From: Hyalangium gracile
GTDB taxonomy: Bacteria > Myxococcota > Myxococcia > Myxococcales > Myxococcaceae
Reading direction: 5' to 3'
Assembly (NCBI RefSeq): GCF_020103725.1
Contig: NZ_JAHXBG010000011.1
Span: 124,001 to 188,000 of the forward strand
DNA length: 64,000 nt
Each line of letters begins with the position of its first letter. Position 1 is the first letter of the stretch. This document shows, piece after piece, positions 1 through 64,000 of this stretch. Below the pieces are notes generated by a model. That model saw only the letters and a program-made list of their open reading frames with translations. It did not search any database and was not told where the DNA came from. A program made the position numbers and the translations under genes.

Positions 1-253
1 CCGCGTCACGCTCCGGCAGGAGCTTGCGGAGCCGCTGTCCGCTCAGCCCCCCCGGGGTGGGGCCCAGGATGGACTCGGCGGCCGGGTTGGAGTGGATGCA
101 CTCGAAGTCCGTGATCGTCCCCTCGGGGTCGCGCAGGGGCGACAGGAACAGGCTGCCCTCGGGAGAGACGCGCTCGGCCTCCATGAGCGCGCGCAACAGC
201 GTGGTGTCCTCGATGGTGTCCGACGCGAGCTGTGGTTTGGTTGAGGCGGACAT
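1..253 (-). CDS. PAS-domain protein, N-terminal fragment (probable sensor kinase), cut by window start
   Basis: The reverse strand opens with ATG at 253 and stays open to base 1, so only the first 84 codons are visible. They encode an acidic lead of about 20 residues, a helix (LLRALMEAERVSPEGSLFLS), then PLRDPEGTITDFECIHSNPAAESILG. That last stretch is the typical PAS core: a strand, an acidic turn and the N-x-A-A helix ending in LG. In myxobacteria this arrangement most often belongs to PAS histidine kinases or PAS/GGDEF proteins, but the output domain lies outside the window. Third codon positions are almost all G or C, which supports this frame. The PAS call rests on pattern recognition; the kinase role is inference. 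Confidence 0.72.
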   Translation of the reverse strand, partial: MSASTKPQLASDTIEDTTLLRALMEAERVSPEGSLFLSPLRDPEGTITDFECIHSNPAAESILGPTPGGLSGQRLRKLLPERDA

Positions 254-572
254 CACGGTTCTCCAGCCGAGAGGATACGGTCCCCGGACGGTCGGGTGGA
301 CCCCTTGGCCTGAACACTGCTCCCCATTGGAGGAGCCTACTCCACCCACGGCACGCTGGGATGCTCGAAACCCAGACATCCAGGCAGGAGAGCGAGGGAA
401 ATCATTAGAAGAGATGTGAGTATTTCTCCGAGTGAAGTAGGAGGGCTCCAGGGACGCTGGGGCCTCAAAGCAGAGAGGGCCCCCAGGTCTTCCCCGGGAG
501 CCCTCTCTTGGACTGGCGTCACCGCACCCGGCCACGCTGACCGGTCAGGTCAGCGCGGGAGGCGGATGTTCC
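254..572. other. intergenic region between the PAS gene and the metallopeptidase gene
   Basis: This stretch of 319 bases has no convincing gene. Short open frames on both strands lack a plausible ribosome site and a recognisable product. It holds the upstream region of the PAS gene, read leftward from 253, and a strong hairpin at 472-508. I see no clear -35/-10 pair. Confidence 0.6.
472..508 (-). terminator. hairpin terminator downstream of the metallopeptidase gene
   Basis: AGAGAGGGC at 472-480 is the exact reverse complement of GCCCTCTCT at 500-508, with further C/G pairing possible inside the loop. It lies about 65 bases past the stop of the minus-strand metallopeptidase gene. On that strand it is followed by GCTTTG rather than a long T run, so it is a GC-rich, weakly tailed intrinsic terminator. 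Confidence 0.6.
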
Positions 573-3500
573 TCAGCGGTCCGCCCGGCGGCCCTGCGTC
601 GCCCGGGTCGGCGTGGACTTCGTGGGCGTGGACTTCGCCAGCGGCGCGGAGACCGTGAAGACCAGGTCGTCGCGGTCGTTGTAGCTGCCCGAGACGCAGG
701 TGCCCGCCGAGCCACCATACCGGAAGCCGGCGCGGAGGGCCTGCTGGCCGGTGGCCGAGGCGTTCAGCGTGAAGGTGTGGCTGAAGGTGTAGAAGCCGCG
801 CGTGGAGGGGCAGGCCAGCGACGTGGCCAGCGCCGTCCAGGTGGGCGAGGCCGCCGTGGGGTTCGTCGCGTAGTACAGGTCCAGCCTGTCCGTGGAGTCA
901 TAGCACCACACCCTCACGTCCACCTTCACCTGCTTGCCCGGGGCGAGGGTGCCCTCGTCCGTGCTCTTCAGGCTGATCTGCTCGAGGCTCTCGTCCGTCT
1001 GGTAGGTGCCGGAGTTGCCATCGGCGCAGGTGCTGCCCAGGGTGTTGGGCCGGTTGGTCTCGTTGCCGCTGGTCATCGTGCCACGGCCCTTGATGGCGGT
1101 GGTGCCGGTGTCACAGCCGCACGCGGCGGTGCAGCTCGGGACCTTGAGCGTGGCGTTGTAGGTGGCCACCTGCGGCGTGCAGAGGTTCGCCGTGGTGAAG
1201 CTGGAGGCGCCGCTGTAGGTGCCCGCGCCGCAGGTGTCCTTGGCGCGCGCCCGCCAGTAGTAGGTGGTGTTGGCGTTCAGCGCCGGGGAGACGGCCCAGG
1301 TGCTGGCCGCCGCCGCCGTGTTGGCCGCCACCACGTTGGTGAAGGCCGAGTCGGTGGCCACCTGCACCTCGTAGGCGGAGGCGCCGGTGACGTCCGTCCA
1401 GTCCAGGGTCGCCGTGGCCGAGACGCCGGTGGCGCCGTTGGCGGGGGCGGACAGGGTGGGCGCCGCGAGCACCGTGCAGCCGCGCGTGGTGAAGCTGCGG
1501 GCCGAGGACCAGGCGCTGGCGCCGCCGCAGCTGTTGGCCGCGCGCACACGCCAGTAGAAGGTGGAGTTGGCGGCCAGGGCCGGCGCCGCCGTCCAGGTGC
1601 TGGCCGTCAGCCCGGAGGCCGAGGCCACCACGCTGGCGAAGGCCGAGTCGCTGGCCACCTGCACGTCGTAGGTGGCGCCCGACACGTCCGCCCAGTCGAG
1701 CACCGCGGCGAAGTCCACGCCGGTGGCGCCGCTGGCCGGGCTGGCCAGGGCCGGAGCGGAGGGCGCGGTGCAGGACGGCGTCGCGCAGACGCAGGTGCTG
1801 GCCTCGCCGTAGCAGGCGGCGTTCGAGGCGGCGCCGACGATCGAGTAGCAGTACTGCCGGCCGTTGGCGACCTCGCTGTCGGTGTAGGTGGTGCCCGTCA
1901 CCGTGGCGACCTTGGCCTTGCCGAAGTTGCAGCCGGCGAAGCCCTCGGTCTTCATCACCCAGTACTGCGAGGCGCCGCTGGTGGTCGTCCAGCTCAGGGA
2001 CACCTGGCCGTCACCCGGGGTGGCCGTGGCGGAGGGCGCCGCGGTGGGGCCGCCCGCGCAGCCGCTGTTCACCGGCGCCGGGGTGTTGCAGGCGATGTTG
2101 TGGCGGTTGAAGGCCGCGTAGATGGCGGACATGTGCGGCGTGCCGTCGTTCAGGTTGCCGTTGTCGTCGTCCGCCGCCAGCCAGGACATGTAGCCGTTGG
2201 TGGCGCCGCAGCCGTTGGAGGTGCCCGCGGTGCAGTCGCACGAGTGCCACGTGCCCACGTTGCCGCTGCCCTGGTAGAAGATCTTGTTGGCGACGATGAA
2301 GGCGGTGTTCGAGTCGTAGTTGAACGGCGCCGCGCGCAAGTCCCGCGCGACGAGATCCCAGGCGGCCTGGCGCGCCGGAGCGGCGGCGCAGTGCACCTGG
2401 CGGCCGCAGGGGCCCGTGCTGGAGCTGCACCGCGGGCAGACGTGGTTCTGCGGGGTGTCCGGGGTGTTGTCCGAGTGCTTCGCCCAGTCGGCGTCACGCA
2501 CGCCGGAGCACTGCGTGGCGCAGTGGGCCGCGCCCGTCTGCGCCTCGTTCACGTTGTAGCCCGAGCCGTCCGGCGTCTGGCCGCAGCCCTTGTCGGAGGT
2601 GTGGAAGAAGCCGTAGCCCACGCACGAGGTCTGCAGGCGGTAGATGGCCGCGATGTCCGCGTAGCCCTCGCTGGAGTTGCTCAGCGTGCCGTTGGAGTCG
2701 AAGTCGTCCATGCCGTGGCCCCACTCGTGGTCGAACACGGCGCCGATCTCGCCCGTGTTCCGGCAGCCGCCGCCGCTCTTGTAGAAGTTGACGGTGGAGC
2801 CGTTCCAGAAGGCGTTGCACGTGCTGGAGAGGTTGACGTTGGAGGTCAGCACGCCCTGGAGCCAGGTGTTGTTGGGCAGCCAGCCGCGGGCCTGCTCCTT
2901 GAGCTTGTTGAGCTCATAGAAGGAGGAGCGCGCCGCCGCGGTGTTGCCCGCGCCGCCACCGCCCGTGGTGCAGTCGTGGTTGCCGTTGACGCCGCCCAGG
3001 TTCATGTTGCCCGTGGCGGAGCTGAAGCTCACGGAGCCGCACGAGTCGGCGATCTTCACGTACTTGCCGGACAGCGTCGTGGTGGCCGTGCCGGAGGTGT
3101 AGCTGTAGACGCCGGCGCCGTCCGTGTAGTTGTTCGGCGAGGCCAGGCCCGTGTTGGCCCAGGGCATCGGCGAGTTCGGCTGCATCGTGCCGCACGTCTC
3201 GTTCGAGGCGCACACCTCGATGTTGGTGGACGGGTAGACGCCGCCGGTGATGCTGGCGTCCAGGTAGTGGTTGTCGTCCTCGATGGCGAGCACCTCGTTG
3301 GTCTGCGCATCCACCGTCACCTTCCAGCGCTCGTTCTCCCCGGGGCGCTGGAAGCCGTAGGTCCACACCAGGGCGTGGGTGTAGCCCTGGCCGAAGCTGC
3401 CTACGAACGTCTGGCCCTTGGACACGTCCGCGCGGGCCAGGGGGGCGATCTCGAGCGTGGGCTGCTTCCACAGCTCGCCCGGCGTCTCGAACAGGCCCAG

Positions 3501-4163
3501 GTAGTCACCGGCGCTGCCCATCGCCTGCTGCGCCGACATCACCGGCCTGGTGGACAGCTTCGGGTGGGCCCAGGCCTCGGTGCCCAGGAGGATGAGGTTG
3601 CCGTGGCTGATGACGGCCGCCACGCGCGCCTCGCGCACCGGCACCCCGTTCACCTGCTGCGGGATGTGGACGTGCCACAGGTGCTCCGTCACCGCCGTCA
3701 CGCGCGGCTCGCCCAGGTGCAGCGGGTCCACGCCGATGGCCGGCGCGTTGTCCGCGATGAACTTGACGATGAGGTCGGCCACCACCGCCTCGTCCACCTG
3801 CGCCACGGCGCGGCCGAGCTGCTGGCGCACGCTCTGCAGCGTCACCTTGTTGCCCACGCCGTCTCCCGGGATGAGCGGAATCACGCCCTGGATGGCGGTG
3901 GCGGCGCCCGTGCGCGGATCCACGTACACGTGGAAGTCCCGGCCGTTGCGCGCGAAGAAGTCGTTCCACGCACTGGCGCTCACCGCGGACATCCTCGTCT
4001 GCATGTCCTGGAGCGGCTCGTTGGTGATGGGCAGGTAGAGCTCCGGCTTGAAGAAAGCCTTGCTCGACAGCGTGCTCGGAGTGGGCTGCGGGGGAACGAT
4101 CGCCTGGCTCGACACCGACAACAGCAGTGCGAGACAGGCAAGCAACTTCGCGACATGGCGCAT
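573..4163 (-). CDS. secreted zinc metallopeptidase with Fn3-like repeats
   Basis: This 1196-residue exported protease probably degrades extracellular protein. Residues 1-21 are a signal peptide (LLACLALLLSVSSQA). A region around 60-200 resembles the FTP/PepSY-type propeptide of thermolysin-like enzymes. The zinc site is H479-E-W-G-H483 with E499 in SEGYAD as likely third ligand, i.e. gluzincin-like (M4/M36 style). Cys-rich stretches around 560-680 suggest disulphides. Three Fn3-like modules start near 706, 801 and 893, the last two with a P-A-x-G-A-T-G-V opening. A C-terminal beta domain (about 996-1180) ends in a basic Thr/Lys tail. I start at ATG 4163 because CAGGAG lies just upstream and the signal peptide follows; an in-frame start 32 codons earlier has neither. 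The exact peptidase family is not certain. Confidence 0.9.
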   Translation of the reverse strand: MRHVAKLLACLALLLSVSSQAIVPPQPTPSTLSSKAFFKPELYLPITNEPLQDMQTRMSAVSASAWNDFFARNGRDFHVYVDPRTGAATAIQGVIPLIPGDGVGNKVTLQSVRQQLGRAVAQVDEAVVADLIVKFIADNAPAIGVDPLHLGEPRVTAVTEHLWHVHIPQQVNGVPVREARVAAVISHGNLILLGTEAWAHPKLSTRPVMSAQQAMGSAGDYLGLFETPGELWKQPTLEIAPLARADVSKGQTFVGSFGQGYTHALVWTYGFQRPGENERWKVTVDAQTNEVLAIEDDNHYLDASITGGVYPSTNIEVCASNETCGTMQPNSPMPWANTGLASPNNYTDGAGVYSYTSGTATTTLSGKYVKIADSCGSVSFSSATGNMNLGGVNGNHDCTTGGGGAGNTAAARSSFYELNKLKEQARGWLPNNTWLQGVLTSNVNLSSTCNAFWNGSTVNFYKSGGGCRNTGEIGAVFDHEWGHGMDDFDSNGTLSNSSEGYADIAAIYRLQTSCVGYGFFHTSDKGCGQTPDGSGYNVNEAQTGAAHCATQCSGVRDADWAKHSDNTPDTPQNHVCPRCSSSTGPCGRQVHCAAAPARQAAWDLVARDLRAAPFNYDSNTAFIVANKIFYQGSGNVGTWHSCDCTAGTSNGCGATNGYMSWLAADDDNGNLNDGTPHMSAIYAAFNRHNIACNTPAPVNSGCAGGPTAAPSATATPGDGQVSLSWTTTSGASQYWVMKTEGFAGCNFGKAKVATVTGTTYTDSEVANGRQYCYSIVGAASNAACYGEASTCVCATPSCTAPSAPALASPASGATGVDFAAVLDWADVSGATYDVQVASDSAFASVVASASGLTASTWTAAPALAANSTFYWRVRAANSCGGASAWSSARSFTTRGCTVLAAPTLSAPANGATGVSATATLDWTDVTGASAYEVQVATDSAFTNVVAANTAAAASTWAVSPALNANTTYYWRARAKDTCGAGTYSGASSFTTANLCTPQVATYNATLKVPSCTAACGCDTGTTAIKGRGTMTSGNETNRPNTLGSTCADGNSGTYQTDESLEQISLKSTDEGTLAPGKQVKVDVRVWCYDSTDRLDLYYATNPTAASPTWTALATSLACPSTRGFYTFSHTFTLNASATGQQALRAGFRYGGSAGTCVSGSYNDRDDLVFTVSAPLAKSTPTKSTPTRATQGRRADR

Positions 4164-4347
4164 ACGGCGCTCCTGATGGGGGATACGAGACAGGGACCGG
4201 AGGTGACTTCCCCAAGACCAGGCGGCGCAGGACGAAGGCTGGAAGAGAATTGCCGCCAAAAGCCTGATTCGGGGGCAGCCTCTCTAAACTAGAAACCTAT
4301 GCCAGACAAGGACTAGCAGTGCGCGCCGCAATCACTTGCAGTTGAGC

Positions 4348-5850
4348 TCAAGTTTTCGGCCAGATCTGTACCCAGTCATCCTGGATGAGCTTGCCGCCCG
4401 TCCTCTCCGTGGTGCCGCTGGCCGAGAAGGAGCGGGGCTCGCGCAGCGCCAGCACTCCGGCCTCGAGCCAGAGGAGGAGCAGGGCGGCGGCGGCGAGCGC
4501 GGGCAGCTTGCCGGCGAGGCCGGGGCGGCGGGAGGCCAGCACCTTCGCGGGCAGGAGCAGCAGCGGGAGCAGGGCCGGGAAGATGGCCAGCAGCCCTCGC
4601 GCGTAGCCGAAGAAGGCCAGGGTGATGAGCAGGCGGTGCAGCACCACGAGGGTGAAGAGGCTGAAGGCGCGGTGGGGCGCGCGTAGCGAGAGCGCCGCCC
4701 CGAGCAGCAGCAGCAGCGTGAGCGGCCACTTGAGCCAGGTGCTCTCGGGCACGAAGACGTCCACGGGAGGCCGGGCGCCGCGCAGCCCCGAGGGGAAGTC
4801 GGAGGCCCCGAGCCCCAGGCTCAGCCCGTCCAGCCAGCGGTCCAGCTTGCGCAGGAGCAGGGGGGCCGCGTCGCCGGGGTGCTCGGCCATCCAGCGCAGG
4901 CCCTCCGCGTAGCCGTGGAGCAGCAGGCGGCGCTGGGCCGGGTTGGCCACGTCGAGGTTGCCGCTCACGCCGAGCTGGTTGATGACGTCCGGCGTGAAGC
5001 CGCCCGTGGCCTGGGCGTTGTTCGCCATGGCGAAGTTGATGGGCCCGTACACGGTGACCAGGGTCAGCTCCGGGAGCGGCTCGAGGTCCGGGTTGCGCGC
5101 GTTGAGCTCCTGGAGCACCCGCGCGTTGCGCACGCTCCACGGGGCCAGCACCGCCAGGCAGACGGCCCCCGCCACCGCCCAGCGGACGAGCTGGGGCTTC
5201 CAGGGCACCTGCCGCTCCCGGTCGAAGGCGACGTAGGCCAGGAGGAAGGGCCAGAGGTAGAGGTGCTCGGCCCGCGTCAGCGAGCCCAGGCCCATGATGG
5301 CGCCCAGGAGCACGGCGGCTCCCCACGTGAGGCCTCGGGTGGACTGGAGCACGAGCCAGCACGTGGCGGAGAGGAAGAGCGCGTACAGCACCTCGTTGCT
5401 GTACGTGGTGGAGAGCAGCAGCCAGCCGAAGCTCGCCGAGAAGAGCCCCGCGGCGAGCAGGCTCCAGCCCGTGCCCAGCACCCGGCGCCACCACCAGAAG
5501 GAGAACGCCACCGTGGCCGAGTTCAGCACCGCGAGGCTCAGCTTGTAGGGGAAGGCGCTGCCGCGCGGCTCTCCCAGGAGCTGGTAGAGCAGCCCGAGGA
5601 ACGCGGGGAACAGGGGCGGGTGGTACGGGAGCGAGGCCTGGGCTGGCCTGTCCCTCACCCAGTCCAGGGCGTACCCATGGAAGAAGCGGGTGTCTCCATA
5701 GAAGAAGATGGAGAACGGCCAGTCCCGGTCCGGCGCGCCCAGCAGGTACAGCAGCCGGAGCAGCAGGCAGAGCAGGAACGTCCCGAAGACGCCCAGGGCG
5801 ACCGGGTGCCGCGTGCAAAGCTGTCGCGCGCTGAGGAGGAGCCGGCGCAT
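4348..5850 (-). CDS. GT39/ArnT-like integral membrane glycosyltransferase
   Basis: This 500-residue polytopic membrane protein has about ten hydrophobic segments, the first at 18-38. The first periplasmic loop contains FYGDTRFFHGYALDWV, an acidic site like the catalytic Asp region of PMT/ArnT (GT39/GT83) enzymes. Such enzymes transfer a sugar from a polyprenyl-phosphate carrier to protein or lipid on the outer face of the inner membrane. PYHPPLFPAFLGLLY and TYSNEVLYALFLS are also typical of the family. The start is ATG 5850 with AAGGTGG upstream. The next gene begins 54 bases away on the other strand, so the two share a divergent promoter region. The acceptor is unknown. The metallopeptidase gene lies downstream on the same strand after a gap of 184 bases. 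Confidence 0.85.
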   Translation of the reverse strand: MRRLLLSARQLCTRHPVALGVFGTFLLCLLLRLLYLLGAPDRDWPFSIFFYGDTRFFHGYALDWVRDRPAQASLPYHPPLFPAFLGLLYQLLGEPRGSAFPYKLSLAVLNSATVAFSFWWWRRVLGTGWSLLAAGLFSASFGWLLLSTTYSNEVLYALFLSATCWLVLQSTRGLTWGAAVLLGAIMGLGSLTRAEHLYLWPFLLAYVAFDRERQVPWKPQLVRWAVAGAVCLAVLAPWSVRNARVLQELNARNPDLEPLPELTLVTVYGPINFAMANNAQATGGFTPDVINQLGVSGNLDVANPAQRRLLLHGYAEGLRWMAEHPGDAAPLLLRKLDRWLDGLSLGLGASDFPSGLRGARPPVDVFVPESTWLKWPLTLLLLLGAALSLRAPHRAFSLFTLVVLHRLLITLAFFGYARGLLAIFPALLPLLLLPAKVLASRRPGLAGKLPALAAAALLLLWLEAGVLALREPRSFSASGTTERTGGKLIQDDWVQIWPKT

Positions 5851-5904
5851 GGACCGGTATCCACCTTATATGGAAGCGCGGGTTCGGTGCAGGATAGGCC
5901 CACC

Positions 5905-7413
5905 ATGCCCCATCCCTCCGAGCCCTTCTTCAGCGCTGCCCGGGAGCAACTCGGTCCCGATGTCGTGGACACGACGCCCGAGACGCTGGCGCGCTATGCC
6001 GTGAACCTGCTGCCCGTGGGCGCCCTGCCTCCGGCTGGAGTCGTCTACCCAGGCTCGACCGAGGACGTGCAGGCCATCGTCCGGATGGCCAACCAGCACG
6101 GCATCCACCTGTGGCCCACGAGCACGGGAGAGAATCGCGGGCTGGGGCTCAAGTCTCCGGTGAAGCCAGGGCAGGTGGTGGTGGACCTGGGGCGGCGCAT
6201 GAAGCGCATCGTCGAGATCGACGAGACGCTCGCCTATGCCGTGGTGGAGCCCGGCGTCACCTACGCGCAGCTCCATGAAGAGCTGGGCCGGCGCGGGCAC
6301 AAGCTGATGATGGACACCACCTCCGGTCCGCCCGATGGGGGCATCCTGGGGAACACGCTCGACAAGGGCGCCGGCTACACGCCGTACTTCGACCACTTCG
6401 GCATGAGCTGTGGCTTCGAGGTGGTGCTGCCCACGGGGGAGGTGGTGCGCACCTCCGATGGGGCCCTGCCGGGCTCGAAGACGCAGTACCTGTCCAAGTA
6501 TGGCTACGGCCCGTTCCTCGACGGCCTCTTCATCCAGTCCAACCTGGGCATCGTCACGCGGCTGGGTGTGTGGCTGATGCCCCGGCCTCCCGTGCTGCGC
6601 TCCTTCTTCTTCACCTTCCCGGAGGACGAGGACCTGAGCGAGATCATCGAGCTGGTCCGCCCGCTCAAGCTCAACAACGTGGTGCCCACGCTCATCAAGG
6701 TGACGAGCGACGTGTACGCGTTCGGGACGGAGGAGACGTACCCCTTCGACAAGACCGGCGGCCGGACGCCGCTACCTCCAGAGGTGCGCAGGGAGCTGCG
6801 GGAGAAGCACGGGCTCGGCGCGTGGCTGGTCTCCGGCGCCTTCTACGGGGCCTCGGAGGAGGCCGTGCAGCCGCTGCTCGAGCGGGTGAAGGCCCACTTC
6901 CTGCGCTCCGGCAAGGCGCGCTACATCGCGCACGCCGAGGCGGAGAAGAGCCGCATCCTGAAGATCCACATCGACACGTTCAGCGGGCAGCCCACCAAGG
7001 ACGAGCTGGGGCTGCTCCAGTGGCGGCCTGGAAGCGGGGCCACCTGGTTCCTGCCCGCCACGCCCATGGTGGGGAAGGTCGCCAACGAGCAGCAGGCGTT
7101 GTCCCGCCGCATCCTCGCCGAGCATGGCTTCGAGTTCGTCACCGAGTACGTGTGTGGACCGCGCCTGGCCCGGGCGCTGCACATCCTCCTCTACAACCGG
7201 CAGGACGCCGAGGAGCGCCAGCGCGCCGGGCGCTGCTTCCGAGCCCTGCTGAAGGCCTATGCCGAGGCCGGCTTCACGGTGGCCCGGGCGCCGCTCGACA
7301 TGCAGCAGGAGGCGATGGCCCAGCTCCAGGGCGTGCCCGAGGTGCTCTCGCGCATCAAGCGGGCCCTGGATCCGGAGGGCATCCTGGCCCCTGGCAAGTA
7401 CGGCGTCTCCTGA
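5905..7413 (+). CDS. FAD-binding oxidoreductase of the VAO/4-cresol dehydrogenase type
   Basis: This 502-residue cytoplasmic flavoenzyme has an N-terminal PCMH-type FAD-binding fold (about 45-215). It includes VVYPGSTEDVQAIVRMAN, then PTSTGENRGLG, the pyrophosphate-binding loop, and later GPPDGGILGNTLDKGAGYTP. The C-terminal half is the substrate and cap domain. Length and motif order match the flavoprotein of p-cresol methylhydroxylase and vanillyl-alcohol oxidase, which oxidise para-alkylphenols. The start at ATG 5905 gives the usual N-terminus; the frame stays open for more than 340 codons upstream, but only as a shadow of the opposite gene. No cytochrome subunit gene is adjacent, so it may act as an oxidase or use a remote electron acceptor. 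It converges on the next gene with 24 bases between stops. Confidence 0.9.
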   Translation: MPHPSEPFFSAAREQLGPDVVDTTPETLARYAVNLLPVGALPPAGVVYPGSTEDVQAIVRMANQHGIHLWPTSTGENRGLGLKSPVKPGQVVVDLGRRMKRIVEIDETLAYAVVEPGVTYAQLHEELGRRGHKLMMDTTSGPPDGGILGNTLDKGAGYTPYFDHFGMSCGFEVVLPTGEVVRTSDGALPGSKTQYLSKYGYGPFLDGLFIQSNLGIVTRLGVWLMPRPPVLRSFFFTFPEDEDLSEIIELVRPLKLNNVVPTLIKVTSDVYAFGTEETYPFDKTGGRTPLPPEVRRELREKHGLGAWLVSGAFYGASEEAVQPLLERVKAHFLRSGKARYIAHAEAEKSRILKIHIDTFSGQPTKDELGLLQWRPGSGATWFLPATPMVGKVANEQQALSRRILAEHGFEFVTEYVCGPRLARALHILLYNRQDAEERQRAGRCFRALLKAYAEAGFTVARAPLDMQQEAMAQLQGVPEVLSRIKRALDPEGILAPGKYGVS

Positions 7414-7437
7414 ATCGCGGGCGGTGGCCCGGGGGCC

Positions 7438-10002
7438 TTACTGGCAGGAGGCGCGGTCGTTCAGCACGTTGAGGTGGCCCTCCGCCGTGCCCGTCATCGA
7501 CACGGCGTAGATGCCTCCATCCCAGTTCCCGTTGTTGAAGGTGACATCGGCATGGGGGGCCAGCAGCGTGCCCCAGATGCCGATGCTGCTGGCATGGAAG
7601 GTCGTCGCCTCCGGGAGGTTGTAGAGGATGCCGTGGGCATCGATGCCTCCGCTCATCGTGATGCCCATGTTCGAGAGCGTGGCGGTGGTGCCTCGGATGT
7701 TGATGATCGCCAGCGAGCCGGCTGGCGCGCGGATGTCCAGCTGGTTGAGGCCGTTCAAGGCGCTGCCCTGCACCTCGAAGACGTTCACCTTGGGGTTCGT
7801 GCCGCTCAGCGAGAGCAGGTGGTAGCCCCCGGACGAGCGCGTCGCCGTGCCCGTGGGAGTCAGGGCCGCGAGCTGGGCGGACAGGCTGCGCAACTGGGTG
7901 AAGCGGGCGGCGAAGTCGATGGGCGCGCCGCGCGACAGGGTGCCCCGGTGGAAGGTGACGCCCCCGCCCGTGCTGTAGGCGCCTCCATAGAAGGCCTCAC
8001 CCCAGACGCTGCCGCTGGTGAGGTTCAGGTTGCCTCCCGCCACCAGGAGCCGGGAGACGTTGTTGTTCGGCAGGTCCTCGCCCACCGAGAAGCTCATCAT
8101 GTGGATGTTGCCGCCTGCCGCGACCTTGCCCCGCACGTCCATGCCTCCGGTGTAGTTGCGCAGCACGAAGAGGGTGTAGTCGCTCAGCCGGATCTCGGTG
8201 CCCACGATCGAGACCCTGCGAGAGGCCGTGGCCACGCGGCCCCCTCGGTCCGCCACCCGGTACGAGAGCGTGTACTGACCCGGGACGGAGGTGTTCACGT
8301 TGCCGGAGGTGACGATCCGCGAGGTGATGTCGCCTTCGCACTGATCGTGGGCCGTGGCGCCCGGCTCGACGAAGGGCGCTCCGCACACCAGGGACAGGGA
8401 GGGGGAACCCTGGAGGGTCAAGGCAGGGGGGAGCGTGTCGGCCACCGTGACCGTGACGACGGCTGGAGCGGAGCGGTTGCCGGCCGCATCCGTCGCGACA
8501 TAGCTCAGCGTGTAACCGGGAGCAGGGCGTGGCTCTCCCAGGTTCACCGAGCCGCTCACGGTGATGCTGCTCTGGGGCAGGGGGCCGTCGCAGGGATCGC
8601 TCGCGGTGGCCCCTGGCGGGGTGAAGGTGGCTCCCGCGGTGCACTCCCGTGACAGGTTCGGCGGCCCGCTGACGGTGAGCGTCGGCGGCACCTTGTCCAG
8701 CACCTCCACCACGCCCGAGCAGCTCGCGGCGTGGTTCGCCCGATCCGTGCACGTCAGCGTCACCGTCGTCGTGCCGATGTCATAGGGGCCCTCCGGGCTC
8801 TGCGTGCAGCCCACCAGGTCGCCATCCGGATCGCTGGAGCCTTCGTTGATGTCCGCGGGCAAGCCACAGGTGAGCGTCGCGGTGACCGTCACGTTCCGGC
8901 AGAGGGCCACCGGCGGGTGGGAGCCGCTCGGCAACTGGGGGCGCTTGCAGAACGAGGTGCACGTCCCGATGGTGGCGTTGGCGTCGCCGGTGCGGCCGTT
9001 CTTGATGCCCTCGTCGCACTCTTCGCCGTGGACGGTGTCCACCACGCCGTCTCCGCACCAGTTGTTCCGGCATGACCACGAGCACGTCTCCCTGGCCGGC
9101 TGTCCGGAGACCGCGGGCGCCCCGTTGAGCAGATCGCCCAGGTCGCACTCCTCGCCCGTCATCGGATCGGGCGTGCCGCAGCCGGCACTCTGCGCCGCGG
9201 CGCCTCGCACCACCAGGTAGGGCGTGCCCACCTCGGGCCGCGCCTCGCCCTCGCTGTAGTCCAGGTAGGTGCGCTGGCCCGGGATGGGGGCTCCCGTCGA
9301 GCTCTTCGCGAGCGCCGCGAACGCGAAGGTGTGCTCCGGGTAGGTGGTGAACACCGAGCGCGCCGCGCACCCATCACCCGAGAGCATGTCGTCCGTCAGG
9401 CCGTCCGAGAGCAGGGAGGGAGACATCTGGAACAGGTGCCCGCTGTCGGCGCAGCCTTGCACGCCCGTCACCCGGAAGGTGCCGAAGGGCTCCAGGAGCG
9501 GCACCGCCGTGTCGGGCGGGGCGCTCTGATAGGCGCAGCCCAGGGCGATGTACATCGCGGTCAGGTACTGAGGAGAGTCGAGCACGAAGTGGATCGCGCG
9601 CTCGACCAGCTCCTCGGTGCCGTTGGAGGTCGGGTCCGTCGCCAGGAGCGCGACGTTGCCGTCGACGATGGCTCCCCAGGCCGAGCGGCTGTCGATGGCG
9701 GCCTGGAACGCGTCCGTGCCGCTCTGACACGCCGCATCGCCGATGACGAGGGCTCGGTAGGTCATGAACTGCTCGGCCGACATGGCCCGCCACTGCGACG
9801 GGGTGACGACGTGGACCTCCGAGCCATAGAAGCGGCCCGCCGCCACCGCCTCGCGGCTCCGAAGGCCGCCGCTGACGCTGCTGGCGAGGATCAGCACCTT
9901 GTTGGTGCTCCGGCTGAAGGGCTCGATGTCCCGCTCTCCACAGGACAGAGCCATGACGGCAACCACGAGCGCCCATGCGCGCCCCATGGAACTGAGTCCC
10001 AT
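7438..10002 (-). CDS. lipoprotein with HYR/Ig-like domains and a choice-of-anchor-A C-terminus
   Basis: This 854-residue exported lipoprotein has signal MGRAWALVVAVMALS and lipid Cys21. Residues about 30-260 form an alpha/beta domain I do not recognise (NKVLILAS..., Rossmann-like pattern). Next come two Cys-rich myxobacterial repeats with CGDGVVDTVHGEECDEG, then three HYR/DUF5011-type beta domains (about 410-620; ECTAGATFTPPGATASDPC, VCGAPFVEPGATAHDQC). The C-terminus from about 640 opens with LSDYTLFVLRNYTGGMDVRGKVAAGGN, as in the choice-of-anchor-A family of surface adhesin-like proteins. I use ATG 10002, preceded by GAAGGGG; ATG 9987 is a weaker alternative. A role in the cell envelope or in adhesion is inferred from architecture only. 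Confidence 0.85.
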   Translation of the reverse strand: MGLSSMGRAWALVVAVMALSCGERDIEPFSRSTNKVLILASSVSGGLRSREAVAAGRFYGSEVHVVTPSQWRAMSAEQFMTYRALVIGDAACQSGTDAFQAAIDSRSAWGAIVDGNVALLATDPTSNGTEELVERAIHFVLDSPQYLTAMYIALGCAYQSAPPDTAVPLLEPFGTFRVTGVQGCADSGHLFQMSPSLLSDGLTDDMLSGDGCAARSVFTTYPEHTFAFAALAKSSTGAPIPGQRTYLDYSEGEARPEVGTPYLVVRGAAAQSAGCGTPDPMTGEECDLGDLLNGAPAVSGQPARETCSWSCRNNWCGDGVVDTVHGEECDEGIKNGRTGDANATIGTCTSFCKRPQLPSGSHPPVALCRNVTVTATLTCGLPADINEGSSDPDGDLVGCTQSPEGPYDIGTTTVTLTCTDRANHAASCSGVVEVLDKVPPTLTVSGPPNLSRECTAGATFTPPGATASDPCDGPLPQSSITVSGSVNLGEPRPAPGYTLSYVATDAAGNRSAPAVVTVTVADTLPPALTLQGSPSLSLVCGAPFVEPGATAHDQCEGDITSRIVTSGNVNTSVPGQYTLSYRVADRGGRVATASRRVSIVGTEIRLSDYTLFVLRNYTGGMDVRGKVAAGGNIHMMSFSVGEDLPNNNVSRLLVAGGNLNLTSGSVWGEAFYGGAYSTGGGVTFHRGTLSRGAPIDFAARFTQLRSLSAQLAALTPTGTATRSSGGYHLLSLSGTNPKVNVFEVQGSALNGLNQLDIRAPAGSLAIINIRGTTATLSNMGITMSGGIDAHGILYNLPEATTFHASSIGIWGTLLAPHADVTFNNGNWDGGIYAVSMTGTAEGHLNVLNDRASCQ

Positions 10003-10127
10003 GCTGAGCCCCTTCGCTGCGGCGGACCCCGACAGTCCGCTCCGGGGGGGATGATACGCGAGATTCACCGCGCCGGAGCGTCCGTCCGAGGCCCGACCGC
10101 CGGGGCAGGGGGTGCGGCCGGATAGTA

Positions 10128-10179
10128 CACAACCCATCCGGTAGTGTGGTATCTGCACAACCCGTTACCACCCATCCGG
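10128..10179. promoter_or_regulatory. repeat-rich divergent promoter region
   Basis: Between the divergent genes at 10002 and 10211, CACAACCC occurs at 10128-10135 and 10156-10163, and CCCATCCGG at 10133-10141 and 10171-10179. GTGGTA (10146-10151) and TACCAC (10166-10171) form an inverted repeat. The clustering suggests operator sites for an unknown regulator of one or both genes. Confidence 0.4.
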
Positions 10180-10194
10180 AGGAGCACTCCTCCG
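10177..10194. promoter_or_regulatory. perfect 18-bp palindrome upstream of the Atl gene
   Basis: CGGAGGAG at 10177-10184, two loop bases, then CTCCTCCG at 10187-10194. The palindrome ends 16 bases before ATG 10211. The real ribosome site (ACAGGAG) lies between it and the start. It could be an operator or an RNA hairpin in the 5' leader. Confidence 0.5.
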
Positions 10195-10210
10195 CGCGAC
10201 AGGAGCAGTC

Positions 10211-10612
10211 ATGCCCCCCACTGACGAGCGGGACTACTACGAGCGCATCTACAAGGTCGTGAACCAGATTCCCCGAGGCAAGGTGGCCACCTACGGGGAC
10301 GTCGCCGCCATCGTGGGAGATGGGTGCGACGGCCGAATCGTCGGCCACGCGCTGGGAGCGCTGGGGCCGCGCTCGGTCCAGGTGGCCTGGCAGCGCGTCC
10401 TCGGCCGCAATGGGAAGATCACCACCTCCGGCCTCCATCAGACAGACAAGCTGGCCGCCGAGGGCGTCGAGTTCGACGAGCGGGGCTACGTCCTCATGAA
10501 CCGCTGCCACTGGGAGGGGCCCACCGAGGAGTGGGCCCTGGCCAACGGCTTCCAGATGCTGCCCAAGGGCGGCGCGACCGACGAGCCGGACAACCAGCTC
10601 AGCCTGTTCTGA
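10211..10612 (+). CDS. atl: alkyltransferase-like (Atl) protein, MGMT family
   Basis: This 133-residue protein has the MGMT C-terminal DNA-binding fold: IPRGKVATYGDVAAIVG is the conserved helix-turn-helix entry, and GHALGALGPRSVQVAWQRVLGRNGKI is the active-site segment. In true O6-alkylguanine transferases this segment reads P-C-H-R-V. Here the Cys position is Trp60 (A-W-Q-R-V), as in Atl proteins, so it should bind alkylated guanine without repairing it directly. Known Atl proteins flag lesions for nucleotide excision repair. The start at ATG 10211 is supported by AGGAG eight bases upstream. The palindrome at 10177-10194 may regulate it. The C-terminus ends in NQLSLF. Confidence 0.9.
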   Translation: MPPTDERDYYERIYKVVNQIPRGKVATYGDVAAIVGDGCDGRIVGHALGALGPRSVQVAWQRVLGRNGKITTSGLHQTDKLAAEGVEFDERGYVLMNRCHWEGPTEEWALANGFQMLPKGGATDEPDNQLSLF

Positions 10613-10659
10613 GGCGGAAAACCGAGGGTCCCCGAGGCGACTCGTGGGATTCTCGGCGC

Positions 10660-11814
10660 ATGACCGAGATCGAGACCATCGAGTCCTTCGAGCGGCACCT
10701 GCGCAGCGGGGCCTCTCTGCGCGGTGTGGTCCTCCAGGGGCTGGATCTGCGCGGCTACACCCGGGAGCTCGCCTCCGTCGTGCTGGCGGGCTCCGTCTTC
10801 CTGGGCTGTCAGCTCGAGCAGGAGTCCGTGCAGGCCGCGCTCGCGCAGGGCGCCATGGTCTTCCCGCCCTTCCTGGGGCTGCCCTACCTGCCGTATCGCA
10901 GCGGCCTCTACTCGACCGAGGAGCTCTACGCCGGGTTCGATCCGTCCCGGCCCGAGAGCTACGCCGACACCCTGGACGCGCGCATCTATGCCCACTGGAG
11001 CGCGCAGGGCCGGGCGCACCCGGTCTCGATCGTGGAGGCGCTGGCGCAGCGGCTGCACGACCACGCCATCACCGACGCGATGGAGGAGCTGTTGGCCGGC
11101 GGGGGGAAGCACCGCAAGGTGGTGGCCATCATGGGCGGCCACTCCATGCTCCGAGGCCAGCCGGACTACCGGGGCGTGGCGGTGCTCGCCCGGGAGCTGA
11201 CGCGCCACGGCTTCTTCATGGCGAGCGGCGGCGGCCCCGGCGCCATGGAGGCCACCCATGTGGGGGCCTGGTTCGCTCGCCGCGGCGAGGCGGAGCTGGA
11301 CGCGGCGCTGGCCATCCTCGCCCGGGCGCCGAGCTACAAGGATCGGGAGTGGCTCTCTCGGGCCTTCGAGGTGCGCGCCGCCTTCCCGCTGAGCGCGGAG
11401 GATCGCCCGGCCTGTGCCAGCCTGGGCATCCCCACCTTCCACTACGGCCACGAGCCGCCCAACGCCTTCGCCACCCACGTGGCCAAGTACTTCGCCAACA
11501 GCGTGCGCGAGGAGGGCCTGATCACCATCGCGAAGGCGGGCATCGTCTACTCCCCCGGGAGCGCGGGCACCATCCAGGAGATCTTCCAGGACGCCTGCCA
11601 GAACCACTACAACACCGTGGGCGTGGTCAGCCCCATGATCTTCCTGGGGCGCGAGTTCTGGACGCGCACCCGCCCCATCTACCCGCTGCTGGAGCAGCTC
11701 GCCCAGGGGCAGGAGTACGCGCGCTTCCTGCGCATCACCGACTCGCTGGAGGAGATCGTCCAGGCGTTGGAGGAGTACGACCGCTTCCACACCCTGAGCA
11801 CGATTCCCCGCTGA
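10660..11814 (+). CDS. LOG-like Rossmann nucleotide-binding protein with a pentapeptide-like N-terminus
   Basis: This is a 384-residue protein. The C-terminal two-thirds carry the lysine-decarboxylase-like/LOG fold: GGGPGAMEA at 190-198 and S-P-G-S-A-G-T-I-Q-E at 298-307. These match the nucleotide-binding loop and the PGGxGTxxE signature, except that the second Gly of the latter is Ser. LOG enzymes are phosphoribohydrolases that release cytokinin-type bases from nucleotides; related proteins cleave other nucleotides. Residues about 15-50 (LRGVVLQGLDLRGYT...VVLAGSVFLGCQL) resemble a short pentapeptide-repeat beta helix. The protein is larger than typical LOG (about 190-250 residues). It begins 47 bases after atl on the same strand, so co-transcription is possible. 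The true substrate is unknown. Confidence 0.8.
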   Translation: MTEIETIESFERHLRSGASLRGVVLQGLDLRGYTRELASVVLAGSVFLGCQLEQESVQAALAQGAMVFPPFLGLPYLPYRSGLYSTEELYAGFDPSRPESYADTLDARIYAHWSAQGRAHPVSIVEALAQRLHDHAITDAMEELLAGGGKHRKVVAIMGGHSMLRGQPDYRGVAVLARELTRHGFFMASGGGPGAMEATHVGAWFARRGEAELDAALAILARAPSYKDREWLSRAFEVRAAFPLSAEDRPACASLGIPTFHYGHEPPNAFATHVAKYFANSVREEGLITIAKAGIVYSPGSAGTIQEIFQDACQNHYNTVGVVSPMIFLGREFWTRTRPIYPLLEQLAQGQEYARFLRITDSLEEIVQALEEYDRFHTLSTIPR

Positions 11815-11962
11815 GCGCCCGCGGGCTCGCGGGAGGGGTTGCAGGCTCCTGACGGTCATCCCTGATAGCGGCGCGTGCAGCTTTGGCCGTGGCCCGGCCG
11901 CGAGCTGCCGGAAGTTCCGCTGTGTGCCCATCTGGTGCCAGTGAGAGGTATGGTCCGCCGCC

Positions 11963-12688
11963 ATGCCAACTCCTCACATTTCCGCCGCACCGGGAGACTT
12001 CGCCGAAGTGGTGTTGATGCCCGGAGATCCGCTCCGAGCTCGCTACATCGCCGAGCGCTTCCTGCAGGACGCCCGCCAGGTCACCGCGGTGCGCAACATG
12101 TACGGCTACACCGGCACCTTCCAGGGCCGGAGGCTCTCGGTGATGGGCCATGGGATGGGCATCCCCTCCCTGTCCATCTACGCCACCGAGCTCATCAAGG
12201 AGTACGGAGCCAAGGTGCTCATCCGCGTCGGCAGCTGCGGGGCCATCCGGAAGGACGTGCCCATGCGGAGCGTCATCGTCGCGACGGGGGCCGGCACGGA
12301 CTCGAAGGTCAACCGCATGCGGCTCTTGGATCATGACTTCCCGGCCGTGGCGGACTTCACCCTGGCCCGGAGGGCCGTGGAGGCGGCCGAGCGGCGCGGC
12401 AAGGCGGTGCGCGTGGGCTCCGTCTTCTCCACGGACTTCTTCTACCACCCGCAGACCCAGCTCCTGGACGTGGTCGAGCGCATGGGGATGCTGGCCGTGG
12501 AGATGGAGGTGGCCGGGCTCTACGGCGTGGCCGCCGAGTTCGGGGCCCGGGCGCTCGCGCTGCTCACGGTGTCCGATCAGATCCGCCTGGGACAGAGCCT
12601 GACGCCGGAGGAGCGGCAGCTCACGTTCGATGAAATGATCGAGGTGGCGCTGGACGTCGTCGTCGCCGAGAGCGGCTCCGGCGCCTGA
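11963..12688 (+). CDS. deoD: purine nucleoside phosphorylase, DeoD type
   Basis: This 241-residue enzyme aligns along its whole length with the hexameric DeoD family. It begins [26 protein letters not shown], containing the conserved His5 and phosphate-binding Gly/Arg loop. It also has [39 protein letters not shown] and TVSDQIR, the last with the catalytic Asp. DeoD reversibly phosphorolyses purine (deoxy)nucleosides to base and (deoxy)ribose-1-phosphate in the cytoplasm for salvage. The start is ATG 11963; the 148-base upstream gap gives it its own promoter region. It converges on the next gene with only six bases between stops. Codon use is typical: all 30 codons from 12221 to 12310 end in G or C. 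Confidence 0.96.
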
Positions 12689-12694
12689 GCGCCC

Positions 12695-13975
12695 TCACTC
12701 GGGTTCGGACTGCGTGTCGCTCGAGGTGTACTCGGGCGCCGTGGGGGCCTCGCGTCCCCAGGGACCGGGCTCCTTGAGCACCCAGCGCCGGGCGAGCTCA
12801 TCGCCCGCTCGGCGCAGCAGCCGGTCGGCCCGGGCGTAGTCCGGGTGTTCGGGCAGGGGGCTCTTGTCGCGGGCCGCCTCGAGCTCTGGGGCAAGCGCCT
12901 CGGCATCCCGGAGCACCTCGTCCAGAGCGACCCGGCCATTCTTGATGTCGAGCAGCCGCTCGCGCAGCGCGCCCGTGGCCTCGAAGACGGGGGCACCGTC
13001 GCGCAGCCAGCCCGTGGCCAGGGCAATGAGCCGGAGCAGGTTGTAGGCGTTTTTGGGCCGCAGCTCCCGAGAGTCGGGCGGGCGCCGGCCACCGCCGCGG
13101 GCGTAGCGGGTGAGCGCCGCGAAGTCGTTGGCCTCGATGAGCCCCTGGTCCGACAGCGAGCGGTAGAGCTGCTTGATGTACGTCTTGGCCGCGAGGATGC
13201 CATCCTCGACGGTGGGGGCCTGGCGCGGCGAGTGCTTCGCCAGCCGGCGGGCCACCTCGTCCAGGTCCGGAGCGGGTTCCTCGCAGAGCCAGTCGAGGAC
13301 GAGATCGCGGTGCTCGGCCAGGCGCTGCGAACTGGACAGCTTGTGGAGCTGGCTCAGGGCGTAGCGGCCGAAGCTGCCGAAGATGTTGCGGGACACGAAG
13401 GCTTCGCGCTCGGCGAGCATCCACTCGCCGAGGACGTCCTGGGCTCTGACGGATGGGACGAAGAGCAGCTCCAGCGTGTTGGGATCGGCGCGGAGCGCCT
13501 GATCGATGGCCTTGCGGTACTCCCAGTAGGTGGTGCTGCCATCGGCGCTGACGAGATCCCGTGGCACCTCACCCAGCCCCCACGTCCACGACAGAGGCAG
13601 GGCGAAGACACCACGCGCGTCCGTGTCCGAGCCCTCGTGGGCGAGCCCCCAGGCTCGCGAGCCCACGGTGGCCTCGAGCACCACGCAGGGCTGGAGCGCC
13701 TCCCAGGCGGCGGCGCGGCGCAGGGCGAACTGCACCTGACCGGGCTTGCGCGGCACCAGCTCCTCGCGCGCGTACCAGAGCTCGCCCACGCCGACGATCT
13801 GCACGTCGAAGCCGCCGTCGCGGGCGCGGACGACCCGACCCACCATGCCCTGGGGGACGCGGCGCTCTCCGGCCAGGCGAGCGACACGGGTGATGATCTC
13901 CGTGCCATGGGGCAGGGGAACGGAGAGGGGGTCGACGCTCTCGAGACCTTTGATTCGGGGAGTGCCGTGGCTCAT
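12695..13975 (-). CDS. predicted nucleotidyltransferase, Pol-beta superfamily (RlaP-like)
   Basis: This is a 426-residue protein. Residues about 42-78 form a small SH3-like beta module (GMVGRVVRARDGGFDVQIVG). The catalytic signature follows: G105-S-R-A-W-G110 and S116-D-T-D-A-R-G122, the GS...SDxD pattern of nucleotidyltransferases in which the two Asp bind metal. The rest is the helical RlaP/pfam10127 region (DPNTLELLFVP, AYNLLRLIALA). A related family includes YcgL-type predicted RNA nucleotidyltransferases; the substrate here is unknown. The start, ATG 13975, overlaps the stop of the upstream beta-helix gene by four bases (ATGA), so translation is probably coupled. The C-terminus is acidic and disordered. 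Confidence 0.8.
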   Translation of the reverse strand: MSHGTPRIKGLESVDPLSVPLPHGTEIITRVARLAGERRVPQGMVGRVVRARDGGFDVQIVGVGELWYAREELVPRKPGQVQFALRRAAAWEALQPCVVLEATVGSRAWGLAHEGSDTDARGVFALPLSWTWGLGEVPRDLVSADGSTTYWEYRKAIDQALRADPNTLELLFVPSVRAQDVLGEWMLAEREAFVSRNIFGSFGRYALSQLHKLSSSQRLAEHRDLVLDWLCEEPAPDLDEVARRLAKHSPRQAPTVEDGILAAKTYIKQLYRSLSDQGLIEANDFAALTRYARGGGRRPPDSRELRPKNAYNLLRLIALATGWLRDGAPVFEATGALRERLLDIKNGRVALDEVLRDAEALAPELEAARDKSPLPEHPDYARADRLLRRAGDELARRWVLKEPGPWGREAPTAPEYTSSDTQSEPE

Positions 13976-15576
13976 GCGCGTGCCGCCCTCCGTGCGAGGA
14001 CGCCCAGGAGCCCGAGGAGGATCAGCGCGAACGACGCACTGTCCGTGGTGCCACAGCCGCACCCTCCCGAGTCCTCCATGTCATCCGGGAGCCCGGTGCC
14101 ACCATCCGGATTCCCGGTACCACCATCCGAGCCGCTCGGCCCCGTGCCGGAGTCCGGAGTCTGCCCTCCGCCATCGGGCAGGTCCGTTCCTCCATCCTGG
14201 CCACCGCCGCTGGTGCCGAAGCCGAGCGCGCCGATGTCCAGGGTGCTGCCCGTGGGACGGGGCTCGCTGGACTGGTGCTTCACGTACTGGCGAGACAGCG
14301 GGTGGGCGCTCGTCTCGGCCGGGGGCGCGACGGCCTTGCCACGCAGCGGCGAGGAGGTGAGAAGGTGGAAGTCCTGGCCCGCGAGGCTCACGAAACCCGG
14401 GTCGCTCCCCGTGATGTTGCCGCCCGTGTCCACGACCGAGCCCGTGACTGTCGAGAAGGAGGACACATAGCTCGGCTTGTACCAGTTGCCGCCGTGGCGC
14501 AGGGTGCCGGCGCCGCCGAACAGCTCGAGGTTGTTGCCGCTCGCGGTGAGGAAGACGACGTTGCCGGTGACATGGGCCGTCTGGGGCTCACTGGACAGAC
14601 GCACCAGCGTGGTGCGGTCCGTGCGAGTGGAGACGATGGTGTTGTTCCAGAGGTAGAGCGTGCCGCGGTAGGTCGACTCGTTGCCGTTGTCGCCGCCGAA
14701 GTGGACGATCTGCCGGTTGCCCGCGCCATCTGGCTCGACGAGCACGTTGCCGTAGACGAACGTGCGCAGGTAGGACGGATCGGCGCGGAGCGTGGCGCTG
14801 GTGGACTCCACGAGATCGATCTGCCGGTTGCCGCCCTCGATCCAGTTGTACCGGACGACGGTGCCGGCGGAGCGATCCTTGAGGTTGTTGCCCAGGCAGT
14901 TGGCGCACGGCGGGCCGAAGTGGTTGTACTGGTACACGATGCCGAGGGCCTCGGTGTACGTGTTGTGCTCGAGGATGCTGCCCGAGTTGCCGTTGCCGTG
15001 GATGGAGTTGCCCTCGATGAGCACGTCCGTTGTGCTGTTCGCGATGAACAGCCCGTTGCCGTTGTCCTCGAGGACGCAGTTGCGGATGACGATGTGCTCG
15101 CCCTTCTCGATGAAGATGCCGGCGGCGTTGGCGTTGTAGGTGGAGGTGCCGCTGCGGCCGGTGAATGAGCCCCGGGCCCGGCGCAGGTGCAGCCCTTCGA
15201 TGACGATGTAGGCGGGGAGGGTGTCCGCCGGAGTGTTGGAGCCACCGATCTTGATGATGCCGCGCTCCTCGTTCCAGTAGTTGAGCTGGGAGCGGGTGGT
15301 GGCGCCTTCCCCGTGGATGATGGGCCGCTGGCCCTGTGCATCCGGCACGCCACGGACCGTGATGGGTGCTGCCTGGGTTCCCCTGCGGCCGATCACCCAC
15401 TTCTCGGCGTAGGGCGTGGGCCGCGCGTGGATGAAGACGGTATCCCCTGGGCTCAGCGACTCCCAGGGGACATCACCGATATTGGCGTAGGTCTGACTGG
15501 GGCCGACCCGATACTCCGCCGCGGATGCGACCAGTGGCAGTGCAAGCAGGGTGAGGACAGCGGAGAGAGCACGCAT
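13972..15576 (-). CDS. secreted right-handed beta-helix protein with MYXO-CTERM tail
   Basis: This is a 534-residue exported protein. It has a signal peptide (LLALPLVASA) and an entry domain with YRVGPSQTYANIGDVPWESLSPGDTV, typical of parallel beta-helix polysaccharide-acting proteins. About 100-430 is a run of right-handed beta-helix coils (IVIRNCVLEDNGNGLFI, VLIEGNSIHGNGNSG, GTVVRYNWIEGGNRQI). A Gly/Asp/Pro-rich linker (about 455-500) leads to the C-terminal sorting signal SGGCGCGTT, a hydrophobic helix, then RRAARA. That tripartite tail is the MYXO-CTERM signal, which directs proteins to the cell surface after processing. Polysaccharide lyase or binding activity is possible but no catalytic residues are evident. 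It is the first gene of a coupled pair with the nucleotidyltransferase. Confidence 0.88.
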   Translation of the reverse strand: MRALSAVLTLLALPLVASAAEYRVGPSQTYANIGDVPWESLSPGDTVFIHARPTPYAEKWVIGRRGTQAAPITVRGVPDAQGQRPIIHGEGATTRSQLNYWNEERGIIKIGGSNTPADTLPAYIVIEGLHLRRARGSFTGRSGTSTYNANAAGIFIEKGEHIVIRNCVLEDNGNGLFIANSTTDVLIEGNSIHGNGNSGSILEHNTYTEALGIVYQYNHFGPPCANCLGNNLKDRSAGTVVRYNWIEGGNRQIDLVESTSATLRADPSYLRTFVYGNVLVEPDGAGNRQIVHFGGDNGNESTYRGTLYLWNNTIVSTRTDRTTLVRLSSEPQTAHVTGNVVFLTASGNNLELFGGAGTLRHGGNWYKPSYVSSFSTVTGSVVDTGGNITGSDPGFVSLAGQDFHLLTSSPLRGKAVAPPAETSAHPLSRQYVKHQSSEPRPTGSTLDIGALGFGTSGGGQDGGTDLPDGGGQTPDSGTGPSGSDGGTGNPDGGTGLPDDMEDSGGCGCGTTDSASFALILLGLLGVLARRAARA

Positions 15577-15727
15577 GGATCAACCTCCTGGTCGTCAGGC
15601 TAGTCGCTGGCGGCTCCTGCTGGAAACCCCGATTGCACGTGAGCAGCTTCGTGCGCCTGAGGGAGATCGGCCGGGTTCCTGGTCTCGTTGAGTGCGTGAG
15701 GCGCGCCGGGGTAAGAGTGTGCGCATC

Positions 15728-18166
15728 ATGTCCTCATTCAAGGCTCTCGTTGGCTTCGTGCTCCTCCTCGTCACGGGTTGCATCTCGCTTCCAGGCATCG
15801 AGCCGGCGGTGGCTCCCACGATCATCGAGAGCACACAGTCCGCGACCACCGTGATGGCCTCAGCCCCTGTCACCTTTCACGTGACGGTGCAGGACTCGAC
15901 GGCAAGCGTGCTTCGCTTCGAGTGGACAGCCAGTACGGGGACTCTCGGGACGCCAACGAGCACGGATGCCACGAGCGAGGTGACATGGACCGCGCCGCTC
16001 TGTGTACCCGCTGGGACGCTGGCCACCATCACCGTGAGCGTCACGAACGGCGCGGAGCTTTCTGCCTCCAAGACCTTCGACATCTCCGCCAACCCTTGCC
16101 CTGAGCCTGCCGTCTCGGCAGGCGGCACTCACTCGTTGGCCCTGAGAGCCGACGGTACCGTTTGGAGTTGGGGCAGTGATGGGACGGGAGTGAACCACCT
16201 CGAGCCCGTGCAGGTGGCGGGACTGAACAGCGTCATCGCTGTCTCGGCAGGGACGAACTTCTCCCTGGCTTTGCGAAGTAACGGCACCGTTTGGGCCTGG
16301 GGGCGCAATGCATATGGTCAACTCGGCGATGGGTCGACGACCGACCGTCTTACTCCTGCGCAGGTATCTGGGTTGAGCAACATCACTGCCATGGCCGCAG
16401 GTGGGAGCCATGCTCTGGCCCTCCGAGGTGATGGCTCCGTCTGGGCCTGGGGGAGAAACTTCTACGGACAACTAGGTGATGGGAAGACGGAAGACCAGTC
16501 CACTCCCGTACAAGTAGCGGGACTGAGCAACATCACCGACATCTCTGCCGGGTTCTCTCATTCCCTTGCGCTCAAGAGTGATGGTTCCGTGTGGGCGTGG
16601 GGCGACAACGGGCAGGGCCAGCTCGGTGATGGGACAAGGTCCCATCGCTCCACTCCAGTACAAGTATCAGGGTTGAATAGCAGCACCGCCATTGATGGAG
16701 GTTCTAGCTATTCGGTGGCACTACGCAGCGACGGTACGGTCTGGGCATGGGGGGGCAATATATTCGGTACTTTAGGCGATGGGACGACTACCCAACGTCT
16801 TACTCCTGTGCAGGTATCGGGGCTGAGTAACATGACCGCTGTGGCAGCGGGTGACAGTCACTCGTTGTCCCTGCGCAGTGACGGCACGGTTTGGTCGTGG
16901 GGGAATAATATCGACGGCGCGCTTGGGATCGTCGCACCTGCCGTGCTCCTTACCCCTGGGCAGGTTGTCGGGCTCGACAGGATCACTGCCATTGAAGCGG
17001 GTGGCACCCACTCTCTGGCGGTTCAAAGCGATGGGAAACTACTGGCCTGGGGTTCCAACAGCGAAGGGCAACTGGGTGATGGCGTACCCTCACAGCGTTC
17101 CACTCCTTCGCAAGTGCTTGGAGTGACCACACCACTCTCAGTTTGCGGCGGTGGTGCGCATTCCATGGCCATGTTGGCCGACCGAACTCTCAAGGTTTGG
17201 GGAGCCAACCGCAACGGCCAGCTCGGCAATGGGATGACCATCGAAAGCCTGACGCCGCTTCAAGAGCCAACACTTCTTAATGTCGCGGCGGTTGCTTTGG
17301 GCAGCGATCACTCCCTGGTTCTGCAGGGCGATGGCTCCGTCTGGGCATGGGGCTCGAACAGAGGTGGACCGTTGGGCAACGGGACAACAATCGACAGCCT
17401 GGCGCCGCAGAGAGTGATGCAGGTCGACAATGTCATTGGGGTCGCCGCAGGCGGAGAGCTATCGCTTGCGTTGCGGCGCGACGGCACGGTTTGGGCTTGG
17501 GGCAGTTTCTATCTCAGCGACGCGTCTGCCGAATTCCTTCCCCCCATGCAGGTAGAAGGGTTGAGTGACATTACGACGATCGAGGCTGGCAGCAATCACG
17601 CGGTGGCCGTCAAGAACGACGGCACTGTCTGGGCCTGGGGGAACAACAATGATGGAGTACTTGGCGATGGGACGACCACGGACAGTCTTATCCCTGTGAG
17701 GGTATCTGGGCTGACCAGCGTAGCCTCCATTGCCGCAGGAGGTGGCCATTCATTGGCTTTGCGTAGCGACGGCACTGTCTGGTCATGGGGTTTGAATTTC
17801 AACGGTCAGTTGGGCAACGGGACCGTTGTTGGTCGCCGCGTTCCCGTACAGATCTCTGGGTTGAGTAGCATCATCGCCATCGCTGCAGGGCTGGCCCACT
17901 CGTTGGCTCTTCAGAGCGACGGCACAGTCTGGGCCTGGGGGTCCAATGCTTTGGGCCAGATCGGTGATGGGACAACCATCGACCGCATCGTCCCTGTGAA
18001 AGTCGCTGCATTGAACGGCGTCACCTCGATTGCTGCTGGGGAACTGCATTCCATGGCCGTTCGCAGTGACGGCACTGCCTGGGCCTGGGGTTCAAGCTCC
18101 TATGGGCAGCTCGGTGATGGGACGACCTCGCGCCGCCTGGTACCCGTGCTGCCTCGGCTGCCTTGA
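15728..18166 (+). CDS. lipoprotein with 14 RCC1 repeats
   Basis: This 812-residue exported protein has signal MSSFKALVGFVLLLVTG and lipid Cys18. An Ig-like domain (about 35-130) precedes 14 consecutive repeats of about 50 residues. Their consensus runs AGGSHSLALRSDGTVWAWG followed by GQLGDGTT and a P-V-x-V-x-G-L spacer. RCC1 repeats form seven-bladed propellers, so 14 copies predict two stacked propellers. Repeats 7, 8 and 10 are the most diverged. Bacterial RCC1 proteins are mostly surface or binding modules; no enzymatic motif is visible. Third codon positions are much less G/C-biased than in the neighbours (19 of 30 codons from 16508 to 16597). I use ATG 15728, which directly precedes the signal peptide; a GTG 12 codons upstream is possible. 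Confidence 0.9.
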   Translation: MSSFKALVGFVLLLVTGCISLPGIEPAVAPTIIESTQSATTVMASAPVTFHVTVQDSTASVLRFEWTASTGTLGTPTSTDATSEVTWTAPLCVPAGTLATITVSVTNGAELSASKTFDISANPCPEPAVSAGGTHSLALRADGTVWSWGSDGTGVNHLEPVQVAGLNSVIAVSAGTNFSLALRSNGTVWAWGRNAYGQLGDGSTTDRLTPAQVSGLSNITAMAAGGSHALALRGDGSVWAWGRNFYGQLGDGKTEDQSTPVQVAGLSNITDISAGFSHSLALKSDGSVWAWGDNGQGQLGDGTRSHRSTPVQVSGLNSSTAIDGGSSYSVALRSDGTVWAWGGNIFGTLGDGTTTQRLTPVQVSGLSNMTAVAAGDSHSLSLRSDGTVWSWGNNIDGALGIVAPAVLLTPGQVVGLDRITAIEAGGTHSLAVQSDGKLLAWGSNSEGQLGDGVPSQRSTPSQVLGVTTPLSVCGGGAHSMAMLADRTLKVWGANRNGQLGNGMTIESLTPLQEPTLLNVAAVALGSDHSLVLQGDGSVWAWGSNRGGPLGNGTTIDSLAPQRVMQVDNVIGVAAGGELSLALRRDGTVWAWGSFYLSDASAEFLPPMQVEGLSDITTIEAGSNHAVAVKNDGTVWAWGNNNDGVLGDGTTTDSLIPVRVSGLTSVASIAAGGGHSLALRSDGTVWSWGLNFNGQLGNGTVVGRRVPVQISGLSSIIAIAAGLAHSLALQSDGTVWAWGSNALGQIGDGTTIDRIVPVKVAALNGVTSIAAGELHSMAVRSDGTAWAWGSSSYGQLGDGTTSRRLVPVLPRLP

Positions 18167-18322
18167 GGTCCTCCCGGGGGCCGTTTCGACGAAGCATGAA
18201 GGGCCCACAGACTGCGTGTCGCAGAGGATGGTGCTCACCCTCTGGAAAGTGTGCGTCGGTGCTCTGCTTGTGGGTGGGACGGGTTTCTGAGAGTCGTCAG
18301 ATCTGCTGGACCGTGCGGCACT

Positions 18323-18356
18323 GGGCGGACCGCCGATGTTGGTCAGCGGTCCGCCC
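18323..18356. terminator. bidirectional hairpin terminator between convergent genes
   Basis: GGGCGGACCGC at 18323-18333 pairs perfectly with GCGGTCCGCCC at 18346-18356 around a 12-base loop. It lies between the stop of the RCC1 gene (18166) and the stop of the minus-strand PKD/cytochrome gene (18371). There is no strong T run on either side. Confidence 0.65.
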
Positions 18357-18370
18357 TCAGTCCTTGGAGG

Positions 18371-20860
18371 TTAGTTGTTTGGGGCCCCCCCAAGGATCCA
18401 CGAGCGCACGCGGACCACCAAGCCCGGGTTATTGGTGAAGTAGTTCAAGTCGTTTGAGGGCATCCGAGTACCACAACCGGTGCCCTCCATCTTGCGGATG
18501 AGCGCCGAGCCATCCGGATTACCAGGTGCTACACGCGGGATTTGTGGGCTGCAGGCGCCAGCAAGCACATTGACCAGGTTCGAGTAACTGGTGCCTGAGC
18601 CGAGGCTAAGTCCTCCGCTCCCGCCATGGCAGCCCGTGCACTTGAAGTTCCAGATGCTCTGCACAGAGGTGGCGTAGAGGGGCACCGTGACGGGCACGGT
18701 GATGTTTCGGGTGATGGGAGGGCTCTGGCCGTCAGTGACGCTCACGGAGAGGGTGAAGGAGGTTTGCGTGCCGATCACGGGAGAGAACCACTGAGCGGCC
18801 GCGGAAGTCTGGCTGCCCACGAAAGTGCCCAGCGTGGCCGGGGCCGTCTGGCTCCACGAATAGGTGAGGGGGTCGCCATCCGGATCACTCGCTGTGATGG
18901 AGAACGCTCCCGTGTCACCCGCCGCCAGCGTCGTCGGCCCGGCGATGTTGGCATTCACGTTGGGCGGCTGGTTCACCTTGTTGACGGTGACGTCGACGTC
19001 CCTCCGCACAATACCTCCCTGTCCATCCGACACGGTGACGCGCAGCCTGAAGACGCCGTTGGCGGTCACATTCGGGGCCGTCCAGGTAGGGTTGGTCGAG
19101 GAGGTGCTGCTGAAGGTGCCCAGGGGAGAAGATGGGGTCAGCTGGGCCCAGGAGTAGGTGATGTTGTCTCCATCCGGGTCGGTCGCGCTCACCGACAAGT
19201 TGGTGGCCGTCTGCTCGTTGATGGTGGAGGGGGAGGCCGAGGGCCCCGTCACCGTGGGCGGGGTGTTGACGAAGGCCAGCACCCTCAGCGCGACCGACTT
19301 GGTGGCGGCGCCGCCCCTGCCATCGGACACCGAGACGAAGAGCTGGAAGCTCGTGTCGGTCGCGACCTTGGGAGCAGTCCAGGTCGGGTTGGCCACGGAG
19401 GTGCTGCTGAAGGTGCCAACGGGCGTCGCGGGCAGCTGTGACCAGGTATAGGTGAGCGGGTCGCCATCCGGATCCGTCGCGGTGACCGCGAGGCTGGTGG
19501 GCTGCAGGGAGCCCACGGGCGAGGGCGTCGCCGTGGGGTTCGTCAGCGTCGGCGGGTTGTTGTTGGCCACGGGCGGAGTCACATCCACGTTCACCGTGCC
19601 CTGCGCGGTGCCACCCCTGCCGTCCGACACGGTTACCCGCAGCGTGAAGCGCTGGGCCGCCGTCACCGCGGGAGCAGTCCAGGTCGGGTTGGCCACGGAG
19701 GCGCTGTTGAAGGTGCCCGCGGGAGTCGTGGGCGACTGTGTCCAGGTATAGACGAGCGTGTCGCCGTCCGGGTCGGTCGCGACGGCCGAGAGGTTGGTGG
19801 GCTGCTGGGAGGTCACGGAAGAGGGATTCGCCGTGGTGCTCGTCAGCGTCGGCGACCGGTTCGCGGAAGTTTGTGGAGCCACATCCACGTTCACCGTGCC
19901 CTGCGCGGAGCCACCCTTGCCGTCCGACACGGTCACCGTCAGCGTGAAGCGCTGGGCCGCCGTCACCGTGGGAGCGGTCCAGGTCGGCCTGGCCACCGAG
20001 GTGCTGCTGAAGGTCCCGGCGGGAGTCGCGGGCGACTGTGCCCAGGTATAGGTGAGCGTGTCGCCGTCCGGGTCGGTCGCGGTGACCGCGAGGCTGGTGG
20101 TCTGCTGGGAGGTCACGGAAGAGGGCGTCGCCGTGGTGCTCGTCACCGTCGGAGCGCGGTTGTTGGCTACGGGCGGAGCCACATCCACGTTCACCGTGCC
20201 TTGCACGGAGCCACCCCTGCCGTCCGACACGGTCACCTGCAGCGTGAAGCGCTGGGCAGCCGTCACCAACGGAGCGGTCCAGACGGGGTTGGAAATGGAG
20301 GCGTTGTTGAAGCTCCCCGCCGGAGAAGCGGGCGTCTGGGTCCAGGCGTAGGTGAGCGCGTCACCGTTCGCGTCCGTCGCGGTGACCGAGAGCTGGACAG
20401 GCGCCGCGCCCACCACGGACGTGGGGGCCGCCGTAGGTTGGCCAGCGCCGAGCACGGGGGCCTGATTGCCGGACGGCGCCGGGCGGACCATCACCGCCAC
20501 CGCGCCCTGCCTCGTGCCGTCCTTCCCATCCGAGACCGTGACGCTGAGCTGGAAGCTGGTGGCCGTCGTCACCTCCGGGGCCGTCCAGGTCGGGTTGGGG
20601 CTGGAGGGGTTGTTGAAGGTGCCCGCCGGAGAAGCGGGCGTCTGGGTCCAGGCGTAGGTGAGCGTGTCCCCGTCTGGATCCGTGGCCGTCACGTTCAGGA
20701 CCACCGCCGCTCCGGAGTTCACCTCCGTCGCCTGCGCGGTCGGGGCCGAGAGGGTAGGGGGAGTGTTGGTGGGCTCGGGGTCATCGCCGCCCCCGCAGGC
20801 GGCACCCCACAAACCGATGAACAGCAAGGAAAGCAGAAGCCGCGGCAGTCGACGGTGCAT
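18371..20860 (-). CDS. lipoprotein with seven PKD/Ig-like repeats and a C-terminal cytochrome-c-like domain
   Basis: This 829-residue lipoprotein has signal MHRRLPRLLLSLLFIGLWGAAC with the lipid Cys followed by GGGDD. Seven tandem beta-sandwich repeats of about 97 residues follow, each with A-T-D-P-D-G-D, a T-W-T-A-P strand and V-S-D-G-x-G-G. The last about 110 residues contain C741-T-G-C744-H745, a classic haem c site, and M800 in R-M-P as probable distal ligand. This resembles planctomycete-type cytochrome c domains, including the P-G-x-P-D-G-S-x-L-I motif. The haem domain would sit on a stalk outside the cell membrane. ATG 20860 with GGGGGA upstream is used. A paralogue lies at 29290-30597. 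Electron partner and role are unknown. Confidence 0.87.
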   Translation of the reverse strand: MHRRLPRLLLSLLFIGLWGAACGGGDDPEPTNTPPTLSAPTAQATEVNSGAAVVLNVTATDPDGDTLTYAWTQTPASPAGTFNNPSSPNPTWTAPEVTTATSFQLSVTVSDGKDGTRQGAVAVMVRPAPSGNQAPVLGAGQPTAAPTSVVGAAPVQLSVTATDANGDALTYAWTQTPASPAGSFNNASISNPVWTAPLVTAAQRFTLQVTVSDGRGGSVQGTVNVDVAPPVANNRAPTVTSTTATPSSVTSQQTTSLAVTATDPDGDTLTYTWAQSPATPAGTFSSTSVARPTWTAPTVTAAQRFTLTVTVSDGKGGSAQGTVNVDVAPQTSANRSPTLTSTTANPSSVTSQQPTNLSAVATDPDGDTLVYTWTQSPTTPAGTFNSASVANPTWTAPAVTAAQRFTLRVTVSDGRGGTAQGTVNVDVTPPVANNNPPTLTNPTATPSPVGSLQPTSLAVTATDPDGDPLTYTWSQLPATPVGTFSSTSVANPTWTAPKVATDTSFQLFVSVSDGRGGAATKSVALRVLAFVNTPPTVTGPSASPSTINEQTATNLSVSATDPDGDNITYSWAQLTPSSPLGTFSSTSSTNPTWTAPNVTANGVFRLRVTVSDGQGGIVRRDVDVTVNKVNQPPNVNANIAGPTTLAAGDTGAFSITASDPDGDPLTYSWSQTAPATLGTFVGSQTSAAAQWFSPVIGTQTSFTLSVSVTDGQSPPITRNITVPVTVPLYATSVQSIWNFKCTGCHGGSGGLSLGSGTSYSNLVNVLAGACSPQIPRVAPGNPDGSALIRKMEGTGCGTRMPSNDLNYFTNNPGLVVRVRSWILGGAPNN

Positions 20861-21018
20861 GTGTCCCCCAGCAAATGATGGGCGCGCTACCGTAACCCAA
20901 CGCCACTCGTTTCGAGGAGTCGGACGATCAGCCGGGCCCAGGTCCGGGTGGACCCGGAGAGCCGCGGAACATTGGCGTGCGGCTGTTGCCGCCATTCACC
21001 GAGCACCGTGACGGAACG

Positions 21019-21204
21019 ATGACGGAAGCATGGGCACTCGCCGGCCAACGCCTCTTCGCTGGGGCCTACCTTGAGCATGCGAGGCTGTTCTTCCAGGCGG
21101 ACCCGGCCGCCCGCTACGAGCGGCTCGTCTTCGCCCTGAGTGGGGCGAGGGCGGCCGGCGTGGAGACGCTGGGCATGTTGTCCCGAGCCCCCAAGCCCCG
21201 CTGA
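21019..21204 (+). CDS. small hypothetical protein
   Basis: This is a possible 61-residue protein starting at ATG 21019 (MTEAWALAGQRLFAGAYLEH...). It lies between the divergent PKD/cytochrome gene and the creatininase-like gene. About 85 percent of codons end in G or C. The composition is helical and amphipathic, ending in a short basic tail. The ribosome site is weak. A GTG at 20977 would extend it by 14 residues. I do not recognise a family, and the opposite strand is also open here, so this is a tentative call. Confidence 0.42.
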   Translation: MTEAWALAGQRLFAGAYLEHARLFFQADPAARYERLVFALSGARAAGVETLGMLSRAPKPR

Positions 21205-21272
21205 GCCTGAAAGACGCACTTGCCTCGCCCCCCGGGCCTTCGCTCAAGCTTCCTCCCGAAAGCGAGGACTCC

Positions 21273-22145
21273 GTGACGAAGCTCCCAGGCAGGCCCCTGC
21301 TGTTCCTCTGTGCCCCGCTCCTCGTGTGCGTGCTGGTCGCCACGGCCCAGGCGGGCGGTCGCCAGGCCAAGCCCCGAGGCGTGCTCCTGGAGCAGCTCGC
21401 GTGGCCCCAGGCCGAGCAGGTCCTCACCCCCGAGACCGTCGTCGTCATCCCGCTGGGCGCGCAGGCCAAGGAGCACGGACCGCACCTGCCGCTGGCCAAC
21501 GACTGGAACATCGCCGAGTACATGAAGCAGCGCGTGCTCCAGAGCGCGGACGTGGTGATCGCCCCGACGATCAACTACTCGTTCTACCCCTCGTTCGTGG
21601 AGTACCCCGGCTCCACCACGCTGCGGCTGGAGACGGCCCGGGACATGATCGTCGACATCTGCCGTGGGCTGTCCCGCTTCGGCCCCCGTCGCTTCTACGT
21701 GCTGAACACCGGCATTTCCACGGTGCGGGCGCTCCGGCCCGCGGCGGAGCTGCTCGCCGCCGACGGAATCCTCCTGCACTTCACCGACCTGGTCCGCGCC
21801 ACCGGAGAGGTGGAGAAGGAGGTGGCGAAGCAGGAGGGCGGCACGCACGCCGACGAGATCGAGACCTCCATGATGCTCTACATCGCCCCCAAGACGGTGG
21901 ACATGTCCAAGGCCGTGAAGGACTACCACCCAGGCAAGGGCCCGCTGAGCCGGACTCCCACGGATGCGGGCATCTACTCGGTGAGCGGCGTCTTCGGGGA
22001 TGCGACGCTGGCCACCCGCGCCAAGGGCCAGCGCGTGGTGGAGGCGATGGTGAGCGCGGTCCTCTCGGACATCGAGGTGCTGCGCGGGACGACCCTCGGA
22101 GCCGCGACCACCCCGGATGCGGGAGGGCCGAAGGGCGCTCCCTGA
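21273..22145 (+). CDS. exported creatininase-family protein with altered metal site
   Basis: This 290-residue protein has an N-terminal signal (PLLFLCAPLLVCVLVATAQA) and the creatininase fold. E67-H68-G-P-H71-L-P-x-x-x-D77 is the first metal cluster, and H192-A-D-E-I-E197-T-S matches the HAxxxETS segment. The usual N-G-H-G-G-N loop is replaced by N145-T-G-I-S-T150, so the His that normally supplies a metal ligand is absent. Creatininase-family enzymes hydrolyse cyclic or linear amides (creatinine, MftE, ArfB-type substrates). The substrate here is unknown and export is unusual for the family. The start is GTG 21273 after CGAGGA. prs follows 79 bases downstream on the same strand. Confidence 0.85.
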   Translation: MTKLPGRPLLFLCAPLLVCVLVATAQAGGRQAKPRGVLLEQLAWPQAEQVLTPETVVVIPLGAQAKEHGPHLPLANDWNIAEYMKQRVLQSADVVIAPTINYSFYPSFVEYPGSTTLRLETARDMIVDICRGLSRFGPRRFYVLNTGISTVRALRPAAELLAADGILLHFTDLVRATGEVEKEVAKQEGGTHADEIETSMMLYIAPKTVDMSKAVKDYHPGKGPLSRTPTDAGIYSVSGVFGDATLATRAKGQRVVEAMVSAVLSDIEVLRGTTLGAATTPDAGGPKGAP

Positions 22146-22224
22146 GCCGAGCGCTCGAGAAGGTGATCGGAGCGCGCGGGAGGGGCAGAATCCAGGGCAG
22201 ACCGTCCTGTACCGGGAGCCCTCC

Positions 22225-23145
22225 ATGCGCGTCGTCCTGTTGTCCGGCTCGTCCCACCCCGCCCTGGCGGCCTCCGTCGCCAAGGTGCTCAGCCTGGAGC
22301 TGGGACGCTGCCTCGTCGACCGGTTCCCGGACGGGGAACTCCACGTCGAGGTCGCCGAGGAGCTGAGGGGCTGTGATGTCTACGTGATCCAGCCGCTGGG
22401 GCCTCCCGTGGACTCGCACCTGATGGAGCTGCTCCTCATGGTGGATGCCTGCCGCCGCCGAGGGGCCGGCCGGGTGACGGCCGTCGTGCCCTACCTCGCC
22501 TATGCCCGCCACGATCGTCGCGAGACGGGACGCGAGCCGCTGGCAGCTCGGGTGGTGGCGGACCTCATCCGGGTCGCGGGCGTGGACCGCCTCGTGGCGG
22601 TGGATCTGCACAGCCCGGCTGTCGAGGGCTGCTTCAACATCCCCGTGGAGCACCTGAGCGCCATGCCGCTGCTGGCCGACCACCTGCTCCGCACCGCCGC
22701 GCCCGGCTCCGTCGTCGTCTCCCCGGACCTGGGCGCGGTGAAGCGCGCGGAGCGGTACGCGGCCCAGCTCAAGCTCCCGGTGGCCGTGGTGCACAAGCAC
22801 CGCACGAGCGGTTCCAAGGTGGAGGCGCGCAGCATCACCGGGGACGTGAAGGGCTGCTCGCCCATCCTCGTGGACGACATGATCTCCACCGCCGGCACCA
22901 TCGAGGCGGCGGTGAACGTGCTGCTGGAGGCCGGCTGCACGACCGAAGTGACCGTGGTGGCGACCCACGCGCTGCTGGTGGGGAGCGCGCTGGAGCGGCT
23001 CCGGAAGATCCCGCTGCGCCGGCTGATCACCACCGACAGCGTCCCCCGGCCCGAGCGGCTCCCGTTCCCGGTGGAGGTGGTGTCGATTGCCCCCCTCCTG
23101 GCCCGCTCCATCGAATTGCTGCGCCTGGGCTCCTCCGGGGGCTGA
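22225..23145 (+). CDS. prs: ribose-phosphate pyrophosphokinase (PRPP synthetase)
   Basis: This is a 306-residue enzyme. It begins MRVVLLSGSSHPALAASVAK, and DRFPDGELHVEV is the conserved N-terminal segment. YLAYARHDRRETGREPLAARVVADLI corresponds to the ATP-binding flexible loop, VDLHSPAVEGCFNIP to the metal and ribose-5-phosphate region, and V-D-D-M-I-S-T-A-G-T to the PRPP-binding loop. PRPP synthetase makes 5-phosphoribosyl-1-pyrophosphate from ribose-5-phosphate and ATP for purine, pyrimidine, His and Trp synthesis. It is slightly shorter and more diverged than standard Prs (about 315 residues), so it may be a secondary paralogue. The start is ATG 22225, with GGGAG upstream. Confidence 0.9.
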   Translation: MRVVLLSGSSHPALAASVAKVLSLELGRCLVDRFPDGELHVEVAEELRGCDVYVIQPLGPPVDSHLMELLLMVDACRRRGAGRVTAVVPYLAYARHDRRETGREPLAARVVADLIRVAGVDRLVAVDLHSPAVEGCFNIPVEHLSAMPLLADHLLRTAAPGSVVVSPDLGAVKRAERYAAQLKLPVAVVHKHRTSGSKVEARSITGDVKGCSPILVDDMISTAGTIEAAVNVLLEAGCTTEVTVVATHALLVGSALERLRKIPLRRLITTDSVPRPERLPFPVEVVSIAPLLARSIELLRLGSSGG

Positions 23146-23154
23146 GGCGAGCCC

Positions 23155-23724
23155 TCAGGGCGTTGCCTGCGCGGAGGCGGAGGCGTCCTTGCCCTCCAGC
23201 TTCGTGACGGCGGCGGGATCCAGCGCGCGCATCAGCGCCAGCTCCATGTCCACATCCCGCGCCGGGGCGTAGATGGCCCGCTGGGACTGCAGGGCGGTCT
23301 CGTTCTGCGCCAGGCGATCCCAGGTCGCCATCGTGGAGTTCGCGCCCGGGATGGGAGGGTTCGACGTATCCAGGGCCTGGTCGTTCGGATCCGCCTTGAG
23401 GCCCCGAGAGACACGCAGGACACAGCCCCCCGAAGGGTGCGGCTCGCCCTGCACCAGGTAGCTGACGAGCGTGCGGTTCGCCCCTCGGGTCCCGTTCTCC
23501 CGCCACTCCGTGCGCAGCACGTATTGCCCGGGGGCCGTCCGCCACGTGTAGCCCTGCTCGGTCATGAAGGCTCCCACCCCAGGCCAGAGCTGCTCCAGCG
23601 GCTGGGAGTACACGTGCTGGGCCGCAGCCTCCCGGAGTACGGGAGAGGAGCCCGCGCAGGCGGTGAGGCCCAGGGCGACCAGGAGGAAGAGGGCACTGCG
23701 GCTCGAGTTGCTGGGGGAGGTCAT
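23155..23724 (-). CDS. small lipoprotein of unknown function
   Basis: This is a 189-residue exported lipoprotein: LFLLVALGLTAC is the lipobox, with lipid Cys23. The mature part has about 55 residues of helix and a beta-rich middle (GYTWRTAPGQYVLRTEWRE...LVSYLVQGEPHPSGGCVLRVSR), recalling BamC/NlpB-like or periplasmic beta-sandwich folds. A helical C-terminus with Q/A/R repeats follows. I do not recognise a specific family. It converges on prs, with nine bases between stops. The start is ATG 23724; CTTGGAG lies upstream on the coding strand. Confidence 0.82.
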   Translation of the reverse strand: MTSPSNSSRSALFLLVALGLTACAGSSPVLREAAAQHVYSQPLEQLWPGVGAFMTEQGYTWRTAPGQYVLRTEWRENGTRGANRTLVSYLVQGEPHPSGGCVLRVSRGLKADPNDQALDTSNPPIPGANSTMATWDRLAQNETALQSQRAIYAPARDVDMELALMRALDPAAVTKLEGKDASASAQATP

Positions 23725-24146
23725 CTTCAGGACTCCAAGGCAGGAGAGGGAGGCTCGTTCGCACAGAGACTCACCCAGAACGCTCGAGTGTCCGCTCCAT
23801 ACCGGTGTTCACAGCGAACAGAACCTCGCTCCAGCCCCAGCACCGTTTTGCATTTTCGCTCAATACGAGCCGAAACAGGATTGTCTGGTTTCAGGTTTGA
23901 AATTCTTGCGTTTCATTTCTGAAAAACCAGACACATCGCGAACCGGTTTTTCACCAACGAAATGTTCATCTGAGAAGACTGTACTTTCGGGAATTGAGTC
24001 CCTGTCTGAGAGCGTGTAACCCGTTGAGGACACAGGGAACGGGATCCGCTATCATCAGCCCGGCTACCCTGTCAGAGCAGCTCAAGTGGGGCTGACCTGG
24101 TGGGTCTGCTACGATACACGCAATCGATGACCTGGAGTCTTCGACC
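23725..24146. other. AT-richer intergenic island between divergent genes
   Basis: This gap of 422 bases lies between the small lipoprotein and the pseudokinase gene. Its middle (about 23830-24020) is clearly more AT-rich than anything nearby and contains the inverted repeat at 23882-23933. Open frames across it have poor coding character. It must contain promoters for both flanking genes, but I cannot pick a clear -35/-10 pair. Confidence 0.6.
23882..23933. repeat. long imperfect inverted repeat in the AT-rich island
   Basis: TGTCTGGTTTCAG at 23882-23894 matches the reverse complement of CTGAAAAACCAGACA at 23919-23933, apart from two extra A residues. A smaller GAAAT/ATTTC pair is nested inside. 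Transcribed, it would form a long stem-loop; as DNA it could be a regulator site. No flanking direct repeats suggest a mobile element. Confidence 0.5.
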
Positions 24147-25268
24147 ATGGACATGGCGACGCATTCGATACGTCCAGAGATGTTGACTCCGGGGATGCAG
24201 ATCGATCACTGGCGCATTCTCGAGCGCCTGGGCCCGCGAGGACAGGGCGCGCTCTACCGCGTCGAGGATGTCCGGCAAGCGACTCCGCCGCTGGTGCTGT
24301 GGCTCTCGTCCCGCAGGAGCCATGGGCATTGTGGAGACAGGTCGGCGCGGCTGCAGGCTTCTCAGCCTCACCTGTCGCGGCTGCATGGCCTGGGGCGCTG
24401 GCCCTCTCGAGAGGACGGTTTCTCCTTCTGCGTCCGCGAGGACGTGCGCGGCCAGTCCCTGGCTCGCTGGGTGGAGACGGTCAACCCCACGTTCCTCCAG
24501 GTGGCCGCCGTGCTGAACCGGCTGGCCGCGACGCTCGACGAGGTGCACGCGCGCGACACCTGGCAGCGCGAGCTCCACCCGGACAACGTCCAGATGCGCG
24601 AGGGAGATCAGGAGCCGGTGCTGATGGACCTGCGGACCGGCGGCAACGAGTGCCTGGACACGCTCCTCGAGACGCCCGTGTCGCCCGAGGTCCAGGTGTT
24701 CCGCAGCCCCGAGTCGCTGCGCTTCCTGCGCTCGAACCTGGGGCGCCCGCACGCCCGCCATGCCTACCGGATCACCGACGATCTCTATTCGCTGGGGGCG
24801 CTGGCGTACTGGCTGGTGACGGGACACGCGCCGTTCTGCGCGAGCCTTCCGAGCGAGCAGCTCCACACCGAGCTTGAGCTGCGCGCGCCGCTGCCTCCCT
24901 GGGAGGTGAACGAGCGCGTGCCCAAGCCCCTGGGGGCTATCATCCTGCGGCTCATGAGCAAGCTGCCCGAGGCCCGGGCCCACAGCGGCGAGTCCCTGTG
25001 CGCGGAGCTGATGGTGGCCGTGTCCGCAGGCGCCCGCTCCATGTGGGCCCGGCGGGTGTTCGACTGGGAGCACGACGGAGCAGGGGCCGAGGACTCTTCG
25101 CGGCGCGTCCGGCGCCCGGCTCCGCCCCAGCCTGCCCCGCTGCCGGGGCCCAGGCTGCCGAGGGTGGTGTACTTCCGCTCGCCCTCCGACCGGCGGGCCG
25201 CTGAAGCCCAGGTGGCACCCAGGCCCGACTCCTCCGCGTCCGTGAGTCCCTGGTCGCGGATGATGTGA
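24147..25268 (+). CDS. Hanks-type pseudokinase
   Basis: This 373-residue cytoplasmic protein has the protein-kinase fold but is missing key residues. The Gly-rich loop is present (L28-G-P-R-G-Q-G-A-L-Y-R-V). The VAIK lysine position is W52 in L-V-L-W. The HRD motif reads Q140-R-E142, so the catalytic Asp is Glu and the following Lys is His144 (L-H-P-D-N). DFG reads D161-L-R. The C-lobe is well kept (DDLYSLGALAYWLVTGHAPF). Residues about 300-373 are a Pro/Arg-rich disordered tail without a transmembrane segment. Pseudokinases usually act as scaffolds or ligand sensors. It stands alone downstream of the AT-rich island. The start is ATG 24147; ATG 24153 is equally possible. Confidence 0.85.
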   Translation: MDMATHSIRPEMLTPGMQIDHWRILERLGPRGQGALYRVEDVRQATPPLVLWLSSRRSHGHCGDRSARLQASQPHLSRLHGLGRWPSREDGFSFCVREDVRGQSLARWVETVNPTFLQVAAVLNRLAATLDEVHARDTWQRELHPDNVQMREGDQEPVLMDLRTGGNECLDTLLETPVSPEVQVFRSPESLRFLRSNLGRPHARHAYRITDDLYSLGALAYWLVTGHAPFCASLPSEQLHTELELRAPLPPWEVNERVPKPLGAIILRLMSKLPEARAHSGESLCAELMVAVSAGARSMWARRVFDWEHDGAGAEDSSRRVRRPAPPQPAPLPGPRLPRVVYFRSPSDRRAAEAQVAPRPDSSASVSPWSRMM

Positions 25269-25386
25269 TTTCGTGAGTTTCTCGACTTGTTGGTGCTCCT
25301 AGGATCGCTCGCCGAGCGGGCGGGCATGGCGGTCGTGCGCCCCCCTCATTAACCTGCTGGGGTCCAGCGGTTGGGATGGGGTGCTT

Positions 25387-27702
25387 ATGAGCCAGCTGCA
25401 GCCTGCGACGCCCGAGCAGTCCTCTCCATCACCTCTGGCCTCGAACGAGGCCGTCCCCGTCGCTCCGTCCGCTCCGAGGGGGCTGGAGCACGGCGTCTCC
25501 ATCCGGGACGTCCAGCCCGAGGAGGACGTGTTCTCCTGGCTCCAGCGAGTCCACGGCGGCTTCGAGCTCCCGCGCTACCAGCAGGTGCTGGGAGCGGCCA
25601 ACGCCTACAAGGAAGGGGACGAGGCCATCGGAGTGGCGGCGGCGGACGAGGCGTCCCGCGAGAACGCCCGGAAGCTGCTGGCGCGCACCCGCCTGGGAGC
25701 GCTCCACGCGCACCCACCCCTGGAGGATCGGCTCTTCGCGTTCATGCTCGAGGCCATCGACGCGGAGGCTCGCGCGGAGACGGCGGACTGGACGGTGGGG
25801 CAGCTGAAGGACTTCCTGCTCTCGGCGCGCGAGGAGGAGATCAAGCGCGTCTGCCGGGGCCTGAGCAGCGACGTCATCGCCTGTGTCGTCAAGCTGATGA
25901 GCGACGCGGAGCTCACCACGGTGGGTAGCAAGGTCTTCCACCCGCTACCGGGCAGCAAGCTGGGAGCGCGGGGGTACCTGGGCGCTCGCATCCAGCCGAA
26001 CTCGCCCACGGATCACCCGGAGGACATCCGCTGGCAGGTGTTCAACGGCTGGTCCTTCGCGGTGGGGGACGTGGTGCTGGGCACCAACCCGGTGTCCTCG
26101 GCGCCCGAGTCCGTGGCCGCGGTGGAGGCGGCGCTGCACGACGTGCTGGTCACCTTCGGGCTGCAGGAGGTGATGCCCAACTGCGTGCTGTCTCACATCG
26201 ACATCCAGGCGCGGGTGGAGGAGCTGCAGCCGGGCACCACGGGCATCTGGTTCCAGAGCATCGCGGGCACCGAGGCGGCCAACCGCACCTTCGACGTCAC
26301 GCTGGAGAAGATGGTGGAGCACGCGGCCCGGCGCACCGGGAAGTTCGGGCTCTACTTCGAGACGGGGCAGGGCGCGGACGCGACGAACGGGCAGCACGGC
26401 GGCTGCGACATGGTGCTGCTGGAGTCGCGCAAGTACGGCTTCGCCCGGGCGCTCAAGCGGCGCGTGGCGCTGGCGCAGGTGGGGGCGGGGCGCGAGGCGG
26501 CGCCGTGGGTCCACGTCAACGACGTGGCCGGCTTCATCGGCCCGGAGGTGTTCCGCTCGCGGGAGCAGCTGGTGCGCTGCTGTCTCGAGGACATCGTCAT
26601 GGGCAAGCTGCACGGGCTGATGATCGGCCTGGACATCTGCTCCACGCTGCACATGGACGTGACGCTGGATGATCTCGGCTGGTGCCAGGATCGGATCGCG
26701 CCCGCGTGTCCCGGCTATCTGATGGCGCTGCCGACGCGCAACGATCCGATGCTCAGCTACCTGACCACGGCGTTCCAGGATCACGTGCGTCTGCGCGAGA
26801 AGTTCGGCTACCGGGTGGATGACCGGATGTGGGCCTTCTTCCAGCAGCTCGGGGTGATTGACGCGCAGGGACGGCCCACGGAGCGCTTCGGGGATCCGCG
26901 CTGGGTGTACGTGGAGTACTGCCGGCGCAAGGCAGACACGCGCTCGGAGGCGGCGCTGCTGGCCGAGGCAACGGAGCGGATGGAGGCGATCCGAGCCCGG
27001 GGCGTGCCGCTCGCGGTGGGCCGCGGCGAGCACTCGTGGGAGCTGGAGCCGGGGCTGGATCTGCAGCTGCGCGGCCACTACGAGGACGCCAAGCGAGGCA
27101 TCTGGACGGAGCTGTCACCCCGGTTCATCGAGACGATTCCCCAGGCGGTGCCGCTGCGGACCCAGGCGGTGGATCGGCGCGACTACATCCTCCACCCGGT
27201 CTCCGGCGAGCGGCTGGACGCCGAGTCGGTTCGGGGGGTGGAGGCGCTGCGGCAGCGCCGGGGCTCGCGCTGGGATGTGCAGATCGTCCTGTCGGACGGG
27301 CTGGACCCGCGCTCGCTCATGGACGAGGGCCACCTGGCACCGTTCCTGGAGATCCTGCGGCGCGAGCTGGAGGCGGCGAACTACCGCGTGGCGCCCGAGC
27401 ACCTGGTGCTGAGGTACGGCCGCGTGCGTGCCGGCTATCAGGTGGGAGAGCTGCTGTTCGCGGACGCGGCGGACGGGCTGCAGCGGGCCCTGGTCCATGT
27501 GGTGGGCGAGCGGCCCGGCTCGGGCCATCACGCCTTCTCCGCGTACCTCACGGCGCCCGCGGGCCGCGTCTGGGCGGGCCAGGAGCGCCCGGTGGACCAC
27601 GACATCACCCGCGTCATCGCGGGCATCTCGGACACGAGCGTGCGCCCCGAGGACGCGGCGCGCGAGGCCGTGCGCATCCTCGGGGAGCTGTGCCGGGGCT
27701 GA
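25387..27702 (+). CDS. eutBC: fused ethanolamine ammonia-lyase (EutB-EutC)
   Basis: This 771-residue protein joins both subunits of adenosylcobalamin-dependent ethanolamine ammonia-lyase, which converts ethanolamine to acetaldehyde and ammonia. Residues about 40-520 are EutB. R201 and Q203 (A-R-I-Q-P-N), N234 (G-T-N-P-V), E325 (Y-F-E-T-G-Q-G) and D416 (G-L-D-I-C) match the E. coli substrate residues R160, Q162, N193, E287 and D362. Residues about 560-771 are EutC, with DYILHPVSGERLD, VQIVLSDGL, the R-Y-G-R-V segment and G-E-R-P-G. The first about 60-100 residues of normal EutC are shortened into a linker. I use ATG 25387 after GGGATGGGG; GTG 25381 is an alternative. No other eut gene or EutA reactivase is nearby. 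Confidence 0.93.
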   Translation: MSQLQPATPEQSSPSPLASNEAVPVAPSAPRGLEHGVSIRDVQPEEDVFSWLQRVHGGFELPRYQQVLGAANAYKEGDEAIGVAAADEASRENARKLLARTRLGALHAHPPLEDRLFAFMLEAIDAEARAETADWTVGQLKDFLLSAREEEIKRVCRGLSSDVIACVVKLMSDAELTTVGSKVFHPLPGSKLGARGYLGARIQPNSPTDHPEDIRWQVFNGWSFAVGDVVLGTNPVSSAPESVAAVEAALHDVLVTFGLQEVMPNCVLSHIDIQARVEELQPGTTGIWFQSIAGTEAANRTFDVTLEKMVEHAARRTGKFGLYFETGQGADATNGQHGGCDMVLLESRKYGFARALKRRVALAQVGAGREAAPWVHVNDVAGFIGPEVFRSREQLVRCCLEDIVMGKLHGLMIGLDICSTLHMDVTLDDLGWCQDRIAPACPGYLMALPTRNDPMLSYLTTAFQDHVRLREKFGYRVDDRMWAFFQQLGVIDAQGRPTERFGDPRWVYVEYCRRKADTRSEAALLAEATERMEAIRARGVPLAVGRGEHSWELEPGLDLQLRGHYEDAKRGIWTELSPRFIETIPQAVPLRTQAVDRRDYILHPVSGERLDAESVRGVEALRQRRGSRWDVQIVLSDGLDPRSLMDEGHLAPFLEILRRELEAANYRVAPEHLVLRYGRVRAGYQVGELLFADAADGLQRALVHVVGERPGSGHHAFSAYLTAPAGRVWAGQERPVDHDITRVIAGISDTSVRPEDAAREAVRILGELCRG

Positions 27703-27717
27703 GGCGCGCCCCGGGCG

Positions 27718-28416
27718 CTACTTCGCCAGGGGCTTGCTGTTGGTGATGCTGATGCCGCCCTCGGTGGCGGTGGCGAACACCTCGCTGGAGGCGGGGATGG
27801 TCAGCTTGGTGCGCACCGCCTTGCTGCCGAGGACGAACTTCACCTCGACGTCGTGATCGCCCGGGGGCACATCCCTCACCACGACGAGCTGGGAGTTGGC
27901 GGCACCCTTGCGGAGCCCGTCGATGGAGACGCTGCACTGCTTGGGGCAGCGCACGGAGAGCACGGAGGGAGCCCCGCTGACCGGCTTGGCGACCGGCTCC
28001 TGGCCGAGCGGCACGCGCTCGGTGATCGTCAGGCGCTTGTTGCTGTCGATCTGCGCCGTCACCTTCATGCCGCCGGGGATGTCCGCGAAGCCGCTGTAGA
28101 GGGGACGGTTGAGGAAGCCACCGTTGGCCTCCACGCGGCGCTGTCCGGGCGCCACGTCCTTGAACTCCCAGCTGTTCGTCGCCTGGCGCACGCCGCCCTT
28201 GCCATCGAGCTTCACGGTGCAGTCGTCCGTGCAGCGCACGATGACGGTGGAGGTGGCGCCCGGCTTGCCCTCGGGAGCAGCGGCCTCCGTGGGCCTGGCG
28301 TCGGCCGGCTTGGCCGGGGCGGCCTTGGCGTCCGCGGGCCTGGCCGGGGCGGAAGGAGTGCCCTGGGCGAGGGCGGAACTGGCGACGAGGGTGAAGAGCA
28401 CGGCAGCGAGGCGCAT
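27718..28416 (-). CDS. exported PEGA-like protein of unknown function
   Basis: This is a 232-residue protein with signal MRLAAVLFTLVASSALAQ, an Ala/Pro/Lys-rich linker (about 20-60), and two beta modules. The modules contain paired Cys motifs: STVIVRCTDDCTVKLDG (about 66-80) and SVLSVRCPKQCSVSIDG (about 155-170). The repeated V-R-C-x-x-x-C-x-V-x-x-D-G pattern resembles PEGA domains, beta folds common in myxobacterial envelope proteins, here each held by a predicted disulphide. It converges on eutBC, with 15 bases between stops. The start is ATG 28416, chosen because the signal peptide begins there; the frame runs 22 codons further upstream. Confidence 0.83.
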   Translation of the reverse strand: MRLAAVLFTLVASSALAQGTPSAPARPADAKAAPAKPADARPTEAAAPEGKPGATSTVIVRCTDDCTVKLDGKGGVRQATNSWEFKDVAPGQRRVEANGGFLNRPLYSGFADIPGGMKVTAQIDSNKRLTITERVPLGQEPVAKPVSGAPSVLSVRCPKQCSVSIDGLRKGAANSQLVVVRDVPPGDHDVEVKFVLGSKAVRTKLTIPASSEVFATATEGGISITNSKPLAK

Positions 28417-28630
28417 GGGGCAGAGGCCTTTCGAGAGACGTGAAACGGGGTCTGGCCTACCGTCACGCATGGTCCTCGTCAACCCGGCTGCGGGAGAGTG
28501 TCAGGGCTGCGCGAGCGCTCGGACCGCGCAGTGCACCCCTTGTACGACCTGGCGGAGGGCATCCTATTCCAGGTGGCTCGGAGGCGGACCATGCGGAGGG
28601 AGGCCTGGGCGCGGTGCTACGCTCCAGGGC

Positions 28631-29203
28631 GTGAGGCCGATCTCCCCGAGGCTCCAGCTCACGCTGCTGATGGTCGCCGCGCTGCTGTTGCTCGGCCTCT
28701 TTCCGAGGTGGCTCGAGCGGTTCCGCTCGCACGAGCGAGACCTCGTGTCGCCAGCGGCGGGACTGTTCCTCGTGGCGCGGCCGGGAGCTGGGGATCGCAA
28801 CTTCGAGAAGACGGTGGTGCTGCTGGTCGAGGTGGGACCGGAGGGGACCTGGGGGCTGGTGCTCAATCGCTTGAAGACGCCGAGGGGCGAGTCGCTTCCC
28901 GCCGGAGTGGAGCGCTGGGGTGGCCCGGTGGGGCCCGAGCAGCGCACCATGCTGGTTCGAGCCCTCGAGGCTCCGGAGCGGGGGAGCCGGCTCCTCGAGG
29001 GGCTCTATTGGAGGGAGGGGGTGGAGCCTGGTGGGCTTCCGCCGGGGACCTTCCTGAGCTTCGCGGGCTCCGCGGTCTGGGGGCCCGGTCAGCTCGAGCA
29101 CGAGCTGGAGCGCGGCGGTTGGGTGCTCGTGAAGGAGGACGCCGCGCGGGCCTTCGGTGAGCCCGGCTCACTATGGGCCGAGCTCATCGCGCCTCATGGA
29201 TGA
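28631..29203 (+). CDS. YqgE/AlgH (UPF0301) family protein with N-terminal membrane anchor
   Basis: This is a 190-residue protein. The start, GTG 28631, gives a short basic lead and one hydrophobic segment (about 9-25, LTLLMVAALLLLGLFP). The UPF0301 domain follows: PAAGLFLVARPGAGDRNFEKTVVLL, WGLVLNRL, WGGPVGPEQRTMLV, and a C-terminal W-G-P-G-Q-L-E-H-E-L-E-x-G-G-W-V. The function of YqgE/AlgH is unsettled; some members affect alginate gene expression or translation-linked processes. Typical members are cytosolic, so the anchor is unusual. The ribosome site is weak. The gene diverges from the PEGA-like gene across 214 bases. Confidence 0.82.
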   Translation: MRPISPRLQLTLLMVAALLLLGLFPRWLERFRSHERDLVSPAAGLFLVARPGAGDRNFEKTVVLLVEVGPEGTWGLVLNRLKTPRGESLPAGVERWGGPVGPEQRTMLVRALEAPERGSRLLEGLYWREGVEPGGLPPGTFLSFAGSAVWGPGQLEHELERGGWVLVKEDAARAFGEPGSLWAELIAPHG

Positions 29204-29289
29204 GGTCAGGCTGCGTCAGTTGAAGTAGGGCGCGACGGCGTGATCGATGCGGCTGGCGAGGTCGTCCGCCGCCAGCAACTCCGTGCTGC

Positions 29290-30597
29290 TCAGTCGTTGA
29301 GGGCACCCGCGAGGATCCAGGAGCGGATGCGGATGAGCTCGCCCGGATTCCGGTCGAAGTAGTCCGTGTCCTGCGCTGGCATCCTGCCGCCGCAGCTATT
29401 GCCGCTGATCTTCTGCACCAGGAGGGAGTCGTCGGGCTGGCCCGGCTGCACGCGCTTGAGCGAACTGCAGGCGCCGGTGCCATTCCGGTTGACGAGCGAG
29501 GCATAGGAGCTGCTCGCCTGCAGGTTGAGGGCGCCCGGCGATGAGCTGTCGGCGTGGCACGTGGTGCAGGTCGGGCTCCAGAGCGGCTGGATGTCCTGGG
29601 CGTAGGTGGGCACGCGCACCTGCACCTGCACCGAGCGCGTCACGGAGTCCGTGCCATCGGACACGGTCACCTGGAAGGAGAAGGCCTTGGTCGAGGCGAT
29701 GTCAGGGGAGGACCACCGGGCCACCGACTCGGTCGGAGTCGTGAAGGTCCCCTGTCCAGCGGGGCTCGTGGTCCAGGAGTAGGTGAGGGGGTCTCCGTCC
29801 GGATCACTGGCGGGAACGAAGAGGGTGACGGTATCCCCGGCCACCACCGCCGTGGTGGGATCGGGGATGACGTCGCTCACGAGCGGCGCGCGGTTGAGGG
29901 AGGCGACGTTGGCCACGGCAACCGCCACGGTGGACTCGGCTGTTCCGCCCCGACCATCCGCGACGGAGACCTTCAGGGTGAAGGTCGTGTTGCGCGACAC
30001 GATGGGCGCCGTCCACGAGCGAGAGAGGCCGGTCTCGCTGCCGAACGTGCCGGACGGAACGATGGGGAGCTGCGTCCAGGTGGACGTGAGCGAGTCACCG
30101 TCCGGGTCGCTGGCCGTGACGGACAGGAGGATGCTCGAGCCCTCATTGACGGAGGTGGGCGTGGCTGTCACCTGGCTGATGGTGGGCGCGCGATTGGGCG
30201 GAGGGATGGTGAGCGAGAGCGGCTCCGAGACGGTGACGTTGCCCGCGGCATCCGAGGCTCTCGCGGTGAGCGGATGGGCTCCTTGGGGCGCCGTGGAGGA
30301 GTCCCACTCGCACGAGAACGTCTCCCCGGAGTTCTTGGCTGTTGCGTCCGCGCAGACGCGGGTGTTGGAGAGGTAGAACTCCATCCGAGTCACCTGGCCC
30401 GAGTCATCCTCGGCGGTGGCTTGCAGCGTCCTGCGGCCCGTGACGGTCTCCCCCGCGGTCGCGCCGCCCGTGATCCGGACGCTGGTGGGGGCGGTGGTGT
30501 CCTTGCCATCCCCACAGCTCATCCCTGCCAGGCCCAGGAGCGCCAACATGGGAACCCAGGTTCTCGGAGACCTTCGGATCGACGGTGAAACGTGCAT
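29290..30597 (-). CDS. PKD/Ig-repeat lipoprotein with C-terminal cytochrome-c-like domain (paralogue)
   Basis: This 435-residue lipoprotein has a signal ending LLGLAGMSC, with lipid Cys28. The first domain (about 40-125) is a Big/Ig-like module with one Cys pair. Two PKD-like repeats follow (about 130-325), each with S-D-P-D-G-D. The C-terminal domain has C344-T-T-C347-H348, a haem c site, and M406 in G-G-R-M-P as probable distal ligand. It ends IRIRSWILAGALND, nearly the same as the end of the 829-residue lipoprotein at 18371-20860. The two differ mainly in repeat number. I use ATG 30597 after GAGGGAG. An extracytoplasmic redox or haem-binding role is inferred. Confidence 0.87.
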   Translation of the reverse strand: MHVSPSIRRSPRTWVPMLALLGLAGMSCGDGKDTTAPTSVRITGGATAGETVTGRRTLQATAEDDSGQVTRMEFYLSNTRVCADATAKNSGETFSCEWDSSTAPQGAHPLTARASDAAGNVTVSEPLSLTIPPPNRAPTISQVTATPTSVNEGSSILLSVTASDPDGDSLTSTWTQLPIVPSGTFGSETGLSRSWTAPIVSRNTTFTLKVSVADGRGGTAESTVAVAVANVASLNRAPLVSDVIPDPTTAVVAGDTVTLFVPASDPDGDPLTYSWTTSPAGQGTFTTPTESVARWSSPDIASTKAFSFQVTVSDGTDSVTRSVQVQVRVPTYAQDIQPLWSPTCTTCHADSSSPGALNLQASSSYASLVNRNGTGACSSLKRVQPGQPDDSLLVQKISGNSCGGRMPAQDTDYFDRNPGELIRIRSWILAGALND

Positions 30598-30621
30598 GCG
30601 CTCCCTCGCGCTCGTTGAAGA

Positions 30622-30650
30622 CTGAAACCCGACCATAAGTTGGGTATAGT
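30622..30650 (+). promoter_or_regulatory. sigma-70-like promoter of the small Cys-rich lipoprotein
   Basis: CTGAAA (30622-30627), a 17-base spacer and TATAGT (30645-30650). A start near 30657 would leave a leader of about 25 bases containing GAGGAGG before ATG 30682. Confidence 0.55.
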
Positions 30651-30681
30651 CGGAACTCCAAGTAAACCAGGAGGAGGCAAC

Positions 30682-30939
30682 ATGCGACGACTGATGTGCG
30701 TTGTGGCGCTCTCGATTGGGATGCTGACGGGCTGCGGTGGCACCGCGGAGATGGAGACTCCAGATAGCGTGGGCACCGTTGAGCAGGGGCTGGCCTGTCG
30801 CTACCCGGACATGTGGTGCCCGTCGGGGACGATCTGTGTCGACGGTGACCTCTGTCGGAAGCCGTGTCCCTCGAGCGGTGTCTGCGCCAGTGGCTCTGCG
30901 TGCCGCATCTCCGAGTACGGCACGCGGTTCTGCTTCTAG
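30682..30939 (+). CDS. small Cys-rich lipoprotein
   Basis: This 85-residue exported lipoprotein has signal MRRLMCVVALSIGMLTG and lipid Cys18. The mature chain has an acidic linker (about 22-38) followed by eight Cys in 46 residues, in the order C-x6-C-x5-C-x5-C-x3-C-x5-C-x5-C-x9-C, ending in FCF. This predicts a knotted module with four disulphides, like the Cys-rich repeats of myxobacterial surface proteins. GAGGAGG sits ideally before ATG 30682 and a good promoter lies upstream, so it is probably well expressed. I do not recognise a functional family. Confidence 0.85.
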   Translation: MRRLMCVVALSIGMLTGCGGTAEMETPDSVGTVEQGLACRYPDMWCPSGTICVDGDLCRKPCPSSGVCASGSACRISEYGTRFCF

Positions 30940-31306
30940 CGCGGTGGCTCGAGTGCCGGGGGAAGAGCACGGGTCCCCAGTCTGGGGCGCGCAGGTCGCG
31001 GGTCCCTCGTCTCGGTGCGGGTCCCCCCGTCGCTGACGGGTCCTCCCGCACCGGCCGTCCCGCTCTCCCTCGGCTCACGGCTCCGTCGGCTGAACGGATT
31101 CGCGCTGACCCCTCCTGGCGCGGTCGGTACGAACCGGTCCACTTGTCATACAGGTTGGGACGGACCTCCGGCGGCCGGGGCAAGCCCGCGAGTGATACCA
31201 GTCCGGTGGCGAACCAGAATCGACGCTGGCTCCTGTTGTCGGGCGTGCACGCTCCTGAGAACGTCGGTCTTTCTGCGGATGCCAGCGAGACTTCCAGCGC
31301 GCGCGC
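30940..31306. other. intergenic region with stem-loops, no gene
   Basis: These 367 bases lie between convergent genes. There is no frame with plausible start, ribosome site and product. It holds a small hairpin (CCCCAG/CTGGGG, 30976-30988) and the larger stem-loop at 31014-31052, both likely transcription-end structures for the small lipoprotein gene. The rest shows nothing I can name. Confidence 0.6.
31014..31052. terminator. nested stem-loop, possible terminator
   Basis: GGTGCGGG (31014-31021) pairs with CCCGCACC (31045-31052), and inside it CCGTC pairs with GACGG. It lies about 75 bases after the small lipoprotein stop. No T tract follows, so a terminator role is likely but not certain. 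Confidence 0.5.
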
Positions 31307-32299
31307 TCACTTCTCCACGGGCCAGTGGATGGGGTGCCGAGGCGTATAGCCCAGCGCCTCTCGTGCGCGCGTCCCATCGAGGATGGCCGCCAGGTGGAAG
31401 CGACCTCGATAGATCCGATACGAGAACTGCGAGCCGGCGAAGCGGCGCCGGAGGCGATACGCCGGAGCCAGCAGCGGGCCGGGAACGGGCAGGGAGGGTC
31501 GTCCCCACCTCCGGATGCATTCGGTCAGCGGCAGGGTGTCCGCTCCCGAGATGTTGAAGATGCCCTGTACGCCGCTGGCTCGGATGGCTCCCAGGAATGC
31601 CTGGGTCGCGTCCTCCAGCGAGAGCACGTTGAGCATCGGATCGAACCCGGCCGAGCGCAGGCAGACCGGCGCGGTCAGGTAGTCATGGAGCTGCGAGCCC
31701 GACCCAGGCGACAGCAACTCAGAGCAGCGCAGCACCGCCACCTCCACCGGGCTCATGCCCATGCGCATGCAGGCCAGGACGTCGGCCTCCACCCTGTCTC
31801 GTACCCACTGTGGCGCGTCCCCTGAGAAGTCGAGCGGGTGGTCCTCGGTGATGAGCGTGGGGAGGTTCTCCTGCACCCGGTACACCTCGACCGAGGAGCG
31901 GAACACCACCCGCCGCAGGGTAGGGTGGCGCTCGGAGAGCGTGAGGATCCATCTCAGCGCCTCCACGTTCTGCGCGTGGATGCGCGCTCCATGCTCGTAG
32001 GTCCGGTGCATGGCGATGTGGACCATCACGTCGACGCCCAGATCCCGCGCCGCACCGAAGAGCAACCGGTGCATCTGCCTCGGGCGCGTGAGATCCACCT
32101 GCTGATACGTGAGGCGCGGGTCCTCGGGCAGCTCCGCCTGCTCCCGGCTCTCCTGGGCGACGGCAAGCACGGCCTGGATGCTCGGGTCGGCGATCAGCTG
32201 TGTGCAGAGGCTCCGCCCAAGCGGTGTCGTCGCACCCAGCAGCAGCACTCCGCGAGGCGTTGGAGGCCGTGTCAGCTCTCCCGTCAGGCTCCCGCTCAT
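31307..32299 (-). CDS. atypical NAD-dependent epimerase/SDR-like protein
   Basis: This 330-residue protein has an N-terminal Rossmann fold with G22-A-T-T-P-L-G28 and an extended-SDR layout (VDLTRPRQM, VVFRSSVEVY, and a late NVLSLEDATQAFLGAI). The segment that normally holds the catalytic Y-x-x-x-K reads Q-W-V-R-D-R-V-E-A-D, so both Tyr and Lys appear replaced. It may bind NAD(P) without the usual oxidoreductase chemistry, or act as a sugar or lipid-binding regulator. Its ATG overlaps the stop of the acyltransferase gene (ATGA), so the pair is probably translationally coupled. A lipid-related role is inferred from that. Confidence 0.82.
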   Translation of the reverse strand: MSGSLTGELTRPPTPRGVLLLGATTPLGRSLCTQLIADPSIQAVLAVAQESREQAELPEDPRLTYQQVDLTRPRQMHRLLFGAARDLGVDVMVHIAMHRTYEHGARIHAQNVEALRWILTLSERHPTLRRVVFRSSVEVYRVQENLPTLITEDHPLDFSGDAPQWVRDRVEADVLACMRMGMSPVEVAVLRCSELLSPGSGSQLHDYLTAPVCLRSAGFDPMLNVLSLEDATQAFLGAIRASGVQGIFNISGADTLPLTECIRRWGRPSLPVPGPLLAPAYRLRRRFAGSQFSYRIYRGRFHLAAILDGTRAREALGYTPRHPIHWPVEK

Positions 32300-33147
32300 C
32301 GAAAGAGCCCCTGCCGCTGGCGAAGGCCCCGCGCGATGAGCTCCTGGACGGCCTCGCGGACCCGGGAGGAGGCGCGCTTCACCACGTCGGGATCATCCGC
32401 ATCCTCGGGCTCAAGCCCCTCGTGAAGCACGAGCGGTTCGCCATAGTGGATGTGATAGCGCACGGGCAGCGGGATGGGCGTGAGCGGGACGGGAATGTGA
32501 GGAACCCCGATCCACGAGCCCAGGGTCTCGAGGCGCCCCAGCAGCGGCATCTGCTCCTCCGCCCCGATGACGGCCACCGGCACCACTGGGACGCGATGGC
32601 GCAAGGCCAGCTCCGCGTGTCCCTCGCGCCACTCCTGCAACTGGTAGCGCTTCCAGATCGGCTTGGAGATGCCAGGAACGCCCTCGGGAAAGAGCATCAC
32701 CAGCTCGCCCGACTCCAGCAGCACTCGCAGGTTGCCGGGCGTGCCTCCCACCACGCCGCAGCGCGCGAACAGCGTCCCCACGAAGGGCATCCCCGCCACG
32801 AAGTAGTCCGCGACGGCCCGAGCAATCCTCCCCCGGCGCAGGAGGACATCCGTCCAGATCATCGTCGCGTCGAAGGGCAGGGTACCCGAGTGGTTGGAGG
32901 CCAGGATGGCCGGGCCCCGCGCGGGGATGTTCTCCACCCCGTGGGCCGTCACTCGGAAGTAGTGCTCGTGGATCCGCCCGAGCAGCGCCAGCATCACGGC
33001 GACGTGCCGGGGCTCCAGGCCGAAGAGATCGTACCCATGCCCCGCATCCTGGATGGCGGCGAAGCGGAGCAGCTCCAACTCGGGAGTGAGCAGCCGCTGG
33101 AGCCACCGGTGGCTCCACTGTCTCGCCGTGCTCAGCAGTTCGCTCAT
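32296..33147 (-). CDS. lysophospholipid/1-acylglycerol-3-phosphate acyltransferase
   Basis: This 283-residue membrane-associated PlsC-family enzyme transfers an acyl chain to a lyso-lipid. N85-H86-S-G-T-L-P-F-D93 is the NHSG...P-x-D variant of the HX4D catalytic motif (His and Asp six residues apart). F153-P-E-G156 is the acceptor-binding motif, and V-P-V-V-P-V-A-V-I-G precedes the third block. The start is ATG 33147, with GGGAGGA upstream; the frame runs on another 16 codons without support. It lies between a coiled-coil gene (130 bases upstream) and the SDR-like gene (overlapping). The phosphatidylserine synthase gene nearby on the other strand fits a lipid-metabolism neighbourhood. Confidence 0.88.
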   Translation of the reverse strand: MSELLSTARQWSHRWLQRLLTPELELLRFAAIQDAGHGYDLFGLEPRHVAVMLALLGRIHEHYFRVTAHGVENIPARGPAILASNHSGTLPFDATMIWTDVLLRRGRIARAVADYFVAGMPFVGTLFARCGVVGGTPGNLRVLLESGELVMLFPEGVPGISKPIWKRYQLQEWREGHAELALRHRVPVVPVAVIGAEEQMPLLGRLETLGSWIGVPHIPVPLTPIPLPVRYHIHYGEPLVLHEGLEPEDADDPDVVKRASSRVREAVQELIARGLRQRQGLFR

Positions 33148-33277
33148 GGGGTTCCTCCCCAGGGCTGTGCTGGGCCGGGGGAGCGGCTCCAGCACGACCG
33201 AGCGCAGGGCTTGCGGAGGCGGTAGTCCCCTGCGCAGGAATTGCGGAACGCCCTCATGGCGGAGTCCGGCGGTGCTC

Positions 33278-33523
33278 CTAGTGACGGCGGATGCTCTCGC
33301 GGAACGTCTTGAAGCGCTCCACCATCTCGTCCATGGCCTTGCTGGAGACCTCGGAGACCTCCTCCACCAGCTTCTCCGCGTCGCGCAGCCTCGGCTCCAG
33401 CTCCTTCCACTTGTCCTTGGCGTCCATTCCCGCCAGGTGGAGGTCCACGCGGATCTCGTCGCGCAGCGTCTTCAGCTTGCCCAGGTTCTCGTGCATCCAG
33501 TCGCGCATCTGCTTGCTGTCCAT
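33278..33523 (-). CDS. small helical coiled-coil protein
   Basis: This is an 81-residue acidic/basic helical protein (MDSKQMRDWMHENLGKLK...). It has heptad-like spacing through LKTLRDEIRVDLHLAG and AEKLVEEVSEVSSKAMDEMVERF, with no Cys and no signal peptide. It is probably a soluble coiled-coil oligomer. AAGGAG lies upstream of ATG 33523. It precedes the acyltransferase gene by 130 bases on the same strand and may be co-transcribed. I do not recognise a family. Confidence 0.78.
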   Translation of the reverse strand: MDSKQMRDWMHENLGKLKTLRDEIRVDLHLAGMDAKDKWKELEPRLRDAEKLVEEVSEVSSKAMDEMVERFKTFRESIRRH

Positions 33524-33684
33524 GACGTGTCTCCTTGGTTCAGGGTTCTGCCCATGAGCCAAAGCAAAGCGCGTGCCGTGTCGCCTCGCGTGCGGCCGTG
33601 CCAGAAAAGCGTGGTGCCGCCCTCCAATCCCGGGGATGGTTCGGTCGCAGCGCTGTCGCCCTCTGGGACGCCAGGAGAGTCCGA

Positions 33685-34332
33685 ATGACGACCGAGCCCC
33701 GCGAGAAACCGCCTCGCCGCCACTTCTCGATGATCCGCACCTTCGTGCTGGCGGACTTCGTCACGCTGGGCAACGGCTTCTCGGGAGCAGGCACCATCCT
33801 CTCGGCGATGCAGTACCTGGCCACGGGGGAGCAGCGGTGGTTGTGGCTGGCCTTCGGGCTGATGCCGCTGGCGCTGATCCTCGACTTCGCGGATGGCCGG
33901 ATCGCCCGCTGGCGCTTCAAGTCCTCGCCCCTGGGGGCGGACCTGGATTCACTGGCGGACGTCATCTCGTTCGGCATGGCTCCGGCGGCCCTGGCCTTCG
34001 CGGTGGGGATGCGGGGAGCCCTGGACGTGGCCGTGCTCCTCTACTTCGTGGCCTGTGGCATCAGCCGACTGGCCCGCTTCAACGTCACCTCCGCCGAGCT
34101 CAGCGACGGCACGGGCAAGGTGAAGTACTTCGAGGGTACGCCGATTCCCACGAGCCTGGCCCTGGTGGCGGTGCTGGCCGTGGCGACATGGCAGGGCCGG
34201 ATCGGCGTGGGCGAGAAGCTCCTGGGCGGGGTGTGGGAGCTGGGGCCGCTGGAGCTGCATCCGCTGGTGCTGCTGTACCTGCTGAGCGGCAGCGCGATGA
34301 TCAGCAAGACCCTGCGCATTCCGAAGATCTGA
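33685..34332 (+). CDS. pssA: CDP-diacylglycerol--serine O-phosphatidyltransferase
   Basis: This is a 215-residue polytopic membrane enzyme. It contains the complete CDP-alcohol phosphatidyltransferase signature D70-G-x2-A-R-x8-G84-x3-D88-x3-D92. It makes phosphatidylserine from CDP-diacylglycerol and serine at the inner membrane, the first step to phosphatidylethanolamine. R-x-F-V-L-A-D-F-V-T-L-G-N-G-F-S-G and the length fit the PssA subfamily rather than PgsA. ATG 33685 follows CCAGGAG. No phosphatidylserine decarboxylase gene is adjacent. It diverges from the coiled-coil gene across 161 bases. Confidence 0.9.
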   Translation: MTTEPREKPPRRHFSMIRTFVLADFVTLGNGFSGAGTILSAMQYLATGEQRWLWLAFGLMPLALILDFADGRIARWRFKSSPLGADLDSLADVISFGMAPAALAFAVGMRGALDVAVLLYFVACGISRLARFNVTSAELSDGTGKVKYFEGTPIPTSLALVAVLAVATWQGRIGVGEKLLGGVWELGPLELHPLVLLYLLSGSAMISKTLRIPKI

Positions 34333-34411
34333 AGGGCGTCCACCCGCCGACATCCCACTGTGGGAAGTGGACAGTCCTGTGTCTTGCCGGGCTGCTCCGT
34401 GTTCCTTCCCA

Positions 34412-34431
34412 GGGTGGGCGCTTGCCCGCCC
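34412..34431 (+). terminator. hairpin after pssA
   Basis: GGGTGGGC (34412-34419) pairs with GCCCGCCC (34424-34431), with one G-T wobble and a four-base loop, about 80 bases past the pssA stop and before the next gene. There is no T run. Confidence 0.42.
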
Positions 34432-34537
34432 AGGCGTGGGTGCCTAGCTTCGCCACCTGATCCTCCAGGCTCTCACGGTGGGTGCCGAGAGTACCTGGTG
34501 GTGGGTACGGGCGAAGGTGTTGGGGAGGATGGGGACC

Positions 34538-37480
34538 ATGAGTGGGCGCTGGGGCCTGTGGGCCCTCGTGGTGGGGCTGCTCGCTGGGTGCGCGGATCGG
34601 GAGAAGTCTTCCATGGCCGATGGCCGGCTGACGGCCACGCCAGCGGGAATCGACTTCCAACGTGTCGCCGTGTTCGACGGGCGCGAAGCGGCGGTGACGA
34701 TCCGCAACGTGGGTCGCTCGCGCATCGAGGTCGACGATATCTGGGTCGAGGGGCCAGAAGGGCAGTACCTGGCCAGCTTCTCCCATGAAGGCCCTCACAG
34801 CCTGCTGCCAGGCAGTGAGTGTGGCCTCAAGGTGCGCTTCGCTCCGCTGGAGACGGGCGAGCTGCCGGCCACGCTTGTCATCCGCTCCGACGCCAAGCGC
34901 GAGCCCATCCTCCGTATTCCGCTCAAGGGCGCGGGCGTGGACGCCTGGGCCCGCGTGTCTCCCCACAAGCTGGACTTTGGCCGCATCGAGGCGGAGTCCT
35001 CGAAGACGCTCGGCGTCACCGTCGAGAACCCCACGGACATGCCCGTGGAGGTCGCCACCCGCCTGGTGGGCGCCGACAAGGACGAGTTCTCCATCGCCCC
35101 GGTGACGCTCGCCGCCTGGGAGAAGCGCGAGCTGCCGCTGACGTTCAGCCCCGTGAAGGTCGGGCGCAAGAGCGTGGCGCTCGCGGTGACGCCGTGCCGC
35201 GGCTGCGCGGACGTGCCCGTGCTCGTGTCGGCCGAGGCCCTGGACCGGGCCGTGGTCGCCGAGCCGCCCGAGCTCGACTTCGGCGGCGTGCCCATCGACA
35301 AGGACAAGCGCCTGATGGCGCGCATCCGCAACATCAGCACCGAGCCCATGACGGTGACGCAGCTGGACTTCGAGGGCAGGGATGCCTCCTTCAGCCATGC
35401 CGCCACCGGCTTTCCGCTCGTGCTCCAGCCCGGTGAGGTGCGCGAATGGGAGCTGCGCTACAGCCCCGGCCACATGGGCTTCGCGGACGACACCGCGCGC
35501 TTCCATGTGGTGAGCAAGCGCAACCCCATCACCCCGGTGGCCCTGCTCGGCCACGGCGGCGCGGCCGAGCTGTGCGTCTCGCCGGTGGAGCACAACTTCG
35601 GAGCGCAGCCGCTCGGCGCCAAGGCGTCCGTCATCGTCAACGTCAAGAACTGCGGCTCCGAGAATGGCGGTCCGCTCAAGCTCACCGGCCTGGACTTCCA
35701 GCCGGATCCCTCCGGCCCGGTGCAGTTCGGCACCGCGCCGATGCTCCTCCCGTACACGCTGAATCCCGGGCAGGAGGTCAACCTCAAGGTCTTCTACGAG
35801 CCCACGCGCGAGGGGGCCGCCAGCGGCGCCCTGGTGCTGTCGACGAACGCGTTCAACGCCGCCACGGTGCGGCTGGACTTCCAGGGCGTGGCCCAGCGCC
35901 ACGAGCCCTGCCAGCTCGCCATCACTCCGATGGCCGTGAACTTCGGCACCGTGCCGCCGCGCCGCGGCGCCGTGCTGGGCGTCAAGCTGGAGAACCGCGG
36001 CAGCGATCTGTGCCCGGTGAAGAACATCAAGCTGCGTGACGACGGCGGCGGCGTCTTCCGCATGCCCGGTGGCGACCTGGACGGCGTCATCATGTACCCG
36101 GGCAACTGGTTCAGCTTCCAGGTGGCGTTCGACGCGCCTGCCTCGGGCGGGACGTTCCTCGGCTCGGTGCAGGTGGAGCAGGCGGACCCGGCCAACCCGC
36201 TGGTGCTCGTGCCGCTGCAGGCCCACTCGCAGAGCGCCTGCCTCGTGCCCACGCCGCGCTTCGTGGACTTCGGCGTCGGCCGCAAGGACTGCCCGCCGGC
36301 TCCGCGCCAGGTGAACTACCTCAACGCGTGTCCGGGGCCCATCACCGTCTCCGGCGTGCGCCTGGGCGCCGGCACCACGGACTCGGAGTTCTTCCTGAAG
36401 GACGCGCCCAACCCGCTGCCCATCACCCTGCAGCCGGGTGACGCCTTCACCGCCGAGGTGGAGTACTACGCCCAGGTGACCGGCATGAACCTGTCGCCGC
36501 TCTTCGTCGACTCGAGCGATCTGCCCGAGCCGCTGCTCGTGCCGCTGCTCGGCGAGTCCTCCAAGCGGGTGGACAAGAAGGACACCTTCATCCAGCAGGA
36601 CGGCTCCAAGGTGGACGTCCTCTTCGTGGTGGACAACACCGCCTCCATGGTGGAGGAGCAGCCCCGCTTCATCAGCGCCCTGCCGTCCTTCGTGAGCACC
36701 GCGCTGGAGAAGAACGTGGACCTGCACGTGGCCGTGACGACCACCGGCATCGCCCCGGAGTCCAACAGCTGCCCCGGCGGCGCCATGGGCGGTGAGGCCG
36801 GACGCCTCTTCCCGGTGGACGGCAGTCGGCAGCGCATCCTCACGCACCAGACGCAGGATCTCGCCACGAAGCTCCAAGGCAACGCCCAGGTGGGCCTGTG
36901 CGCCTCGGTGGAGCAGGGCTTCGAGGCCGTGCGCCGCGCGCTCTCCGAGCCGCTGGTCGGCGGGGCGGATGATCCGCGCACCCCGCAGCCCAACGACGGC
37001 AACGCGGGCTTCCTGCGAGACGAAGCGGCCCTCGTGGTCGTCTTCGTGGGCGACGAGGATGACCACTCGCCCGACAGCGTGGAGACCTACGTCCGCTTCT
37101 TCCAGGGCAAGAAGGGCGAGTTCCAGCCGCAGCGCATGACGATCTACGCCATCGCGCCCACCCAGGCCTCCTGCTCCACGGCGGGTGGCTACGGCACGCG
37201 CTACGCCGAGGCCGCGTCCCGGACGGGCGGCGAGGTGGTCTCCGTGTGTGATCCGGACTACGCCCCGCTCCTCCGCAACGTGGCCAACAAGGCGTTCTCT
37301 CCCCAGGACCGCTTCCCGCTGAGCGAGCTGCCTGACCCGGGCTCGGTGACGGTGCGCGTCAACGGCGCGCCCGTTACCTCTGGCTGGACCTACGACGCGG
37401 GCTCCAACAGCGTCGTCTTCGCTCCCAGCCCGGCGCCTGGCGCCAAGGTGGAGATCGCCTACCGACGCGCTTGCCAGTAG
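34538..37480 (+). CDS. large lipoprotein with ASH-type beta domains and a C-terminal VWA domain
   Basis: This 980-residue lipoprotein has signal MSGRWGLWALVVGLLAG and lipid Cys18. Residues about 30-680 are tandem ASH/MSP-like (choice-of-anchor-D style) beta-sandwich modules of about 105 residues, recognisable by repeated V-D-F-G-x-V, N-x-G and L-x-P-G-x motifs. A von Willebrand A domain starts near 693: D699-N-T-A-S703 is the MIDAS (Thr at the third position), and later F-V-G-D-E-D-D-H is conserved. A final beta domain (about 915-980, VTVRVNGAPVTSGWTYD) closes it. ASH plus VWA suggests a surface adhesin or assembly factor; the ligand is unknown. ATG 34538 is used; ATG 34529 would leave no room for a ribosome site. 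Confidence 0.88.
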   Translation: MSGRWGLWALVVGLLAGCADREKSSMADGRLTATPAGIDFQRVAVFDGREAAVTIRNVGRSRIEVDDIWVEGPEGQYLASFSHEGPHSLLPGSECGLKVRFAPLETGELPATLVIRSDAKREPILRIPLKGAGVDAWARVSPHKLDFGRIEAESSKTLGVTVENPTDMPVEVATRLVGADKDEFSIAPVTLAAWEKRELPLTFSPVKVGRKSVALAVTPCRGCADVPVLVSAEALDRAVVAEPPELDFGGVPIDKDKRLMARIRNISTEPMTVTQLDFEGRDASFSHAATGFPLVLQPGEVREWELRYSPGHMGFADDTARFHVVSKRNPITPVALLGHGGAAELCVSPVEHNFGAQPLGAKASVIVNVKNCGSENGGPLKLTGLDFQPDPSGPVQFGTAPMLLPYTLNPGQEVNLKVFYEPTREGAASGALVLSTNAFNAATVRLDFQGVAQRHEPCQLAITPMAVNFGTVPPRRGAVLGVKLENRGSDLCPVKNIKLRDDGGGVFRMPGGDLDGVIMYPGNWFSFQVAFDAPASGGTFLGSVQVEQADPANPLVLVPLQAHSQSACLVPTPRFVDFGVGRKDCPPAPRQVNYLNACPGPITVSGVRLGAGTTDSEFFLKDAPNPLPITLQPGDAFTAEVEYYAQVTGMNLSPLFVDSSDLPEPLLVPLLGESSKRVDKKDTFIQQDGSKVDVLFVVDNTASMVEEQPRFISALPSFVSTALEKNVDLHVAVTTTGIAPESNSCPGGAMGGEAGRLFPVDGSRQRILTHQTQDLATKLQGNAQVGLCASVEQGFEAVRRALSEPLVGGADDPRTPQPNDGNAGFLRDEAALVVVFVGDEDDHSPDSVETYVRFFQGKKGEFQPQRMTIYAIAPTQASCSTAGGYGTRYAEAASRTGGEVVSVCDPDYAPLLRNVANKAFSPQDRFPLSELPDPGSVTVRVNGAPVTSGWTYDAGSNSVVFAPSPAPGAKVEIAYRRACQ

Positions 37481-37598
37481 ACGCGAGCGACGGGCTCGCG
37501 CGGGCCGACTTTCAGGCTCCGGACAAGGAGATGTCGGCCCTGGGTGCTACAGGGCTGGTTCAACCTGTGCGGATGACCAGAAAATTGGAGGACCCCGC

Positions 37599-38000
37599 GT
37601 GCTGAGTACCCTGAGCCCGTCGCAGCCGCAGCCGAGGAGGCGCCTGGTGAGCACCCGTCAGCACAAGCATCCGTTGCCCGCCGCGCCCACGCCGTCGCGC
37701 GCCCCGGGCCCCGGCCTGCGCGTCATTCGCGGGGAAGGCCAGCGCCGCCCGGACGAGGCGCTCACCTCCCGGGACGCCGTGGCCCGCGTGCTCATGGAGG
37801 CCGGCGCGGACCTGCTGCTGCGCCGCATCTCCCCGGCTCGCGCCGAGGAGATCGAACGCCAGGTGGACCGCGCCCTGGAGCTCTTCGACCGGGTGGACGA
37901 CAACCCCCTGGTCATGCCCGTCCTCCGCCGCCACCTGGATGCCCTGGAGGCCCTCATGCGCGAGACGCGCGAGCGCCGTCCCGCCCGCCGTGGGGGGTGA
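37599..38000 (+). CDS. hypothetical protein
   Basis: This 133-residue soluble protein starts at GTG 37599, with GGAGG seven bases upstream. The first about 45 residues are Pro/Arg-rich and disordered. Residues about 55-125 are helical (DAVARVLMEAGADLLLRRISPARAEEIERQVDRALELFDR...), with a basic C-terminus (RERRPARRGG). No known domain is evident. It sits 118 bases after the VWA lipoprotein and 134 bases before the first kinase gene, on the same strand. Confidence 0.75.
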   Translation: MLSTLSPSQPQPRRRLVSTRQHKHPLPAAPTPSRAPGPGLRVIRGEGQRRPDEALTSRDAVARVLMEAGADLLLRRISPARAEEIERQVDRALELFDRVDDNPLVMPVLRRHLDALEALMRETRERRPARRGG

Positions 38001-38060
38001 GCGCCTGCTCGCCCGCCTCCCCGACGCCCCCTCCCTGATTCCTGAATCGAAACCAGGGGT

Positions 38061-38089
38061 TTGACCCCCCCGCCAGTGCCGCTTACGCT
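38061..38089 (+). promoter_or_regulatory. possible sigma-70-like promoter of the kinase pair
   Basis: TTGACC (38061-38066), a 17-base spacer and TACGCT (38084-38089). A start near 38096 would leave a leader of about 40 bases before GTG 38135. The -10 matches only half of the consensus. Confidence 0.45.
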
Positions 38090-38134
38090 CGGGATCTTTG
38101 CAAACCCGGGCCCACCCAGCGGGCGGGTCAGATC

Positions 38135-40390
38135 GTGTCGCTCGAGAACTACGGCAAGTACCAACTCCTCAAACGGCTCGCGATGGGCGGGATGGCGCAG
38201 ATCTACCTTGCGCGCCGCAAGGCCCCCGAGGCCTCGGACGAGCTGGTAGTCATCAAGCGCATCCTTCCGCACCTGGCCGAGAACGTGGAGTTCATCCGGA
38301 TGTTCCTGGATGAGGCCAAGATCGCGGCGCGGCTGGCGCACCCCAACATCGTCGCCATTCACGATCTGGGCGCCCAGGACGACAGCTTCTTCCTGGCCAT
38401 GGAGTACATCCACGGCGAGGACGTGCGGCGCATGTGGAAGCGCGCCGCCAGCCAGGGGCTCGAGGTGCCGGTGCCGCTGGCGGTCCGGATCATCATCGAG
38501 GCGTGCGCCGGCCTGGACTACGCGCACAAGAAGACGGACCCCTCGGGCAAGCCGCTGGGCATCGTCCACCGGGACGTGTCGCCGCAGAACATCCTGGTGT
38601 CCTTCGAGGGCGTGGTGAAGGTGGTGGACTTCGGCATCGCCAAGGCGGCCGACCAGGCCACCGTCACGCGCTCGGGCGTGCTCAAGGGCAAGTACTCGTA
38701 CATGAGCCCCGAGCAGGCCGCCGGCAAGCGGGTGGACTGCCGCAGCGACGTGTTCGCCCTGGGGGTGGTGCTCTACGAGCTGGTCACCAACACGCGCCTG
38801 TTCAAGCGCTCCAGCGACATGCAGACGCTGTCGGCGGTGGCCGAGTGTCACGTGATACCGCCGTCCCAGGCGAACCCGCGCGTCCCGGCGGACCTGGATC
38901 CCATCATCCTGAAGGCGCTCGCCCGCGAGCCGGATGCCCGCTACTCGGAGGCGCTCCAGCTCCAGCTGGCGCTCGAGCAGTGGCTGATCGCCCACCAGTT
39001 CTCGGCCAGCCCGGCGGAGCTGTCCACCTTCCTGAGCCAGGTGTACGCGGACCGGCTGGCTCGCGAGGCGCGCTCCGGCACCATCGTGGTGGAGGAGGAT
39101 CCGCCCCTCACCGGACAGCGCACCGCCGTGGAGGGCCATCGCCGCTCGGGGGTGAACCCCAGCGTCGCGCCGAAGAAGGAGGCGGAGGTCACCCGCGCGG
39201 ACCGCGGGGAGCTGATCGCCGCCGCGGCGGCCGAGACGGTGGAGGTGACGGATCCCTCGCCGCCGCGCGCCTCGCGCACCACCCGCAGCGTCGAGTCGCG
39301 CCGCGAGCAGGAGTCGGATCGGCAGCGCGTGGAGCGGCGTCCTCCGCCGCCCCGGCCGATCCCTCCAGAGCCTCCTCGCAGCCAGGGGTTCGAGGAGCTG
39401 CCGACCGAGGCGCTGGATGGGGCCTCGCTGGCGCGCCATGGGGTGCCGCCCCTGCAGGATGGCGCGTCCCTCGTGACGGGCACGACGCAGGCGCCGCGCC
39501 GCGGTCGCATCCGGCGCCGCTGGGCCATGGCGGGAGCCGCGGCCGTGTCGGCGCTGGTGGTGGCCCTGCTGATGTGGATCATCCTGAGTCCCTCGAGCTC
39601 CTCGGAGCCGGCCGTGGTCCGGCTGGAGACGGTGCCGCCGGGGGCCAGGGTCCTGTTCGAGGGCAAGCCGCTGCCGGGCGTCACCCCGCTGACGCTGCCC
39701 ACCATGGCCGCGGGCACCTACAAGGTGGTGGTCTCCCGGGAGGGCTACCAGGAGCTGCATGCCGCGGTGGCCATTCCCTCCACGGGCAAGGTGACGCTCG
39801 AGGCGCTGAACCTCATCGCGCTGACGCCCAGGGAGCCGGCGCCGCCCGTCGTCACTCCCACGCCGCCGGTGAAGACACCGCCTGCTCCGCCCGCTCCCAC
39901 CGTGGTGAAGCTCACCCTGGAGACGGAGCCGGCGCAGGCGACGATCTTCGTGAATGGCCAGGAGCGGGGCGCGGCCCCGCAGGTGGTGGAGGCGAAGGCC
40001 GAGGAGGAGTTGGAGGTGAAGGTGAGTGCTCCGGAGTACAAGGCCCTCTCGAGGAAGGTGAGGGTAGGGGCGGGCCCCGCGCAGGTGGAGCACCTGGTGC
40101 TCGAGCCGCTGCCGAAGGCCCCGTCGACGCCGCCCATCAAGCAGACGCGCGTGCCCGAGCCGCCCAAGCCCGCGCCCGAGCCGGTCAAGGCGATGGTGCG
40201 CTTCGCGGTGACGCCGTGGGCCGAGGTGACGTGCGGCGGGCGCAACCTGGGCACCACGCCCTTCGAGGCGGTGTCGCTGCCCGTGGGCGTGTACCAGTGC
40301 AAGTTCTACAACCCCGATCTGGGCCGGACGCTCACGCAGAAGATCGAAGTGAAGGCCACCGGGATGAACAAAGTCGTGGTGAAGTTCTAG
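38135..40390 (+). CDS. transmembrane Ser/Thr protein kinase with PEGA-like extracytoplasmic domains
   Basis: This is a 751-residue protein. The kinase domain (about 8-285) is complete: Gly loop L-A-M-G-G-M-A-Q-I-Y, K41 (V-V-I-K), H145-R-D147, D165-F-G and the S-P-E-Q activation-segment end. A long Arg/Pro/Ser-rich linker (about 305-460) leads to one transmembrane helix (about 464-486), then three PEGA-like beta modules (L-E-T-V-P-P-G-A-R-V-L-F-E-G; L-E-T-E-P-A-Q-A-T-I-F-V-N-G; F-A-V-T-P-W-A-E-V-T-C-G-G). Such kinases sense envelope signals outside and phosphorylate Ser/Thr in the cytoplasm. The start is GTG 38135. A second kinase gene starts 19 bases after the stop, so the two probably form an operon. 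Confidence 0.93.
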   Translation: MSLENYGKYQLLKRLAMGGMAQIYLARRKAPEASDELVVIKRILPHLAENVEFIRMFLDEAKIAARLAHPNIVAIHDLGAQDDSFFLAMEYIHGEDVRRMWKRAASQGLEVPVPLAVRIIIEACAGLDYAHKKTDPSGKPLGIVHRDVSPQNILVSFEGVVKVVDFGIAKAADQATVTRSGVLKGKYSYMSPEQAAGKRVDCRSDVFALGVVLYELVTNTRLFKRSSDMQTLSAVAECHVIPPSQANPRVPADLDPIILKALAREPDARYSEALQLQLALEQWLIAHQFSASPAELSTFLSQVYADRLAREARSGTIVVEEDPPLTGQRTAVEGHRRSGVNPSVAPKKEAEVTRADRGELIAAAAAETVEVTDPSPPRASRTTRSVESRREQESDRQRVERRPPPPRPIPPEPPRSQGFEELPTEALDGASLARHGVPPLQDGASLVTGTTQAPRRGRIRRRWAMAGAAAVSALVVALLMWIILSPSSSSEPAVVRLETVPPGARVLFEGKPLPGVTPLTLPTMAAGTYKVVVSREGYQELHAAVAIPSTGKVTLEALNLIALTPREPAPPVVTPTPPVKTPPAPPAPTVVKLTLETEPAQATIFVNGQERGAAPQVVEAKAEEELEVKVSAPEYKALSRKVRVGAGPAQVEHLVLEPLPKAPSTPPIKQTRVPEPPKPAPEPVKAMVRFAVTPWAEVTCGGRNLGTTPFEAVSLPVGVYQCKFYNPDLGRTLTQKIEVKATGMNKVVVKF

Positions 40391-40409
40391 CCATGCCCTG
40401 GATGCTCAA

Positions 40410-42284
40410 GTGACGCTCCCCGCAGGCACCCAGATCGGCAAATACGTCGTCCAGAAGAAGCTCGCCGAAGGCGGGATGGCGGAGATCTACCTGGCCACCT
40501 CGCAGGGCGCGGAGGGCTTCGAGAAGGAAGTGGTCATCAAGCGGATCCGCTCGTTTCTCGCCAGCGATCCGGGCTTCGTGGACATGTTCATCGCCGAGGC
40601 GCGGCTGGCCTCGCGGCTCAACCACGGCAACGTGGTGCAGATCTTCGACTTCGCCAAGCACGAGGACACCTACTACCTGGCGATGGAGTACGTGCGCGGC
40701 TGCACGCTCTGGGACCTGCGCAAGAAGTGCAAGGATCTGATGGAGCCCATGCCGCCGGTGCTGGTGGCGCACATCGGCGCGGAGGTGGCGCGCGGGCTCC
40801 ACTACGCGCACCGGCTCAAGGTCAACGGCGAGCCGCTCTTCCTCGTCCACCGAGACGTCACCCCGCACAACGTCCTCATCTCGTTCGACGGGGCGGTGAA
40901 GCTCACCGACTTCGGCATCGCCAAGGCGGGCAACAAGCTCACCTCGCCGGGCATGCTCAAGGGCAAGTTCGCGTACATGTCGCCCGAGCAGTCGCGCGGC
41001 GAGAACGTGGACGCGCGCACGGACGTCTTCGCCCTGGGCATCGTCCTGTGGGAGATGCTCACCGGGGGCCGGCTGTTCGACGGGGACTCGGAGCTCGCCG
41101 TGCTGCGCGCGGTGCAGCAGAGCGTGATTGCCCACCCGTCCCGCCTCAACCCCGACGTCCCCGAGGAGCTGGGCGACGTGGTGATGAAGGCGCTCGAGCG
41201 CGAGCCCGACGCGCGTCACCAGACGGCGGGCGAGCTCGAGCGGGCGCTCGTCCAGTGCGTGCTCAACCACGCCCAGTCTCCGGATGACACGGACGTGTCC
41301 GCCTTCGTGCGCCGGGTCTACATCGGTGTCGTGCCGTCGGCGCTGGCCCTGCCGGCCATTGCCGAGCGCACCCAGGCCGGTGACGGGCAGCAGCCTTCGT
41401 CGGAGGCCGCTCCTCGCGAGCCCACGGCCGTGCTGCCGGGGCCGCAGGGACGCAGGAACTCGAAGCCGGTGATGCCCGCGGTCTCACCCGACGAGGACGT
41501 CAACGCCCCCACGCACCTGCTCCCCAACCGAGGGGAGTCCTCGGAGGGCCGGGACTCCTCCCGCGCGACCACGCCCGGCAGGTCCCTGGCATCCGTGCAG
41601 GGGAGGGGGCCCACGCCCTCCGCCGCACCTCAAGAGCAGCAGGCCGAGCCCGTGTACCCGGCCACCGTGTCGCTGCCCGTCCCTGCCGCGCCCGCGCCGG
41701 CCGCGCCCGCGCCTGCCTCCTCGGACCGCTCCAAGCGGGTGGGGGTGGTGATGGGAGCGGTGGGGCTGGCCCTGCTGGCCGTGGTCGGCGTCATCAAGCT
41801 GGTGCCCTCCCGGGGACAGGGGACGGAGCCTGGCGCCGGCGCCTCCCAGAACCCCGGTATCGCCGGCATGGGCGATCCGGGCACTCCTCCTGTCGTCGCC
41901 ACTCCGCCGTCTCCGGCCGTCATGGATGCGGGGGCGGTCGCCGAAGCGCCGCAGGGCAGCTCTGATGGCGGGACAGCGGGGGACGCTGGCGCACTGGCCG
42001 TGGCTCCTCCGGTGGGTACTCCTCCGGGACCGAGCGGCAAGGTCGAGGCGCCGCCGGTCGCCGCGCAGGCCGTCGCGATGGGCACCCTGGTCGTCCGGGC
42101 CGTGCCCTACGCCACCGTCGTGCTCAACGGGAAGTCCTACGGCGAGGTCCAGGGCCAGAAGGCCTTCCCGCTGACTCCGGGCGACTACCAGCTCGTCTTC
42201 CGTCACCCCCAGGGCTCCAAGTCGTACGCCATCACCATCGAGCCCAACGGCACGGTGAGGCGTGAGTTCCGCGCCTCCCGCTGA
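40410..42284 (+). CDS. transmembrane Ser/Thr protein kinase with C-terminal PEGA-like domain
   Basis: This 624-residue protein is closely related to the preceding kinase. The kinase domain (about 12-285) has an intact Gly loop (L-A-E-G-G-M-A-E-I-Y), K44, H147-R-D149, D167-F-G and S-P-E-Q. An Ala/Pro/Ser-rich linker leads to a transmembrane helix (about 444-466) and a single PEGA-like module (about 555-620, TLVVRAVPYATVVLNGKSYG). The start is GTG 40410; ribosome-site similarity is weak. The GTG overlaps the TGA of a six-codon frame beginning ATG 40393, which may be chance or a coupling device. Tandem placement suggests gene duplication and possibly cross-phosphorylation. Confidence 0.92.
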   Translation: MTLPAGTQIGKYVVQKKLAEGGMAEIYLATSQGAEGFEKEVVIKRIRSFLASDPGFVDMFIAEARLASRLNHGNVVQIFDFAKHEDTYYLAMEYVRGCTLWDLRKKCKDLMEPMPPVLVAHIGAEVARGLHYAHRLKVNGEPLFLVHRDVTPHNVLISFDGAVKLTDFGIAKAGNKLTSPGMLKGKFAYMSPEQSRGENVDARTDVFALGIVLWEMLTGGRLFDGDSELAVLRAVQQSVIAHPSRLNPDVPEELGDVVMKALEREPDARHQTAGELERALVQCVLNHAQSPDDTDVSAFVRRVYIGVVPSALALPAIAERTQAGDGQQPSSEAAPREPTAVLPGPQGRRNSKPVMPAVSPDEDVNAPTHLLPNRGESSEGRDSSRATTPGRSLASVQGRGPTPSAAPQEQQAEPVYPATVSLPVPAAPAPAAPAPASSDRSKRVGVVMGAVGLALLAVVGVIKLVPSRGQGTEPGAGASQNPGIAGMGDPGTPPVVATPPSPAVMDAGAVAEAPQGSSDGGTAGDAGALAVAPPVGTPPGPSGKVEAPPVAAQAVAMGTLVVRAVPYATVVLNGKSYGEVQGQKAFPLTPGDYQLVFRHPQGSKSYAITIEPNGTVRREFRASR

Positions 42285-42407
42285 GCGCGCGGCCCTGAGC
42301 TTCTCCTTCATCCACCGCTGAGCCCCCGCCGGCCCGGAGCCCCTCCGCGCCTCGGCGCCGGGGCTCTCGTTCGTTGCTGAACATTTCCGTTCGCACGCTT
42401 TTCCGGC

Positions 42408-42466
42408 TTGACACGTGCCGCCAGATTCTGGCACTCAATATCCTCTCTTCAATACACTCCATTGAA
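42408..42466 (+). promoter_or_regulatory. promoter/operator region of the MerR-family gene
   Basis: TTGACA at 42408-42413 is a perfect -35 element. A perfect palindrome GCCAGA-T-TCTGGC fills 42420-42432, and a weak -10-like CTCAAT lies at 42434-42439 (20-base spacing). An operator between -35 and an overspaced -10 is the classic MerR-family layout. A second inverted repeat, TTCAAT-N7-ATTGAA (42448-42466), reaches the start codon, and TCAATA occurs twice. Autoregulation is inferred. Confidence 0.55.
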
Positions 42467-42990
42467 TGGAAGCAATGGCACTGCTGGCGCCCGAAGAGAT
42501 TGAACGGATCGAGCGCGACTACGCGGGCGGTCTACCGGCGCGAGCCATCCTCGAGATCTTCCGTCCGCGCGGCGTGCAGCTGTCGGAGGCGACGTTTCGC
42601 AAGTACGTCCAGGCCGGCCTGCTGCCGCGCAGCCGCCGCGTGGGACGCAAGGGCAAGCACCAGGGGAGCCTGGGCCTCTATCCGGTGGAGTCGGTGCGGC
42701 GCATCAACGCCATCAAGAAGATGATGGCGGAGGGACACACGCTCGAGGACATCAAGCGCTCGTTCCTCTTCCACCGCAACCACATCGATCAGCTCGAGCG
42801 GGACCTGGCCTCGGTGCTCGACGGCTTCCAGTCCCAGCTCGGGGACCGACCGTTCGGTGGTGAGCACCGGCGCACGCTCGAGGAGCAGCTGGCCACCCTG
42901 CGCCGTCGAGCACAGGACCTGGTTCGAGACGTGGCACGTCTGGGCAGTGCCGTTACCGCGCGCGCAGACGAAACGCCTGATTCGCAATAG
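42466..42990 (+). CDS. MerR-family-like transcriptional regulator
   Basis: This is a 174-residue cytoplasmic protein. The N-terminal winged helix (about 8-80) has S-E-A-T-F-R-K-Y-V-Q-A-G-L-L-P-R-S, the MerR wing entry, then LYPVESVRRINAIKKMMAEGHTLEDIKR, the second helix pair. Residues about 85-155 are a long coiled-coil dimerisation region (IDQLERDLASVLDGFQSQL...LEEQLATLRRRAQDLV). There is no obvious effector pocket, so the signal is unknown. Start choice is open between ATG 42466 and ATG 42475. The palindrome at 42420-42432 is a likely target. It heads a co-directional run that continues to lptG. Confidence 0.85.
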   Translation: MEAMALLAPEEIERIERDYAGGLPARAILEIFRPRGVQLSEATFRKYVQAGLLPRSRRVGRKGKHQGSLGLYPVESVRRINAIKKMMAEGHTLEDIKRSFLFHRNHIDQLERDLASVLDGFQSQLGDRPFGGEHRRTLEEQLATLRRRAQDLVRDVARLGSAVTARADETPDSQ

Positions 42991-43041
42991 GATGCTACAG
43001 GCCTGGGCAACCTGCTAGATTCGGAAACATCCGGAGGGGAC

Positions 43042-43533
<492 letters not shown>

Positions 43534-43570
43534 CCTCCGTCTGGTGGGATGCGCCGCCTCGCGCGGCGCG

Positions 43571-43599
43571 TTGACACCCCGGGAGGTGGTTGCTAACAC
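43571..43599 (+). promoter_or_regulatory. purH: sigma-70-like promoter of purH
   Basis: TTGACA (43571-43576), a 17-base spacer and TAACAC (43594-43599). The -35 is perfect and the -10 partial. A start near 43606 fits the GTG at 43631 as translation start. Confidence 0.55.
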
Positions 43600-43630
43600 C
43601 GCGCCTCCCTCTCATTCCGAGGCGCACTCC

Positions 43631-45172
43631 GTGCTGGCTCTCCTCAGCGTTTCCGACAAACGCGGGCTGGTTCCTTTCGCGCAGGGCCTCGTCCGCCGCG
43701 GCTTCCGGATCCTCTCCACCGGAGGGACCCTGTCGGCGCTCCAGGGCGCGGGCGTCCCCGCCACCAAGGTCTCCGAACACACCCAGAGTCCGGAGATCCT
43801 CGGCGGCCGCGTGAAGACGCTCCACCCCCGCATCCACGGCGGCCTGCTCGGCCGGCTGGAGCTCGAGGGGGACCGGGCGGAGATGGCCGCCCACGGCATC
43901 GAGCCCATCTCCCTGGTCGCGGTGAACCTGTACCCCTTCCGGCAGACGGTCGCCTCCGGGGCAGGCGAGGCCGACGTCATCGAGCAGATCGACATCGGCG
44001 GGCCCGCCATGGTGCGCGCGGCGGCGAAGAACTCGCGCCATGTCACCGTGGTGGTGGACCCCGACGACTACGAGGCGGTGCTGGCGGAATTGGAGAAGGG
44101 CGGGGTGGGCGACGAGACGCGGCGCCGGCTGATGCGCAAGGCGTTCGCGCACACGGCGGCCTATGACGCGGCCATCGCCGGGTGGCTCGCCGGCCAGGCC
44201 CAGGAGCCCTTCCCGGACGAGCTGTCCCTGTCCTTCCGCAAGGCCCAGGGCCTGCGCTACGGGGAGAACCCCCACCAGCGTGGCGCCTTCTACCGGGAGC
44301 ACACCGCTCCGGCCGAGCCCACCGTCGCCTTCGCCAGGGTCCTCCAGGGCAAGGAGCTGTCCTACAACAACATCCTGGACCTGGACGCGGCGCTCGGCGT
44401 CGTCCTCGAGTTCCCCGAGCAGCCCTGCGCCGTCATCATCAAGCACAACACCCCGTGCGGCGTGGCCGTGGATGCAGCGCTGGTGAAGGCCTACCGCACC
44501 GCGCGTGCGGCTGACGAGATCTCCGCCTTCGGAGGCATTGTCGCCCTCAACCGCGAGGTGGACGAGGCGTGCGCCCAGGCGCTGGCGGAGACGTTCCTCG
44601 AGGCCGTCATCGCGCCCTCCTACTCGGCCGCCGCGATGCAGGTGCTGGCTGCCAAGAAGAATCTGCGGCTGCTGGAAGCTGGAGCCGGGTTGGCCTCGCC
44701 CCAGGCGCGGCCTCGCGTGCAGATGGACGCGCGGAGCGTGTCGGGCGGCCTGCTGCTGATGGATCGGGACGCCGTCGAGCCTCCGCTCGAGTGGAAGGTC
44801 GTCACCAAGCGCCACCCCACGGCAGAGGAGGAGAAGGCCCTCCGTTTTGCCTGGAAGGTGTGCAAGCATGTGAAGAGCAACGCCATCGTGTTTGCCGGGC
44901 CGGACCGGCTGCTCGCCGCGGGAGGCGGGCAGACGAGCCGTGTGGACTCGGTGAAGATCGCGGCCGGGCGCGGTGGGCCTGCCCTGAAGGGCAGCGCCGT
45001 GGCCTCGGACGCCTTCTTTCCCTTCCGAGACGGGCTGGACGAGGCGGCCAAGGCTGGGGCGACGTGCGTCATCCAGCCTGGCGGCTCGGTTCGCGACGCG
45101 GAGGTCATCGCCGCCGCCGATGAACATGGACTGGCGATGGTACAGACGGGAGTGCGACACTTCCGTCACTGA
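43631..45172 (+). CDS. purH: bifunctional AICAR formyltransferase/IMP cyclohydrolase
   Basis: This 513-residue enzyme catalyses the last two steps of IMP synthesis. The N-terminal IMP cyclohydrolase domain (about 1-200) begins [13 protein letters not shown] and contains [23 protein letters not shown] and [16 protein letters not shown]. The formyltransferase domain follows, with [57 protein letters not shown] and the C-terminal GVRHFRH. GTG 43631 gives the standard N-terminus; the open frame extends 29 codons upstream into the promoter. The next gene starts three bases after its stop, and purD follows that, so the two purine genes are co-transcribed around a non-purine gene. Confidence 0.97.
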
Positions 45173-45175
45173 GCC

Positions 45176-47923
45176 ATGCGGATCGTCTGCCAGAAATGTG
45201 CGGCTGCCTATGCGATTGATGACCGGCTGATATCGCCGAAGGGGGTTCGTGCGCAGTGCCCCCGGTGTCGGCACCTTCAGCTCGTCAAGCGGGATGGCGC
45301 GGCCGGCGCGCCTGATGCCTCCGCGCCTGCCCCCCAGGCCGCGCAGCCCGCCTCCACACCTCGCCCCGCGCCCTCCCCGAACCCCGCCGCGGGCAACTCC
45401 GCGGTGGCGACGGAGCCCTACCACGGCCTGGGTGTCGCGCCCGGCGCGGACCAGCGTGCGCCGGATCCGCTGTTCGACGGTATCGGAGCGTCTCCGCCCG
45501 CGCAGGCCGCCCCGGCCGAGCGTCCCGCCGCCAAGGCCGCGGGAGGTAACAGCGGGGATCCGTTGCTCGACTTCCTCGGGCCGCCGCCGGAAGCGCCTCC
45601 GCCTCCCGTTTCGCAGGCTCCGCGCCGTCCCGCTGCCCCCGCGCCGGGTGCCGCGGCCGCCGCTGGCGCCCCGGTCCAGGCTCCGGTCGCGTGCCGCGAG
45701 TGCAACAAGCCGCTCACGGATCCTTTCGATCAGGCGATCGGGACGTGCGAGGAGTGCCGGCAGAAGCAGGATGGCGCGCTGCCGCCGCTCACCGCCGTCA
45801 CCCAGAGCAGCCCGCCCGAGGGGGCCTCGTCCATCGAGCTGCCCCCGCTCGAGTCCATCGACGTCTCGGGCGTGTCCTCCCAGGCTCCGGCGCTGGCGCT
45901 CGAGCCGCGCAGCGGGGTCCGCTCTTCTCCGCCGCGGCCCTACGTGCCGCAGCCCATGCAGCCCATGAAGATGCGCTCCTCGGGCTCGGGGGGCGTGGTC
46001 AAGGCGCTCGTGGCGCTGCTGCTGCTCGGCGCCGGTGGCGGCGCCGGGTACTACTTCCTGGTGATGAAGCCCCAGGTCGCGGGCCCCGTGCAGCCGGTGA
46101 CGCCGCCGGCACCGCCGCCCATCCCCTCGGCGATCCAGGTCGTGCTGTCCCGCTGGGAGCTGCGGTACCTGGATCTCAACGGCAGCAGCATCGAGCGGCT
46201 GGAGGAGGGCTCCAAGCTCCTCGCCAAGGATCAGCGCTCCGCCTACGCGGAGGCCGAGGAGTTCTTCCAGCAGGCGCTGCTGCTCGATCCCCGCAACGAC
46301 GCGGCCATCGCCGGCTACGTCCAGGCGGTGGCGCTCGGGCGCGGCTCCAGCATCGACAAGGCCACCTTCGACGAGGCGCTCTCGCTCATCGAGGCCGCCG
46401 AGGAGCGCTCCGGTCGCTCGGCGCCGATCCTGCTGGCCCACGCCAACCTCCTGCTGTGCCGCTCGGGCAACGCGCAGGCCGTCGAGCAGGCCCGGCAGCT
46501 CGCGGAGGAGGCGCTGGGCAAGGGGACCGATCTGGAGAAGGCCGAGGCGCACCTGGTGCTCGGCCGGGCCTACCTCCAGACGTCCATGGGACTGGCCACC
46601 CAGCACTTCGACGATGCGCTCGTGCTGTCGCCCAACCTCCAGCGCGTGCAGTACCACCGGGCGCTCGCCAACGAGTCGGCGGGTGCCTACTCGCTGGCGC
46701 TCGAGGCGCTGAAGAAGCGCCTGGAGAAGGATCCGGAGCACTGGGACAGCGTGGCCACCATGGGCCGCATCTACCTGGAGGTCGGCGAGGTAGAGCAGGC
46801 GCGCAAGCTCTACGAGGCGCGCGCCAAGGCCCAGCCGAACGACTCGCGCGTGCTCCTGGCGCTGGCCATCCTGCGCTACCAGGTGGACGGGAACGCGGCG
46901 GGCGCCATCAAGGATCTGCGCGCGCTGCTCAAGAGCCGGCAGAAGTACTCGGAGCGCGAGGTCGCCGAGGTGCTCGTCCACCTCGCCGCCGCCGAGCGCA
47001 TGGCCGGCAACGCGGAGGCGGGCATGAAGGCCGCCGAGGAGGCACTGGGGCTCGCCAAGGATCTGCCGTCGGCGCACCTGCAGCTGTTCCTCGCGGCGCT
47101 CGGGCGCGGGGATGCGGCCAAGGCGGCTCCGCACCTGCCCGGCATCCACGGGAAGATCGAGGACTCGGCCCTGGAGAAGGTGCTCGAGGGGCGGCTGCGG
47201 CTGGCCGAGAAGAAGCCCGCCGAGGCGCTGGAGCTCTTCCAGGAGGCCACTCGGCTCGACTCGCGCCGCGGCGATGCGCTGCTGCTGGCGGGGATCGCCG
47301 CCGCGCAGGCGGGCCGACGGGACGATGCGTTCCGCATGTTCTTCCAGGCCCTGCAGTCGGATCCCGCGCGGCCCTCTCCCCGTCCGGTGACGACGGCGTA
47401 CTTCCTGCGTCCGGGCGAGACGCTGTCGGGCATGGAGGGGTCCATCCTCTCCCTGTCCAGCAGCAGGGACGACGTGGCGGCTCCGCTCTACGAGGGCCTG
47501 CTGCTCTTCCACCTCGGAGAGCGTGCGGGCGCGGAGCGGCTCTTCAAGGACGTGCTCGAGCTGGATCCCAACAACGCGGGCGCGGCGGCCTACCTGGCGC
47601 TGCTGGCGCTGCAGCGCGGGGATGCGAGCAAGGCGCGCACCTTCTCCGCCCGGGCCGTGGCGACGGGGCGGCAGATGCCCATCGCGCACCTGGCCAACGG
47701 CATGGCGCTCGCGGAGAGCAAGCAGGTGGAGCCGGCCAAGCGCTCCCTGCGCGATGCGCTCACGCTGGCGCCCACGCTGCTGTCGGCGGAGGTGAGGCTG
47801 GCGGAGCTGGAGCTGGCCTCGAACCGGCAGGGCGCGCGGGAGCGGCTGGTGAAGGTGGCGGGGTTGGATCCCTCGTACCTTCCGGCCAAGCGGTTGCTCT
47901 TCATGACGGATCAGCGGGGGTGA
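45176..47923 (+). CDS. zinc-ribbon/TPR membrane protein
   Basis: This is a 915-residue protein. It starts with an MJ0042-type zinc ribbon: C5-x2-C8 and C28-x2-C31. A second CxxC pair (C173/C176 and C191/C194) lies after a Pro/Ala-rich linker. One transmembrane helix is near 273-293. The C-terminal about 600 residues are TPR-like helical repeats (A-x-x-x-F-x-x-A-L-x-L-x-P, repeated). Such proteins occur widely in myxobacteria, often with unknown roles in motility or envelope complexes. Its ATG is three bases after the purH stop, and purD starts two bases after its own stop, so it is firmly embedded in the purine operon. No purine function is evident. Confidence 0.9.
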
Positions 47924-47924
47924 T

Positions 47925-49184
47925 GTGCGGGTTCTTCTCCTCGGTTCCGGGGGCCGCGAGCACGCGCTCGCATGGAAGCTGGCGCGGAGCCCGAGGCTGT
48001 CGGCGCTGCTGTGTGGCCCCGGCAACCCGGGCACGGCGAGGGTGGGGCGCAACGTCGCGCTGAAGGCCGACGCGCCGGACGCCGTGGCGGCGCTGGCTCG
48101 CCAGGAGAAGGTGGACCTGGTGGTGGTGGGCCCCGAGGCTCCGCTGGTGGCGGGCGTGGCGGACGCGCTCGCGGCGGCGGGGATCCCCTGCTTCGGTCCG
48201 GTGGCGGCGGCCGCGCGGCTGGAGGGCTCCAAGGCCTTCGCCAAGGAGATCATGGCCGAGGCGGGTGTGCCCACCGCGGACTTCCAGGTCTTCACGGATG
48301 TGGCGGCGGCCGAGGCCTACGCCGTGGCGCGCGGGAAGATCGTCGTCAAGGCGGACGGCCTGGCGGCCGGCAAGGGCGTCATCGTCGCGCCGGACGCGGA
48401 GGCGGCTCGGGCGGCGGTGCGCTCGGTGGGCGCCATGGGCGCGGCGGGCCAGCAGATGGTGCTGGAGGAGCTGCTGGAGGGCGAGGAGGTCTCCGTCATC
48501 GCCCTGTGCGACGGCGAGCGGTACGCGCTGCTGCCGGCCGCGCAGGACCACAAGCGGGTGGGCGAGGGTGACACGGGCCCGAACACCGGCGGCATGGGCG
48601 CGTACTGCCCGGCGCCGTTCCTCTCGCCCGAGGCGCTGGCGCAGGTGGGCGAGCGCGTCATCGCCCCGGTGCTCGCGGTGATGCGCCGGCGGGGAGCGCC
48701 CTTCAAGGGCGCCCTGTACGCGGGGCTGATGCTGACGCGCAGCGGACCGAAGGTGCTCGAGTTCAACGCGCGGCTGGGCGATCCGGAGACGCAGGTGCTG
48801 ATGCTCCAACTCGGGGAGGATCTGCTGCCGCTGCTGGAGGCGTGCGCGCACGGCCGGCTGGAGCAGCGGGTGCTGGCGCAGGAGCCGGGAGCGTCGGTGG
48901 GCGTGGTGCTGGCGGCGGCGGGCTATCCGGACACGCCGCGGCGCGGGCAGCGTATCGAGGGCGTGGACGCCGTGCCCGAGGGCGCCACGGTCTTCATGGC
49001 GGGCGTGGAGGAGAAGGACGGGGCGCTCGTCACCGCGGGAGGCCGCGTGCTGACGGTGTGCGCGCGAGGAGAGGATCTGGCGCGGGCGCGTGAGCGGGCC
49101 TACGCCGCCATCTCGGGTCTCCGCTTCGAGGGCATGCACTTCCGCCGCGACATCGGCGCGCGAGGGCTGCGCGCTTCGCCGTGA
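47925..49184 (+). CDS. purD: phosphoribosylamine--glycine ligase
   Basis: This 419-residue ATP-grasp enzyme makes GAR from phosphoribosylamine, glycine and ATP, step two of purine synthesis. [14 protein letters not shown] is the N-terminal PRA-binding loop, and [46 protein letters not shown] and [12 protein letters not shown] are the conserved ATP-grasp blocks. The start is GTG 47925, two bases after the TPR gene stop. The last four bases overlap the lptF start (GTGA). Confidence 0.97.
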
Positions 49185-50293
49185 AGCTGCTCGCGCGCTA
49201 CCTGCTGAAGGAGCTGATCGTCCCCCTGGTGGTGTGGGTGGCGTTCCTGTTCCTGCTGCTGTTCGTCATGCAGTTCCTGCGCGGCACGGAGGTGCTGCTG
49301 GGCTCGGCGGTGACGCTCGTGGACATCGGGCGGCTCATCCTCTACCTGGCGCCGCACTTCCTGGTGATGGCGCTGCCCATCGCGTTCCTGCTGGCCATCC
49401 TGCTCGGGCTGGGGCGGCTGAACGAGGACCGCGAGCTCACCGCGCTCCAGGCGCTGGGCGTCAGCCCCACGCAGCTGCTGGCCGGGCCGCTCGCCATTGG
49501 CGTGTTTCTGGGCGGGCTCATGCTGCTGCTGTCCTTCACCGGCGAGCCCTGGGGGCTCACGGCCGTGAGGGACCTGGTCAACGACGTCATCAAGAAGAAC
49601 GTGGCCGGCGATGTGAAGTCCGGCGTCTTCTACGAGGACCTGAGCGATCTGACGCTCTACGCGGAGCGCGTGTCCGGGCGGGGCGAGCGGTGGACGCACG
49701 TGCTGCTGCATGACGACCGCGAGCCCTCCTCGCCGCTGCTCGTGCTGGCCCAGACGGGGAGGATGAGCACCAGCGGAGGGGAGGAGGCGCTGCGCCTGGT
49801 GCTGCGCGATGGCGAGGTGCACCGCGCCAACCGCTCCACGTCGGACTACAGCCTCCTGCGCTTCGAGGAGGGAGAGATCTCCGTGGGCCTGGGCGGCTCG
49901 ATGAACCGCAAGAACCGCTTCCGCTCTCCGAAGGAGGAGATGACGCCCGGCGAGCTGCTGCAGGTGGCGGAGGAGGCGGAGAAGAGCGGAGGCGATCCCC
50001 GTCCGTTCCTCATGGCGCTGCACAGCCGGATGGGCAACGCGGTGGCGCCGCTGTCCTTCGCGCTGCTCGGGACGCCGCTGGCGCTCGGGCGGCGGCAGTC
50101 GGGGCGCGCGTGGGGCTACCTGCTCACGCTGGGCGGCTACGTGCTCTTCTACCTGCTGAGCCGGGCGTTCGAGAACCTGGGCAACCAGGGCAAGCTGCCG
50201 GTGCTGGTGGCGGGACAGCTGGCCAACGTCATCTTCATCGCGCTGGGCGTGTTCGCGATGTGGCGCGTGAGCCGCTCGGGGACGACGCGGTGA
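49181..50293 (+). CDS. lptF: LPS export permease LptF (YjgP family)
   Basis: This is a 370-residue inner-membrane permease. The N-terminal transmembrane block is about 8-120: [10 protein letters not shown], then [36 protein letters not shown], the coupling-helix region. A periplasmic beta-jellyroll spans about 130-270, and three C-terminal transmembrane helices follow ([16 protein letters not shown]...). With LptG and the ATPase LptB it extracts LPS from the inner membrane for transport to the cell surface. GTG 49181 overlaps purD by four bases, and its own stop overlaps lptG the same way. No lptB or lptC gene is visible here. Confidence 0.92.
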
Positions 50294-51396
50294 GGAAGAC
50301 CCTCTTCTTCTACGTGACGCGCGCGTACCTGCGCTCCGTGGTGGGCCTCTTCGCCGCGATCCTGACGGTGTTCCTGGTGGTGGACTTCGTGGACCGGGCG
50401 CGGGCCTACACGGGCGAGGGCTGGGTCCTGGCCGTGCTGGAGCTGTACGGGAACAAGGCGCTGGTGGCCGCCCAGCAGCTCGGGCCGGCGGCGCTGCTGC
50501 TGGCCGCGGGTGTCACGGTCTCCATGCTCCGCAAGCGGGGAGAGGTGACGGCGCTGCGCGCGCTGACGTTCGGGCCCGCGGCGCTCTATGTGCCCATCGG
50601 CCTGAGCGCGGTGGCCATCTGCGTGGGGCTCATGGCCTTCGATGAGCGGGTGGTGGTGAAGGCCAGCCGCCGGGTGGACGAGATCACCACGCAGCGCTTC
50701 AACCGCTGGGGGGACTGGCGCCTCTATTACACGCCCAAGCAGTGGTTCCGGCGCGGCGAGCACGTCTTCTTCCTCCGGGACGGCAGCGCGGAGGAGGGGT
50801 TCCGGGACGTGGCCATCCTCACGCTCACGCCCGAGTTCAAGCTCTCGCGCCGGCTGGATGCGGAGGGCATGTATCCCGTGGCCGGGACGCGCTGGCGGCT
50901 CACCGGGGTGGTGGAGCGCTCGTTCTCTCCGGACGGCCGCACCCAGGTGGAGGCCAGGGAGGCGGCGGAGTACGACCTGGGCGTTCCCACGAACTCGTTC
51001 CGCATCCGCCCCGGTCGCCCCGAGCAGATGCGCGTCGCGGAGCTTCGGGAGCAGATCGTCGCTCGCGCCGAGGTGGGGCTGGCCTCGCGCCAGTACGAGC
51101 TGGCGCTGCACAACCGGTTCGCCTATCCGGTGGCGGGCTTCCCCGCCGCGCTGCTGGCGGTGGGGCTGGCGCTGCGGCCGAACCGCAAGGGTCACCTGAC
51201 GGTGGCCATCGTGGAAGGGCTGCTCATCACCGTGGCGATGTGGGGCTTGATGGTGGTGTCCCGGACGCTGGTGATGACGGAGCGGCTGGCGCCCTTCGTG
51301 GCGGCCTGGCTGCCGTCGATCATCCTGAGCATGGCCGCGGCACTGCTCTGGCTGCGCCGCGAGGGCCTGCTGTACATGCCCCGGTGGCGGGGTTGA
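50290..51396 (+). CDS. lptG: LPS export permease LptG (YjgQ family)
   Basis: This 368-residue permease is built like LptF. N-terminal helices (LRSVVGLFAAILTVFLVVDFVDR, LGPAALLLAAGVTVSMLRKRGEVTALRAL) lead to a periplasmic jellyroll (about 125-265; the YYTPKQWFRRGEHVFFL region is typical of LptG). C-terminal transmembrane helices start with the F-A-Y-P-V-A-G-F-P-A-A-L-L segment. It is the partner of LptF in the LptB2FG transporter. GTG 50290 overlaps the lptF stop (GTGA). The run of genes ends here, before a strong hairpin at 51418-51445. Confidence 0.92.
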   Translation: MRKTLFFYVTRAYLRSVVGLFAAILTVFLVVDFVDRARAYTGEGWVLAVLELYGNKALVAAQQLGPAALLLAAGVTVSMLRKRGEVTALRALTFGPAALYVPIGLSAVAICVGLMAFDERVVVKASRRVDEITTQRFNRWGDWRLYYTPKQWFRRGEHVFFLRDGSAEEGFRDVAILTLTPEFKLSRRLDAEGMYPVAGTRWRLTGVVERSFSPDGRTQVEAREAAEYDLGVPTNSFRIRPGRPEQMRVAELREQIVARAEVGLASRQYELALHNRFAYPVAGFPAALLAVGLALRPNRKGHLTVAIVEGLLITVAMWGLMVVSRTLVMTERLAPFVAAWLPSIILSMAAALLWLRREGLLYMPRWRG

Positions 51397-51417
51397 ACGG
51401 CTTCCGGTGGCTCTCGG

Positions 51418-51445
51418 GAGGGAGCCCTCCTGACAGGGCTCCCTC
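51418..51445. terminator. bidirectional hairpin terminator
   Basis: GAGGGAGCCCT (51418-51428) pairs perfectly with AGGGCTCCCTC (51435-51445) over 11 base pairs with a six-base loop. It separates the convergent lptG and small-secreted-protein genes. Confidence 0.75.
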
Positions 51446-51472
51446 GGTTCGGGCGTGGAGCGAGGCTCCGGC

Positions 51473-52000
51473 TCACTGCGGGCGGCTGTTCTGCTGCTGG
51501 GTCGCCGCCGGATTCTGCACCTTGCCGGGGAGCTGGGCAGGCAGCTTGCCTTTCACCGTGTCCGGCACATTGGGCAGCCGGTTCATGGGCAGGTTCAGCG
51601 CCGAGCTGTGGTACTCGCGCAGCCTCACGGCCAGCTGGTACAGGTTGTCCTCTCCCGTGGGGCTGCTGTCGGCCACCGGGACGTTGACGTTGCCCGAGCA
51701 GCTCTGGTCCGACGCCTTCCCGCAGGGCAGGTGGACCGTGACGGTGACGTCAGCCAGGGGATCGGTGCCCGATGGAGGCGTCTCGGTGGGGCTGGGGATG
51801 ATCTTCTTGGTGGTCAGGTCCACCGTCACCACTCGCACCGGCCTGGCCTCCTTGCCGATCCAGACGAACTTGACGTAGCGGATGGTCTGCACCGCCGACG
51901 TATCCGTGGATGAGCCCGAGCCGGCACCCTGGGCCAGCGCGGGGACAGCGGTGATCAGCATGCTGGCCGTCATGGCCAGCAACAGGGTCCTCATCTTCAT
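51473..52000 (-). CDS. small secreted protein downstream of the CHAT/anti-sigma gene
   Basis: This is a 175-residue exported protein with signal MKMRTLLLAMTASMLITAVPALAQ. The mature part begins with a Gly/Ser/Thr-rich stretch, then a beta segment (TIRYVKFVWIGKEARPVRVVTVDL). Two Cys (C-G-K-A-S-D-Q-S-C) could form a disulphide. The C-terminus is Pro/Gln/Asn-rich. I recognise no family. AAGGAG precedes ATG 52000. The CHAT gene stop is 24 bases upstream on the same strand, so it is probably the third gene of the sigma operon, and a substrate or effector role is conceivable. Confidence 0.83.
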   Translation of the reverse strand: MKMRTLLLAMTASMLITAVPALAQGAGSGSSTDTSAVQTIRYVKFVWIGKEARPVRVVTVDLTTKKIIPSPTETPPSGTDPLADVTVTVHLPCGKASDQSCSGNVNVPVADSSPTGEDNLYQLAVRLREYHSSALNLPMNRLPNVPDTVKGKLPAQLPGKVQNPAATQQQNSRPQ

Positions 52001-52024
52001 GTCGTGCTTCTCCTTGTTGGGTCC

Positions 52025-54970
52025 TCACTGAAACAGGAGGACGTACTCCACCCAGGAAGTGCCCTGGCGCTCGAGCCAGGCCAGCCGCTCATCGCGCAGC
52101 ACCACTGCCGGGGTCTCTCCCGCGCGGATCCGCGCGAGAACCTGATCGAAGAAGGCGTTCGCCTCCCGGTTGGGGATCTGCTCCGTGGTGGCGAGGACGC
52201 TCCGCGCGCCCGCCTGGATGAAGGCCGCGGGCAGGCCGAAGGACTCGTGCTGGTACGGCGCCGTCTGCGCCGAGTAGCACGCCGCCAGCAGCACCACGGG
52301 GTGCCCGGCGAGTCGCACGTCCTGCAGGTCCCTCGCCGTCAGCGTGAACCCGCCGTCGTCACCCTTCGAGAGCACCAGGAACGAGCCGTCCGACACTCCG
52401 AGATCGATGAGCCCGTGGGTGTGGATGGCGATCTCCGTGGCGCTCGCCATGGCCTCCCGGACCCGAGCGGGCGTCGCCGCGGAGCCTCTCAGCAGCTCCG
52501 TGTTGCTGGAGGTGCCCACCTCCAGCGGGACTTCGAGCCGGGGGAGGTTGCGGCGCAGCTCCGTGGGGATCTCGATGTCGGAGACGATCAGGCGCCGCTC
52601 GGGACGCGGAGGCGCCGCCGGGGAGCCCGGGCCCACCCGGTAGGCCCACGCCAGCTTCGCGGGCAGCAGGCCCGGCTGTCCCTGGATGGGCGGGCGGGCC
52701 AGGACGTCCACGCTCTCGCAGGCGCTCAGCGCCGTCACCATCGGCTCGGGCACCAGCCCCTTCACCGTGCTGAAGGGCTGCTTGCGGCTGACGTCGTAGT
52801 GCCCGCTCGTCCTTCCCTGCGCGTCGCGCGCGACGATCAGGGTGCGCTCGTCCTCGACCGTGAGCCCCAGGGCGCAGCGGGAGGGCGTTGGTAGCTGCTG
52901 CTCGTTGGCGAAGAGCGCCAGCGCCTCGTCGTACTCGCCGTGCTTGCCCGCGTCGAAGAGCAGCGAGGTGTAGCTGTAGGCGCGAGCCTTCCGGCCGTCC
53001 GTGTCCGTGTGGGGCAGGGGCTCCGCCAGGGCCAGCGAGCGCCGCAGCAGGCTCTGGCCGAGCGTGCGGCTGCGCTCGAGCTCGAAGCGTCCCTCGATGT
53101 GCATGGCGAGCGCGGCCTTGCCCGGGCCCAGGGGGTTCTCCGCGCGCGTGGCCTCCAGCGCCAGGCGGAGGATCTCCTCGTCCTTCGGCTGGGGGCGCAG
53201 GCGGGCCAGGTCCGCCACCGCGAAGGCCCGCGCCAGGGAGGGCGGCGGCTGGGTGCACCCGGCCAGCTTGTCCACCTGCTTCCGGGCGCCGTCGAAGTCG
53301 AGCAGCTTCTGGTGGGCCATGGCTAGCAGCGAGTAGACGGGCTCCTGCTCGAAGCACTTCGCCGGCTGTACCCTCGCCAGGGACTCCTCCAGGTAGCCGT
53401 GCGTCAGCGCGAGCCGGTCCTCCATGTGGGCCGCGATCTGGCCCAGCAGCTGGAGCATCGCCAGCTCCTTGCCCCAGGCCCGGCCCCGCACGTTGAGCTG
53501 GAGCGCGGCCAGTCCGTGGCGCCGCGCATCCTGCAGCCGGTGGAGGATGTCGTAGACCGTGGAGAGCCGCTGCTCCACCTGCGCGCAGCGGAAGTCGAAG
53601 CGGAAGGTGCCCTGGCAGCGCTGGCTCGCGCTCAGCAACCGGGCCTCGGCGCGCGCGTACTCGCCTCGGGCCATCTCCGCGGCGGCCCCTTGCTCCTCGG
53701 CGAGCAGCTCGAACCAGGGGTCTCCCGTCGCCAGCGCCAGCTTGCGGTACTCGTCTACGGACGCCAGCAGAGTCGGGCTGAAGAGGAGCGCGCCCAGCAG
53801 GATGTCCTGCTCCTGGGACTGGCGGAGCCGATCGAGGAAGCCCGCGCGCTCCGAGACGGGCAGGGTCCCCAGCGCCAGCTGGCCATACGTCTCCGCCAGG
53901 GGCCGGCGGCGCGTGAAGTCCCGCCTGGCGACGGAGCTCACGTACGCGACCAGGTGCGTGCCGGAGTCGATCTTGTCCAGCTGCTCGGCCACCCCGAGCA
54001 GTCCCATCACGCGCTCCGCCGTGGGGGCCGCGCGGACGGCGTCATAGAGGTAGAGGCGCGACAGGCCCGGTACCTCGGAGATGTGCCGGGGCGTCAGCGG
54101 TGTGCCGTCCGCCACCATCTTCCGGCCCGCCTGCAGCACGCCCTCCCAGGACTCCTTCCGGATCCGCACCTGCTCGCGCAGCGCGGACGCGAGCCGCGTG
54201 GCCTCCTGGGCCCAGCCGGGCTCCTTCCGGGCCGCCACCTGCTCGAAGGCCTCGGCGGCTTGTAGCTCCAGCCCCAGCTCTCGCAGGGCGAGCCCCCGGT
54301 TCCACTGCGCCTGGGTGTGGCCTGGCTGGTTCTGGAGGGCGCGATCCGCCAACGCGAGCGCATCCTCGGCCCGGCCCTCCGCCAGCGCAATCGCGGCCAT
54401 GTCGCTGTCCACGTCCGGTCCCGCGGGCATCCGGGCGAGGAACTCCGCCGCGCGCTTGCCGTCTCCACGGACCAGCCACGCCGCCGCGATGCCTTGGAAG
54501 TCCTGCTGCCGCTCCAGGGCCGCGAGGTCCGCCAGGGACGGAGAGGCACCGGCCGAGCCTCCCGAGCGCGGGACATCGTAGGGCCGGTGCCGATCCGCGC
54601 GCGCGTCGCTCAAGCGCGCCTCGAGGCCTCGCGTGGGCGCCTGGGCGAGCCACACCTCCGCCGGGACGCTCCGGGGCCGGCTGACGTAGACGACGGCGAC
54701 CAGCGAGGCGGCGAGCGCCAGTCCTCCACCGATCATGAAGGGGCTCGCGCGCCGCCACCCGGAGGCCGGGCGTGGGCGCGATAATGGGACGACCTCCGCT
54801 TCCTTCGGGGTCCCCAGGAGCCGGTCCGCCCGCAGCTCCATCTGCACGGCGTTGCTCAGTCCGACCTGGCAGCGCTCGCAGGAGAGCAGGTGCTCCTGGA
54901 AGCTCGCCGCCTCCTCCGGGCTCAGCTCTCCGTCCGCGAAGCGGGAGAGGTTCTCGCAGGGCGCGCTCAT
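52025..54970 (-). CDS. anti-sigma (zinc) / transmembrane / TPR / CHAT-protease fusion
   Basis: This is a 981-residue protein. Residues 1-40 are a ZAS/zf-HC2 anti-sigma module with H27-x3-C31-x2-C34. One transmembrane helix follows (about 77-96), then TPR-like helical repeats (about 130-780; A-A-x-x-A-L-x-D-R-A-L-x-x-x-P units). The C-terminal CHAT domain (about 800-981) has H852 (H-T-H-G) and C898 (L-A-A-C-Y-S-A), the expected His-Cys dyad of caspase-like CHAT proteases. Topology predicts the zinc module inside and the TPR-CHAT part outside the cytoplasmic membrane. ATG 54970 overlaps the stop of the ECF sigma gene (ATGA), so the two are coupled. ZAS proteins inhibit their cognate sigma; the protease probably controls release. 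Confidence 0.92.
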   Translation of the reverse strand: MSAPCENLSRFADGELSPEEAASFQEHLLSCERCQVGLSNAVQMELRADRLLGTPKEAEVVPLSRPRPASGWRRASPFMIGGGLALAASLVAVVYVSRPRSVPAEVWLAQAPTRGLEARLSDARADRHRPYDVPRSGGSAGASPSLADLAALERQQDFQGIAAAWLVRGDGKRAAEFLARMPAGPDVDSDMAAIALAEGRAEDALALADRALQNQPGHTQAQWNRGLALRELGLELQAAEAFEQVAARKEPGWAQEATRLASALREQVRIRKESWEGVLQAGRKMVADGTPLTPRHISEVPGLSRLYLYDAVRAAPTAERVMGLLGVAEQLDKIDSGTHLVAYVSSVARRDFTRRRPLAETYGQLALGTLPVSERAGFLDRLRQSQEQDILLGALLFSPTLLASVDEYRKLALATGDPWFELLAEEQGAAAEMARGEYARAEARLLSASQRCQGTFRFDFRCAQVEQRLSTVYDILHRLQDARRHGLAALQLNVRGRAWGKELAMLQLLGQIAAHMEDRLALTHGYLEESLARVQPAKCFEQEPVYSLLAMAHQKLLDFDGARKQVDKLAGCTQPPPSLARAFAVADLARLRPQPKDEEILRLALEATRAENPLGPGKAALAMHIEGRFELERSRTLGQSLLRRSLALAEPLPHTDTDGRKARAYSYTSLLFDAGKHGEYDEALALFANEQQLPTPSRCALGLTVEDERTLIVARDAQGRTSGHYDVSRKQPFSTVKGLVPEPMVTALSACESVDVLARPPIQGQPGLLPAKLAWAYRVGPGSPAAPPRPERRLIVSDIEIPTELRRNLPRLEVPLEVGTSSNTELLRGSAATPARVREAMASATEIAIHTHGLIDLGVSDGSFLVLSKGDDGGFTLTARDLQDVRLAGHPVVLLAACYSAQTAPYQHESFGLPAAFIQAGARSVLATTEQIPNREANAFFDQVLARIRAGETPAVVLRDERLAWLERQGTSWVEYVLLFQ

Positions 54971-55608
54971 TGCCAGCCAGCCTCCTGCTCCTTGCCTTCG
55001 CCGGAGACCAGCGGCGTGAGCAGCTGCTTGAGCCTGCCTCGGGCCTGGTACAGCCACGTCGCCACGGTGCCCATGGGCACTCCGAGCTGGCGCGAGATGG
55101 CCTGGTACTTGTGCCCCTGGGCGTGGAGCACGTAGGCCGAGCGGTGCTTCTCGTCCAGCCGGTTGATGGCCTCCTGGAAGGCCGCGTCGGGCACGCGCTC
55201 CCAGGCCTCCCGCGCCGCGCCCTCGAGCGACGTCTCCTGCTCCTGTACCGCGCCGAGCGTCTGCTGCGCCCGTGCCTCGGTCTTCCGCCGCCGGCAGTGG
55301 TCGAGGAAGCGGTTCGTCAGCGTCGCACCCAGCCAGGCCTCTCGGGCTTCCACCCCTTTGTCCTCCAGCCGCTCGAAGTGGACCAGGGCGCGCTCGAGCG
55401 TCTCCTGCACCAGGTCCTCCGGATCCATGCCGCTGGTCCCGCAGAGCCTCCGCGCGATCTTCAGCAGCGCGGGCCGGTGCGCCTGGATGAGCGCTTCGGT
55501 GCGCCGCCGCTTCTCGTGCATGCTGTGCAGCGTGCTCTCGCTCAAGGAGGCCCCGGTCCCCCAGCGAGCATCTATCAAGTCGTCATTGCGAGGCGAGATC
55601 ATCCGCAT
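54967..55608 (-). CDS. ECF RNA polymerase sigma factor
   Basis: This is a 213-residue sigma factor. Region 2 (about 40-105) has A-L-L-K-I-A-R-R-L, then MDPEDLVQETLERALVHFERL and LTNRFLDHCRRRK, matching the core-binding and -10 recognition helices. Region 4 (about 155-205) has INRLDEKHRSAYVLHAQGHKYQAISRQLGVPMGTVATWLYQARGRLKQLL, the -35 helix-turn-helix. There is no region 1 or 3. ATG 55608 is chosen; ATG 55602 and ATG 55521 are in frame and none has a clear ribosome site. The stop overlaps the anti-sigma/CHAT gene. It diverges from the polysaccharide gene across 184 bases. Confidence 0.9.
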   Translation of the reverse strand: MRMISPRNDDLIDARWGTGASLSESTLHSMHEKRRRTEALIQAHRPALLKIARRLCGTSGMDPEDLVQETLERALVHFERLEDKGVEAREAWLGATLTNRFLDHCRRRKTEARAQQTLGAVQEQETSLEGAAREAWERVPDAAFQEAINRLDEKHRSAYVLHAQGHKYQAISRQLGVPMGTVATWLYQARGRLKQLLTPLVSGEGKEQEAGWQ

Positions 55609-55649
55609 GCCGGCACGCCCGAGTGCGTGAGGAGGGTGGTTGCTACAGG

Positions 55650-55711
55650 CCGTCTGGAAGACGGGGAGCGGCGGATTTCTTTTGGGCGGGGATTTTTCGA
55701 GCCGTTTTTCG
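55650..55711 (-). promoter_or_regulatory. upstream region of the ECF sigma operon
   Basis: In the divergent region a hairpin CCGTC-tggaa-GACGG lies at 55650-55664. An AT-rich segment has TTTTTCG twice, at 55693-55699 and 55705-55711 (12 bases apart, read on the + strand). These could be sigma/operator sites for either flanking gene; no consensus ECF promoter could be assigned. Confidence 0.35.
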
Positions 55712-55792
55712 GCCCAGGGCCACGTTGACGCACACGCCGGGTCCTGGCGGTGCCGGCTGGACAGGAGCCCTTGCCTCTGGAAGAGGGGAGAC

Positions 55793-57052
55793 GTGCGTCG
55801 CGCCGTCACCATCGTCCTGGCCGTGTGGGCCGTCGGGCTCGTCCTCGCGGAGGGCCTCCTGCAGATCTCCGCCGGAGCGGCCATGCTGCTGGCGCTGGTG
55901 CTCGCCGTGCGCAAGGCGCTGCGCCTCGAGCCCGATGTCCGGGCCTACGTGCGTGCCGCCCTGGCGCTGATGGCGTGGCAGCTCGTCTCTCCCGCGGTGG
56001 CGCTCGTGACGGGCGCGGCGGAGCGCTGGCCTCGCGGGGCTCGCTATGGGCAGGCGCTCGACACGGTGGCCACGGCGGCGGTGGCTTCGATCGGGACGGT
56101 GGGTGTGCCGTGGCTGCTGCTCGGTGGACTGGTGGCGGGCGGGTGGTTGCTCTCCTCGGCGCTGGGGCTATTCCAGCACTTCGTGCTCTGGGAGTGGGAG
56201 CCGCCGGCCTTCCTCAAGCTGAACCTGTCCCGGCTGCAGGAGAACTTCGGCACGGAGGAGAAGCCGCGCTACGCCGCCGGAGGCTTCCTGTTCCACCGGC
56301 TGCGCTTCTCTCATGGCGCCATCGCCGTCCTGGGGCCGGCGCTCGCCGTGCTGGCGCGGGGCAGGGTGGCGTGGCGCAGGGTGCTGGCCGGGGCGGTGGT
56401 GTGCGCGCTGCTGCTCGCGCCGTATGCGGCGTTTGCTCGCGCCGCGCTGCTGACCGGGTTCGCCGTGTGCGTGCTGGCGCTGCTGCTACTGAGCCGAGGC
56501 ACGCCTCGCAAGGTGGGCCTCGCCGTCGCGGCGGCGCTGGTGGTGCTGGTGGCGGTGACGCCCGCCTGGCACGAGCGTCTGGGCAAGGCCGCGGAGAACC
56601 TCTTCGGCGGGGAGCGGTCGCTGGCGATGTCCGTGGGCTGGCGGCTCGTGAAGGCGCACCCGCTGGTGGGGGTGGGCTTCGGCAACCACAAGCCCGCCGC
56701 GCTCGCGACGCAGGCCGAGACGGGCATCACGGAGTTGCTGGCCACGGACGCGCACAACCTCTGGCTCACGACGTGGGCCGAGACGGGGCTGGTGGGGCTG
56801 GTGTTGCTGGCGACGGCCCACCTGCTGCTCGCCCGAGCGCTGGTGCGCAGGCACCGCGCGGGCTCCTTGCTGGCCACGGGCGCGCTGCTCTCCTTCGTGG
56901 GGTTCCACATCCTCTCGCTGGTGCACTACCTGCCGTTCCACCCCAGCGTGCACCTGTCCTTCTCGTTCATCTGGGGCCTGGGCCTGTGCCGGGGGAGTGA
57001 AGGGCTCGGCCTCCCTCGGGACGAGGGACAGCGCCGCCCGGACACGCCCTGA
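55793..57052 (+). CDS. O-antigen ligase/polymerase-like membrane protein
   Basis: This is a 419-residue polytopic inner-membrane protein with about ten transmembrane helices. The large periplasmic loop has the O-antigen ligase/Wzy_C signature: HPLVGVGFGNHKPA, later ATDAHNLWLTTWAETGLVGLVLL, with the conserved H-N. Such enzymes polymerise or attach polysaccharide repeat units carried on undecaprenyl phosphate. GTG 55793 with GAGGGGAG upstream is used; the open frame extends 51 codons upstream into non-coding sequence. It is likely the Wzy of the nearby exopolysaccharide genes, or an O-antigen ligase. Confidence 0.87.
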   Translation: MRRAVTIVLAVWAVGLVLAEGLLQISAGAAMLLALVLAVRKALRLEPDVRAYVRAALALMAWQLVSPAVALVTGAAERWPRGARYGQALDTVATAAVASIGTVGVPWLLLGGLVAGGWLLSSALGLFQHFVLWEWEPPAFLKLNLSRLQENFGTEEKPRYAAGGFLFHRLRFSHGAIAVLGPALAVLARGRVAWRRVLAGAVVCALLLAPYAAFARAALLTGFAVCVLALLLLSRGTPRKVGLAVAAALVVLVAVTPAWHERLGKAAENLFGGERSLAMSVGWRLVKAHPLVGVGFGNHKPAALATQAETGITELLATDAHNLWLTTWAETGLVGLVLLATAHLLLARALVRRHRAGSLLATGALLSFVGFHILSLVHYLPFHPSVHLSFSFIWGLGLCRGSEGLGLPRDEGQRRPDTP

Positions 57053-57059
57053 CGGTGCG

Positions 57060-58154
57060 TCACCTGCCGGACCGGGGCTTCTCCAGCACCCGCCGGTAGA
57101 CGGCGAGGGTGCGCCTGGCGCAGTCGTCCCAGGTGTAGCGCGAGGCTCGCTCCCGGCCCTTCTCCACCAGGCTCTTGCGCAGCCGGTCGTCTCTCAGGAG
57201 GCGGAGCACGGCCTCGGCCCAGGCCTGCGGATCCTCCGGAGGCACCAGGAGCGCCGCCTCGCCCGTGACTTCCGGAAGCGCCGAGACGTTCGAGGCCACC
57301 ACCGGACACCCCGCCGCCATCGCCTCCAGGGCCGGCAGCCCGAAGCCCTCGTAGCGCGAGGGCAGCAGCAGCGCCTCCGCCGCGCCATAGAAGAGGGGCA
57401 TCTCCTCCTCGGGCAGCTCCGCCAGCTCCACGGTGGAGTCGGGGAACCCCAGCTCCTTCGCCGCGCCCTTTCCCGCCAGCAGGACGATGGGCATGGACAG
57501 CCGCGGCGCGAGCTTCGCCAGCAGCCCCAGGTTCTTGTGCGCCTTGGGGTTGCCGACCGCCGCGAGGTAGCGCTCGGGCAGGCGGTGTCGCTGGATGAAG
57601 TCCCGGGCCTCGGAGGGCGCCGGAGGCTGGTAGCGCTCATCCACTCCCGGCGCGATGACCTGGAGCCGGTAGGGCGTCAGGCCCAGGTGTCTGGCCAGCT
57701 CGTCGCGAGAGAACTCGGACACGGTCAGCAGCGCCGAGGCGCGCTTCCCCCGAGGGCCGACGATGAGCCGATAGTAGAGCGAGTGGATGGGGCTGTAGTT
57801 CTCCGGCAGCGCCAGGTGGTTGGCATCGTGGAGCGTGGCCACGAGCCTTCCGTTCCACAGCCCCGGCAGCGAGAACGACGTGGCATGGAAGATGTCCGGG
57901 GCGAGCTCCAGGAGATCCGCCAGGAGCATGGGCTGCTCCAGGACGGGCGCCAGGAAGCCCGCGCGAGCACAGCGCAGCGGGATGGACGGCGTGAGCGCAC
58001 CCAGGTCCCGGGGAAGGCCCTCGGGAGCCACGAGCCCCATGAAGGTCAGGTCCGGCGCGAGCGCGGGCAGCCGGCGCGCCAGCTCCAGCGCATAGCGTGC
58101 GATGCCGTGCATCCGGCCACGGACCATGCGCAGGTCGATGAGGATCCTTGCCAC
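57060..58154 (-). CDS. GT4-family glycosyltransferase
   Basis: This is a 364-residue GT-B enzyme. The N-terminal domain begins M-A-R-I-L-I-D-L-R and contains RMHGIARYALELARRL; TVSEFSRDELARHLGL is the bridging helix. The C-terminal domain holds YLAAVGNPKAHKNL and R-Y-E-G-F-G-L-P-A-L-E, the EX7E retaining-enzyme motif, then AAGCPVVAS. It is probably a retaining sugar transferase (mannosyl or similar) in polysaccharide assembly at the cytoplasmic membrane. The start is GTG 58154. It converges on the Wzy-like gene with seven bases between stops and lies 87 bases downstream of the Met-rich protein gene. Confidence 0.92.
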   Translation of the reverse strand: MARILIDLRMVRGRMHGIARYALELARRLPALAPDLTFMGLVAPEGLPRDLGALTPSIPLRCARAGFLAPVLEQPMLLADLLELAPDIFHATSFSLPGLWNGRLVATLHDANHLALPENYSPIHSLYYRLIVGPRGKRASALLTVSEFSRDELARHLGLTPYRLQVIAPGVDERYQPPAPSEARDFIQRHRLPERYLAAVGNPKAHKNLGLLAKLAPRLSMPIVLLAGKGAAKELGFPDSTVELAELPEEEMPLFYGAAEALLLPSRYEGFGLPALEAMAAGCPVVASNVSALPEVTGEAALLVPPEDPQAWAEAVLRLLRDDRLRKSLVEKGRERASRYTWDDCARRTLAVYRRVLEKPRSGR

Positions 58155-58241
58155 ACCCTACGGACTAGCACACGCGGCGCCAAGGTGGGGTATGGCTCGT
58201 ACGGCCCCCGGAGTCCCCAGGGGCCGGGGAGGGGAGGGCGC

Positions 58242-59462
58242 TCAGGGAATGCGCTTGAGGGTGAAGCGGGAGTTCACCTTCACGCCGCCCGCGCCACCGC
58301 CCATGCCTCCCATCGCCATCTCGGAGGCCAGGGTTCCGCCCATGTCCAGCAGCCGGCCGGCGGCCACGTCGAACCCGCAGGTGACGTCCACGTCCATCTT
58401 CACCCCGCCCATCGGCGCGTCGCCCGCGGCCATCGCATCGTCCGTCGGAGAGCCGCTGCCCATGTTCATGCCGCCCATGTTCATGCCGCCCATGTTCATG
58501 CCGCCCATGCTCGGCATGTTCATGCCGCCCATGTTCATGCCGCCCATCTCGGAGCCCTCGGCCTCGACGTCAGCGCCACCCAGCTCCTCGCTGTCGGACG
58601 GCGGCGGGGCGGCGGCGGCCTTCTTGCCCTTACCGCGCGGGGGAGTGGCCTTGGCGCCCTGCTCGGAGACCGTCACCTCGTTTCCGTCCATCCGGGTCCG
58701 GAGCTTCGCGACGGTACCCTCGAGCGAGGCCAGCTCCACGCGGATGGTGCCCTGCGGCATCGCCACGGTCGCGCTCTTGCCGGGCTCCATGCTGCCCTCG
58801 GGGAGCACCATCATCTCGAAGATCTGCTTGGGCAGCACGTCGACGCCCGGATCCTCCTGCTTGATGACCACCTTCTTGAGCGCGGGCGGGCGCTCGGTCG
58901 TCTTCATGGAGGCGGTGATCTTCCCCGTCTTCGGATCCACCGAGGCCACCAGGTCGACCTTCTGATCTCCCAGGGTGGTGGAGGTCGAGGCGCTGTTCGG
59001 CCCCAGGTGCGCCTTGTGGACGCCGACGAACATCTGCTCGTCGCGCATGTACACGGTGACCATCTGGAAGAACTTCGCGCGGCCCTTGCGGTCCACCTCG
59101 GCCTTCACCACGCGCGCGGCGGGAGGGATCTTGTCGAGGGTGGCGACCTTCGTGCCCTCCTGGAAGAAGTCCAGCTTCTCCACGGTGAGCTCGACATCGG
59201 CGGTGCCGTCCTTCCGGACCGCGAGCACCTTCTCGGTGAACGTCGTCTGGAGCTTCATCCGCATGGCTCCTCCGCCCATCGCCCCCATCCCGGGCATCCC
59301 CGGCATGCCGCCGCCCATGGCCATCTGGAACGTCGTGTCGTCCTCGTAGCTGAAGCGGTGCTTGTCGCCCTTCTTCCACTGGTAGTTCAGCTCCACCGCG
59401 AGCGCGGAGGTGGACACGAACAGGGAGAGACAGGCGGCGAGGACACGGGACATTCGAGGCAT
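58242..59462 (-). CDS. exported protein with Met-rich repeats
   Basis: This is a 406-residue exported protein with signal LAACLSLFVSTSALA. The N-terminal two-thirds are beta-rich (VELNYQWKKGDKHRFSYEDD...), with a Gly/Met-rich patch near 45-66 (GGGMPGMPGMGAMGGG). A Lys/Ala/Pro-rich linker precedes residues about 306-334, a tandem repeat of G-G-M-N-M units. The beta region ends with V-K-V-N-S-R-F-T-L-K-R. Met-rich repeats can bind Cu(I) or Ag(I) or form flexible linkers. Its place among polysaccharide genes is unexplained. The start is ATG 59462, with GGAG upstream; ATG 59453 is possible. Confidence 0.85.
   Translation of the reverse strand: MPRMSRVLAACLSLFVSTSALAVELNYQWKKGDKHRFSYEDDTTFQMAMGGGMPGMPGMGAMGGGAMRMKLQTTFTEKVLAVRKDGTADVELTVEKLDFFQEGTKVATLDKIPPAARVVKAEVDRKGRAKFFQMVTVYMRDEQMFVGVHKAHLGPNSASTSTTLGDQKVDLVASVDPKTGKITASMKTTERPPALKKVVIKQEDPGVDVLPKQIFEMMVLPEGSMEPGKSATVAMPQGTIRVELASLEGTVAKLRTRMDGNEVTVSEQGAKATPPRGKGKKAAAAPPPSDSEELGGADVEAEGSEMGGMNMGGMNMPSMGGMNMGGMNMGGMNMGSGSPTDDAMAAGDAPMGGVKMDVDVTCGFDVAAGRLLDMGGTLASEMAMGGMGGGAGGVKVNSRFTLKRIP
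58461..58547. repeat. 15-bp tandem repeat encoding GGMNM units
   Basis: CATGTTCATGCCGCC and close variants repeat with a 15-base period from 58461 to 58547, five full units with one divergent unit (CATGCTCGGCATGTT). It encodes the Met-rich segment on the minus strand. Copy number could vary by slippage. Confidence 0.85.
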
Positions 59463-59536
59463 GAAGTGAAGCTCCAGGAGTAGGGAAGCGCGCGGGAGTC
59501 TGTCTGAGAGCGGAAGCCGATGCTAGAAGAGCCGCC

Positions 59537-60670
59537 GTGAAGGTCGCCCTCGTCCATGACTGGCTCGTCACCCTGCGCGGCGGTGAGCGCGTCCTCGAAG
59601 CCCTCTGCGAGCTGTTCCCCCAGGCTGACGTCTACACCCTCCTCCACCAGCCCGGGACGATGCCGCCCGCCATCGAGAACCGGCGCATCTACACCTCGTT
59701 CCTCCAGCGCATCCCCGGCATCCATACCCGCTACCGGCACTTCCTCCCGCTCTTCCCGCGCGCCATCGAGTCCTTCCACCTGCGGGACTACGAGCTCGTC
59801 CTCTCCTCCAGCCACTGCGTCGCCAAGGGCATCCGCAAGCCGCTGGGGGCAAAGCACCTCGGGTACATCCATGCGCCCATGCGGTACATGTGGGATCTCT
59901 TCGATGACTACTTCGGGCCGGGCCGCGCCTCACTGCCCGTGAGGACGGCCGCGCTGGCCGTGAGGCCCTGGCTCCAGCACTGGGATCGGAAGACGGCCGC
60001 CGGCGTCGATCGCTTCCTCGCCAACAGCCGCAACATCGCCACGAAGATCCACCGCTTCTGGGAGCGCGAGGCGGGCGTCGTCCACCCGCCCGTGGATCTC
60101 GAGCGCTTCTGCGCCGACTCCCTCGAGGGCACGGGCCGGGGAGGGTACTTCCTCTGGCTCGGCGCCTTCGCTCCGTACAAGCGGCTCGACATCGCCCTGG
60201 AGGCCTTCCGCACCCTGGACGCGCCGCTGTGGGTCGTCGGCTCCGGCCAGGAGGCCTCGAAGCTCACCTCCAGCCCGCTGCCGCCGCACATCCGCTTCCT
60301 GGGCAACGTGCCGGACGCGGAGGTGCCCGCCCTCTACCGCAACGCCCGCGCGCTCCTCTTCACCGGCGAGGAGGACTTTGGCCTCACCCCGCTGGAGTCC
60401 CAGGCCACCGGCCGCCCCGTCATCGCCTACGCCAAGGGCGGCGTGCTGGAGACGGTCACCCCGCGCACCGGCCTCTTCTTCTCCGAGCAGACCCCCGCCG
60501 CGCTCGCTGCCGCGGTGCGCCAGTTCGACGCCTGGGAGGCCGACTTCCGTCCCGAGGAGGCTCGCGCCCAGGCCCGCGGCTTCTCCAAGGCTGCCTTCCA
60601 GCGCGGCATCATGGCGGAGGTGGAGGCGCTCCTCCGCTCGCCTGCCTCGCCTCGCGCCGCTCAGCCCTGA
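59537..60670 (+). CDS. GT4-family glycosyltransferase
   Basis: This is a 377-residue GT-B enzyme beginning M-K-V-A-L-V-H-D-W-L-V. It has R-G-G-E-R-V-L-E-A-L-C-E-L-F, common in exopolysaccharide GT4 enzymes, then KHLGYIHAPMRYMWD, GVDRFLANSRNIATKI and V-V-H-P-P-V-D. The C-terminal domain has YFLWLGAFAPYKRLDIALEAF and E-E-D-F-G-L-T-P-L-E, the EX7E motif. It probably adds a sugar to the lipid-linked repeat unit. The start is GTG 59537. It lies 216 bases before the initiating transferase gene on the same strand. Confidence 0.93.
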   Translation: MKVALVHDWLVTLRGGERVLEALCELFPQADVYTLLHQPGTMPPAIENRRIYTSFLQRIPGIHTRYRHFLPLFPRAIESFHLRDYELVLSSSHCVAKGIRKPLGAKHLGYIHAPMRYMWDLFDDYFGPGRASLPVRTAALAVRPWLQHWDRKTAAGVDRFLANSRNIATKIHRFWEREAGVVHPPVDLERFCADSLEGTGRGGYFLWLGAFAPYKRLDIALEAFRTLDAPLWVVGSGQEASKLTSSPLPPHIRFLGNVPDAEVPALYRNARALLFTGEEDFGLTPLESQATGRPVIAYAKGGVLETVTPRTGLFFSEQTPAALAAAVRQFDAWEADFRPEEARAQARGFSKAAFQRGIMAEVEALLRSPASPRAAQP

Positions 60671-60886
60671 CAGCCCTGCCAGAGGGCCTCTGCTTTTCCG
60701 AACCGGCGAGTCCTCCCGAACCCCCCACCGCACTGGAGGGCATGTGGGCAAGCCCTTGGTTTCACGGGCCTTTCCGTGTTAGGAGGCCCCCGCGCCCCGG
60801 GGTGTCTGGCGGAGGACATCTCTTCCAGGCAAGGTGCGAGACTTGCAGCGACGGGGCCCCGTTCGGCAGGCCACAGGAGTCCAGGC

Positions 60887-62281
60887 GTGTTCAGTCGTCT
60901 CCAGCGCTTCTACACGTCCATCAAGGTCGCCACCGACATCGTCATGCTCACGGTGGCGTTCTGTCTCGCGTACGCCACGCGCTTCATCGGCCTGATCCCC
61001 GTCACCGATGGCATCCCGCCGCTGGATGAGACGCTCGCCTCGCTGCTGATGGCGCTCGTCATCTTCCCGCTCACCTTCCACCAGTCCAACCTCTACACCA
61101 CCAACCGCTCGCGCACCCACATCGGAGAGCTGTTCGCGGTCTTCAAGGCCTCCATCACCGCGACGCTCATCCTCGTGGCGCTCACGTACTTCACTCGCGA
61201 GCGCTACTCGCGTCTCACCCTGGCGCTCTTCCTGGGCTATGCGCTGGTGCTCGTGTCGGTGACGCGCCTGGTGCTCCGCCTGGCGCTCTCCGAGGTCCGC
61301 CGCCGTGGCTACAACCTGAAGACCATCCTCGTCATCGGCGAGGGCGATCTCGGCCGGCGCGTCGTCGAGACGGTGCGCGATCACCGCGAGCTGGGCTTCC
61401 GCGTGGTGGGCGTGCTCGCGCAGGACCTGGAGAAGGCCCGCCGCAAGGTGCGTGGCGCTCCGGTGATCGGCCGGGTGGAGGACGTGGAGCGGGTGCTCGA
61501 CGAGCAGCCCGTGGACCAGGTCATCATCGCGCTGCCGCTCGAGCAGCAGGCCGTGGTGAAGCAGCTCATGGAACTGCTCGCCCTGCGCACCGTGGACGTG
61601 AAGGTCGTCCCGGACCTCTACCAGTACATCACCCTCTACGGCGGGCTGGAGGAGTTCGGCGGCCTGCCCATCATCAGCCTCCAGGGCGATCCCATGGATG
61701 GCTGGAGCCGCATCGGCAAGCGCGCCTTCGACATCCTCTTCTCGCTGGTGGCCATCGTGTTGACGGCGCCCATGATGGTGGTGACGGCGCTGATGGTGAA
61801 GCTCACCAGCCGAGGCCCCATCCTCTACAAGCAGGAGCGCATGGGGATGGACGGCCGCACCTTCCACATCCTCAAGTTCCGCACCATGCGCATCGACGCC
61901 GAGGTGACGGGCGCGAAGATGGCCAGCGCGGATGATCCGCGGCGCACGCCCATCGGCACCTTCCTGCGCAAGTACTCCGTGGACGAGCTGCCCCAGTTCT
62001 TCAACGTGCTGGTGGGCGACATGAGCCTGGTGGGCCCGCGCCCCGAGCGCCCCGTCTTCATCGAGGAGTTCAAGCGGCAGATCCCTCGCTACCACCTGCG
62101 CCACAAGGTGAAGGCCGGCATCACCGGCTGGGCGCAGATCAACGGCCTGCGCGGACAGACGTCCATCCAGAAGCGCATCGAGTACGATCTCTATTACATC
62201 GAGAACTGGTCGCTCTTGATGGACCTGAAGATCCTGGTGCGCACCGCGCTCGGCGGCTTCCTCTCGAAGAACGCGTACTGA
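60887..62281 (+). CDS. undecaprenyl-phosphate sugar-1-phosphate transferase (WcaJ/EpsZ type)
   Basis: This is a 464-residue membrane enzyme. Four or five N-terminal transmembrane helices (about 12-135) precede a Rossmann-like CoA_binding_3 domain (LKTILVIGEGDLGRRVVE) and another helix near 275-300. The C-terminal bacterial sugar transferase domain has KRAFDILFSLVAIVLTAP, ILKFRTMR, YSVDELPQFFNVL, S-L-V-G-P-R-P-E-R-P and KAGITGWAQINGLRG. It starts repeat-unit synthesis by moving a sugar-1-phosphate (glucose or galactose type) to undecaprenyl phosphate. GTG 60887 follows ACAGGAG. It is the anchor of the exopolysaccharide locus and is clearly related to the myxobacterial EPS or spore-coat initiating transferases. 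Confidence 0.95.
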   Translation: MFSRLQRFYTSIKVATDIVMLTVAFCLAYATRFIGLIPVTDGIPPLDETLASLLMALVIFPLTFHQSNLYTTNRSRTHIGELFAVFKASITATLILVALTYFTRERYSRLTLALFLGYALVLVSVTRLVLRLALSEVRRRGYNLKTILVIGEGDLGRRVVETVRDHRELGFRVVGVLAQDLEKARRKVRGAPVIGRVEDVERVLDEQPVDQVIIALPLEQQAVVKQLMELLALRTVDVKVVPDLYQYITLYGGLEEFGGLPIISLQGDPMDGWSRIGKRAFDILFSLVAIVLTAPMMVVTALMVKLTSRGPILYKQERMGMDGRTFHILKFRTMRIDAEVTGAKMASADDPRRTPIGTFLRKYSVDELPQFFNVLVGDMSLVGPRPERPVFIEEFKRQIPRYHLRHKVKAGITGWAQINGLRGQTSIQKRIEYDLYYIENWSLLMDLKILVRTALGGFLSKNAY

Positions 62282-62433
62282 GCGGCCCTGTCATGCCTAC
62301 ACGCGGTTACCTGCTCGGGGACGGACGGCGTGTGAAGTCCAGCCTCTCCGCAGGTTTCAGCTCGGGCTGAAGCGCTCAGGGCCCGAAGGAGTGCCGCGCA
62401 TCGTCATGGAAGCCGTCTAGAATCGCGCTCCTC

Positions 62434-64000
62434 ATGGCGGAAAAGCTCGGTGCGATCCTGGTCCGGAAGGGCCTCATCAATGCCGGTCAGCTCGACGAGG
62501 CCCTCAAGGCCCAGATGATCTATGGCGGTCGACTGGGGACCAACCTCGTCGAGATGGACTACCTGGACATCGAGACGCTGGGCAACGTGCTCTCGGAGCA
62601 GTGCCGCAGCCCCCAGGCCACGATCGCGGAGTTCGAGGCCGTCACGGTGGCCACGCTCAGCGTCATCCCCGCGGCGCTGGCCGAGAAGCACTTCGTGTTC
62701 CCGCTCGCGGTGGACGGCCGCAAGCTGAAGCTGGCGATGGCCAGCCCCTCGGACATGGCGGCGGTGGATGAGATCTCGTTCACCACGGGCCTGCGCGTCA
62801 TCCCCTGCGTCGTCCCGGAGCTGCGGCTGTACCTGTACCTGGAGAAGCGCTACGGCATCGTCCGGCCCGAGCGGTACATCAAGCTGGATGGGGACGCTAC
62901 CCGGACTGGAGCTGGAGCCCGGCTCCCAGGAGGAACTCCCGTCACGGCGTCCGCGGGGGCGGCGGCGCCTCCTCGTCCCGCGCCTCCTCCGGCGGCGGCC
63001 AAGCCCGGAGGCATGTTCGGCGGGCTCGAGCCCGGTCAGTTCCTGAGTGACGAGTCGGGGGGCAACGAGCTCGCCCTGGAGATGCCCTCGCTGGATCAGG
63101 TCCAGGTTCCCACTCCGACGGAGGCCGAGGCCTCCGAGCGGGACTCGCTGGGAGGGCTCGCGCCGGGGCAGTTCCTGAGCGGGGACGATGACGATGGGAG
63201 CATCGACGCGGGGAACATCTCCCTGGGCAGCTTCAAGCCCTCCGCGGCTCCTCCCGCGCCTCCGGCTCCCGCGGCTCCTCCGGTGGCGCCAGGGCGGCCA
63301 GGAGCTCCCGCGGCGCCTCAGGGGGCCGCGGCTCCGCCCGCAGCGGGGGCTGCCCGTCCCGCCGGGGCTCCGTTGCCTCCCGCTGCCTGGAACTCCATGG
63401 CGGGCTCGGGTGCTCCGCAGGGGGCTCCGGGTGCTCCGGCCCTGGATCCTCGGATGCAGGCGCCTCAGGGGCCGGCCACGCGGCCCGGGATTCCGCAGCA
63501 GCCGGGCACTCCGATCGGCACGCCCGTGATTCCGGCCGCGGCGCCTCCCGGGGGGGCACCCTGCGGCAGCGGCTCATCCTCCGGCGGCGGCTCATCCCGC
63601 CGGGCCTCCGCAGCCAGGCGCGCCGATGGCGGGTCCGGGCGCCGTTGCCCATGCGGCCCAGCAGGCCCAGCAGGGGCGTCCAGGGCCCGCGACGATGGCG
63701 GGAGTTCCGCCCGCGGCGCAGCCTGGGGCTCCCGGGGCTCCGCCTCAGCGTCCTCCCGCGCCGGCTATGCCTCAGCAGCCTCCCGCGGCGGCCATGCCTC
63801 AGCAGCCTCCCGCGGCGGCTCTCAGGCCGCCGACCCTTGCACCTACTCCGGGGCAGCCGTTGCCGGCAGGGGCCGTTCCGCCCGCGGCTCGGCCTTCCGT
63901 TCCGGGCCCTGCCACCCAGGTCCCGCTGCCCGCCCGTCCGACCCTGGCGGGAGTGCCGCCCGGTGCTCCACCGACACAGCATGGGGTGCCGCACGCGCAG
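62434..64000 (+). CDS. GspE-N-domain protein with disordered Ala/Pro tail, frameshifted and cut by window end
   Basis: This starts at ATG 62434 (MAEKLGAILVRKGLINAGQL). Residues 1-150 are the T2SSE_N/GspE-N domain, a c-di-GMP-binding fold in some type II/IV ATPases, found here without an ATPase domain in view. After a linker, G-G-L-x-P-G-Q-F-L-S occurs twice (196-205 and 240-249), a likely interaction motif. An Ala/Pro/Gly/Gln-rich tail follows. At the G7 run (63550-63556, codon 373) composition switches from Ala/Pro-rich to Ser/Arg/Cys/Gly-rich in this frame. If one G is removed, the tail continues in the same Ala/Pro/Gln style to the window end. So the gene probably reads through with six G, and the raw sequence is an indel, a phase-variable state or a real disruption. 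Stop is outside the window. Confidence 0.8.
   Translation, partial: MAEKLGAILVRKGLINAGQLDEALKAQMIYGGRLGTNLVEMDYLDIETLGNVLSEQCRSPQATIAEFEAVTVATLSVIPAALAEKHFVFPLAVDGRKLKLAMASPSDMAAVDEISFTTGLRVIPCVVPELRLYLYLEKRYGIVRPERYIKLDGDATRTGAGARLPGGTPVTASAGAAAPPRPAPPPAAAKPGGMFGGLEPGQFLSDESGGNELALEMPSLDQVQVPTPTEAEASERDSLGGLAPGQFLSGDDDDGSIDAGNISLGSFKPSAAPPAPPAPAAPPVAPGRPGAPAAPQGAAAPPAAGAARPAGAPLPPAAWNSMAGSGAPQGAPGAPALDPRMQAPQGPATRPGIPQQPGTPIGTPVIPAAAPPGGAPCGSGSSSGGGSSRRASAARRADGGSGRRCPCGPAGPAGASRARDDGGSSARGAAWGSRGSASASSRAGYASAASRGGHASAASRGGSQAADPCTYSGAAVAGRGRSARGSAFRSGPCHPGPAARPSDPGGSAARCSTDTAWGAARA
63550..63556 (+). other. G7 tract with apparent +1 frameshift
   Basis: Seven G in a row. With six G, the frame starting at ATG 62434 continues with H-P-A-A-A-A-H-P-P-A-A-A and further Ala/Pro/Gln-rich sequence to base 64000. 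With seven it turns into Ser/Arg/Gly/Cys-rich sequence. Either a sequencing indel or a slippable tract. Confidence 0.7.

Follow-up and report, generated by a model that had tools for sequence, protein, structure and literature searches.

Ethanolamine ammonia-lyase (EutB/EutC, EC 4.3.1.7) converts ethanolamine into acetaldehyde and ammonia in a reaction dependent on adenosylcobalamin (AdoCbl) and usually consists of two separate subunits, an arrangement that is not essential for its chemistry. The 64,000-nucleotide stretch of DNA analysed here (hereafter the window), which belongs to an 11.7 Mb Myxococcota genome, carries one open reading frame that unites both subunits, and, as a preliminary description of its sequence had claimed, there is no eut operon: genes for EutA, shell proteins and aldehyde dehydrogenase are all absent beside it. 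What might such a solitary single-chain enzyme be, and how could it have arisen? The gene and its parts are as follows:

25387..27702, + strand: single-chain EutB-EutC ethanolamine ammonia-lyase family protein, 771 aa plus stop (ORF, Pfam, NCBIfam, AlphaFold/Foldseek).
25387..25494, + strand: N-terminal extension, residues 1-36, Pro/Ser/Ala-rich, pLDDT below 50, signal peptide absent.
25570..26883, + strand: EutB domain, residues 62-499 (Pfam E 9e-139), with substrate residues R201, Q203, N234, E325, F383 and D416.
26902..27006, + strand: linker, about residues 506-540, the least conserved stretch of the chain.
27001..27693, + strand: EutC domain, residues 539-769 (Pfam E 2e-30), with R679, GERPG (707-711) and the family-specific invariant His 704, 714 and 738.

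The reading frame is intact, with an ATG start and zero internal stops, and its Pfam EutB and EutC domains bear out the one-chain enzyme of 771 residues first described. The protein scores above the cut-off of the NCBIfam EutB model (590 versus 554 bits) and under that of the EutC model (78 versus 230 bits), its EutC half being divergent in sequence. The shortening of the EutC N-terminus noticed earlier is also evident, since the Pfam match begins at profile position 12 and solved EutC chains are matched from residue 88-131. A sequence search against solved structures retrieved the EutB of Listeria and E. coli as nearest, followed by E. coli EutC, and an AlphaFold model built with 53 family members (mean pLDDT 89, pTM 0.88, about residues 1-34 disordered) gave 3abo_A (EutB, TM 0.89 of target) and 3abo_B/D (EutC, TM 0.75-0.78) as its best Foldseek matches in the PDB. 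The nearest relative, from Hyalangium versicolor, is 87% identical overall (90% in EutB, 85% in EutC and 60% in the linker). Purifying selection acts on the gene, as pairwise comparisons with four close relatives give dN/dS values of 0.20-0.30. We saw no split genes in close relatives, and 77 of 80 related loci (see below) keep the matched frame without a stop; this unbroken fusion, together with dN/dS of about 0.2-0.3, rules out an assembly artefact or a pseudogene.

The residues expected of the enzyme are in place. E. coli R160, Q162, N193, E287, F329 and D362 align with R201, Q203, N234, E325, F383 and D416 of the window protein, in agreement with the five substrate positions (all but F383) proposed beforehand, and the equivalents of R160, Q162, N193, S247, E287, F329 and D362 are invariant in 87 of 87 fused and 21 of 21 classical rows. 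The residues that touch the amino and hydroxyl groups of the substrate in E. coli ethanolamine ammonia-lyase (3abo work) are unchanged. The preliminary description had also seen the cobalamin-contact segments of EutC as kept, and SDGL, GRV, GERPG, S239 and Y241 of E. coli EutC are conserved in 78 of 78 or 77 of 78 fused-family sequences. The conserved substrate residues and EutC core favour an AdoCbl-dependent reaction that eliminates ammonia from ethanolamine. The fused family also has features of its own, namely a clade-wide S295T difference in EutB and the histidines 704, 714 and 738 (window positions 27496-27600), which are invariant across the family, missing from E. coli EutC, and possible metal or corrinoid contacts. 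A difference at E257 was dropped as a diagnostic of the fused clade, this position being also variable in classical EutB.

The same genome encodes a second fused EutBC (contig C4, L002:676-3081, minus strand), 63% identical to the window protein. With both copies as queries, a scan of GTDB genomes recovered 80 loci matching across both domains, from Myxococcota, Planctomycetota, Verrucomicrobiota, Acidobacteriota, Bacteroidota, Desulfobacterota and Riflebacteria, among others. In the maximum-likelihood tree, one branch with a support of 100 parts the fused rows from the classical EutB rows, and within Myxococcaceae the EutB scores fall into two classes, about 680 bits for the split form versus about 450 bits for the fused one. 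Rather than being a peculiarity of this gene, the fusion appears in these comparisons as the mark of one multi-phylum clade separate from classical two-gene EutB. The window protein itself lies among 24 myxobacterial rows (Corallococcus, Myxococcus, Archangium, Hyalangium and congeners; support 99), none of which has an export signal. Plasmid records of Sinorhizobium and its relatives contain homologues that are about 52% identical; several lie on symbiosis megaplasmids, and they are annotated as EutB only or carry no annotation. One of them, on Sinorhizobium meliloti pSymA (L190:8899-11247), is a Tat-bearing single-chain EutBC annotated as EutB.

Outside this myxobacterial group, export signals are frequent in the family. 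The Tat route, entered through the motif R-R-x-hydrophobic-hydrophobic, serves folded, cofactor-bearing proteins, and periplasmic cobalamin-containing proteins have been stated to be obligately Tat-dependent (PMC10924467). In a non-redundant set of 90 fused proteins we read the N-termini with a simple motif script rather than SignalP, adding five rows by hand, and found an export signal in 56 of the 87 that could be scored, 31 being without one and 3 not judgeable. These signals occur in at least eight bacterial groups, the symbiosis megaplasmids of S. meliloti included. The prevailing type is Tat-like, with R-R-x-F/V/L followed by a hydrophobic stretch; it is often accompanied by a lipobox in Myxococcus, Archangium and Pyxidicoccus, and takes the form T/S-R-R-x-L-L in 4 of 4 Sinorhizobium/Pararhizobium proteins examined. 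An automatic test (RR-x-hydrophobic plus a hydrophobic core) was passed by 44 of the 90 N-termini, whereas over 300 shuffles the count averaged 1.7 and never exceeded 7, which rules out a chance origin of the Tat motifs. Sec-type signals were seen in L088 (scored as Tat and better read as Sec), L097, L100, L106, L107 and L108, mostly from Desulfobacterota, and a Riflebacteria member is among the proteins with a Sec-like N-terminus; in such relatives the cofactor would have to be bound outside the cytoplasm.

The window protein has neither a twin-arginine nor a Sec signal, so that the export trait was invisible in the preliminary description. A comparison of N-termini places its residues 1-36 at the position of the Tat signal of its relatives; Corallococcus proteins start right at the conserved domain, and the window copy adds this 36-residue Pro/Ser-rich extension. 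The second genomic copy does have a twin-arginine signal at its N-terminus (MRRRTFMSAALFGATTLAVGCGNE), with a lipobox-like AVGC at its end, and TatC is encoded in the genome. Parsimony on the tree requires about 4 changes to the signal-less state among fused rows, and the simplest history would be fusion with export first and a return to the cytoplasm later. Because the classical outgroup is cytoplasmic, we can only infer the direction of this loss.

The genome encodes a PduO-type cobalamin adenosyltransferase and CobS was not found in it, a combination suggestive of B12 salvage. None of the ethanolamine permease models scored above cut-off genome-wide, and no true EutA exists there, the sole match reaching 28 bits over 63 positions. 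EutA-like matches of this kind, fragments of at most 38 bits found in nearly every Myxococcota genome and mostly lying in FtsA-like frames of ~410-430 aa, were rejected as EutA. The preliminary description had reported that EutA, microcompartment and aldehyde dehydrogenase genes are all lacking from the window: this holds, and for EutA it extends to the whole genome, but another contig (C5, about 353-357 kb; L133:7660-11385) bears a microcompartment locus with CcmP-like and PduT-like shell proteins, a BMC-H protein and a EutE-like aldehyde dehydrogenase (674 bits) with an encapsulation-like N-terminal helix. Rfam yielded zero matches anywhere in the window, no cobalamin riboswitch was detected in the window or in 21 family loci, and no functional neighbours are conserved across phyla, the only neighbours shared being sporadic background genes. 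The window gene is not alone in lacking eut neighbours, EutA and a riboswitch. Nor is the lack of EutA unusual, since the eut operon of Pseudomonas, as described (PMC5821096), combines EutB and EutC with a dehydrogenase and a transporter and includes no EutA. Classical EutB proteins in Myxococcota (for example in G009-G013 and G088-G095) are likewise unaccompanied by a recognisable EutA. With no EutA, cobalamin riboswitch, conserved neighbours or permease model over cut-off, the pathway context of the window enzyme is circumstantial.

Taken together, the window protein is probably a working enzyme of the cytoplasm that descends from an exported single-chain AdoCbl-dependent ethanolamine ammonia-lyase, a reading in which catalysis, cofactor, location and physiological role, like the direction of signal loss, are what we infer from sequence comparison. 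Fusion fits export well, since in a one-chain protein a single Tat signal would move both halves across the membrane as a folded holoenzyme. The window lineage would have given up the signal while retaining the fusion, which would have left the gene standing alone, without eut genes. Inside the cell, the enzyme would release ammonia and acetaldehyde from ethanolamine with a cofactor made by the PduO-type enzyme through adenosylation of salvaged B12, and, without EutA, its activity would be limited to the survival time of that cofactor. The ethanolamine may come from the phosphatidylethanolamine of prey, as the preliminary description suggested. More tentatively, and with slightly less than even confidence, we propose for the family as a whole that the enzyme is loaded with B12 in the cytoplasm, exported folded via Tat and deaminates ethanolamine outside, so that volatile acetaldehyde and ammonia enter the cell instead of ethanolamine, the window lineage having moved back into the cytoplasm.

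The strongest alternative to a cytoplasmic ethanolamine ammonia-lyase keeps the chemistry and shifts the substrate to another small vicinal amino alcohol, ethanolamine being a minor one. An identity of only about 30% to characterised EutB, the clade-wide S295T in EutB, the invariant His 704/714/738 in EutC and the absence of linkage between the family and eut genes would all suit such a shift, which nevertheless seems unlikely given that the residues contacting the amino and hydroxyl groups in the E. coli enzyme are unchanged. It is a good deal less probable that the family is not enzymatic at all and consists of exported corrinoid-binding lipoproteins for scavenging or storage, with the window copy as a cytoplasmic derivative. 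The Tat-lipoprotein N-termini of relatives, the lack of EutA and of a permease, and a salvage-type genome without CobS would be in line with this, but the substrate residues, for which a mere binder would have no use, are invariant in 87 of 87 fused rows, and the window copy evolves under purifying selection.

The microcompartment on contig C5 offers a further possibility, namely that the window enzyme is its signature enzyme in a satellite eut system. The compact shell locus has a EutE-like dehydrogenase and no eutBC, the signature enzyme, beside it, and the locus is found in G042 and in three members of the genus with the window-type enzyme (G000, the host, G040 and G041). However, four congeners with the enzyme (G036-G039) lack the locus save for weak single matches, as do Corallococcus, Myxococcus and Archangium, whereas G043 and G044 have the locus and no EutB at all. 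Co-occurrence of enzyme and microcompartment thus shows no consistent pattern across genomes, and the EutC N-terminus, which bears the encapsulation peptide (PMC5821096), is missing from the window protein. We consider this the most improbable of the explanations and retain that of a cytoplasmic descendant of an exported ethanolamine ammonia-lyase.

The chemistry of EutB-EutC is well established, and such proteins already appear as EutB in public annotation; the interest of the family lies in export rather than in fusion, the latter not being unique (see Methylocystis below). We found no description of an exported or single-chain ethanolamine ammonia-lyase in the literature searched, outside which lie most subscription journals, and the exported single-chain EutBC clade is apparently undescribed. 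To our knowledge, no B12 radical enzyme of the ethanolamine-splitting type works outside the cytoplasm, and the AdoCbl cofactor is sensitive to light and oxygen. Ethanolamine ammonia-lyase has been described as an enzyme of the cytoplasm or of microcompartments, in which the cofactor, once damaged, has to be taken out or adenosylated again (PMC5821096). If true, export would raise the questions of how the cofactor survives beyond the cytoplasm, by what means the enzyme could be reactivated when EutA is missing, and whether ethanolamine is used extracellularly. A natural single-chain ethanolamine ammonia-lyase would also be a simple subject for structural work, and with the pSymA homologue the family reaches a genetic model organism, S. 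meliloti.

Among known systems, Pseudomonas has a short eut operon (eutBC, eat and dehydrogenase) which, as described (PMC5821096), resembles the window gene in having neither EutA nor microcompartment genes, but it has a two-gene EutB/EutC with a dedicated permease and dehydrogenase, neighbours that the window gene does not have. Reductive dehalogenases, for example PceA, which is located at the periplasmic side of the membrane (PMC4585668), are exported corrinoid enzymes and in this respect recall the signal-bearing relatives of the window protein; they nevertheless belong to an unrelated family that performs redox reactions with FeS clusters and norpseudo-B12 instead of AdoCbl radical catalysis, and the window copy, for its part, lacks a signal. 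A plasmid protein of Methylocystis sp. MJC1 (WP_165050702.1; L188:5914-8109; 731 aa) also joins EutB and EutC in one chain, but it is about 30% identical, lacks a signal and scores 261 bits with the clade profile versus about 1150-1330 bits for members, and is probably an independent fusion. The classical EutB plus EutC enzyme (E. coli PDB 3abo; Listeria EutB 2qez) differs from the window protein in being encoded by two genes instead of one chain, in belonging to a separate clade at about 30% identity, and in possessing the N-terminal part of EutC with its encapsulation peptide, yet the two are alike in their domains, their fold and every catalytic residue examined.
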